A DNA stretch of 35,717 bases from Planctomycetota bacterium. Its GTDB lineage: Bacteria; Planctomycetota; Planctomycetia; Planctomycetales; Planctomycetaceae. A program made the position numbers and the translations under genes. This document shows, in pieces, positions 1-35,717 of this stretch. Position 1 is the first letter of the stretch. Each line of letters opens with the position of its first letter. The stretch is taken from positions 1 through 35,717 of the forward strand of contig QWPB01000047.1 in NCBI GenBank assembly GCA_003671275.1. The letters are read 5' to 3'. Below the pieces are notes generated by a model. The model was not told where the DNA came from. It saw nothing but the letters and a program-made list of their open reading frames with translations, and searched no databases.

Positions 1-472
1 CTTCTCCGCTCCAGCCATACAACGGCCCCTTGGGCTCCGCCCAACCCCTACCACCCCAACTCTCATAGCCCTTGGTACAGAAAATGGGGTCAGGCCAGTC
101 ACACTCATCACCAATCATAAAGTGGTACCGGCAAGCTGCAGATGAATTGTGCAGAAGTATTCCACCAATTGTAATTTTATAGCCGGGGATTCTCATCAGA
201 TAGATCGACTGTGAATGTTCTTCACTTTCTTCAACCAGAACAGGCCCCCAGATTCCCAGCCTCTTTCCATTTAACAATTGATACTCCGCCAGATTTTGCG
301 TTTCGGGATTCAGAAATCGATTTTCATTTTCAAGGAAAACCGAGAACTCCAACCCCGTGTACGACTCACATCGGTGCAACATCTCCGACACTTGGATTTC
401 ATTCCACTCGGCTGGCATGTGGACTGGCTCAAATTCGAGGGAGCCACTGAAGGAAGTTGTCGTTACTGACAC
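1..472 (-). CDS. Hypothetical protein, C-terminus cut by the window edge
   Basis: An uninterrupted minus-strand reading frame of 157 codons enters from the left edge and has no stop inside the window. It begins at GTG (470-472), immediately after an in-frame TGA ACT; a second in-frame ATG lies at 416-418. The product starts MSVTTTSFSGSLEFEPVHMP and contains IYLMRIPGYKITIGGILLHN and, near the edge, CRYHFMIGDECDWPDP followed by a Trp/Gly-rich segment. The mix of aromatic, acidic and hydrophobic residues looks like a real globular protein, not an antisense shadow, and the plus-strand frames here have no such character. I do not recognise the family. It has no signal peptide or membrane segment and no clear Shine-Dalgarno. 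It may form a small minus-strand accessory group with the secreted protein upstream of it. Confidence 0.6.
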   Translation of the reverse strand, partial: MSVTTTSFSGSLEFEPVHMPAEWNEIQVSEMLHRCESYTGLEFSVFLENENRFLNPETQNLAEYQLLNGKRLGIWGPVLVEESEEHSQSIYLMRIPGYKITIGGILLHNSSAACRYHFMIGDECDWPDPIFCTKGYESWGGRGWAEPKGPLYGWSGE

Positions 473-619
473 AGTTCACCACATTGAATGTTGGTTTCGG
501 TTGAATCAGCCTGATCGTTCAAATCAGGTGTAACAGACTTTTAGTTGACGTTGAGAGCCATCTGGGGCAGAGAGCTGAGGGCCCCAGACAGCCCTCAACG
601 TGAGAGCTGGGACGACGGT

Positions 620-1123
620 TCAGTTTTCCGTGAGTGTCAGGTAGATCACCGTTTGGTCATGATCGACACGAGAATCCGGTAAACAAGTCACCTGAATTCT
701 CGTTACTCCTGGTTGCAACGAGTAAGTGCTCACGCCGTTTGTGTGCCTGGATATTGTGGAATCCACGTTCAGCGAGTTGTCGAAGATTTGTACACAGTCG
801 AGAACTCTGGAATCATCTGAATCGGCGAGTCCTTCCTGATCCATGCTCACCAGTTCTGAATCTTGACCGGGTCTCCGCATACAGTCCACGCTGGCATGCA
901 GTGAGAATCCTGTCTTGGAACTGGTCGAAACAACAAGTTGACAAGAATTTGGGGGTGGACTCACAGAATGATCCTTTGCCACAGAAGCAGACGCCATTGT
1001 TATCGATGTTTTCGAGGGGACTGTTACTCGAACAATCTGAGATTTATGTTGATCTCCTGATACTCCTACTGCTACTCCCAGCAAGAGCGTTGTCAGCAAG
1101 AAATTTGCGGGAACTGGAGACAC
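620..1123 (-). CDS. Small secreted or membrane-anchored protein, unknown function
   Basis: The gene encodes 167 residues and starts at GTG (1121-1123) behind a good Shine-Dalgarno, GAGGAG, six bases upstream. An in-frame TGA further upstream limits extension, and no other start codon lies between. Residues 8-22 are hydrophobic (FLLTTLLLGVAVGVS) and act as a signal peptide or anchor, although basic residues before it are lacking. The rest is polar and beta-rich with four cysteines at about 61, 81, 110 and 147, enough for two disulfides, which fits an exported domain. The C-terminus VIYLTLTEN looks like a closing beta strand. No family was recognised. After the stop there is a 7-bp hairpin (TGAGGGC/GCCCTCA, 576-597), but no U-run follows it, so I do not call a terminator. 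Confidence 0.6.
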   Translation of the reverse strand: MSPVPANFLLTTLLLGVAVGVSGDQHKSQIVRVTVPSKTSITMASASVAKDHSVSPPPNSCQLVVSTSSKTGFSLHASVDCMRRPGQDSELVSMDQEGLADSDDSRVLDCVQIFDNSLNVDSTISRHTNGVSTYSLQPGVTRIQVTCLPDSRVDHDQTVIYLTLTEN

Positions 1124-1973
1124 TGAACACTCCTCACCAGAATAGTAGACGTATGGTTTACGTCAAACTGACTGTCGCTTTTTGACCGCGCAAATTGGCA
1201 GAGTTGATATCTCAGACGATACAGAGGAGGGTTCCGCATCTGTCATTCGATATTCAGTTTGATCGAGTCCGCAATGGCGTCAAAGCTTGTAGATCGAGTC
1301 TATGGCTTTGCACCAACCGGGGTTTTTCGGCCAATTCGGACACGAATTCACGCCGTCCACTTCACTTGATGGATTCGAATGTATCTATTGACTCGATTGA
1401 AACCCTCTTCGCCAGTCTGAATTGAACAAAGAGGAGGCATCAATGCCCGCCGTTTATCGTGCGATTTTTCCACAAACAGGAGAAACGCTCGATCATTGAG
1501 CGGGTGGATGGCAGAAAAAATGGATGATCTCACATCAACTAACATGGGCTTGGCCCTCCACTGTTGACAAGTTCGATTGTTGGATATCCCGCTGAGGGCT
1601 TTGTTTCGGTTCAACGCTCATTGACGCACTGTGCCATCATGCACAGATAAACCATTCCCCTCAATTTTCACACTGTCAACCGGTTTTGCGTTTTTTTGGA
1701 ATTTTTGTCGCATCAAACACATTGAAAGCACGTACACCAAGCTAAATGATCCTTGGACAACCGAAAGCAGAGGGGCCATCAGAACGAAGAGATTCATCAG
1801 GAATCGCAGCATTCGGGCACATTCGCTCCTGCGCGGAGGCATTTAGCCGAGCGTGATGGCCATTCAGAGGCATTGTCACGCGCGGACGACGTTCCCGAGA
1901 CATACATCCTAAACGCGATCTCGAAAACCTGTTACCTTGTGACATTGCGGATGATGGCTTGGGGAGAAGTACG
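1124..1973. other. Long gene-poor stretch
   Basis: About 850 bases lie between the small secreted protein and the TPR protein. The base composition is more AT-rich than in the flanking genes and reading frames are short. I see only one weak candidate gene (1618-1842, minus) and one short frame with a strong ribosome-binding site: AGAGGAGG followed by ATG at 1443, reading MPAVYRAIFPQTGETLDH and stopping at 1499. Its end overlaps a weak inverted repeat CGCTC-N7-GAGCG. No RNA gene, insertion-sequence end or clear promoter was found. The stretch could be eroded accessory DNA. Confidence 0.5.
1618..1842 (-). CDS. Possible tiny membrane protein
   Basis: This 74-codon frame starts at ATG 1842, with an inner ATG at codon 11 giving MLRFLMNLFVLMAPLLSVVQ. 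About 33 residues from the inner start form one long or two short hydrophobic segments ending near SLVYVLSMCLM. A basic stretch (RQKFQKNAK) and a short polar tail follow. The hydrophobic-then-basic layout suits a small inner-membrane protein, and this is the only frame in the surrounding 850 bases with protein-like composition. Against it, neither start has a well-spaced Shine-Dalgarno and I do not recognise the sequence. Treat it as a candidate only. Confidence 0.3.
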   Translation of the reverse strand: MPPRRSECARMLRFLMNLFVLMAPLLSVVQGSFSLVYVLSMCLMRQKFQKNAKPVDSVKIEGNGLSVHDGTVRQ

Positions 1974-4745
1974 ATGAGTGACAGCGAATCGGATGACATC
2001 GATCAGCGGCTGGAAGCGCTGTTTGCACAAGTGGACGAACTGACCGATCATTGCCGCTATCGCTCTGCCGTGCGTGTGGCTAATGAGATTCGGCGGCTGG
2101 CGAAATCCGAACGACGATTACCCGAGTACATTCGCGGACTATTCATCGCGATGAACTATGGGGTCTCGACGCTCGAACCTGAGATCGGACGGGACCACGC
2201 GCTCGAGTTGATTGCCCTCCTGGAGAACGAAGACCGGGCCCGGCAGTTCCAACCCGACCTCGATGAAGATCAATACGACTGGTACCGCAGCCGCTTCTCG
2301 TCATGTGCGTACGACAACTTCGCCCGTGCGGTGGCGAACATCCAAGGGTTCAACTCGGACGGGATGCACGCCTGCATTAACGATGGACTGCAGGTCTGCC
2401 GTCGGACCGGCAAGCTGGAGTGCCTGAAGTGTTTTCGAGAGTACGCGGCGGAAGTGTACGAAGCGGCGGACGACCTGGAGATGGCCCTGCACAATGCGCG
2501 GCTGGGAATCGCCCACCAGGATCCCGGACCGCATGATCGCCGGTGGGTCGGGGTTAAAGAGGAAGCCCGGCTGCTGCTGATGCAGGGGCAGATCGAAGAG
2601 GCCCTGGCGGGGCTGCAACGCAACTGGTCAATGCGAACGACCTACCACGACCCGTATGCGGCGACGATCGAAGGGTGCCTGCTGATGAAGGGGCTGCTGA
2701 CCCTGAATGGTCGAGAGTCCGAACTCGACCAGTGGATCACTCATGATATGGCGGCGGAATTTACGCCCCCTCCGCGCGGAGAATATCCGTGGTTCGACTT
2801 GCGGTCCGATACCTTTGAATCATTCTTCGCCTTTTGCGCGGGCGACACTGCCCGCGCGGTCAAGCTCCTCGAAGTCTGGGATCCCACGCTTCGTCGACAG
2901 AAGTGTCTGGATGAGTGGTTCCGGCTGCGCATCCAGCTGATTGCGACTCTGCGCTACGCCCAGCAAACCGACCGCATTCCGGGGCTGGCCAAACAACTGG
3001 AAGCCAGTGCCACCGAAGCCCGTGACTACCTGACGCTGCGGCGACTGAAGCGGGTTCTCGATCCGACCTCGCACCCCACGCCGCTGGCCCTGCTTGATGA
3101 CCCAACGGTCGGCCCGTTCGCAGCTCCTGCCGCGATTCGCATTCTGGAATTGCCTCACAACGAAGGGCCGCTTCCCGAATCGTCGCCGCCCGCCGACATC
3201 ACGTCGCCACCCGTGGATGACCGACCGCCGTCAGCGCTCGCGCCCACCATTGACGCCTTGATCGAAGAACTACAGTCCTCACAATCCGAGACAGCCTTCA
3301 CGGCCGTCCGGGGAAAGGTCATGGAGTTGCCGCCCGCAGCCGTGACGGACGACCGTGACGCCAGCCGTCTGCTGCAATTCCTGAAGTACTGCCTGACACA
3401 TACCGCCGATCCCGTCTCGCTCTGGGCTTGGGCCGAGGCCGTTGGCGAACCGTTTGGTCGCATGGCGAACATCATTTGTCACCGGGCTGTGCTCGGGGCC
3501 ATCCTGACTCGCTTTCCGGTCGATCCACCCGCCGTGAGTGCCGAACGCGTAGGTGAGTTATTCCGGGCATCACTCGATCTGGACCCGCACAACGCCTACG
3601 CCCATTCCCAGGCCGGAACGTTCTACCTGCAACAGGGTCAGCTGGGAGAAGCGGAGCGATGTCTGTCGCGGGCCTGCCGCCTGGACCGCGCGGCCAGTTC
3701 GCCCGCCCTTCAGCTGGCCGAGGTGTATAGCCAGACCGACCGCCGCCGGGACGGCCTGGCGGTACTGGATATGTGCCTGCGGGAAGGAACCCAGGATCCC
3801 GCCGTCGCGTGGGAGGCCGCTCTCTACGCATATGGCCTGGAACAGTATGAACCGATGTTGACCTATCTCGATCGGTTCGATCAGTGGAAGCCCGAGACCC
3901 CCTGGAGCGGGCACTACCGCGCTGCGGGATTACTGGAGCTGGAACGCTATGGCGAAGCGCTGATCGCCGCCGAATCGGACGAACGCCTCAACCCCGAAGC
4001 CCAGTACGCTGCCGTGGTCCAAAAGGCCACGGCCTATGCGGGCCTGCACCTGAATGAAGCGTGTCGAACCAGTCTCAACCAGATTCTGACGATCCCGCTG
4101 CGCACGGTCACCAGTCTGAGCGTGCAGGGCTTGACCCGGATTCATCGCCGCCTGTGGATGACGGTCCATCAATGGCAGCCGGAAGACCCACTGACGGAAA
4201 AGTACGAGACATTCCTGATCGGGTCGGGACTGGCCCCCAACGAAATGTTTACCGCATTGCGTGAGCGATCGGGTTTGACGTCGATTGAAGACGGTACAAA
4301 TTTCTACCGCGTCCTGATCCGCCAGGAAGTCGATGCGAACTGGAAAGAGTCGATCGTCTGCATGGCGAACGAAACGGAATGGAACGAGTATCAAGTCGTC
4401 TGGGGCGTGCTGGCACCGGACGAAGAAACGGCCCGTCGGCTGGTGATCGACATGCAGGGCCGCGGGATGGACCGGATCGCCGAAGTGCTGGGCGTGGATG
4501 AAGGCGGCACCGACTATACCGACATCCCGGGTGTCGTCTGGCAGGGCCTGCGGGAATCGCCCGACGATGAGGACGACGACGATCTGGACGATAGTGAAGA
4601 CGACGACCTCGATGAGGACGATGATCTGCTGGACGATGACGAATTCGATGACCTGTCAGAGGACGATGAGGATGACCTGAACGATGACTTCGACGATGAC
4701 GACGGGCTGCGGCCCAACGACGATCAGAACGGCAATCAATCATGA
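1974..4745 (+). CDS. TPR-like repeat protein with acidic C-terminal tail
   Basis: The product is about 923 residues. I place the start at ATG 1974 (MSDSESDDIDQRLEALFAQ) because GGGGAGA sits about eight bases upstream; an in-frame TTG at 1959 is less likely. The N-terminal half is alpha-helical with repeat character (for example ADDLEMALHNARLGIAHQD and EALAGLQRNW). The middle holds a recognisable tetratricopeptide pair around LDPHNAYAHSQAGTFYLQQG and GEAERCLSRACRLDRA, so a protein-protein scaffold is likely. A Pro/Ser-rich linker near residues 400-430 separates the two helical halves. From about residue 862 to 915 the chain is almost entirely Asp/Glu with a few hydrophobic residues, which would bind cations or basic proteins. 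There is no signal peptide, so it is probably cytoplasmic. It overlaps the next gene by an ATGA, which implies translational coupling to the membrane protein. The function is unknown. Confidence 0.85.
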   Translation: MSDSESDDIDQRLEALFAQVDELTDHCRYRSAVRVANEIRRLAKSERRLPEYIRGLFIAMNYGVSTLEPEIGRDHALELIALLENEDRARQFQPDLDEDQYDWYRSRFSSCAYDNFARAVANIQGFNSDGMHACINDGLQVCRRTGKLECLKCFREYAAEVYEAADDLEMALHNARLGIAHQDPGPHDRRWVGVKEEARLLLMQGQIEEALAGLQRNWSMRTTYHDPYAATIEGCLLMKGLLTLNGRESELDQWITHDMAAEFTPPPRGEYPWFDLRSDTFESFFAFCAGDTARAVKLLEVWDPTLRRQKCLDEWFRLRIQLIATLRYAQQTDRIPGLAKQLEASATEARDYLTLRRLKRVLDPTSHPTPLALLDDPTVGPFAAPAAIRILELPHNEGPLPESSPPADITSPPVDDRPPSALAPTIDALIEELQSSQSETAFTAVRGKVMELPPAAVTDDRDASRLLQFLKYCLTHTADPVSLWAWAEAVGEPFGRMANIICHRAVLGAILTRFPVDPPAVSAERVGELFRASLDLDPHNAYAHSQAGTFYLQQGQLGEAERCLSRACRLDRAASSPALQLAEVYSQTDRRRDGLAVLDMCLREGTQDPAVAWEAALYAYGLEQYEPMLTYLDRFDQWKPETPWSGHYRAAGLLELERYGEALIAAESDERLNPEAQYAAVVQKATAYAGLHLNEACRTSLNQILTIPLRTVTSLSVQGLTRIHRRLWMTVHQWQPEDPLTEKYETFLIGSGLAPNEMFTALRERSGLTSIEDGTNFYRVLIRQEVDANWKESIVCMANETEWNEYQVVWGVLAPDEETARRLVIDMQGRGMDRIAEVLGVDEGGTDYTDIPGVVWQGLRESPDDEDDDDLDDSEDDDLDEDDDLLDDDEFDDLSEDDEDDLNDDFDDDDGLRPNDDQNGNQS

Positions 4746-7096
4746 GCGGAAGAGGCCCTGACTCCAATTCTGCCAGAACAGAATCCGGCCTGTGGATGGT
4801 TGTCCTGTTCCTGTTCTATGCCGGGTTAATCTGGTTCGCGAGACAGACGCTCGCCAACCGGGGAATCGAGCGGCTGTCGGTCTGGGAGCTGACGCCCACG
4901 CTGCTCGGGGAATATCTCTTCCCCACCGTCGAACCGAACGAACCGCCCCGCGAGTCGGGATGGAACTACTTTCCCGAGCGGTTCGATCTGGTGGCCGTCA
5001 GTGGTGCGATCCTGCTGTTTGCGACAGCCACGGGGCGCTGGGCATTGCGGGCTGTCTTTCGCGAACCGGGCTCCATCGGGGTATCCCTGGATCGAACCGA
5101 CCGCCTCTATTGGTCACTGGTCGTCGGGTTGGCGTTATGGGGGACAGGAACACTGGGACTGGGATTAGCGGGCTGCCTCTCTCAGGGGTTGTTCTGGGGT
5201 ATCGGCCTGGCCATCCTGATTGTGGAAAGCTACTTGACCGGGCGGGAACGGAAAGCCCCCTCCGTGGCAGTGCTGGCAGCACCTCGCGACCCGTTCGCCC
5301 CGTGGTGCCTGCTGGCCATCGTTCCGTTTCTTTTGGCGATCTGGCTCGGCTCGCTTCAGCCACCCAATGACTTTGACGTCAAGGAGTACCACCTCGGCGG
5401 GGTCAAGGAGTTTTATCGACAAGGCCGCGTCGGGTTCCTGTCTCATGATGTGTACACCAGCTTTCCATTTCTCACCGAGATGCTCTGCCTGTCTGGAATG
5501 GTCTTACGCGGCGACTGGTATCGCGGTGCCCTCGCGGGACAGGCGGTCCTGGCAGCGTTTGCTCCGCTGACAGCCTTGGGGATCTATCGAACGGCCGTTC
5601 GCTGGATCGACAAGGGGCAATCGCGGGGGGCTGTGGTGGCCTGGTCGGCGGTGCTGATTCACCTGAGCTGTCCCTGGATCTACCGCATTTCGATCATCGC
5701 CTATGCTGAAGGAGGCCTGGCCTGTTATCTGCTAGCCACATTCACCGGGGTCTGGCGAACGGTGACTGCGGAGTCCGCATCGGCCCGCAGACGCTGGAGC
5801 TTGATCACAGGGCTGGCCGCCGGAGCCGCGGCGGGCTGCAAATATCCGGGTATCCTGACGGTCGTGATCCCTGCGGGTCTGGGGTTGTGCCTGTTCCCCC
5901 GTCCGTCGGAGGAAGGCCCAGGATGGATTCAGCGCCGAGGGATGGAACTCGTCGCTTATGCGATCGGTGGTTGGGTAACATTGGGTCCGTGGCTGCTTAA
6001 AAATCTGAGCGAGACCGGCAACCCAGTCTATCCCCTGATGTACGGTGTCTTCGGTGGACGTGACTGGGACACGGCCTCCCACGCCAAGTGGCAGGCGGGA
6101 CATCCGCTGCCCAGATTCACCAACCTGACGCAGGTGCTGGGGGACACCTGCGACCGACTCGCGGATGTCTTTCTCGGAAGCGACTGGCAATCGGCATTCT
6201 ATGTAGCGCTGGCGCCTGCGGCGTTCTGGGCCATCGGGCGGACTCGACAGCGATCCATGGTCGACCCGCAACCCGTCCCCCGCGTGCTGCCGGGGGCGCT
6301 GGGCTATGCAGTCTATCTGTTTCTGGCGTGGCAGTTCCTGACACACCGAATCGACCGTTTCTGGGTTCCCATGCTGCCGATCCTCAGTCTGCTGGCGGGC
6401 GCGGGACTGGGAGAACTGTGGAACGCCGTCCGGTCCGCGACCGCGGACCGGACCCGCGAAGTGCAAATGGTACTGCGAGGATTGATCGCCCTGCCCGTCG
6501 GGCTCGTGGTGATCTGCCAGCTGGCCCTGGCCACCAGTCCGCTGGGCGGCAACAACAGTTACCTGTCCCCCTTGTCCGAAGCCCGGCGGCTGGTCAAGAC
6601 CCCCTGTGTTGCGCTCGTTGAAAGTCTGCCCCTGAAGGCCACGGACAAGGTGCTGTTTGTGGGTGATGCTGAGCTGTTCGATGCGGAGTTCGCTTACGAA
6701 TACAACACGGTCTTTGATCATTCGATCCTGGAACGGGACTGCAGCATGGCTGCCCCGGATCTGCCTGCAGATCAGCAACGACTCCGCTCCGCCGAAGAGA
6801 TTCGATCCCGATGGCGGGCGCGGGGAATTACACACATAGTCGTGAACTGGAGTGAGCTGCTGCGATACCGCACGACCTACCAGTACACCGATTTCGTTCA
6901 CCCGTCGCGGTTCGATGCGCTGGTTCAGGGGGGAGTCCTCGAACCAATCCCCCGCCCGATGGAACAGACTCACGTGATGTGGGAGGGGGTGGCCCGCGAG
7001 AAACAGATCGAGGCTCTGCGATGGGCTCCGCAACTGAAAGAGACCAGTCCGTTCGGAGATACTCTGCGGGTCTACGATGTGTACCGCGTCCGCTGA
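4742..7096 (+). CDS. GT-C-like polytopic membrane protein (probable glycosyltransferase)
   Basis: The 784-residue protein has many hydrophobic segments: an N-terminal one (LWMVVLFLFYAGLIWFA), several between about residues 80 and 380, and more to about 620. A soluble C-terminal domain of roughly 160 residues follows. The first large extracytoplasmic loop, near residues 205-215, carries an acidic motif in PPNDFDVKEYHL, the position where GT-C glycosyltransferases (PMT/ArnT/GT39-like) keep their Asp/Glu catalytic pair. The C-terminal part (RARGITHIVVNWSELLRY and the following region) also resembles the tails of such planctomycete proteins. The likely role is transfer of a sugar from a polyprenyl-phosphate donor on the outer face of the membrane; this is inferred from topology and the loop motif. 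Its ATG overlaps the stop of the TPR gene, so both are probably made together. The exact substrate is unknown. Confidence 0.75.
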   Translation: MSGRGPDSNSARTESGLWMVVLFLFYAGLIWFARQTLANRGIERLSVWELTPTLLGEYLFPTVEPNEPPRESGWNYFPERFDLVAVSGAILLFATATGRWALRAVFREPGSIGVSLDRTDRLYWSLVVGLALWGTGTLGLGLAGCLSQGLFWGIGLAILIVESYLTGRERKAPSVAVLAAPRDPFAPWCLLAIVPFLLAIWLGSLQPPNDFDVKEYHLGGVKEFYRQGRVGFLSHDVYTSFPFLTEMLCLSGMVLRGDWYRGALAGQAVLAAFAPLTALGIYRTAVRWIDKGQSRGAVVAWSAVLIHLSCPWIYRISIIAYAEGGLACYLLATFTGVWRTVTAESASARRRWSLITGLAAGAAAGCKYPGILTVVIPAGLGLCLFPRPSEEGPGWIQRRGMELVAYAIGGWVTLGPWLLKNLSETGNPVYPLMYGVFGGRDWDTASHAKWQAGHPLPRFTNLTQVLGDTCDRLADVFLGSDWQSAFYVALAPAAFWAIGRTRQRSMVDPQPVPRVLPGALGYAVYLFLAWQFLTHRIDRFWVPMLPILSLLAGAGLGELWNAVRSATADRTREVQMVLRGLIALPVGLVVICQLALATSPLGGNNSYLSPLSEARRLVKTPCVALVESLPLKATDKVLFVGDAELFDAEFAYEYNTVFDHSILERDCSMAAPDLPADQQRLRSAEEIRSRWRARGITHIVVNWSELLRYRTTYQYTDFVHPSRFDALVQGGVLEPIPRPMEQTHVMWEGVAREKQIEALRWAPQLKETSPFGDTLRVYDVYRVR

Positions 7097-7102
7097 GCGG
7101 GA

Positions 7103-8149
7103 CTACTCGGACTTCGGGTTCCCTCGCAAGCGGTTGAGCCAGCCCAGGCTGCGACCGTGGCCGTCCACCTTGGGAGATTCGGCGGACGATGTCTGCTCGG
7201 GGGCCGCCCCTGCGGCCAGCCTGCGAATCTGGGCTTCGAGTTGTCCCTTGATGGCATCCAGCTTGGCCCGTTCACGAGCCATCTTGGCACGCTCGATCGA
7301 GAGATCAAGCTCTTCTCGCTGAATCTTGGCCTTCAGTCGCGACTCCAGCTCCCTGAGGCTGAGAACCAGCTCTTCCGGAGCCAGTTCGGCCTTGTCCAGA
7401 TCCTGCGGCATCGGGGGCAGACTCTCGATCGTTCGGAACTGCGAAATCAACGCCACGATGTACTTATCCCGTTCTGTCACGGCAATCCGCAGCTGCTCAA
7501 TGTCGGCAGTCTCCACATCGACCACCTCGGGAGGCGGCAGATCGTTAATAATCAACGGCTCCTGCGGGTTTCGACCCAATCCGGGTTCATTCACAGCGTC
7601 CGTCGTTACGGACACGGCAGCTACAGGGGAAGATGAAACCGTCGATGACGCAGAAGGTGTGGGAGCCCCTTCCATCATACTGGCCTTCATTTTATCCCAG
7701 TAAGAACCGGTCGCCGGAGCGGACGAGCCCGACGCAGACGCCACGGAAGTGGACCGGGGGGACGCCGGAGGAGTGGGGGAGCTTCGGGGGGACGCCGAGC
7801 TGCTGGGACTGGTCGACTTGCCGCCGCCCTTTTCAATCAGTTCAAACAATCCATCCAGCCGCTCGATAATGGCATCATATTGCTCGTTGGCCTGTCCCCA
7901 GTTCTCCAGTGCTTCTTCCAGCCGGGAAGCAAACGCGGAACCATCACCACCTCCGCCGGGCCGGTTGCCCGCACCGCGATCCGCTCCACTGCGGTGCAAA
8001 CGGTCCAGTTGTTCGACGGTCTGTTCCAGACGTTCTGTCAGCTGGACAACCAGTTCATCCTTCACACGGAGCTGGTTCGCGAGATCGGCGATCTGATGGG
8101 CAGCCCCCTGCTCCGAGGAAACTTTGACAGCTTGATCAGACTGGGACAC
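7103..8149 (-). CDS. Coiled-coil protein with low-complexity Ser/Pro middle
   Basis: I choose GTG 8149 (MSQSDQAVKVSSEQ, 348 residues), with GAAGG about eight bases upstream. The frame stays open to a TTG at 8218, but that start has no ribosome-binding site. Residues 18-55 form a heptad-rich helix (QIADLANQLRVKDELVVQLT), and a second predicted coiled coil spans the last 110 residues (ELESRLKAKIQREELDLSIE and following). Between them is a Ser/Pro/Ala-rich linker, probably disordered. There is no signal peptide or membrane segment. This layout suits a cytoplasmic structural or adaptor protein. The stop is six bases from the stop of the convergent GT-C gene. The hydroxyacid dehydrogenase lies 123 bases upstream on the same strand. 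No family was recognised. Confidence 0.7.
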   Translation of the reverse strand: MSQSDQAVKVSSEQGAAHQIADLANQLRVKDELVVQLTERLEQTVEQLDRLHRSGADRGAGNRPGGGGDGSAFASRLEEALENWGQANEQYDAIIERLDGLFELIEKGGGKSTSPSSSASPRSSPTPPASPRSTSVASASGSSAPATGSYWDKMKASMMEGAPTPSASSTVSSSPVAAVSVTTDAVNEPGLGRNPQEPLIINDLPPPEVVDVETADIEQLRIAVTERDKYIVALISQFRTIESLPPMPQDLDKAELAPEELVLSLRELESRLKAKIQREELDLSIERAKMARERAKLDAIKGQLEAQIRRLAAGAAPEQTSSAESPKVDGHGRSLGWLNRLRGNPKSE

Positions 8150-8272
8150 GGCAGACGCCTTCGAAACAAGACCGACAACCTTGAGAGGACATCCCCCTGG
8201 TTGCAGTCTAGTTTCCAAAAAGCATCAAAGCGGGGAGTATGTCCGCGACAGCCCCGAACCGAGGGAGGGGTT

Positions 8273-9238
8273 CTATCGATTCAATAGGACTTGCGGGTTA
8301 ATCACATTCTCCGGAACCCTCCCCTGGAGAGTATCGACAATCTGCCGGGCGGTCCGCTCTCGCAGATTGATCAGCGACTCTTCGGAAACAAACGCAATGT
8401 GCGGTGTAGCGATCACTCGCTCGTCCGAGAACAGAGGATCGGCCAGATTGGGTGGCTCGGGGTCAAAGACATCCAGCCCCACCCCCCCGACACGGTTCTC
8501 CTGCAGAGCCCGCCACAAGGCCGCATGGTCGATCAATCCCCCCCGGGAGGTATTGACGATCACCACATGGGGCTTCATTTGCGGCAGTGACTCGGCGTTG
8601 ATCGCATGTCTGGTCTGCGGCGTCAGTGGAGCATGCAGTGACAGGAAGTCGCTCCGACGGAACAGTTCCTCACGACTGACCATTTCGATGCCCGTCCCGC
8701 GATCATCTCCGCTGGCCGAGTGGGCCACCACCGTCAGGCCGATCCCCTGGGCCTTCCGGGCCAGCAACTGGCCAGTCCGTCCAAAGCCGAACAGGCCGAG
8801 TGTCTGGCCGGCAATCCGCCGCAACGGTTGCCCGGAACGAAGCTCATAGATGCCCCGCTTGGTTCTCAAATGGTGAAAGGCCACATTGCGGGCCAACCCC
8901 AGAAGCAGGGCCAGCGCGTGGTCCACGACTTCCTCGATGCAGTAGTCCGGAATATTGGTAACCACAATATTCCGAGTGGTCGCATAGGCCACATCAATGT
9001 TGTCGAGTCCGATCCCGAGCCGAGCCACGTGTCGACATTCCGGGGAGGCGGCCATCACCGTCTGGGTCACCTTGGCCCAGCAGGTCATGATCGCCTGACA
9101 ATCGACAGACAATCGGGCGAGGGTGGCCTCGTCGCCACTGGGGGCTTCGATCAGTTCGATCCCGGCTTCCGTCAGGATTCCGCGTTCAATCCGATCATCG
9201 GGCCAGGGACGATCGGTGAGCAGGACACGCAACGACAT
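8273..9238 (-). CDS. D-isomer-specific 2-hydroxyacid dehydrogenase
   Basis: The 321-residue protein starts at ATG 9238 (MSLRVLLTDRPWPDDR), preceded by AAAGGG with good spacing. It is an NAD-dependent oxidoreductase of the phosphoglycerate dehydrogenase / D-lactate dehydrogenase superfamily. The Rossmann motif GFGRTG lies at about 151-156, the substrate-side segment ARLGIGLDNIDV near 72-84, the catalytic Arg in NTSRGGLIDH, the catalytic Glu in DVFDPEPP and the catalytic His in TPHIAFVSEES. Length fits single-domain-pair members without the C-terminal ACT domain of long SerA proteins. It catalyses reversible reduction of a 2-oxoacid to the D-2-hydroxyacid in the cytoplasm; whether the substrate is 3-phosphoglycerate, glyoxylate or another 2-oxoacid cannot be read from the sequence. 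No serine-biosynthesis neighbours are present, so I give no gene symbol. Confidence 0.9.
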   Translation of the reverse strand: MSLRVLLTDRPWPDDRIERGILTEAGIELIEAPSGDEATLARLSVDCQAIMTCWAKVTQTVMAASPECRHVARLGIGLDNIDVAYATTRNIVVTNIPDYCIEEVVDHALALLLGLARNVAFHHLRTKRGIYELRSGQPLRRIAGQTLGLFGFGRTGQLLARKAQGIGLTVVAHSASGDDRGTGIEMVSREELFRRSDFLSLHAPLTPQTRHAINAESLPQMKPHVVIVNTSRGGLIDHAALWRALQENRVGGVGLDVFDPEPPNLADPLFSDERVIATPHIAFVSEESLINLRERTARQIVDTLQGRVPENVINPQVLLNR

Positions 9239-9523
9239 GGAACACCCTTTCGGGGACAAAAGTGAGGGACTGAGCCGTAAAGGGTAGCAGGGCTCCGTCC
9301 GGAATGGAAAAGGGGACCAACAACGACCAGTAACTCAGGATTCTTCGAACTATCCGTTTCACCCGGTCGGATGTCTTTTGGAAACATGAGGCGTTCTCGA
9401 AACAGGCTTTGACTACCAGGACTCCCTGTGTGATCTTTTGTATGAGGGATTGTGCGCTCGTCGAGTGGAATGGTGTCCACGTGAGAAAATCGTTGGAACC
9501 GGCCCTTTCGACAGATCCCGCAT

Positions 9524-10249
9524 ATGCATCGCGACACCAAACTCGGTCTCGCTTTAGCCATCCTCGTGATGGGGTTTGCCGCTGCGCTCTGTTTCCCGCG
9601 AGTCACTCCCACCGACGTACGGGATGAACTCACGCTCACCACGGCTTCCGAGCTGGATGCTTCGATTCGGATGATGCCGATCCGCAGTTACACCGACGCG
9701 GAAAATCGGACGCTTCCGGTACCCGTTACGCCAGTCGCCGAAGTGCCGCCTGCGACTGAACCCACGCTGGCGGAGGCCACTCCGGAACCGATCGTCGGTC
9801 TCCCGCCGGACCAGACAGCCACCCACCAACCATCGGAATCCGGGCCCATCTCCGCCCACGCAGATGCAGAACCCGGTGCCTCTGTACCGCAGCGAGTTTA
9901 TCGCGTGCAACCGGGTGACTCCCTGAGCCGGATTGCCCGCCGGGAGTTGGGGAGCGAATCACACAGCGAGCGACTGTTTCAGGCGAATCGGGAAGTTCTC
10001 TCGTCGCCCGATCGGCTGGTTCCTGGAATGGAACTGTTGATTCCTGAGATCGAGGCACCACAACGGAATCCGGAGGAGCGAACGGACGGCTCCGTCGCCG
10101 GTCAAGAAGCGCTCTCGGAAACGACCACGCCGCCACCGACAGTCCCGGTGAATCGGGCGCCCCATCCGCCCTCGTCCGCCGACCGGCCCGCTCGGCTGTT
10201 TCGTGCCCCGGGGCGAATCAGCAGCGAATCGACCGTTCGCCCTCAATAA
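9524..10249 (+). CDS. LysM-domain protein with N-terminal anchor
   Basis: The 241-residue product starts MHRDTKLGLALAILVMGFAA, a short basic head and a hydrophobic segment that is either an uncleaved anchor or a signal peptide. A Pro/Thr/Glu-rich linker leads to one LysM domain at about residues 125-172, from YRVQPGDSLSRIARRELG to VPGMELLIPEI. LysM domains bind N-acetylglucosamine polymers such as peptidoglycan. The last 65 residues are Pro/Ser/Thr-rich and probably disordered. The protein is therefore likely a periplasmic envelope protein attached to the inner membrane. No catalytic domain is visible. A possible promoter (TTGACT 9409-9414, 17-base spacer, GATCTT) lies about 85 bases upstream but is weak at the -10. 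It precedes the ECF sigma operon; no functional link is shown. Confidence 0.85.
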   Translation: MHRDTKLGLALAILVMGFAAALCFPRVTPTDVRDELTLTTASELDASIRMMPIRSYTDAENRTLPVPVTPVAEVPPATEPTLAEATPEPIVGLPPDQTATHQPSESGPISAHADAEPGASVPQRVYRVQPGDSLSRIARRELGSESHSERLFQANREVLSSPDRLVPGMELLIPEIEAPQRNPEERTDGSVAGQEALSETTTPPPTVPVNRAPHPPSSADRPARLFRAPGRISSESTVRPQ

Positions 10250-10399
10250 TTCGCTCGCCGGGTGGTGATCTGGGGAATCCCCCAAGGGGCCCGGAACCTC
10301 GTCCGCTTTCCGGATATCCCCGCGTTTCCCACGGGCCAGGCAAGCATCCGCCCCGCCATCCAGAATCCGAGGGATGCCGCAGCCCGGCTTAGAGAGAGA

Positions 10400-10428
10400 T
10401 TGTATCGTCGGGCATCGCTGGTTATGTT
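10400..10428 (+). promoter_or_regulatory. Possible sigma70-type promoter for the ECF sigma operon
   Basis: TTGTAT at 10400-10405 and TATGTT at 10423-10428 are separated by 17 bases, each matching four of six consensus positions. Transcription would start near 10435 and leave a leader of about 120 bases before the sigma factor start. The assignment is by eye only. Confidence 0.3.
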
Positions 10429-10491
10429 CAAATGATACACACTGCGGTTCTGACCACTTTCCACGAAACCTGACCGTCCGCCCGGTGTTTC

Positions 10492-10560
10492 ATGGAAGAC
10501 GACGCAAAGCTGGCCCGTTCGGGCGGTTTTGCACTTCACACAAGGTGTCGGCACACGTGA
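10492..10560 (+). other. Short upstream frame overlapping the sigma factor start
   Basis: A 22-codon frame starts at ATG 10492 (MEDDAKLARSGGFALHTRCR) and its TGA at 10558-10560 overlaps the GTG at 10557 as GTGA. If translated, it could couple ribosome arrival to sigma factor synthesis. There is no strong Shine-Dalgarno before its ATG, so it may be chance. Confidence 0.25.
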
Positions 10561-11174
10561 CCACTGCCACTAGTCCCGCCGCAAACCCTTACCTCAAAGA
10601 TCCCGATGTCCAGCTGATGCTTCGCGTCCGGGAGGGTGATGAGGCTGCGTTTGCGCAGCTTGTGGCGACTTACCAGGACCGGCTGATCGGGTTGCTGACT
10701 AATATGGTCGGCGATCGCACTTCCGCCGAAGACACCGCCCAGGAGGTTTTCCTGCGCATCTATCGGGCCCGCCATGGTTACGAGGCCAATGCGAAATTCT
10801 CCACCTGGCTGTTCAGCATCGCCCATAACCTGGCCAGCAACACTCGCCGTTCTCATTCACGTCGCAAGGAGTCCCAGCTGAACTCGGCTCCAGATAGTTC
10901 CGGCCCGCAATCGCCGCAGGAACAACTGGTCGCCGAGAAGTCGGCCCTGATGCCCTCGCGGGTCATGGCCAAAGCGGAACTCATTGAAAAAGTGCAGGCG
11001 GCCATGGAGTCCTTGAACGAACGCCAGCGGATGGCCCTGCTGCTGCACAAATTCGAGGGGATGAACTACATCGATATTGGAGCGGCCATGGAGATGACTC
11101 CCCAGGCGGTGAAGTCCCTGTTGTCGCGAGCCCGGGATCAGCTGCGAATGGCGCTGGAAGGGTACATCCAATGA
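10557..11174 (+). CDS. ECF-type RNA polymerase sigma factor
   Basis: The product (about 205 residues, MTTATSPAANPYLKDPDVQL) is a sigma70-family extracytoplasmic-function factor. Region 2 spans FAQLVATYQDRLIGLLTNMV through SAEDTAQEVFLRIYRA and KFSTWLFSIAHNLASN. Region 4 lies at the C-terminus: SLNERQRMALLLHKFEGMNY, then the helix-turn-helix IDIGAAMEMTPQAVKSLLSR. It directs core RNA polymerase to its own promoters and is normally held inactive by an anti-sigma factor, which fits the next gene. The frame is open further upstream to 10374, but that segment is Cys/Arg-rich and not sigma-like. GTG 10545 and GTG 10557 are the realistic starts; I prefer 10557, which has AAGG upstream. The operon continues into the anti-sigma-like gene 60 bases downstream. 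Confidence 0.9.
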   Translation: MTTATSPAANPYLKDPDVQLMLRVREGDEAAFAQLVATYQDRLIGLLTNMVGDRTSAEDTAQEVFLRIYRARHGYEANAKFSTWLFSIAHNLASNTRRSHSRRKESQLNSAPDSSGPQSPQEQLVAEKSALMPSRVMAKAELIEKVQAAMESLNERQRMALLLHKFEGMNYIDIGAAMEMTPQAVKSLLSRARDQLRMALEGYIQ

Positions 11175-11234
11175 TCCGCTTCCCCTCGGTCTCGAGAAAC
11201 TGGTCGCTCATCCCCCATCCACGGGAGGTGCGTC

Positions 11235-11756
11235 ATGGATAAACTCCGCCGCGTCTCCCCCGAGGTTCGGGATAATTTCGTAGCCTATCTCGACGGGGAA
11301 CTGCCGCCCCCCGACATCAAGCAGTTGGAGCAAATCCTGGCTGATAGCCCGGTTGCTCGCAAGGATGTCGAAGCCCTGGTCCGCACCTATGAATTGCTGG
11401 ACCTGCTACCTCGACCACAGGCGACCGTCGAATTCACCCAGAAGACGATGGCCACGGTGAAGCTCTCGGATCTCAAGACCGACATCACACAGACCGCCTG
11501 GTACAAACAATTCCAGCTTGGTCTGGCGGGGGGGCTGGGCTGGCTGCTGGTCGCCGGAGTCGCACTGGTGGCTTACCTGGGAACCAACCGCTGGGTACCC
11601 TCCGAAGATGACCTCAAGCTACGTGATTTGCAGGTCATCAAGAATATCGACAACTACAGCCAGGCGGGCAGCTACGATTTTATCGAGCGGCTGGAGCGAT
11701 CTCCGAAGCTGATGCAGGAGATCCGTGAGGAAGTGAGGACTCGCCATGGCCGCTAA
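11235..11756 (+). CDS. Membrane anti-sigma-factor-like protein
   Basis: The 173-residue protein begins MDKLRRVSPEVRDNFVAYLD behind a strong ribosome-binding site, GGGAGGTG. The N-terminal segment DNFVAYLDGELPP and the following helices resemble the sigma-binding domain of anti-sigma factors, but the zinc-binding His-x3-Cys-x2-Cys motif is absent. One transmembrane helix spans about residues 95-116 (LGLAGGLGWLLVAGVALVAY), leaving a cytoplasmic N-terminal domain and a roughly 57-residue extracytoplasmic tail. The likely role is to hold the preceding sigma factor at the membrane and release it on an envelope signal. The assignment rests on context, topology and the N-terminal motif. It overlaps the next gene by 11 bases, a sign of coupled translation. 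Confidence 0.75.
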   Translation: MDKLRRVSPEVRDNFVAYLDGELPPPDIKQLEQILADSPVARKDVEALVRTYELLDLLPRPQATVEFTQKTMATVKLSDLKTDITQTAWYKQFQLGLAGGLGWLLVAGVALVAYLGTNRWVPSEDDLKLRDLQVIKNIDNYSQAGSYDFIERLERSPKLMQEIREEVRTRHGR

Positions 11757-12993
11757 GGTATGGATGGGCTGGTGTGCAGCATTGGCCGCCGCCATCGGTG
11801 TGGGACCGCTGCTCATCGAACCGGGTGATCCGACGCTGCATGCCGCCCGCGATGAAATCTCGCGGATGTCGGAATCCCAGCGAGGTGTCCTGCAACGGCA
11901 GTATGAGCAGTACCAGGCACTCAGCGAAGCGGATCGAGCCAAGCTGCGGGAGATGTATCGTTTACTGGAGGCCGATCGAACCCAGAATGGTTTACATGTT
12001 GCTGCGCTCCAGGACTATTGCGACTGGTTAAAGTTGATCGATGCCTGGGAACAAGACGAACTGGTCCACCAGACCGATCCTCAGGCCAAGATCAAACGTG
12101 TTTCAGAGATCGTGGAAACTCGACGCGTGCGGACCGTATCCGAGGCTGCCGATGGGGATCAGGACGAACGGCCAGGAAGTCAGTGGATGCCCCCCCTGCT
12201 GAGTGAATATGAATTAACCAAAGTGTTCGATGTCTGGTCCAGGCGATTGACGAATCTAACCCTGGAAGAACAGGCGGAAATCGACAAACGGCATGGGCTG
12301 GAACGGTTCGGTACTCAGATCCGGCATCTCAAAAAGACCGTCGGACTGGGGAAGAGCGATGCCCTGCTGATGTCGATCAGCGACGCCGAGTTCAAGGAAA
12401 TGGCCGAGGCCACTGGCAACAAGGAGTTTCTGGAGAAAGCCGAAACCCTCCGAGATCCGCTCAACAAACGCCGTTACGCGACGATGTGCATCATCGCCTC
12501 CTGCGTGGAACAGTTTCACCGCGAAGGGGCGGCCACCACGGATGCCGAAATTATGGCGTATTTTCAGACGCTGAGTCCCGAGAAGCAGGACGAACTGCTC
12601 CAATTGGGAGCCAGTGACTTCAAAACCCAGTTGCGGCTGCAACGGCTGGAAAAGCACCCGGAGATTGTCGAGCTGCAAAGTCTTTCGCCCAATTTCAGTG
12701 CGGCGATGCAGATGCTCAAGCGGTTCAAGTCGGGTGGGCCCATGATCCGTCCAGGCGAAGACGGCGGGCCGCCGTTTGGGCTGCCCCGGGATCGGAATGG
12801 CGAGCCACGATTCGAGCCACGCCGGGAAAGCGATCGGCCTGGACGAGGACAGCGGCCCCCATTTCGACCGGGAGAACGGAACGGCGATGCCGATTTTCGA
12901 TCGCCCGCTGAAAATAGAGATGGCCCGCCCCGCCGACCCCCGGAAGAAAACAGCGAACAAGCGAAACCGCCCACCGAAAAATCTCCGATTTGA
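11746..12993 (+). CDS. Secreted helical protein with Pro/Arg/Glu-rich tail
   Basis: The 415-residue protein starts MAAKVWMGWCAALAAAIGVG, a signal peptide or anchor. Residues 30-330 are strongly helical and charged (RMSESQRGVLQRQYEQYQAL, LSEADRAKLREMYRLLEADR), somewhat like DUF3106-type or periplasmic Spy-like helical proteins. The last 75 residues are a low-complexity Gly/Pro/Arg/Asp/Glu tail (PFRPGERNGDADFRSPAENR). It is the third gene of the sigma operon and begins 11 bases before the anti-sigma stop. A plausible role is as the extracytoplasmic sensor or modulator of the anti-sigma factor, but that is inference from position. No catalytic motif is visible. No terminator for this operon is apparent; the hairpin downstream has its T-run on the other strand's side. 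Confidence 0.75.
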   Translation: MAAKVWMGWCAALAAAIGVGPLLIEPGDPTLHAARDEISRMSESQRGVLQRQYEQYQALSEADRAKLREMYRLLEADRTQNGLHVAALQDYCDWLKLIDAWEQDELVHQTDPQAKIKRVSEIVETRRVRTVSEAADGDQDERPGSQWMPPLLSEYELTKVFDVWSRRLTNLTLEEQAEIDKRHGLERFGTQIRHLKKTVGLGKSDALLMSISDAEFKEMAEATGNKEFLEKAETLRDPLNKRRYATMCIIASCVEQFHREGAATTDAEIMAYFQTLSPEKQDELLQLGASDFKTQLRLQRLEKHPEIVELQSLSPNFSAAMQMLKRFKSGGPMIRPGEDGGPPFGLPRDRNGEPRFEPRRESDRPGRGQRPPFRPGERNGDADFRSPAENRDGPPRRPPEENSEQAKPPTEKSPI

Positions 12994-13010
12994 ATCGGAA
13001 CTGGTCCATC

Positions 13011-13043
13011 AAAAAAACTGAGGCCCGTCTGTGCGGGCCTCAG
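13011..13043 (-). terminator. Rho-independent terminator for the minus-strand 82-aa gene
   Basis: A perfect 10-bp stem (CTGAGGCCCG / CGGGCCTCAG, 13018-13027 with 13034-13043) encloses the loop TCTGTG. On the minus strand it is followed directly by seven T (A-run at 13011-13017 on plus). It sits 30 bases after the stop of the gene at 13073. Confidence 0.9.
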
Positions 13044-13072
13044 GGGATCGGTCTTGTGAACGTCTGAACCGC

Positions 13073-13321
13073 TTACTCGTCGAGCTCTGCCACGACGGCT
13101 TCATACGTCTGGGTCGGCTGGGCCACTTTGCGGTAACCGATGTCGCGGATCACTTCGAGGACTTCACTCCAAGTGGGGAACTGGCGTCCACTGCGCCGCT
13201 TGTAATCATCCATGGCCTTCATGAATTCGACTTCATCCGGGCGATAGTCCCGTTCACAGGTCGTGGGATCAATCTGGCGACGGCGTTCGACTTTCCGGCG
13301 ATCCGGCCCCGTGTAGGTCAC
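13073..13321 (-). CDS. Small basic/charged protein, unknown function; start uncertain
   Basis: The 82-residue product from GTG 13321 reads [20 protein letters not shown] and continues [20 protein letters not shown] to [20 protein letters not shown]. It has an Arg-rich head and a helical, probably DNA- or protein-binding, body around the SWE/TWSEV segment. The GTG has only a weak ribosome-binding site. The same frame continues upstream with plausible protein sequence ([18 protein letters not shown]) back to an in-frame TAA at 13376-13378. Before that TAA, still in frame, is ATG 13402 reading MPRTLQAP. Either translation starts at a non-standard codon (CTG 13372 or ATT), or the real gene is longer and carries a nonsense codon. 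The gene has a clear terminator downstream. Family not identified; the composition suggests a conserved regulator-type protein. Confidence 0.75.
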
Positions 13322-13735
13322 TTCTGCGGAGACACGGCGGTCTTTCGGAGTTCGGCGTCGACTGACAATCAGTTCTTAGGGAGCTTGCAGGGTACGAGGC
13401 ATGAGCACTGTCTTTCGAGGGGACGATGGAACAGAGATGAAAGGAAGAGGCGACGCGCCATCGTCGACCTCGATGCATTCGAGCAACAATCCTTCACAAT
13501 CAGTATGCGGCTTATTTCCCAGTCAGGCAAAAAATGCGGACTAAACTTCAGAGGAAAGCCAGCAGGTTACGGACGATTCCATGGAATCGTCCGATTAGTT
13601 GGGTAATTCCAATTAAGGCAGCTTCTCCGCCGCTCTCTCCAGTGAACTTGTTGACGTTCGCCAACATGTTCCGCCAAGGCCCTTTTTTCAACCTAATTTT
13701 CGGCGGTGCCCCTTGACTGCCACGGAAAATCCGTC
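13322..13735. other. Divergent intergenic region upstream of FHA-EAL gene
   Basis: About 330-410 bases, depending on the start of the minus-strand gene. The part next to 13321 may code for the N-terminus of that gene. The rest has no convincing frame. Its outstanding element is the 24-bp perfect palindrome at 13570-13593. It is followed by a looser TTGG-N6-CCAA repeat near 13599-13612. No clear -35/-10 pair was found. Confidence 0.5.
13570..13593. promoter_or_regulatory. 24-bp perfect palindrome, candidate operator
   Basis: The 12-base half-site CGGACGATTCCA is followed without a gap by its exact complement, centred on an NcoI-like CCATGG. As RNA it would fold into a 10-bp stem with a CATG tetraloop, but no U-run follows on either side, so it is not a standard terminator. 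It lies about 143 bases upstream of the FHA-EAL start and in the leader region of the divergent small gene. A dimeric repressor site is the simplest reading. Confidence 0.5.
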
Positions 13736-14908
13736 ATGTCTTTGTCAACAATCCGCCTGCCCCTGTCCGGGACGTCTATCAAGACGGAAACCGGATGGAC
13801 CTTGTCAGGCTGTCTGCCGCCATCCCGTTCGCTGACATCGATCGCGATTGACGCGGACTCCTTTGTGATTGGCCGCCGTCCGGGTGTGAATTTGCAAGTT
13901 TCATCGGCCCGCGTCTCGGGCCGGCATGCTGAACTGCTGCGGGTCGGAGATCACCTGTTCATCCGTGACCTGGGCAGTACCAATGGAACCTTCGTCAATC
14001 GCCGTCGGGTCCGACAGCCGACGCCGATCGGAGATGGCGCTCATATTGAAATCGCCGACTTGGAATTCCGCCTGGAAATGCGGAAATCGACCGTCAACTT
14101 TTCTCCCTTGAAAAAGACCGCCGAGTGCATCGACACGATGGAGTCGGAGTGGATTCTAAGTCAGTTCGATCGTCTGATTCGCGAACGGGAAGTCGTCTCA
14201 TTTTTCCAGCCGATTATCGACCTCGAAAACAACGCCATCATCGGATACGAGGCACTCGCCCGAAGCACGGTGCCGGGGCTCGAAAATCCGGGAATGATGT
14301 TTCAAACCGCTCAGATGGTCAGTCGGGAAGTCGAACTGTCACTGATCTGCCGTCAACGTGCCATGGAAGGCTCGACCCAACTGCCGACAGGCTCACGAAT
14401 CTTCGTGAACACGCACCCCATGGAATCTCTGACGATCGATCTGCTGCCTTCGATCACCGTGTTACGCCGGAAGTATCCCGAGACGCCAATCATTGTCGAG
14501 ATCCATGAAGGGGCGATTCATGACCCCAAAATGATGGGCGATCTGGCACGTGAACTTCGTGATCTATCCGTAGAGATCGCTTACGACGATTTCGGAGCAG
14601 GACAGGCCCGGCTGGTGGAACTAGTCAAGGTTCCCCCCGATTACTTGAAATTCGACATGTGCTTGATTCGGAATATCCATGAAGCCGATCCTCAACAACG
14701 CCGGATGTTGAAGATGCTCGTTGATATGGCCCGCGATATCCCCACCATTACCTTGGCGGAAGGGATCGAGAATCAGAACGAAGCCGATGTCTGTCGAGAA
14801 CTGGGGTTCCAACTGGCCCAAGGCTATTACTTTGGCCGACCCATGAAAGTCGATCAGGCGGCCGCGTTTGCAGCCATTCAGCAATCCAAAGTCGCATCTG
14901 GCATGTAA
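13736..14908 (+). CDS. FHA domain - EAL domain c-di-GMP phosphodiesterase
   Basis: The product from ATG 13736 (MSLSTIRLPLSGTSIKTETG) is 390 residues. An FHA domain covers about residues 42-113, with the hallmark GRRPG, SARVSGRHAEL and RDLGSTNGTFVN, and should bind phosphothreonine on a partner. A short linker leads to an EAL domain at about 140-382. The metal and catalytic residues are all present: Glu172 in YEALAR, Asn225 in VNTHP, Glu255 in IVEIHE, Asp284-Asp285 in AYDDFGAG, Lys305 in YLKFD, Glu342 and Glu345 in AEGIE, and Gln362 in AQGYYFGRP. It is therefore predicted to hydrolyse c-di-GMP to pGpG in the cytoplasm, recruited by Ser/Thr kinase signalling. There is no GGDEF domain and no membrane segment. 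A GTG at 13706 is a weaker alternative start. The stop is 15 bases from that of the convergent HEAT-repeat gene. Confidence 0.92.
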   Translation: MSLSTIRLPLSGTSIKTETGWTLSGCLPPSRSLTSIAIDADSFVIGRRPGVNLQVSSARVSGRHAELLRVGDHLFIRDLGSTNGTFVNRRRVRQPTPIGDGAHIEIADLEFRLEMRKSTVNFSPLKKTAECIDTMESEWILSQFDRLIREREVVSFFQPIIDLENNAIIGYEALARSTVPGLENPGMMFQTAQMVSREVELSLICRQRAMEGSTQLPTGSRIFVNTHPMESLTIDLLPSITVLRRKYPETPIIVEIHEGAIHDPKMMGDLARELRDLSVEIAYDDFGAGQARLVELVKVPPDYLKFDMCLIRNIHEADPQQRRMLKMLVDMARDIPTITLAEGIENQNEADVCRELGFQLAQGYYFGRPMKVDQAAAFAAIQQSKVASGM

Positions 14909-14923
14909 TCCAGACGGGCTAAA

Positions 14924-17146
14924 TCACGGGGCGGGAGCGGCAGCGGCGGATACTCCCAACAGTAAGGCATCCACCCCACTGGGCTGGGGAGCCAAGGCCC
15001 CAATGACGCTGGTCATGGCCTGTCGCAAATCAGCATCGGCTTCAATCTTCCACGCGGCCACCAGCGAATCCGCGACGGACTGATCCAGCGTGGACTGGTG
15101 TCTCAGCAGATGTCGCGACAACTGCCGTGCAGCTTCCGATCGCACCAGTACGGAAGAACTGCCATCCAGGACCGTCTCGGCCAGCTTGGCTTGAACGGTC
15201 GAAGTCGGGATCGCGGACAATGCTATCAAGGCATCTTCGCCGATCTCATTACGTCCCAGTGATCGGATCAAGGCCCCTTCGGCAGGTGTCAGATCATAGA
15301 TGTGAGTCCGGCCTTCGGCGATCCGCCGCAACCAGGCTGCCGCCACTCGCGACTGCTGCGTCAGCTGCTCCATCGTCAAATCGGGCGGACTGACCTGGGC
15401 CAGCAGAGGCTTCAGCTGCCGAGCCAGATCCGATGACTCAACGGATTCCTCAACATAGGTCAGCAGTGGATCTTGCTTCATCAGGTGAGCGATGGAAGAC
15501 CGCATGCCTGCGGGGCCATACACGGCAATCGGCAGATGTTTTGTTCGGGAATCGGCCCGGAAATTGGCGATCGTAGGAGACAGCTCCCACCGGATGGTGT
15601 TCAGGTGGAGAACCGCGACCTCCACATCAGCCCGGCTGGCGGCAGCCGTGAATCCTTCGGATCCGGTGGGCAAAATGTGCGTTGCGTAACCCATTTCCGT
15701 GAGATGCGAAGCCATCGCTGATCCCCGGGTATTATTGGGATCAATCACCACACTGTCGGGCTGAGAATCGGCTTCCAGAACCCGCGTCAGGATTTCGACA
15801 ACCCGCTGGGAACCAGAGAACGATCTCTGGGGGTCCCACTTCAAGATTGTCTCGGCGGCAGCAAACTGGACACGCGGTGAAGCATGATCCAGCATCGTCA
15901 CCACCTGTCCCCGTTGTCCACCAGTTCGAAGTAAACCTGCCGAACCATTCTCGGACAAGGCCCGGACGAGAGCTTCAGTGGCCCCTACCGTCCCCAGTTC
16001 ATTCGAAAGCGAAAGGGCCTTCAAACACGCTTCCGAACCGACCGACACCGCCGTCAAATATGCCGTTCCCGGACCCTTTGGCAGTGCCTGATCCCAGCCC
16101 GCTGTTTCCACGTCTCGGGTCAGCAAGACGACCAGCAACACAGCCTGCGCCCGGGAATCTCCCGGAGCCATTTCCAAAGCCTGCCGGGCCAGCTGTTCAG
16201 CACGGAACACGGCAGCGGAACGTGTCGAGACACGAACTTCCTTCAATCCCCCGTTCTCGGAATCGGTGATCCAGAGGGGGTACAGACCATCGTCCTCAGG
16301 TTCCAGAGACTGTTTCCCCGTCAGGAAGCCCTCAGCCGCCGAACGCATCTTGCCTGCCGAACCGAATCCATCGAGGCGATGAGCCTGATCCGCATGACCA
16401 TAGAGTATCCGGGCCAGCGAACCCCGAGAGGTGGCTTGCAATGCCGGGTCTTTGGATCCAAACGCCAACCGATACAACAGATGGGCTTCCGATTGACCGG
16501 CAACATAGCCAAACGCATGCGCGGCAATACTTTTTTCCGCATCGGTCCCCACGGACAGGTAGCCCGCCAGAGGCGCCACTGCGACCGAACCCATGCGGGA
16601 CAAAGCAATCAGGGCTGCCGCACGATCCACATTCGAGTTTTCATCAGCCGCCTGTTGCACGAGCCGGGCGGCGGCAGGAGCCCCCAGGTGTTGCAGATCA
16701 CGAATTGCCAGATCCACCTGCCGAGCATCACCCGACAGGTTCTTGATGACTTGATCGAGATACGCCGGGTCATTGGCTTGCCGGGAGCCTGCTGCCATCA
16801 GTCGCTCAAGCAGGATCGTAGCGGGCGGATTGACCCCCTCCGTCCGGGCCAGCTGTAAAAACGTCGAAGTGCCGTACTTCTGCCGAAAACTCAACAATGT
16901 GGCATCGTCGGGATCCAGGGCCAACAACCCTTCCAGATACCCCTTGGCCGCCTCGGGGCGTGCGATCTTCATCGTGAAGAGCACAGCCTCCATGAATTCG
17001 TCAGGCGTCGTTGGTTCTTTGACCAATGGAGACTGCGCCTCAGTGGATTCCGGGGACACCCCGGTCTCCTGAGCCAACAATCCCTGATTCTTGAGAATCC
17101 AGGTGGCAAACAGCAGAACCACCCACTTCGAACGATGGGAAACCAT
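14924..17146 (-). CDS. Exported HEAT-repeat protein with embedded receiver-like domain
   Basis: I place the start at ATG 17146 (MVSHRSKWVVLLFATWILKN), which gives a basic head and signal peptide ending near LLAQ; GGAG lies ten bases upstream. An in-frame ATG at 17191 would add 15 residues and spoil the signal. The 740-residue protein has helical HEAT-like repeats from about 125 to 240 (VDRAAALIALSRMGSVAVAP, EKSIAAHAFGYVAGQSEAHL), again near 390-440, and at the C-terminus (ALIALSAIPTSTVQAKLAET). Between about 465 and 585 is a stretch with the strand order of a response-regulator receiver: VVIDPN, VAVLHLN, IAVYGP, LLTYVEE. The phosphoacceptor Asp position is His/Leu, so it should not be phosphorylated. 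The function is unknown; probably a periplasmic scaffold. Confidence 0.8.
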   Translation of the reverse strand: MVSHRSKWVVLLFATWILKNQGLLAQETGVSPESTEAQSPLVKEPTTPDEFMEAVLFTMKIARPEAAKGYLEGLLALDPDDATLLSFRQKYGTSTFLQLARTEGVNPPATILLERLMAAGSRQANDPAYLDQVIKNLSGDARQVDLAIRDLQHLGAPAAARLVQQAADENSNVDRAAALIALSRMGSVAVAPLAGYLSVGTDAEKSIAAHAFGYVAGQSEAHLLYRLAFGSKDPALQATSRGSLARILYGHADQAHRLDGFGSAGKMRSAAEGFLTGKQSLEPEDDGLYPLWITDSENGGLKEVRVSTRSAAVFRAEQLARQALEMAPGDSRAQAVLLVVLLTRDVETAGWDQALPKGPGTAYLTAVSVGSEACLKALSLSNELGTVGATEALVRALSENGSAGLLRTGGQRGQVVTMLDHASPRVQFAAAETILKWDPQRSFSGSQRVVEILTRVLEADSQPDSVVIDPNNTRGSAMASHLTEMGYATHILPTGSEGFTAAASRADVEVAVLHLNTIRWELSPTIANFRADSRTKHLPIAVYGPAGMRSSIAHLMKQDPLLTYVEESVESSDLARQLKPLLAQVSPPDLTMEQLTQQSRVAAAWLRRIAEGRTHIYDLTPAEGALIRSLGRNEIGEDALIALSAIPTSTVQAKLAETVLDGSSSVLVRSEAARQLSRHLLRHQSTLDQSVADSLVAAWKIEADADLRQAMTSVIGALAPQPSGVDALLLGVSAAAAPAP

Positions 17147-17528
17147 CCTTGATCTCCGACAGCCGACTACGACAACCCGCGAATGATTCACGGCGAAGAC
17201 TGGAAATGTACCCTCAGCGGTACACTTTGCCCGTTACGGTTTTATCGAGGCTGCCGGGGTGAAGGCTTGAGAGGGGTTCACCGGTCTGAGGTAACGGAAC
17301 CACTCCCGACAGGCATCTCCTGAAGTTTCATTAGAACCACTCTTCCAGGTACAACCCATACAAGCCATTCTCATTCTGGTAACCTTTTCCGAATACTCCA
17401 ATAAAACCACTAACTAACAATATCGCAACGTGGGGAAAACCCCAGAAACTGAAATCCCCACTTCATCGGAGTCCACATCATGCACAATTACCAGAACCCA
17501 TGTCTCACACTACTTGTCAGGAATACTC
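17147..17528. other. Divergent intergenic region with nested inverted repeats
   Basis: About 380 bases separate the HEAT-repeat gene and the solenoid gene. A nested structure can be drawn: outer arms CCGTTAC (17231-17237) and GTAACGG (17291-17297), inner arms GGTGAA (17258-17263) and TTCACC (17277-17282). A short TGGGG-AAAA-CCCCA hairpin lies near 17430. The frame of the downstream gene is open from 17430, but the extra N-terminal residues do not look like coding sequence. No strong promoter was recognised. Confidence 0.35.
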
Positions 17529-18479
17529 ATGATCCGTTCCCGGTCTTCTCGTGATGCGGTGATCGCTCTGGAATCGCGTCGGATGCTGTCAGGAAATGTT
17601 CAGGTCACCCTGAATGGATCCACGTTGACGATCACCGGCGACAACTCCAACAACGAGCTGGCTGTTGAACAGACGGTAGGCGGTTTACAGGTCCGGGCCA
17701 TCAATGGAACGAAGCTCAATGGAACTGCCGATGGCAGTTTGGTCTTCTCCAACCCTTCACGCATCAATCTGGACCTCCTGGGAGGCAATGACCAGTTGTT
17801 CTTGAGCGACTTCCTGGGAGGAACCGTGAATGTGCAGATGGGAAGTGGGAATGACACCCTCACCCTCGAAGGCATCAACTCTGATGGCGCACTGACTATC
17901 GACCTCAACTCAGGAAATGACCGCCTCGAAGCCCGTCTGGGTGGTTCCGAACCGACGGACTCGAATGTCGTGGGTGGCAATTTCACCCTGCAATGTGGCA
18001 ACGGGAATGATACGGTCCTCATTGGAGCTTTGAACGCTCTCCAGAACATTTCGATCGATGGTAACAACGGAAACGATGTCATTGGACTGGGCGCTGGACG
18101 TACCGATGGCACCACGTCCATCCTGCTGGGAAATGGCAACGATACCGCCGGCCTCTCCGATCGCACCTTGGTCGGCAACTTCAGTTTGAATGCCGGAAAC
18201 GGTGACGACCTCGTGGGATTGAATCAACTCGAAGTCGAGGGAGCGTCGACCATTGAACTGGGAAATGGCAAGGACGCACTGCTCAGCCAATCAACGGCCT
18301 TCTACGGGAATGTGTCTCGCAAGGGAGGGACTGGAACCGACCAGATTTTCTCTCAAAACGACACATTCTTCAGTGGAAACAACGTGACAGAGTTTGAACT
18401 GACAGTGATGAACCCCAGCACGATCGCCTCTCTGGCTTCACGACTGCAGAAACTGTTCGGGATTAATCTCGGTGTATAG
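17529..18479 (+). CDS. Secreted beta-solenoid-like protein with 22-residue GxGND repeats
   Basis: The start is ATG 17529 (MIRSRSSRDAVIALESRRML), with AGGA six bases upstream. The N-terminal LESRRMLS matches the LExRxLLS signature found at the N-terminus of many planctomycete surface proteins. The 316-residue chain then carries nine Gly-x-Gly-Asn-Asp-type turns (GGNDQL, GSGNDTL, NSGNDRL, GNGNDTV, NGNDVI, GNGNDTA, GNGDDLV, GNGKDAL, GTGTDQI). Their Asp residues fall at 88, 109, 131, 161, 183, 205, 227, 249 and 271: 22-residue steps, with one 21 and one 30. Strands such as GNFTLQ, QNISID and TSILL lie between turns. This resembles RTX-type calcium-binding loops but with one turn per 22-residue coil instead of per nine. 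It is likely an extracellular or cell-surface protein. A terminator follows. Confidence 0.8.
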   Translation: MIRSRSSRDAVIALESRRMLSGNVQVTLNGSTLTITGDNSNNELAVEQTVGGLQVRAINGTKLNGTADGSLVFSNPSRINLDLLGGNDQLFLSDFLGGTVNVQMGSGNDTLTLEGINSDGALTIDLNSGNDRLEARLGGSEPTDSNVVGGNFTLQCGNGNDTVLIGALNALQNISIDGNNGNDVIGLGAGRTDGTTSILLGNGNDTAGLSDRTLVGNFSLNAGNGDDLVGLNQLEVEGASTIELGNGKDALLSQSTAFYGNVSRKGGTGTDQIFSQNDTFFSGNNVTEFELTVMNPSTIASLASRLQKLFGINLGV

Positions 18480-18503
18480 ATCGATCGGTTTCACCCCATG
18501 ATC

Positions 18504-18532
18504 AACGCCCCGTGAAAAGCTCACGGGGCGTT
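18504..18532. terminator. Bidirectional hairpin terminator between convergent genes
   Basis: A perfect 12-bp stem (AACGCCCCGTGA / TCACGGGGCGTT) encloses the loop AAAGC. It lies 25 bases after the solenoid gene's stop and 22 bases after dciA's stop. The T-rich run GTGTGTTT follows on the plus strand. It probably serves the plus-strand gene and may stop the minus-strand operon too. Confidence 0.8.
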
Positions 18533-18553
18533 GTGTGTTTGTCGTCCGCGTAT

Positions 18554-18913
18554 TCACTCACTGCGGCTTCTCAGGCGAAACTTCAGGTCACGGACCCGTA
18601 ACGCAGGATGTTCCGCCTGGAGTCGAGCCAGTAGACCCGCTTTATGGAAAGAAACCAGCTCCCCCAGAAGTGCGGAACTAGTGACCACAATCTGCAGTAC
18701 GCCATTTTTCATCACGGTGGGACGCGATCCCCCAGCAATCTCCGCACCAGCTACCTGTTGCCACGCTTCGCTCAGCTGGCGATCCCCTCGAATCCGTCCG
18801 ATCCCCCGAAGGGCCATGATCTGTCCGAGCACTGAAGACAACGCTGGAACATCCTGAATCGGCTTAGGATCCACGCGTGGTTCAAACGGCTTTCGGGGTC
18901 TGGTCATCGTCAT
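18554..18913 (-). CDS. dciA: DciA-like (DUF721) replicative helicase loader/operator
   Basis: The 119-residue product from ATG 18913 (MTMTRPRKPFEPRVDPKPIQ) matches the DUF721/DciA pattern: a short helical domain with LSEAWQQVAGAEIAGGSRPT followed by strands NGVLQIVVTSSALLGELVSF, then the typical ending LRVRDLKFRLRSR. DciA proteins act with DnaB helicase at replication initiation in bacteria lacking DnaC/DnaI. The placement 19 bases after dnaN fits this. GAAGG sits six bases before ATG 18913; GTG 18916 and ATG 18907 are alternatives. The protein is cytoplasmic. It is probably co-transcribed with dnaN and stops at the hairpin at 18504-18532. Confidence 0.8.
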   Translation of the reverse strand: MTMTRPRKPFEPRVDPKPIQDVPALSSVLGQIMALRGIGRIRGDRQLSEAWQQVAGAEIAGGSRPTVMKNGVLQIVVTSSALLGELVSFHKAGLLARLQAEHPALRVRDLKFRLRSRSE

Positions 18914-18932
18914 CACCGACCTTCGGCAGCGA

Positions 18933-20042
18933 TTAGTCCCGAGCCAGTGGCATCACCACATAGGTGTAGTTGTCATCGGCCTTGTAGACAGCTGCGCTAT
19001 TCTCATCCACCATATGCAGCGTCACCTGTGAGGAATTCTCCAGCACTCGCAGAAACTCAGCGACGAACTTCGGATCGAAGGTCACCGACAACGGTTCGCC
19101 ATCATAAGCGATTGGCAACTGCACACTGGATGTCCCCACGTCACTCGCGGAACTCTTGAGGGTCAACACCCCGGACTCGAACAGGAAGTCGACGCCCTTG
19201 CTCTCGTCATTGGTGACGATCATCGCCTGCTTCACTGCCGACAGAAATGGTCCCGTGACGAACGACACACTCCGGGTGAAGTCGTTTGGAATCACATCCT
19301 GATACCGGGGAAACCGACCTTCCACCAGTCGTGCGTAAATCGTTGAATTTCCACTGCGAACGAGCACATCATTGGCATGCACCGCAATGTGAACTTCCTG
19401 CTCACCGGACTGAATACTCCGTTCGATCAATGTCATCGCCTTGGCGGGGATCACAGGAGCCAGCACTTCTTCCGTAACCCGGCCATGAGCGGTAGCCGCG
19501 CCTCCATAGACCGCCAGCCGACGTCCGTCTGTGGCAGCCAGAGTGAGCCCATCTTTGCGAAGCTCCATCAGAACGCCCCCCAGGGCGTATCGTGTGCTTT
19601 CACTGTCCGTTGAAAAGATGGTTCGCTGAATCCCCTGCTTCAGCACGCTCCCGCTCGCGATGTGGTAATCCTGATCGCGAAACTCCACAACATCCGGAAA
19701 CAACGCCGGGTCTTCCACGGACAAACGAAAATCACTTTGTCCGCAGCGAATCCGCAATTGCTGATCGTCCACTTGCAGGGAGACTTCAGCCTCGGGCAGT
19801 TCGCGAAGAATCTGGGAGACACGTTGGGTTGGCAATAAACATTCACCGGAAGATTGGGATTGGATGTCCGTGATGACATACCGAATTCCGACTTCCTGAT
19901 CGGTCCCCATCAACGTGGCCTGACCATCCCGAACCGTCAGCTTGACGTTCTTCAGGATTTCCTGGGGCGTACGGGAGGGAACGACTCCACTGACAATCGA
20001 CAATGCGGTAGAGAGAACAGATCGGGAACAGACAAGATTCAT
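18933..20042 (-). CDS. dnaN: DNA polymerase III beta subunit (sliding clamp)
   Basis: The 369-residue protein from ATG 20042 (MNLVCSRSVLSTALSIVSGV) has the standard beta-clamp length and landmarks: VVPSRTPQEILKNVKLTVRD, LLPTQRVSQILRELPEAEVS, FRLSVEDPALFPDVVEF, the mid-protein ALGGVLMELRKDGLTLAATD and GRRLAV, VEGRFPRYQDVIP, and the C-terminal YTYVVMPLARD. The clamp dimer encircles DNA and tethers polymerase III. A TTG-initiated extension of eight residues is possible but unlikely. dciA follows closely downstream, and a dynamin-like GTPase lies 276 bases upstream on the same strand. I saw no DnaA-box cluster in the upstream gap, so an origin here is not supported. Confidence 0.96.
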   Translation of the reverse strand: MNLVCSRSVLSTALSIVSGVVPSRTPQEILKNVKLTVRDGQATLMGTDQEVGIRYVITDIQSQSSGECLLPTQRVSQILRELPEAEVSLQVDDQQLRIRCGQSDFRLSVEDPALFPDVVEFRDQDYHIASGSVLKQGIQRTIFSTDSESTRYALGGVLMELRKDGLTLAATDGRRLAVYGGAATAHGRVTEEVLAPVIPAKAMTLIERSIQSGEQEVHIAVHANDVLVRSGNSTIYARLVEGRFPRYQDVIPNDFTRSVSFVTGPFLSAVKQAMIVTNDESKGVDFLFESGVLTLKSSASDVGTSSVQLPIAYDGEPLSVTFDPKFVAEFLRVLENSSQVTLHMVDENSAAVYKADDNYTYVVMPLARD

Positions 20043-20318
20043 GGAAGACGGGTTCCCCAAGATCAAGAAGATTGAATCACCACTATCAGTATTCCCAGCG
20101 GAAAATGCCTGGAACCCAGTGGATGATCAAAGCGTAACTATATCAGGGAGAGGAGTTTGATTCCAATTGAGAGATCATTTCCCCTGTGAAGAAGTTGGCG
20201 GTAGGCTGTTTGTACGGGGATGAGATCTGTCGAAGAGTGTTGGTGCTCCGTCGATTTTGCAATTTCAGCTGCGAAGTCGTCATCAGTGGTGCAAAGTTGT
20301 CGACTCGAAACCAACAAG

Positions 20319-22229
20319 TTACTGACGGTTATCAGCAGTCTGGACTACTGAGGAGGCCGTCAGTTGAGTCACGGTTCGGGTGACGGATTCGACGCAACTG
20401 CGGGCCGCGGAGAACTCAGGACTGTCGGCTATCAGGCTGGCGTTTTGCAGCTCTTCAGGCAGGGTTCCCAAAAGATGGTCTTTCAGTAATTGAGCCAGCC
20501 AGGCAGCTCTCCGAGCCGCAAACCGATGGTGCAGATTGCGTAACCGTGACTGCAACATCCCCGCGCCTTGTGAAACGCCCTGGCTGATCATGGACTCTCC
20601 CACCGAGGCCGCAACCGTTCCACCGACCACATCGGCGGTCAGATGTCCCAGCGTCGAAGTGGCTGCGGTTGTCAGTACGACATCGCCTACCAGACCGACT
20701 CCTGTAATGGCCAGGATCACAGTGATCGCTGGACGAGCCGCCGCCGCTAACGTATCAAGCCGCGAGAACAGCTTAAAGAATTCGGGACTCCCTTCCGCAA
20801 AGGCAGCCATCTCGGATTCGACGAGTGTTCGAAGTTCTTCATCCAGGGCAACCGTTTCATGGGCCTTTCGGACCCGCTGAATCAACTCCGCCCGGGAAAC
20901 TCCCGTCAGTAGGTGGGTCAGTCGTGGCTTGAGCAGTTCATTACCGAGTTCGGCAAGCCACTCCAACTTCTCGTAGACCCGTTCCAGTGTGCTCAGAACC
21001 GCTTCCCATTCCCGTTCGCGGTAGAGAGCCAAGGGGTCGCGGGATTCTCCGGATACCCGATCGCGGACCATGCGGATTGGAGCCATGACCGCCCGCGACA
21101 ACATGTTGTACGAGTCATGGACTCGGGCCGTCCAGCCCTTGCGCTGGGTCGACCACCATTGCCGGATCTCGCTGACCAGCAACGTCCCGGGCACCGCTGG
21201 CCAGTCGGACACGTTGGCCAGCTTATGAGCGGTCAGTAATTCAGCGGCCCGCTGGAACTGACTGCTGCGTTGTCGAATCTCGTCCAGCCAGGTCGGAACG
21301 CCAGTCTCCCGATCCACCAGCTGCCGGAGCGATCCGGACAAAGAACGGAGTTTGATTTCTCCGAACCGCAATGCAGTCAGGTCGGCCATCAGACTCCGCG
21401 GGGTGTCGGGATGATCCGGCAGCGGGGGCTGTGGCAGGAGGTCCACGGGCCAGGTTCGTTCCAGGAAAGGCAGGCTCAAACTTTCCGCCGCCCGGCGATC
21501 GTTGGGGGCCAGGTACAGAATCTGCGGTTGGATTCCGGTTTCCCCGCAGAACGTTCCGACCCAGAGTGGCCAGAACTGTTCATCTTCGGGAAGTAGACAT
21601 TGATTGAACACCAGCAGGATCGACTTCTCTTCCAGTGAGGCATGTCGGAAGAATTCTTTGACCGCCGCATCGTTATATTTTTGCTGTGTCAGCACGGCGA
21701 TCAGGACATCCGCACTGCGACGAATGTTGTCGGCCCGGGCCCAATTCACTCGGGCATCGCTGTCGACATCCGGGGTGTCCAGAATCAATAGATTGCGGGG
21801 CGTTTCGGCGCACTCCCGGACGAACAGCCAGTCGACTCCCGCTTCCAGAAGAGGCTCTTCCGGACCCGCCCAGTCCCGCAATACGAACCCCGGGAAAATG
21901 GTGGCCAGATCGTGAGTGTCACGAAAACCCGGAGGGATCAGTACCGTTGGGTGCCGGGTCCCGGATGCCAGAGGACTGGTCGCACTGGCCTTGAACCCGG
22001 CCAAGTGGTTGAACACGACACTTTTGCCAATGTTCGTTCCCCCGACCACGGCCACAATCAGAAATGACTGGTCGGTCAGTTGTGGCAACAGCTTTCGGGA
22101 TAGCAGGGCATACCAATTCCGGTCAGCCAGTGGGGCCAGATGGGCTTCGCGACACCGCCCGTCCAAGGACTCTACCGCTCGGGCCAGCAGGCTTACGGAA
22201 GTCGCACAGGCTTCGAAATCAACAGCCAT
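20319..22229 (-). CDS. Dynamin-like P-loop GTPase
   Basis: The 636-residue product from ATG 22229 (MAVDFEACATSVSLLARAVE) has a GTPase domain at about residues 55-220. G1 is GGTNIGKS (63-70), switch threonines lie in ASGTRHPT, and G3 is LDTPD (150-154). The G4 position reads FNQC instead of the usual N/TKxD. The region after it is helical, and residues near 480-540 hold hydrophobic segments (AITVILAITGVGLVGDVVL, ADVVGGTVAASV) that could insert into membrane. This order of GTPase, helices and hydrophobic patch resembles bacterial dynamin-like or YcjX/DUF-type membrane-remodelling GTPases. It probably acts at the cytoplasmic face of the inner membrane. The frame is open to 22295, but the extra residues look non-coding. 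It is upstream of dnaN on the same strand, without evidence of shared transcription. Confidence 0.8.
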   Translation of the reverse strand: MAVDFEACATSVSLLARAVESLDGRCREAHLAPLADRNWYALLSRKLLPQLTDQSFLIVAVVGGTNIGKSVVFNHLAGFKASATSPLASGTRHPTVLIPPGFRDTHDLATIFPGFVLRDWAGPEEPLLEAGVDWLFVRECAETPRNLLILDTPDVDSDARVNWARADNIRRSADVLIAVLTQQKYNDAAVKEFFRHASLEEKSILLVFNQCLLPEDEQFWPLWVGTFCGETGIQPQILYLAPNDRRAAESLSLPFLERTWPVDLLPQPPLPDHPDTPRSLMADLTALRFGEIKLRSLSGSLRQLVDRETGVPTWLDEIRQRSSQFQRAAELLTAHKLANVSDWPAVPGTLLVSEIRQWWSTQRKGWTARVHDSYNMLSRAVMAPIRMVRDRVSGESRDPLALYREREWEAVLSTLERVYEKLEWLAELGNELLKPRLTHLLTGVSRAELIQRVRKAHETVALDEELRTLVESEMAAFAEGSPEFFKLFSRLDTLAAAARPAITVILAITGVGLVGDVVLTTAATSTLGHLTADVVGGTVAASVGESMISQGVSQGAGMLQSRLRNLHHRFAARRAAWLAQLLKDHLLGTLPEELQNASLIADSPEFSAARSCVESVTRTVTQLTASSVVQTADNRQ

Positions 22230-22403
22230 CAGAATCAAGTCGCCAGAGGTACATCCCACCCCGTCAGTATAACAGTACCCCGTCGAATGTCGCACAGATC
22301 AGGCCACACGGCCTACGGGGTGTGTGATCTCGCATCCCTCCGGATTGGCGGAAAACCATGGCCACCGTAGAATCCGGGAAACACCTCCTGAAAGGAACCC
22401 GCC

Positions 22404-22631
22404 ATGCCCATGTTCGATTTTCGATGCCGCAAATGTGGGCATCAGTTTGAAGAACTGGTCGGACGGCAGGAAATCCCCTCCTGTCCAACCTGTCAGGATA
22501 AGAATGTGGAAAAACTGGTCAGTGCGCCCGCTGGGCATGTGGCCGGTGGCGGGCGATCCCTGCCGGTCATGGGGGCCTGCTCTCCACCTCCAGGGCAACA
22601 CACCTGCGGTACCGGTTGCCGCCACGCTTGA
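22404..22631 (+). CDS. FmdB-family zinc ribbon protein
   Basis: The 75-residue protein begins MPMFDFRCRKCGHQFEELVG, the canonical FmdB/CxxC_CxxC start. One zinc site is formed by Cys8-Cys11 and Cys27-Cys30 (CPTC). GAAAGGA lies about eight bases before the ATG. The C-terminal half (GACSPPPGQHTCGTGC) adds three cysteines at about 59, 68 and 72 and one His, possibly a second metal site. FmdB-type proteins are small putative regulators whose precise role is not settled. It is convergent with ispD, 40 bases away. Confidence 0.88.
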   Translation: MPMFDFRCRKCGHQFEELVGRQEIPSCPTCQDKNVEKLVSAPAGHVAGGGRSLPVMGACSPPPGQHTCGTGCRHA

Positions 22632-22670
22632 TGGCGTCCGAGTGTCCCGAGCAGGCAGTTCGCTGTCCGA

Positions 22671-23426
22671 TCAGGCCCGGCGACCCTTCAGAATCGCTTC
22701 GGCCAGTTGGTAATCGTCCCAAGTGGTAATCTTTAGATTCCAGGCTTCCCCGGGGATCACCTCCACGGGCTGGCCCAACCGCTCGATCAGCTGGGCCTCG
22801 TCAGTGGGCTGGAATGTTCCGCGCATGGCGTAGGCCTGCAACAGCCAGTCCCGTCTGACGATTTGCGGCGTCTGCGCGGCCCAAAGCCCGCTGCGCGGGA
22901 CAGTCTCGGTAACCATTTGCCGGGTATCAACGCGTTTGATCGTACTGGCGATGGGGGTCGCCGGGAGAGCTGCCCCTGTTCGCCGGGCCGCTGTAACGAC
23001 ATCCCCCACAAGCGTGGCGGTGATCAGAGGCCGCGCGGCATCATGCACTGCGACCAAGTCGACATCGGAGGGAACCTGCCGCAGTCCTTGCTCCACGCTG
23101 TCGGCACGTTCCTGACCGCCGGGAATGACCGAGATCATTGGCCCGAGGGCTCGCAGTTCGGCTTCGAACCGAGTCTGCACCCACACTTGATCCTCCGGGG
23201 AGACGACAATCAGCACTCGTACCAGTTCGGTCCGCTGAAGAAACGGCTCCATGGCCCAACGCCATATGGGGCGCCCGTGCAGCATCAGGAACGGCTTTTT
23301 GAACGCCGCTGGATGTTCGTTGCACGGAGCGGTCTCGGAGCCGTCCGCAGATGCGAGGAACCGCGTACTGCGTCCCGCCGCAGGCAGGATCAGCGCCAAA
23401 CGAGGAGGAGCAGGAAATGAACTCAC
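22671..23426 (-). CDS. ispD: 2-C-methyl-D-erythritol 4-phosphate cytidylyltransferase
   Basis: The enzyme joins CTP and MEP to form CDP-methylerythritol in the non-mevalonate isoprenoid pathway. The 251-residue product starts at GTG 23426 (MSSFPAPPRLALILPAAGRS) with GAGAGG four to five bases upstream. Motifs are the nucleotide-binding PAAGRSTRF, a lysine-bearing KKPFLMLHGRPIW, GGQERADSVEQGL, VHDAARPLI, the substrate loop ending TIKRV, LWAAQTPQI, TDEAQLIE, and a final NLKITTWDDYQLAEAIL. Between the Gly-rich loop and the KKP segment there is an insert of about a dozen residues (SADGSETAPCNEHPAAF region) compared with E. coli IspD. The function should not be affected as all key motifs are intact. 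No other MEP-pathway gene is adjacent. Confidence 0.93.
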   Translation of the reverse strand: MSSFPAPPRLALILPAAGRSTRFLASADGSETAPCNEHPAAFKKPFLMLHGRPIWRWAMEPFLQRTELVRVLIVVSPEDQVWVQTRFEAELRALGPMISVIPGGQERADSVEQGLRQVPSDVDLVAVHDAARPLITATLVGDVVTAARRTGAALPATPIASTIKRVDTRQMVTETVPRSGLWAAQTPQIVRRDWLLQAYAMRGTFQPTDEAQLIERLGQPVEVIPGEAWNLKITTWDDYQLAEAILKGRRA

Positions 23427-23492
23427 AACGCCTCTCGATCAGGGAGTGCTTGCCGCACGACACGGGGGGCAGGGGGAGGCTCAAAAGCCGAA

Positions 23493-23521
23493 GGGAGAAG
23501 CCTCGTGCGGAAGCTTCTCCC
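23493..23521 (-). terminator. Candidate hairpin terminator after the isomerase-like gene
   Basis: Arms GGGAGAAGC (23493-23501) and GCTTCTCCC (23513-23521) form a perfect 9-bp stem with an 11-base loop. It is 64 bases after the stop of the minus-strand gene at 23585. The following minus-strand sequence has only TTTT within TTCGGCTTTTGAG, so termination is plausible but not typical. Confidence 0.4.
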
Positions 23522-23584
23522 TCAGTCATGCCCCCCTGTCAGGGACACTCAGTCACAATCTGACGACCACGGTAACGGAGTCCG

Positions 23585-24499
23585 TTACGCCTTCTTCGTC
23601 ATCTCATCCCGCACGGTCTCCAGCAGCTTCTTTGTGGCTTTGATGCCCGCGAACTCGTCGATCTTCCCGCCTTCGTACTCGATGCCGACGTACCCGCGAT
23701 AACCCGCGTCGAGGACGATCTTCATCATCTTGCGATAGTCGGTGTGGATCTCGTTCCCCATCTCGTCGAAGTCGTGCGACTTGGCACTGACGGCGTGCGC
23801 GAACGGCATCAGCTCTTCGACCCCCTTATAGCGGTCGTACATCTCGTCCTTGCTGACACGGAAGTTTCCAAAGTCCGGCAGAGTGCCGCAGTGCGGGTGA
23901 TTGACCTTCTTCATCACGCTCGACAACCACTGCCCGTTCGACGATAGGCCGCCATGGTTCTCGACGATCACGCTCAGTTGCGCCTTCTCGGCGTACTCGG
24001 TCAGGCGACCCAGTCCATCGGCAGCCCGCTCGACCTGCTCGTCGTAGGTGCCGCCGCTGGAGGCATTGACTCGAATCGCGTGGCAACCGAGGAAGGCGGC
24101 TGCGTCGACCCACTTCTTGTGGTTGTCGACAGCTTGCGTCCGCTTGGTCTCATCGGCATCGCCGAGGGCCCCTTCGCCATCGCACATGATGAGCAGGCTC
24201 TTGACGCCCAGATCAGCGGCCCGCTTCTTCAGTTCGCTGAGGTAGGCTTCGTCCTTGGCCTTGTCCTTGAAGAACTGGTTGACGTACTCGATGGCCTCGA
24301 TGCCGAACTCCGTCTTAGCGATCTTCGCAAAGTCGAGTGGGTCGAGCTTCTTGCCGAAGAACGACTTGTGCAGCGACCACTGAGCCAGCGAAATTTTAAA
24401 CAGTGGGGCGTCCGCTGCCAGTGCCATGCGGGGCAATGCCCCCGCCATTACCGCCAGTGCGGAGTATTTCAAGAAGTGACGACGCGAGGCGAGTGACAT
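23585..24499 (-). CDS. Tat-exported sugar phosphate isomerase/epimerase-like protein
   Basis: The 304-residue protein starts at ATG 24499 ([20 protein letters not shown]) with GGAG seven bases upstream. SRRHFLK is a twin-arginine signal, cleaved near MALAADA, so the folded protein is exported to the periplasm, presumably with its metal already bound. The rest is a xylose-isomerase-like TIM barrel (AP endonuclease 2 family). Metal ligands are readable: Glu in VIVENHGG, Asp in TLPDFGN, His in SAKSHDFD and Glu in VGIEYEGG. Members isomerise or epimerise sugars or related polyols; the substrate cannot be predicted. Planctomycetes carry many such exported paralogues. A palindrome GTAACGGA-G-TCCGTTAC (23572-23588) overlaps its stop codon. 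The gene is divergent from sufR. Confidence 0.9.
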
Positions 24500-24730
24500 G
24501 AATGACTCCAACGGAAGACAAGTGTGTGCATGCGATCTTCAGGATATCATGGCTATTGGCAATGGAATAGAGAGCCCACGGGCACTGGGGTAACTCGTTG
24601 TTTTTGCAGGGTGGCCTTGCCGGGATGGTCGGGGGTTGTGCTCCCGATTGGAAACAGAGGCATTGGCCGAGAGGGCTCTGGGAGCAACGCCGACCAGAGC
24701 TCACGCTGCTCGTGTCGAACCGTGGAATCC

Positions 24731-24745
24731 TGAGATTTAATCTCA
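24731..24745. promoter_or_regulatory. 15-bp inverted repeat, candidate iron or Fe-S regulator operator
   Basis: TGAGATT-T-AATCTCA is a perfect 7-bp inverted repeat about a single central base. It also fits the TGA-N9-TCA layout used by some iron-responsive regulators. It lies 36 bases upstream of the predicted -35 box of sufR, an upstream position closer to an activator site than to a repressor site. Confidence 0.5.
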
Positions 24746-24781
24746 ATTTGAATCCGACAGACTTATTTTACGCATTTCTGG

Positions 24782-24810
24782 TTGTCATATATTCCCGGGA
24801 GTCTTACCAT
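24782..24810 (+). promoter_or_regulatory. Predicted sigma70-type promoter of sufR
   Basis: TTGTCA (24782-24787; five of six consensus positions) and TACCAT (24805-24810; four of six) are separated by exactly 17 bases. Transcription would begin near 24817, 26 to 44 bases before the possible sufR start codons. Confidence 0.5.
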
Positions 24811-24860
24811 AGGATGGATGGCGTGCGGCATTTATTCGGAAGATGATGCAGGGGAATGAG

Positions 24861-25499
24861 ATGCGACTCGGCGTCGAAGCTGGTGACCGCGAGTTCCTGG
24901 TGGATCTGCAGAAGTGCGGGCCAGCCACGGTGCAGCAGCTTTGTGATCGCCAAGGGGTGACGCCCACTGCCATTCGGCAGCGTTTGACGCGGTTGCAGGA
25001 TGCACATTTGGTCTCTCGGGTGGCCCTCAAGGGGGATCGCGGGCGACCGTCGCATTCGTACGCCTTAACCACGGACGGGCTGCGGCTTATTGGGGACAAC
25101 TACCGCGACTTGGCCCTGTTGCTTTGGGAGGAGATCACCCGGATCGAGGAAGTCGATGTTCGTTCGCGGCTGATTCGTCGGCTGCGCGATCAACTGGTGG
25201 AGCGATACGGTCGGGAAGTGCATTCCGCATCCGTCAAAGAGCGGCTCTGGGAGTTGCAAGGGTTGTTGCGGACGCTGGGCTTCGATGTGGAAATTCTCGA
25301 CACCGATCAGGGGATTCTGCCGATTCTTCGCGAGAACACTTGTCCGTATCATGATTTAGCAGCACAGGATGCGTCGATTTGTGATCTGGAACAGACCGTA
25401 TTTGCGGAGGTGCTTGGAGTTCCCGTGAACCGGACGCAATGTTGTCGGGATGGGGATCGCCACTGCGAATTCGTCCCCGAGGTGTCGGTCGCAACGTGA
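24861..25499 (+). CDS. sufR: SufR-like Fe-S-sensing transcriptional regulator
   Basis: The 212-residue product (MRLGVEAGDREFLVDLQKCG) has an N-terminal winged helix-turn-helix (ATVQQLCDRQGVTPTAIRQR and the wing GDRGRPSHSYALT). A middle helical dimerisation region follows, and a C-terminal Cys-rich domain. In that domain Cys161 (CPYHDLA), Cys174 (SICDLE), Cys194-Cys195 (TQCC) and Cys202 (RHCEF) match the SufR pattern that binds a [4Fe-4S] cluster. SufR represses suf genes when clusters are sufficient. The location just upstream of sufCBD strongly supports this. I prefer ATG 24861, with AGGGGA upstream; ATG 24843 and 24846 are in-frame alternatives. A good promoter lies upstream. No clear promoter was seen in the 115 bases before the next gene. 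Confidence 0.88.
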   Translation: MRLGVEAGDREFLVDLQKCGPATVQQLCDRQGVTPTAIRQRLTRLQDAHLVSRVALKGDRGRPSHSYALTTDGLRLIGDNYRDLALLLWEEITRIEEVDVRSRLIRRLRDQLVERYGREVHSASVKERLWELQGLLRTLGFDVEILDTDQGILPILRENTCPYHDLAAQDASICDLEQTVFAEVLGVPVNRTQCCRDGDRHCEFVPEVSVAT

Positions 25500-25613
25500 A
25501 GCTGCAGAACGAATTCTCGCGACCTGTAATGGCAGAGCGAGGGTTCTACCCGCGAGGTCAGGGCGGTACATTGAAGGATTCGCATCGAGTCCGAGTGCCT
25601 TTGGAGAGAACAA

Positions 25614-26165
25614 ATGACCTGGATTGAAGGTCGGTTCGAAGAAAATGTCGTCACCACCACTCTGGAACAGGCCATGAATTGGGCCAAGCAGTCCAGTATT
25701 TGGCCGATGACGTTCGGTCTGGCCTGTTGTGCCATTGAGATGATGGCAGCTGGGGCCAGTCGGTTTGACATCGACCGGTTCGGGGCGGGAGCCTTCCGGG
25801 CCACGCCGCGACAGGCCGATCTGATGATCGTGGCTGGAACGGTGACCTACAAGATGGCCAGCCGCGTGCGTCGTCTGTACGAGCAGATGCCTGACCCGAA
25901 GTACGTGATCGCCATGGGCGCATGCACCATTGGCGGCGGGCCGTACTTCAAGCATGGCTACCACGTCGTGAAGGGGGTCGACCTCGTCGTCCCCGTCGAT
26001 GTCTATGTCCCCGGCTGTCCGCCGCGTCCGGAGGCTCTGCTCGAAGGGCTGATGCGGATTCAGGACAAGATCAAGTCCAAGCGTATCGGCAAGGGAGTGC
26101 GGGAACTGTTGCCCGTGCCGCACCATTCGGGTTACGCCCAGTCCCCGGAGCACATTCAGGGGTAA
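25614..26165 (+). CDS. nuoB: NADH-quinone oxidoreductase subunit B (stand-alone copy)
   Basis: The 183-residue protein ([20 protein letters not shown]) has normal NuoB/PSST length and all four N2-cluster cysteines: Cys38-Cys39 in [10 protein letters not shown], Cys104 in [10 protein letters not shown] and Cys135 in [10 protein letters not shown]. In complex I it carries the terminal [4Fe-4S] cluster N2, which passes electrons to quinone. GGAGAG lies upstream of the ATG. It is notable that no nuoA, nuoC or nuoD is adjacent; the neighbours are sufR and a Uma2 nuclease gene. It could be a relocated genuine complex I subunit, a second copy for an alternative complex, or a related [NiFe]-hydrogenase small-subunit-like protein, though the sequence is closest to true NuoB. 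Confidence 0.92.
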
Positions 26166-26182
26166 AGGCCCGTGGTTGACCC

Positions 26183-26743
26183 ATGTCTACTGCCATCGCT
26201 CCCGCTGTGATTACCGCTGAGCAGTTCGCCGAAATGAGTTTCGACGAACCCTGCGAGCTAGTGCGCGGAGAAATCGTTGAGATCACCCGACCTGATCAAT
26301 CGCACGGGAATGCGTGTGCCCGAGTGGCCTTTGCGATGATGCAATGGGCCTACGCGAATCGCTGCGGGCAAGTCATCACGAACGATAGCGGAATCCTCAC
26401 TGAGCGTGACCCCGACTCTCTTCGGGGGGCCGATGTTGCGTTCTTCGCGGCCTCTCAATTGCCAGACAGCAAATTGCCGCGCGGCCCGGTTTCGATCGTC
26501 CCCGTGTTAGCTGTTGAAGTTCTTTCGCCCCTGAACAGCTGGTCACAAATGCGCCGCAAGATCGCCGAATATCTCGCTGCGGGTGTTCACGAAGTGTGGA
26601 TCGTGGACCCCGATTGTCGGACCGTCGAGGCGTTCCGCAGTGATGCGGCTCCGGTGCTCTTCCGAACTCAAATGAGCCTTGTCAGCCGGGAACTTCCCGA
26701 GTTCACAGCCTCTGTGAGCGAACTGTTTGCCGGGGTTGAGTGA
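26183..26743 (+). CDS. Uma2-family (DUF820) putative endonuclease
   Basis: The 186-residue protein (MSTAIAPAVITAEQFAEMSF) fits the Uma2 / PD-(D/E)XK nuclease-fold family in length and motifs: CELVRGEIVEI near 24-34, SHGNACARVAFAM near 40-52, Asp84 in RGADVAFF, Glu112 in LAVEVLSP, and Lys126 in RRKIAEYLAAGVHEVWIVDP. These correspond to the acidic and lysine residues of the nuclease core, so it is probably intact. The biological role of the family is unclear; it is greatly expanded in cyanobacteria and planctomycetes. It starts 17 bases after nuoB and ends 63 bases before sufC, so it is transcribed within the suf region. The ribosome-binding site is weak. It is probably an insertion into the operon. 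Confidence 0.88.
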   Translation: MSTAIAPAVITAEQFAEMSFDEPCELVRGEIVEITRPDQSHGNACARVAFAMMQWAYANRCGQVITNDSGILTERDPDSLRGADVAFFAASQLPDSKLPRGPVSIVPVLAVEVLSPLNSWSQMRRKIAEYLAAGVHEVWIVDPDCRTVEAFRSDAAPVLFRTQMSLVSRELPEFTASVSELFAGVE

Positions 26744-26806
26744 CCGGTTCCTGGCATCCCTCTCGATCGTCCCCTATTCGTCCTGTTTTTCTCTGAAGCC
26801 TGACCC

Positions 26807-27625
26807 ATGTCCGCGACTCTCAAGATCACCGATCTGCATGTCAACGTGGGGGAAACCCCCATCTTGAAGGGGGTGAACCTCACCATCCGCCAAGGCGAAA
26901 TTCATGCCCTGATGGGGCCCAACGGCTCGGGCAAAAGCACGCTGGCCTACACGCTGGCGGGGCACCCGAAATACGAAATCACCAGCGGAAAGATCGAGCT
27001 CGATGGTCGTGACATCAGCGAACTTGACCCGTGCGAGCGGGCGCGGCTGGGGATGTTCCTGGCCTTCCAGTACCCGGTGACGATTCCCGGCGTGAAGGTG
27101 GCCGACTTCCTGCGGCATGCGATGACCAACGTCCGCAATCCCGAACGCAAGGAAGGGGCCGAACTGATGCCGATGAAGGAGTTCCGCCAGGAACTTCGTC
27201 AAACGATGACCGAGCTGAACATCGATCACGAGTTTGCCAGGCGGTATCTCAACGATGGCTTCTCGGGCGGCGAGAAGAAGCGGATGGAGATTCTCCAGCT
27301 CGCTCTGCTCAAGCCGAAGTTTGCCTTCCTCGACGAGACCGATTCGGGCCTCGACAGCGATGCCGTGCGAGTCGTGAGCGAAGGGCTGGCCAAGCTCTCC
27401 GGTCCGCAGATGGGGGTGCTGATTATCACCCACCATCGCAAGCTGCTGGAATACAACGTTCCTCAGTTCACGCATGTGATGCTCGCGGGCCGGATCGTCG
27501 AGACTGGCGATGCGAAGCTGGCTCACGAACTCTATTCGAACGGCTACGCGGGCGTTCGCGAGCGCCATCCCCAGGAAGCCGCCGAGGAAGAAGCCGTCAA
27601 ACCGAAAGTGGTCGCCGGAGTCTAG
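26807..27625 (+). CDS. sufC: Fe-S assembly ATPase SufC
   Basis: The 272-residue ABC-type ATPase of the SufBCD scaffold powers conformational change during cluster assembly in the cytoplasm. Walker A is GPNGSGKST (37-45), the signature SGGEKKRMEILQLA lies near 152-165, Walker B with the Suf-typical FAFLDETDSGLDSD near 172-185, and the switch His in IITHHRKLLEY. KYEITSGKIELDGRDISEL is also typical. The C-terminal 20 residues (RHPQEAAEEEAVKPKVVAGV) are a variable charged tail slightly longer than usual. A gap of 110 bases to sufB contains a small hairpin (CCGAAC/GTTCGG, 27665-27681). Confidence 0.96.
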   Translation: MSATLKITDLHVNVGETPILKGVNLTIRQGEIHALMGPNGSGKSTLAYTLAGHPKYEITSGKIELDGRDISELDPCERARLGMFLAFQYPVTIPGVKVADFLRHAMTNVRNPERKEGAELMPMKEFRQELRQTMTELNIDHEFARRYLNDGFSGGEKKRMEILQLALLKPKFAFLDETDSGLDSDAVRVVSEGLAKLSGPQMGVLIITHHRKLLEYNVPQFTHVMLAGRIVETGDAKLAHELYSNGYAGVRERHPQEAAEEEAVKPKVVAGV

Positions 27626-27734
27626 TTGATCTCCACCGCGACACCCTCTCGCCAGCCGAGAACCCCGAACTGACCGTTCGGTATTCACTCACTCCACCGC
27701 GATCCCGACTTTCACTCGGAGAAAGCTGACCACC

Positions 27735-29171
27735 ATGTCATCCACAGCCCTCCTCACCGAACCGCTCGAAAACGAAAAAGACGATGTCTCCATCGGAGAC
27801 TATCAGTACGGCTTCCATGATCCGGAAGACAAGTACGAGTTCAAGTCCCGCCGGGGACTGGACCGCGAGATCGTCGCGCAGATCAGCGAGATGAAGAAGG
27901 AGCCCGGCTGGATGCGGGACTTCCGCCTCAAGTCGCTGGAAGAGTTCGAGTCACGCCCGATGCCGTTCTGGGGCGGCGATATGTCGGACCTGAACTTCCA
28001 GGAGATGTTCTACTACGTCAAGGCGTCCGATCGCCAAGGCAAGACGTGGGACGATGTGCCTGAGGACATCCGCAAGACCTACGACCGACTCGGCATCCCC
28101 GAGGCCGAGAAGAAGTACCTCTCTGGGGTGAAGGCTCAATACGAGTCCGAAGTGATCTACGGATCGTTGCAAGAAGACCTCGCCAAGCAGGGGGTGCTCT
28201 TTACCGACACCGACTCGGCATTGCGTGAACACCCTGAACTGTTTCGCGAATACTTCGGGACGATCATCCCCCCGAACGACAACAAGTTCGCCGCTCTCAA
28301 CTCCGCTGTCTGGTCGGGCGGGTCGTTCATCTACGTCCCCAAGGGCGTGAAGATCGACTTCCCGCTGCAAGCCTACTTCCGCATCAACACGATGAACATG
28401 GGGCAGTTCGAACGCACCCTGATCATCGTCGATGAAGGGGCCAGCGTGCATTACGTCGAAGGGTGCACCGCCCCGACCTACAGCTCCGATTCGCTGCACT
28501 CGGCGGTGGTCGAGATCGTCGTCAAGCGGAATGCCCGCTGCCGGTACACGACGATCCAGAACTGGTCGAACAACGTGTACAACCTCGTCACCAAGCGGGC
28601 GATGGCGTACGGCGATTCGCTGATGGAGTGGATCGACGGCAACCTCGGCTCGAAGCTGACGATGAAGTACCCGGCCATCTACCTGATGGAACCAGGCGCT
28701 CGGGGTGAGACGCTGTCGATCGCCTTCGCCGGGGATGGCCAGCACCAGGACGCCGGGGCCAAGATGGTCCACTGTGCCCCCAACACCAGCAGCCGCATCA
28801 TCTCGAAATCGATCAGTAAGAATGGCGGCCAGGCCAGCTACCGCGGGCTGGTCAAGGTCCTCAAGGGGGCCCACGGCTGCAAGAGCAACGTGGTCTGCGA
28901 CGCCCTGATCCTTGACCCCGAAAGCCGCAGTGACACCTACCCGTACATCGAGATCGATGAACAGGATGTCGCCATCGAACACGAAGCCAGCGTCTCCAAA
29001 ATCGCCGAAGATCAACTGCTCTATCTGATGAGTCGCGGTCTGACCGAAGCGGAGGCCAGCGCGATGATCGTAACTGGCTTCATTGAGCCGCTGGTGAAGG
29101 AACTCCCGATGGAGTACGCCGTCGAGATGAACCGGTTGATTGAACTGCAAATGGAAGGGTCGGTGGGGTAG
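27735..29171 (+). CDS. sufB: Fe-S assembly scaffold protein SufB
   Basis: The 478-residue protein ([20 protein letters not shown]) has the standard SufB length and landmarks: [87 protein letters not shown], and [20 protein letters not shown]. The Cys at about 388 in NVVCDALIL aligns with the SufB cysteine that receives sulfur and helps ligate the nascent cluster. With SufC and SufD it forms the scaffold. It is followed not by sufD but by a Uma2 fragment and an Mrr gene, so sufB and sufD are separated by about 1.28 kb. Confidence 0.97.
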
Positions 29172-29211
29172 GAAAGCTGTCAGCATTCAGCCCGAGACTG
29201 AAGGAGACAAC

Positions 29212-29479
29212 ATGGCAACAGTCGCACTTCCCAAGACGATGTCGGTCGAGGAGTTCCTCGCATTATCGTGGGATACCAACACTCGATGCGTACGTCCTCA
29301 TCAGTCAGACTCAGCCTCACGCGGAATGTTACTCACGGTCGACTGAGTTGGGTGGCTGGCAGTTGAGTGAGGCTCACGGGACGAACTCCACCATTCACAT
29401 TCCACGGATCGATTTCGATCTTCCGTTGGCAGACCTGTATGACGGAGTCGAGTTCCCACCCACAGAGGCTCTGCGATGA
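29212..29479 (+). pseudogene. Uma2-family pseudogene (internal deletion and frameshift)
   Basis: The gene starts well: AAGGAG, then ATG 29212 and MATVALPKTMSVEEFLALS, a typical Uma2 N-terminus. After about 19 residues that frame turns into nonsense and stops at 29344-29346. A different frame, open from about 29261 to TGA 29477-29479, reads YRGIPTLDAYVLISQTQPHA and later STELGGWQLSEAHG and FDLPLADLYDGVEFPP, the C-terminal third of a Uma2 protein. About 100 central residues, including the nuclease core, are therefore missing, with a frame change at the junction near 29260-29270. The C-terminal frame overlaps the next ATG as ATGA, so the ancestral gene was coupled to the Mrr gene. It is not the same sequence as the intact Uma2 gene upstream. 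Confidence 0.8.
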
Positions 29480-30384
29480 GCGGTATACCCGACTTCCAAT
29501 CGATTATATTGCCGTACCTCCATGAACTATCTCATGGGCGCGAAGTGCCCGTCGATGAAGTTCGACGAGCGATGGCGGACCATTTCTCGTTGACTCCAGA
29601 GCAGCGAGAAGTGACTCACCCTGGCGGTTTTCGGACTGTATTCGGGACACGAGTCGCTTGGGCGAAGGCCAACCTCACTAGAGCCGGGCTGATTCTCAAT
29701 CCATCACCTGGACGAGTGATGATCTCCGAAAGAGGTCAAGCCGTTCTGGCCGAGAATCCAGCGAGCCTCAGTGTGGTCTACCTCAATCGATTACGCGAGT
29801 GTCAACAAGAGTCGCAGGGTGGGGCGACGATTGACCTGAATGGATTTACCAACTCGATTTTGGAAACTCCTTCAGAGCTGATTGAGAGATCCCATGAAGC
29901 GATCCGCCAAGCGACAATGGAGGAACTGCTGATACGCCTCAAGGGGAACTCACCGGCCTTCTTCGAAAGAGCCGTTGTCCGTCTATTGGCAGCGATGGGA
30001 TACGGAATCTCGGGGGATGCGTCCGTCACGGGGGCCTCACATGATGGTGGGATTGACGGTATCATCCGCGAGGACAAGCTCGGATTGGACATCGTGTGTG
30101 TTCAGGCCAAGCGATGGGAAGGGACTGTGGGACGTCCGGTGGTTCAGCAGTTCGTGGGCAGCATGGATGTCGAACGCTCTCGCAAAGGGGTCATCATCAC
30201 GACCTCCACATTCAGTCGAGAGGCCATCGATTACATCAATCGCATCGAAGGCAAGAAGGTCGTCTTAATCGATGGCCCGCGACTGGCAGAACTCATGGTC
30301 GAGTACAATGTGGGCGTCATCGTCACCAAGGTCTACGAAATCAAAGACATCTCGAATGACTTCTTCGATGAGGAAGAAGGATAG
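29476..30384 (+). CDS. Mrr-type restriction endonuclease
   Basis: The 302-residue protein (MSGIPDFQSIILPYLHELSH) has an N-terminal winged-helix Mrr_N domain (about 1-95, with ILPYLHEL, RVAWAKANLTRAGLI and the wing ISERGQAVL). The C-terminal nuclease domain spans about 155-290. The PD-(D/E)XK core is readable: Glu164 in FFERAVVRLLAAMGYG, Asp190 and Asp194 in HDGGIDGII, and Gln210-Ala-Lys212 in VCVQAKRW, followed by GRPVVQQFVGSM and KGVIITTSTFSREAIDYI. Mrr-type enzymes act as type IV restriction systems cutting modified DNA. The gene sits between sufB and sufD with no methyltransferase nearby, consistent with a methyl-directed solo nuclease. It begins inside the stop of the Uma2 remnant. Confidence 0.92.
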   Translation: MSGIPDFQSIILPYLHELSHGREVPVDEVRRAMADHFSLTPEQREVTHPGGFRTVFGTRVAWAKANLTRAGLILNPSPGRVMISERGQAVLAENPASLSVVYLNRLRECQQESQGGATIDLNGFTNSILETPSELIERSHEAIRQATMEELLIRLKGNSPAFFERAVVRLLAAMGYGISGDASVTGASHDGGIDGIIREDKLGLDIVCVQAKRWEGTVGRPVVQQFVGSMDVERSRKGVIITTSTFSREAIDYINRIEGKKVVLIDGPRLAELMVEYNVGVIVTKVYEIKDISNDFFDEEEG

Positions 30385-30453
30385 CGGTAGGGGACAATCT
30401 CCCTTTTCGCCCACACACCGATCACCCCGACTCAGCTAGAAACTCACCCAGCA

Positions 30454-31767
30454 ATGTCCACTGCCACCATGCCCTCCTCGTTCAGCACCACCGGCTTCGA
30501 AGCCTTCCTCGAAGCTCGTCATGAGCCAGCGTGGATCACCGCCAAGCGTTCGGCGGCCTTTGAAGCGTATGTCGATTCGCTCTCACGAGAACTCGAGCCC
30601 GAGGAGTATCGGCGTCTCGACCTGCGTTCGTTTAAGGCAGACGCCTACTCGCTCCGCCCCACCCCCGCAACGGAGGTCCAGTTCAGCACGCTGATGCAGG
30701 ACCGGGCGGAGTTCGGCGGTGCGGTCGTACATGTCGATGGCTCGTGTATCCGCTCGTCTCTGAACGAGGACTTGGCGAAGCAGGGCGTCCTCTTCGGCAG
30801 CCTCTCCGACCTGCTCGTCTCGCACCGCGAAGTGCTCGAACCACACTTCATGACCAAGGGCGTCAGCCTCACGAAGGACCGGTTCACCGCCTGGCATGCG
30901 GCCTTCTGGACCGGCGGCACGGTGCTGTATGTCCCTCGCAACGTCGAGATCACTGCCCCGCTGTATAGCCTCATCGGGCTGCAAGGCGAGAACGTCGCTG
31001 ACCTGTCGCACACGCTCGTGATCCTCGAAGACGGGGCCAGTGCGACGCTACTCGAAGAGACCGCTTCGGCTGATCCCAAGGCGGGTGGCCTCCACAACGG
31101 AGCGGTCGAACTGCTGGTCGGAGCCGGGGCGCGGCTGCGGTATGTCCAGCTACAGAATTGGAATACGAAGGTCCGGCACTTCGCGCATCAGTGCGGACGT
31201 GTCGCGCGGGACGGGATGTTGCAATGGACGGCGGGAGCCTTGGGTTCACGGCTGCAGCACATCCACCAGCATGTCCATCTGGATGGTCCGGGAGCCAGCG
31301 CCCAAGTCAACGGCGTCACCTTCGCAACCGACCGGCAACTGCTCTCGTACTATACTCAGCAGTCACACAATGCCCCGAACACGACCTCGGACCTGCTCTA
31401 CAAAGAGGTACTCCGCGATCAGTCCCGCGTCGTCTGGCGTGGCATGATTAAGGTCGAGAAGGAGGCCCAAAAGACCGACGGTTACCAGCGCAGCGACGCT
31501 CTGATGCTGAGCCAGGACGCCCGCGCTGACGCCATTCCCGGTCTCGAAATCGAAGCCGACGATGTCCGCTGCACCCACGGAGCCACCACCGGCCGCGTCG
31601 ACGACGAACAACTCTTCTACGCCATGGCCCGCGGCCTCTCTCGCTACGAGGCGATGCACGTCATCGTCGAAGGATTTTTTGCAGGGGTCTACGACCGCAT
31701 CCCGGTGGAACTGGTACGGGAGACGCTGGGCCAAGCCGTGCAGCGGAAGCTCGGCATCGGGTTGTAG
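30454..31767 (+). CDS. sufD: Fe-S assembly scaffold protein SufD
   Basis: The 437-residue protein (MSTATMPSSFSTTGFEAFLE) is SufD: REPAW-like HEPAWITAKRSAAFEAYVDS near the start, FWTGGTVLYVPRNVEITAPL, HTLVILEDGASATLLEET, VQLQNWNTKVRHFAHQCGRV, HQHVHLDGPGASAQVNG, QQSHNAPNTTSDLLYKEVLR near residue 303, RVVWRGMIKVEKEAQKTDGY and a final EQLFYAMARGLSRYEAMHVI. It pairs with SufB on SufC to form the scaffold. Its match to SufB in HN/HC-APNTxS supports the family pairing. It is separated from sufB by nuclease genes. No sufS or sufE/sufU follows in the window; sulfur donor genes must lie elsewhere. Confidence 0.95.
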   Translation: MSTATMPSSFSTTGFEAFLEARHEPAWITAKRSAAFEAYVDSLSRELEPEEYRRLDLRSFKADAYSLRPTPATEVQFSTLMQDRAEFGGAVVHVDGSCIRSSLNEDLAKQGVLFGSLSDLLVSHREVLEPHFMTKGVSLTKDRFTAWHAAFWTGGTVLYVPRNVEITAPLYSLIGLQGENVADLSHTLVILEDGASATLLEETASADPKAGGLHNGAVELLVGAGARLRYVQLQNWNTKVRHFAHQCGRVARDGMLQWTAGALGSRLQHIHQHVHLDGPGASAQVNGVTFATDRQLLSYYTQQSHNAPNTTSDLLYKEVLRDQSRVVWRGMIKVEKEAQKTDGYQRSDALMLSQDARADAIPGLEIEADDVRCTHGATTGRVDDEQLFYAMARGLSRYEAMHVIVEGFFAGVYDRIPVELVRETLGQAVQRKLGIGL

Positions 31768-31877
31768 TCACGCGACCGGCAACCCATTCCCGCCCCCAAG
31801 AAGTTCCCCTGACCGGGCTGTTCGCGGCCTGGGGATTACCCACAATAGGGTGATACCATCCGGGAAAGGTGATTGTC

Positions 31878-33119
31878 ATGCGCGGGTTCTGTCTGGAAAG
31901 TCCAATGCGGTGCTGGCTGATGGGCTGGCTTGTCAGCAGCTGGCTGGCTGGCAATGTCCTGGCGCAGTCGGCGACACCTCCCGAGGCAGCGGATCAATCA
32001 GCCGCCGCGTTTTCGGGTGAGGTTCCTTCGATCACGCCGACATATGAGATTCAGCCCGATCAACGTCGGGTCTGGGATCCGGATCGTGTCGAAGATTTTT
32101 CACTGATCGACCAGACCGGTCAGCCGGTGACTCTGGCCGACCTCAAGGGGCGTCCCTGGGTTGCCAGTTTCATTTTTACCCGCTGCGTGACGCAGTGCCC
32201 GATGATGTGCAAGCACATCAAGGAGCTGATTGACGACCTGAACCGTAACCGTTCGGAACCCCACCCGGTCCGATTTGTGACGATCACCATCGACCCGGCG
32301 CATGACACCCTGGAACTGATTCAGGAGCAGGCCAAAATATTCGGGGCGAACCCCGATCAATGGCTGTTCCTGACCGGCGAGAAAGAGGCGATTTATGAAC
32401 TGATTCGCCACGGGTTCAAGGTATCGGCCTGGGAGCAATTCAACGCCGGGGCCGGGATGGAGTTCGCCCATGACATGCATCTGTTACATGTCGATGAAGA
32501 GGGCCACATTCGCGGACGATATGAAAGCCTCGACCAGACAGAGCTGGTGACCCTTCGCCGCGTGCTGCAAGGCGAAATCCCGACCCCCCGCCGACATCAG
32601 CCCGCCAGCATCGAAAAACAGCAGGCGGAAGCCCATCTGGCCGCTCCCGGTCGGGTGGATCCGTTGTCGAAATTACCCTCTTGGGCTCAGCGGTTGCCAG
32701 CGACCAACGCAGCCCTGAATGCACTGGCCACTCTGTTGCTGCTCAATGGTTTCTTTGCGATCAAGGCGAAGCGGCCCAAGCTGCACAAAATGCTGATGCT
32801 GTATGCCTTTGCGACATCGGTAGTCTTTTTGGGGTGTTATCTGAGCTATCACTGGGCTCTGCATACCTACACGGGAGAGCACGGAAAGAAGTTCGTAGGA
32901 GGTCCAAGGATTACCCAAGTCTACTATGCGATCCTGATTTCGCATGTGATTTTGGCTGCCGCCGTTCCCGTTTTGGCGTCGATGACCATTTGGAAGGGTT
33001 TGCACGAGCAGTGGGAGAGCCACCGCCGCTGGGCCCGGGTGACATTTCCAATCTGGCTCTACGTCTCGATTACGGGTGTCGTGATCTACGGGATGTTGTA
33101 TCATTGGAATGTGGGTTAA
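31878..33119 (+). CDS. Sco1/SenC-like copper protein fused to DUF420 membrane domain
   Basis: The start is ATG 31878 (MRGFCLESPMRCWLMGWLVS), with AAAGG eight bases upstream. The 413-residue protein has an N-terminal hydrophobic signal or anchor and a thioredoxin-fold Sco domain at about 65-230. The copper-binding pair is Cys103-xxx-Cys107-Pro (FTRCVTQCPMMCKH, with an extra Cys111), and the copper His lies in AHDMHLLHVD near 198-204. A linker at 230-265 leads to a DUF420-type membrane domain of about four helices (ALNALATLLLLNGFFAIKA, MLYAFATSVVFLGCYLSYHW, YYAILISHVILAAAVPVLA, FPIWLYVSITGVVIYGMLYH). Sco proteins deliver copper to the CuA site of cytochrome c oxidase; DUF420 proteins often sit in oxidase clusters. 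The fusion suggests a membrane-tethered oxidase assembly factor. Confidence 0.9.
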   Translation: MRGFCLESPMRCWLMGWLVSSWLAGNVLAQSATPPEAADQSAAAFSGEVPSITPTYEIQPDQRRVWDPDRVEDFSLIDQTGQPVTLADLKGRPWVASFIFTRCVTQCPMMCKHIKELIDDLNRNRSEPHPVRFVTITIDPAHDTLELIQEQAKIFGANPDQWLFLTGEKEAIYELIRHGFKVSAWEQFNAGAGMEFAHDMHLLHVDEEGHIRGRYESLDQTELVTLRRVLQGEIPTPRRHQPASIEKQQAEAHLAAPGRVDPLSKLPSWAQRLPATNAALNALATLLLLNGFFAIKAKRPKLHKMLMLYAFATSVVFLGCYLSYHWALHTYTGEHGKKFVGGPRITQVYYAILISHVILAAAVPVLASMTIWKGLHEQWESHRRWARVTFPIWLYVSITGVVIYGMLYHWNVG

Positions 33120-33152
33120 GCGGCCCGCTCTCCCACGTACCGGAAACCGACC

Positions 33153-33419
33153 ATGAAACGCATTGTTGCCGCCTCATTGCTCGCCGCCGGGCTCTGGGCC
33201 TCGTTACCCTGTCTCGCTGAGGCCTGCCCCCTCTGCAAGTACGCCAATGAGTCCGAGCAGGCCGACGAAAAGGCCAATCTCCGGCCCCGGGCGTATATGT
33301 ACAGCATCCTGTTCATGCTCTCGATGCCGGCAACGATTTTCACCGCATTCGGCGTGGGGTTCTACCGCATGAGCCGCAAGGCTCAGGCCGAGTCTTCCGC
33401 CCTGCCGATCAGCGACTGA
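33153..33419 (+). CDS. Small membrane protein with exported CPxC motif
   Basis: The 88-residue protein (MKRIVAASLLAAGLWASLPC) has a signal peptide ending near LAEA, then Cys25-Pro-Leu-Cys28 (ACPLCKYANE), a short charged loop and one transmembrane helix at about 48-71 (MYSILFMLSMPATIFTAFGV), followed by a cytoplasmic polar tail. The CPxC pair faces the periplasm, a location suited to copper or thiol chemistry. It begins 33 bases after the Sco-DUF420 gene, so co-expression and a shared role in oxidase assembly are likely, by context. I do not know a family name for it. Confidence 0.8.
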   Translation: MKRIVAASLLAAGLWASLPCLAEACPLCKYANESEQADEKANLRPRAYMYSILFMLSMPATIFTAFGVGFYRMSRKAQAESSALPISD

Positions 33420-33466
33420 TCCATTGTCTGATTTCACCGATCCATCACGTCACTCCTGCTATTACT

Positions 33467-34330
33467 ATGAAAATTGCTGGCGTTCAGATGGATATCACCC
33501 TCCGCGATAACGCGGGGAATGTATCGCGGATGATAGACCATCTGAGCGTCACCGCTCGTGACGGCGTCGGGCTGACGATTTTTCCAGAATGTGCTGTACC
33601 CGGCTACTGCTTCAGTTCCCTGCAGGAAGCTCTTCCTTACGCTGAGTCCATGGATGGGCGATCGGTGGGCCAGATGGCTGCCGCCTGCCGCGAATTGAAC
33701 ACGCACGCGGTCTTCGGCATGCTGGAGCGGGATGGTGACCGGGTATTCAATGTCGCCGTCCTGGCAGGCCCGCGTGGCGTCGAGGCTGTTTATCGCAAGG
33801 TTCACCTGCCGTACCTGGGAATTGACATGTTCACGACCCCCGGCGACCGACCGTTCGCCGTGCATGAGGTCAATGGACTGCGGATTGGCATGTTGATCTG
33901 TTACGACGCCGCGTTTCCCGAAGCGGCCCGCAGTCTGGCCCTGCTCGGGGCGGATCTGATTGTTCTTCCCACCAATTGGCCACCGGGTGCGGAACTGATG
34001 GCCAGTTGCTCGATTCCCTGTCGGGCCATGGAGAATCAGGTGTACTTCGCCGCAGTGAATCGCGTTGGCGAAGAGCAGGGATTCACGTTTATTGGTGAGA
34101 GCAGCCTGTGTGCGCCTCATGGTCAGGTGCTCGCCAGAGCCTCCGGTTCCAGCGCTGCGGTGATCACTGCCGAGGTCGATCCGCTCCGCTCCCGGCAAAA
34201 GCGAATCGTCCGTGTACCGGATAAGCATATTATCGATCGCATGGCCGACCGGCGGCCTGAGATGTACGGGTTGCTCGTCGAGCCTCATCACCTGTCCTCG
34301 CCCCGGGTTGACTACCAGGGACAACCGTAA
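33467..34330 (+). CDS. Carbon-nitrogen hydrolase (nitrilase superfamily)
   Basis: The 287-residue enzyme (MKIAGVQMDITLRDNAGNVS) has the catalytic triad of the nitrilase superfamily: Glu41 in TIFPECAVPGY, Lys111 in YRKVHLPYLGID and Cys145 in LICYDAAFPEAARSL. PTNWPPG and CRAMENQVYFAAVNRVG are also typical. These enzymes hydrolyse amides or nitriles through a Cys thioester; carbamoyl-putrescine-amidase-like or beta-ureidopropionase-like members look similar, so the substrate is open. It is cytoplasmic, with no signal peptide. It lies 47 bases after the small CPxC protein and 73 bases before the RND exporter, but a functional link is not evident. Confidence 0.93.
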   Translation: MKIAGVQMDITLRDNAGNVSRMIDHLSVTARDGVGLTIFPECAVPGYCFSSLQEALPYAESMDGRSVGQMAAACRELNTHAVFGMLERDGDRVFNVAVLAGPRGVEAVYRKVHLPYLGIDMFTTPGDRPFAVHEVNGLRIGMLICYDAAFPEAARSLALLGADLIVLPTNWPPGAELMASCSIPCRAMENQVYFAAVNRVGEEQGFTFIGESSLCAPHGQVLARASGSSAAVITAEVDPLRSRQKRIVRVPDKHIIDRMADRRPEMYGLLVEPHHLSSPRVDYQGQP

Positions 34331-34403
34331 CCCCAGCTTCCTCCTGGGCACGATGGCTGCTAGTTTGCGACTGTCATTGCTCTTCCTGTGTGCCCACTGA
34401 TTC

Positions 34404-35717
34404 GTGAACCCCGTGACTGCTTTTCCCGTTCTCTCGATTGCCTGGCTGTCATCGTGGCTGGGCCGCAGGCGGTGGTGGCTGTGCTTGGCGGGAGTTCTCA
34501 TCACCGCTCTCCTCTGGGGGCCCGCCCGGCGACTTCAGCTCGATGAATCGATCGAGTCGTTCTTCGCCCCCACGGATCCGCTGATCAAGAACTATCTCTC
34601 CAGCCGCGAGACCTTTGGCGGGGACGAGTTTGTTCTCGTCGCCTACCAGGTCGAGGCTCCATCGGATCAGCCCAACCGCGATAATCCGACGCACAACATT
34701 CACCTGAATGCGATGGAGACGTTTGCCGATCAGTTGAGCCAGATACCCGGCGTCAACGCGGAAAGCACACAGCATCTGAAGAAGATCTTTCGCCCAGCCG
34801 GGTTCAAACTTCCCGAAGCTTTCTCGGGGTACATCACCCGCCGCTTATTGGACAGCGGGCTGCGGGAGCAGGCTGAGGGGATCTTGCTGGGCAGTGACAA
34901 TCGGACGGTGGCCATCGTCCTGCGACTGATCCCTGAGGGGCAAACTTCCGTTCCCCGTCGGGAGACCATCCGCCAGATCCGCGAGGTGGCCGCGACCCAC
35001 AGGCAATCCACCGTAATCGGTGGTGAACCCGTTCAGGTTCACGACATGTTTCGGTATGTCGAGCATGACAGTCTCGTCATGGGGGTGGCTTCAACGCTGC
35101 TGTTGGCTGTGATCATCGTCATAATGTTCCGCAGCCTCCGCTGGACGCTCCTGCCCCTGCTGGTCGTGCAACCGGCCCTGCTCTGGACCTGTGGGATTCT
35201 GGCCATTTTCGGGGGCCGCCTCAGCATGGTGAGTTCCATGTTGACCTCCCTGACAACGATCATCGGGGTCACGGTGGTGATGCACGCGGCTGTGATGTAC
35301 CGCGAAGCCCGTCTGGCACTCGACCGCCAGGCCGCCTTTGCCCGCGTCATGCATCAGCTGTCCCGCCCGATCTTTTGGAGCCTGGTGACCACGGCGATCG
35401 GCTTTGGGTCATTGATGACCAGTTCCATCTCGCCGGTTCGCAGCTTTGGCCTGATGATGTTGCTTTCGACAGGGCTGATTGCGGTCACCGGTCTGATGTT
35501 TCTTCCCGCAGGAATCCTGGTCGGTCGGCGGGACGCTGACCCCCATGCAGGGGGAAGTGCGGAACAGGGGACCATGCGCGGGCTACAGTGGCTCTTCAAT
35601 GCGGTGGTTCACCACCGGGGCAAGATGCTGGCGGGGCTGGCGTTACTCACGGCTCTCGCGACCTGGGGGTTGCGGTACGTACAGGTCGAGACCGACTTCA
35701 GCCGCAACTTTCGCGAA
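34404..35717 (+). CDS. RND/MMPL-family exporter, C-terminus cut by the window edge
   Basis: A frame of 438 codons runs off the right edge. It starts at GTG 34404 (MNPVTAFPVLSIAWLSSWLG), right after an in-frame TGA; GTG 34413 is an alternative. The first transmembrane helix is WWLCLAGVLITALLWGPARR. A periplasmic domain follows with LDESIESFFAPTDPLIKNYL and EFVLVAYQVE. A cluster of helices begins near residue 220 (LVMGVASTLLLAVIIVIMF, LLPLLVVQPALLWTCGILAI, LTSLTTIIGVTVVMHAAVMY, FWSLVTTAIGFGSLMTS, MLLSTGLIAVTGLMFLPAGI). A second-half first helix appears before the edge (KMLAGLALLTALATWGLRYV), so the protein is an internally duplicated RND pump of the MMPL/HpnN-like type, driven by proton flow. 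The cargo, perhaps lipid or hopanoid, cannot be assigned. Confidence 0.88.
   Translation, partial: MNPVTAFPVLSIAWLSSWLGRRRWWLCLAGVLITALLWGPARRLQLDESIESFFAPTDPLIKNYLSSRETFGGDEFVLVAYQVEAPSDQPNRDNPTHNIHLNAMETFADQLSQIPGVNAESTQHLKKIFRPAGFKLPEAFSGYITRRLLDSGLREQAEGILLGSDNRTVAIVLRLIPEGQTSVPRRETIRQIREVAATHRQSTVIGGEPVQVHDMFRYVEHDSLVMGVASTLLLAVIIVIMFRSLRWTLLPLLVVQPALLWTCGILAIFGGRLSMVSSMLTSLTTIIGVTVVMHAAVMYREARLALDRQAAFARVMHQLSRPIFWSLVTTAIGFGSLMTSSISPVRSFGLMMLLSTGLIAVTGLMFLPAGILVGRRDADPHAGGSAEQGTMRGLQWLFNAVVHHRGKMLAGLALLTALATWGLRYVQVETDFSRNFRE

Follow-up and report, generated by a model that had tools for sequence, protein, structure and literature searches.

Can an FHA domain joined to an EAL domain place the breakdown of c-di-GMP under the control of Ser/Thr phosphorylation and, if so, what does the FHA domain bind? 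The question is raised by a gene in the window, by which we mean the whole 35,717-nucleotide stretch of planctomycete DNA that was analysed (contig 17 of a 5.03-Mb genome that is 99.2% complete). An initial annotation had proposed that the fusion leads from Ser/Thr phosphorylation to c-di-GMP breakdown. This idea is still the leading one, since the conserved parts of the protein support a scheme that runs from a kinase to Thr128, the FHA domain and the EAL domain; it is changed in that the ligand probably lies in the protein itself and in that the fusion is a common trait of the family. The features discussed below are located in Table 1.

The reading frame is conserved across independent genomes and is therefore genuine, which rules out a spurious or chance ORF. 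An alternative GTG start at position 13706 would add 10 residues to the protein, and simple promoter and terminator scans around the gene gave nothing firm. We found that the N-terminal domain is indeed an FHA domain, as first annotated: Pfam FHA (PF00498) matches residues 44-106 of the window protein (E = 6.3e-18; 65.4 bits against a curated cut-off of 20.7), and R47, S61 and N83 are in place, together with H64. Pfam EAL (PF00563) matches residues 144-369 (E = 6e-38), far over its curated cut-off. In the AlphaFold2 model (mean pLDDT 85.5), a strand-rich N-terminal domain at residues 20-116, in the place of the Pfam FHA match, is followed by a linker with pLDDT below 50 (residues 119-135) and then by the EAL barrel. 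The solved structures nearest to this barrel are c-di-GMP phosphodiesterases, the top match being PdeA (3u2e; Z = 29.7 over 249 residues, rmsd 2.0); the structural comparison spans residues 132-386 in most rows, and the evidence for the FHA fold is the match in sequence together with the model.

Every catalytic residue of the EAL domain had also been annotated as present, and this held both in the sequence and in the register of the alignments to solved EAL chains. The window protein has E172 and R176 (in EALAR), N225, E255 and E258, and D284-D285 (in DDFG), and further K305 and D307, E342 and E345, and Q362. Nine of these (E172, N225, E255, D284, D285, K305, D307, E342 and Q362) align with catalytic positions of solved EAL proteins. 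By the individual roles that such residues have in the EAL literature, E172 is a catalytic metal ligand and N225 a metal ligand.

Table 1. Positions in the window of the FHA-EAL gene, its domains and the residues discussed in the text.
Feature	Positions	Strand	Basis or remark
FHA-EAL gene	13736..14908	+	390 aa plus stop; ATG at 13736
FHA domain, folded extent in model (residues 20-116)	13793..14083	+	Pfam, AlphaFold2 model
Pfam FHA core	13865-14053	+	Pfam
R47, expected phosphothreonine-binding Arg	13874..13876	+	62/62 relatives; role by comparison with DgcB R61
S61, expected phosphothreonine-binding Ser	13916..13918	+	62/62 relatives
N83, expected ligand-strand Asn	13982..13984	+	62/62 relatives
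Variable FHA-EAL linker (residues 117-135)	14084..14140	+	alignment; pLDDT <50 over 119-135
Thr128, conserved linker Thr; candidate phospho-acceptor and FHA ligand	14117..14119	+	alignment, shuffle control
EAL domain (residues 144-369)	14165..14842	+	Pfam, structural matches
E172, EAL motif	14249..14251	+	sequence, alignment
N225 to H227	14408..14416	+	H227 family-specific
E255, H257, E258	14498..14509	+	H257 family-specific
D284-D285 (DDFG) and following loop with R292	14585..14611	+	R292 family-specific
K305 and D307 (LKFD), catalytic	14648..14656	+	alignment
E342 and E345 (AEGIE)	14759..14770	+	alignment
Q362 (QGYYFG)	14819..14821	+	alignment
H227 / H257 / R292	14414-14416 / 14504-14506 / 14609-14611	+	family-specific residues

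The survey of planctomycete domain architectures that the initial annotation had suggested was carried out, and it showed the fusion to be common in the family and not peculiar to this genome. A relative with E of 1e-40 or better was found in 32 of 61 family genomes (43 matches, one a fragment), and any EAL domain in 36 of the 61 (75 matches). As the FHA-EAL count equals the total EAL count in 14 of these 32 genomes, FHA-EAL is often the sole EAL protein. The second, weak EAL matches of family genomes were compared with FHA-EAL, and none of them matched it over both domains. One family genome has a gene for a GGDEF protein followed by an EAL-HDOD-like gene (L216:3782-7106), the product of which reads, by eye, like an EAL-HDOD protein. 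A sample of 294 genomes from the phylum, the window's own included, yielded 14 two-domain matches in 12 genomes, with at least 38% identity, and one divergent two-domain relative (L026, 27% identity). Among the matches listed, two-domain relatives occur in records of Planctomycetaceae, Pirellulaceae and Lacipirellulaceae and also in records titled Pseudomonadales, Halieaceae, Proteobacteria, Sumerlaeaceae and Dadabacteria. Confinement of the gene to planctomycetes was thus rejected on account of relatives under other phylum labels, which are metagenome-assembled genomes, some of whose bins may be mislabelled. Three pairs of FHA-EAL proteins are identical (G266 and L044, G323 and L045, G320 and L052).

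For the alignment of FHA-EAL relatives, 67 rows were collected and three exact duplicates (L126, L186, L204) removed, which left 64; counts over 62 rows, and the tree, also leave out two fragments (L051, L055). R47, S61 and N83 are invariant among the 62 non-fragmentary relatives. The nine catalytic residues are all kept in 60 of the 62 (the exceptions are L214 and L227), and all twelve EAL residues in 58. The family also carries marks of its own in or beside the catalytic motifs, namely H227 (60/62), H257 (59/62) and R292 (62/62). The phylum search also gave 17 EAL domains with matches that fall short of the FHA part, and none of these has any of the three at the corresponding position. Judged from the alignment, these residues could signal altered chemistry.

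The linker is otherwise variable and, in the model, predicted to be disordered, and within it stands one conserved threonine. Thr occupies the column of Thr128 in 59 of the 64 rows (57 of 62 without the fragments), and elsewhere in the stretch from 114 to 138 no column rises above 32 of 64. When the linkers alone were aligned, the best Thr column held 41 of 64 rows, as against 10-23 in 20 alignments of shuffled linkers. The five rows that lack Thr in this column are L037, L059, L131, L192 and L214, and four of them have a Thr a few residues off; L214 has none close by. The sequence that follows the threonine conserves no single clear FHA motif across the 64 rows. A phospho-acceptor that serves as FHA ligand would be expected to look like this, a conserved Thr within a disordered linker beside the FHA domain; alignment, model and analogy make Thr128 a candidate for this role.

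The analogy is with DgcB, an FHA-GGDEF diguanylate cyclase of Bdellovibrio bacteriovorus. Its FHA domain binds the protein's own N-terminal tail at Thr14, the ligand is held by R61, S75 and N97, and locking the tail by a disulphide strongly raises activity (PMC6733907). By motif, R47, S61 and N83 of the window protein correspond to these three residues. The two proteins are therefore alike in having an N-terminal FHA domain with matching binding residues on a c-di-GMP enzyme, the control being proposed for the window protein, and in having as ligand a Thr from a flexible segment of their own chain, shown in DgcB and proposed here. They differ in that DgcB makes c-di-GMP and has its Thr in the N-terminal tail, whereas the window protein has an EAL domain and carries its conserved Thr in the flexible linker between the domains.

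GarA and OdhI are FHA proteins without an enzyme domain. Both bind their own phosphorylated tail, being named as self-interacting in the DgcB paper (PMC6733907), and so resemble the window protein in carrying FHA domain and ligand Thr in one chain, as is proposed for the latter. A hybrid of Microcystis aeruginosa likewise combines FHA and EAL in one protein and differs by an additional GGDEF domain; it is a genome annotation (PMC7063779). Bd1971 shares with the window protein an N-terminal sensor and a single EAL domain (E = 8.6e-19, Z = 27.3), but its solved forms (PDB 6hq4, 6hq5, 6hq7) bind, by their PDB titles, the cyclic nucleotides cAMP and cGMP and not an FHA ligand. Searches of the open-licence literature yielded no paper that deals with an FHA-EAL phosphodiesterase or with the linker Thr; the one paper in which FHA occurs together with EAL domains and planctomycetes uses the abbreviation for filamentous hemagglutinin. 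Already in print are FHA domains on c-di-GMP enzymes, kinase-FtsZl1 fusions in planctomycetes and a single association between FtsZl1 and a diguanylate phosphodiesterase.

We consider it reasonably probable that FHA-EAL is a soluble, phosphothreonine-gated c-di-GMP phosphodiesterase, in which Thr128 is phosphorylated in trans and bound by the FHA domain, with a change in the rate of hydrolysis. A Ser/Thr kinase would act in trans on Thr128 in the flexible linker; the phosphorylated linker would be bound by an FHA domain, its own or that of the partner chain in an EAL dimer; and the FHA domain would then shift relative to the EAL barrel, so that c-di-GMP would be hydrolysed at a different rate. 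We infer in this way the hydrolytic activity, the phosphorylation of Thr128, its binding by the FHA domain, the control through the dimer and the identity of the kinase. By analogy with DgcB we have a weak preference for activation by phosphorylation over inhibition.

Neighbouring genes were screened by blastp with three kinase queries against stop-to-stop ORFs, at loci some of which have short flanks; divergent kinases may be missed by such a screen. Of the 62 loci, 48 fall outside the window's clade, and 21 of these have a kinase-like ORF no more than 5 kb from FHA-EAL; none of the 14 inside the clade has one (P = 0.0013 by Fisher's exact test, not corrected for relatedness). No kinase was found in the more distant flank, 257,776 bases in all. 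A quick tree places the window in this clade of 14 rows without kinase neighbours (branch value 99, starred), and any kinase must therefore act in trans. Conserved synteny in the clade was rejected, as clustering found no neighbour common to all of its members. Elsewhere in the window, at 10374-11756, a gene for an ECF-type sigma factor is followed by a small gene whose product has one apparent transmembrane stretch and, by eye, is perhaps an anti-sigma factor; GNGND-like motifs recur in the protein encoded at 17430-18479, for which Pfam gave no match.

Three types of kinase make up these neighbours: Pkinase-Tubulin_2, Pkinase-DUF5939 and dCache-Pkinase. The first, with an ATPase gene nearby, accounts for 18 of the 21 kinase loci (L038, L046, L049, L050, L052, L053, L054, L056, L195, L196, L197, L200, L203, L207, L210, L211, L213 and L227; three kinases were checked against Pfam). 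The ATPase in this recurring cluster is of the AAA type, and gene order varies, with FHA-EAL first, last or divergent. These labels count loci, not independent events; in the quick tree, the root of which is unsure, the starred branches force at least five changes of the Pkinase-Tubulin_2 label. Elsewhere, a Pkinase-DUF5939 ORF lies 31 bases upstream of the FHA-EAL ORF (L133) or overlaps it (L209), and a dCache-Pkinase lies on the opposite strand (L131). At four loci of the Pkinase-Tubulin_2 cluster a GGDEF gene stands directly upstream of FHA-EAL on the same strand (L038:3641-4834, L195:7348-8442, L210:5723-6712 and L211:7517-8572; three checked against Pfam). The N-terminal half of these GGDEF proteins is without a Pfam match in the three tested and looks CBS-like by eye. 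Tubulin_2 occurs in 12 family genomes, each of which carries FHA-EAL, as compared with 32 of 61 overall (hypergeometric P = 1.3e-4), and 11 of 13 Tubulin_2 matches lie inside examined FHA-EAL loci; because the genomes are related, P values for such associations are guides only.

One of the 18 clusters stands apart. At L227:6054-7265, a gene for an FHA protein with a degenerate EAL domain adjoins ATPase and Pkinase-Tubulin_2 genes; the protein has lost nearly all of the EAL catalytic residues and has kept the FHA domain, the linker Thr and the kinase neighbours. Control may thus not always run through hydrolysis, and the L227 protein is, on its residues, a candidate non-catalytic receptor.

Makarova and Koonin (2010) reported a kinase domain in four FtsZl1 proteins of planctomycetes, and the authors' response in the same paper associates FtsZl1 of Pirellula staleyi with the diguanylate phosphodiesterase Psta_0487; FHA is absent from the main text (PMC2875224). 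A tubulin-like domain is the commonest partner among those limited to cytoplasmic planctomycete kinases, according to another study (PMC11032199). The sister-group relatives of the window protein resemble these FtsZl1 (Tubulin_2) operons in adjoining Pkinase-Tubulin_2 genes, but the window gene differs: adjacent ATPase and Pkinase-Tubulin_2 genes are absent, and its genome has no Tubulin_2 match. A tentative and rather doubtful extension of our reading is that FHA-EAL forms the c-di-GMP arm of a planctomycete machine together with a Ser/Thr kinase fused to a tubulin-like GTPase, an AAA-type ATPase and a GGDEF cyclase. The kinase would phosphorylate the linker Thr, the FHA domain would capture it, and the level of c-di-GMP would track the state of a cytoskeleton-like filament; the EAL domain would have decayed to a receptor in some lineages, as in L227, and the phosphodiesterase of the window's clade would be a stand-alone unit served by another kinase.

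Alternatively, the EAL domain might be constitutively active and the FHA domain might only dock the enzyme to a partner protein that is phosphorylated, for example a kinase after autophosphorylation, so that control would be local and not allosteric. Kinase genes adjoin the relatives in several arrangements, and the kinase itself would be an obvious FHA partner; moreover, since the linker is disordered in the model, tight coupling of FHA to EAL is not evident. Pure docking has, however, no need of a conserved linker Thr and leaves it unexplained, and we regard this alternative as unlikely. Thr is a common helix cap, and a second alternative takes Thr128 as structural, capping for instance the helix at residues 133-149, with the FHA domain gated by a ligand from outside. 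Thr128 does lie near the first helix of the EAL domain, modelled from residue 133 onwards, but it stands five residues ahead of that helix and within the stretch of pLDDT below 50, and a partly conserved Asp at 133 (32/64) is a likelier cap; a purely structural Thr therefore seems distinctly improbable. In our view it is very unlikely that the EAL domain serves chiefly as a receptor for c-di-GMP or has a different cyclic dinucleotide as its substrate: L227 keeps architecture and neighbours with a degenerate EAL domain and H227, H257 and R292 are unusual, but selection for catalysis is the simple reading of the intact residues in 60 of 62 relatives, and the five GGDEF matches in the window genome make it likely that the substrate is present.

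Profile searches of the window's genome gave a single EAL match, FHA-EAL itself, along with five GGDEF, eight HD_5, 21 FHA and five MshEN matches and 40 Pkinase matches, some of which are pieces of one gene; PilZ was sought as an effector and was not found. FHA-EAL is thus the only EAL-type phosphodiesterase found in this genome, and HD-GYP-type enzymes may share its work. An orphan EAL protein in a genome without c-di-GMP synthesis is ruled out by the GGDEF matches. The phosphorylation route first annotated is favoured by the conserved phosphothreonine-binding and catalytic residues, the linker Thr, the kinase neighbours outside the window's clade and the Pkinase matches in its genome; the lack of kinase neighbours inside the clade and the degenerate EAL domain of L227, despite its FHA domain and kinase neighbours, speak against it.

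One of the GGDEF proteins of this genome, P0002, is itself an FHA-GGDEF protein (contig 13:5764-6672, minus strand; L004/L039) with a GGEEF motif that is intact by eye, and is likely the synthetic counterpart of FHA-EAL. Its I-site position reads, by eye, RxxE and not RxxD. A search of the tails of FHA-GGDEF proteins brought up no clear case of a conserved Thr. Full-length FHA-GGDEF proteins like P0002 occur in 13 family genomes, 11 of which also have FHA-EAL (P = 0.009; the genomes are related).

Planctomycetes have many Ser/Thr kinases, few targets of which are known. FHA-EAL offers a specific residue in Thr128, an activity that can be measured and, for the sister groups, a kinase encoded alongside it; the conserved inter-domain Thr and the frequent kinase gene neighbours of the relatives make a link from kinase to c-di-GMP directly testable. 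If the proposed scheme is true, FHA-controlled breakdown of c-di-GMP would complement the FHA-controlled synthesis by DgcB, a case that has been studied structurally, and, as the window genome also has an FHA-GGDEF protein, both arms of c-di-GMP turnover could be under phosphothreonine control. In the relatives with Pkinase-Tubulin_2 clusters, the scheme would link c-di-GMP to a tubulin-like system whose function is unknown.
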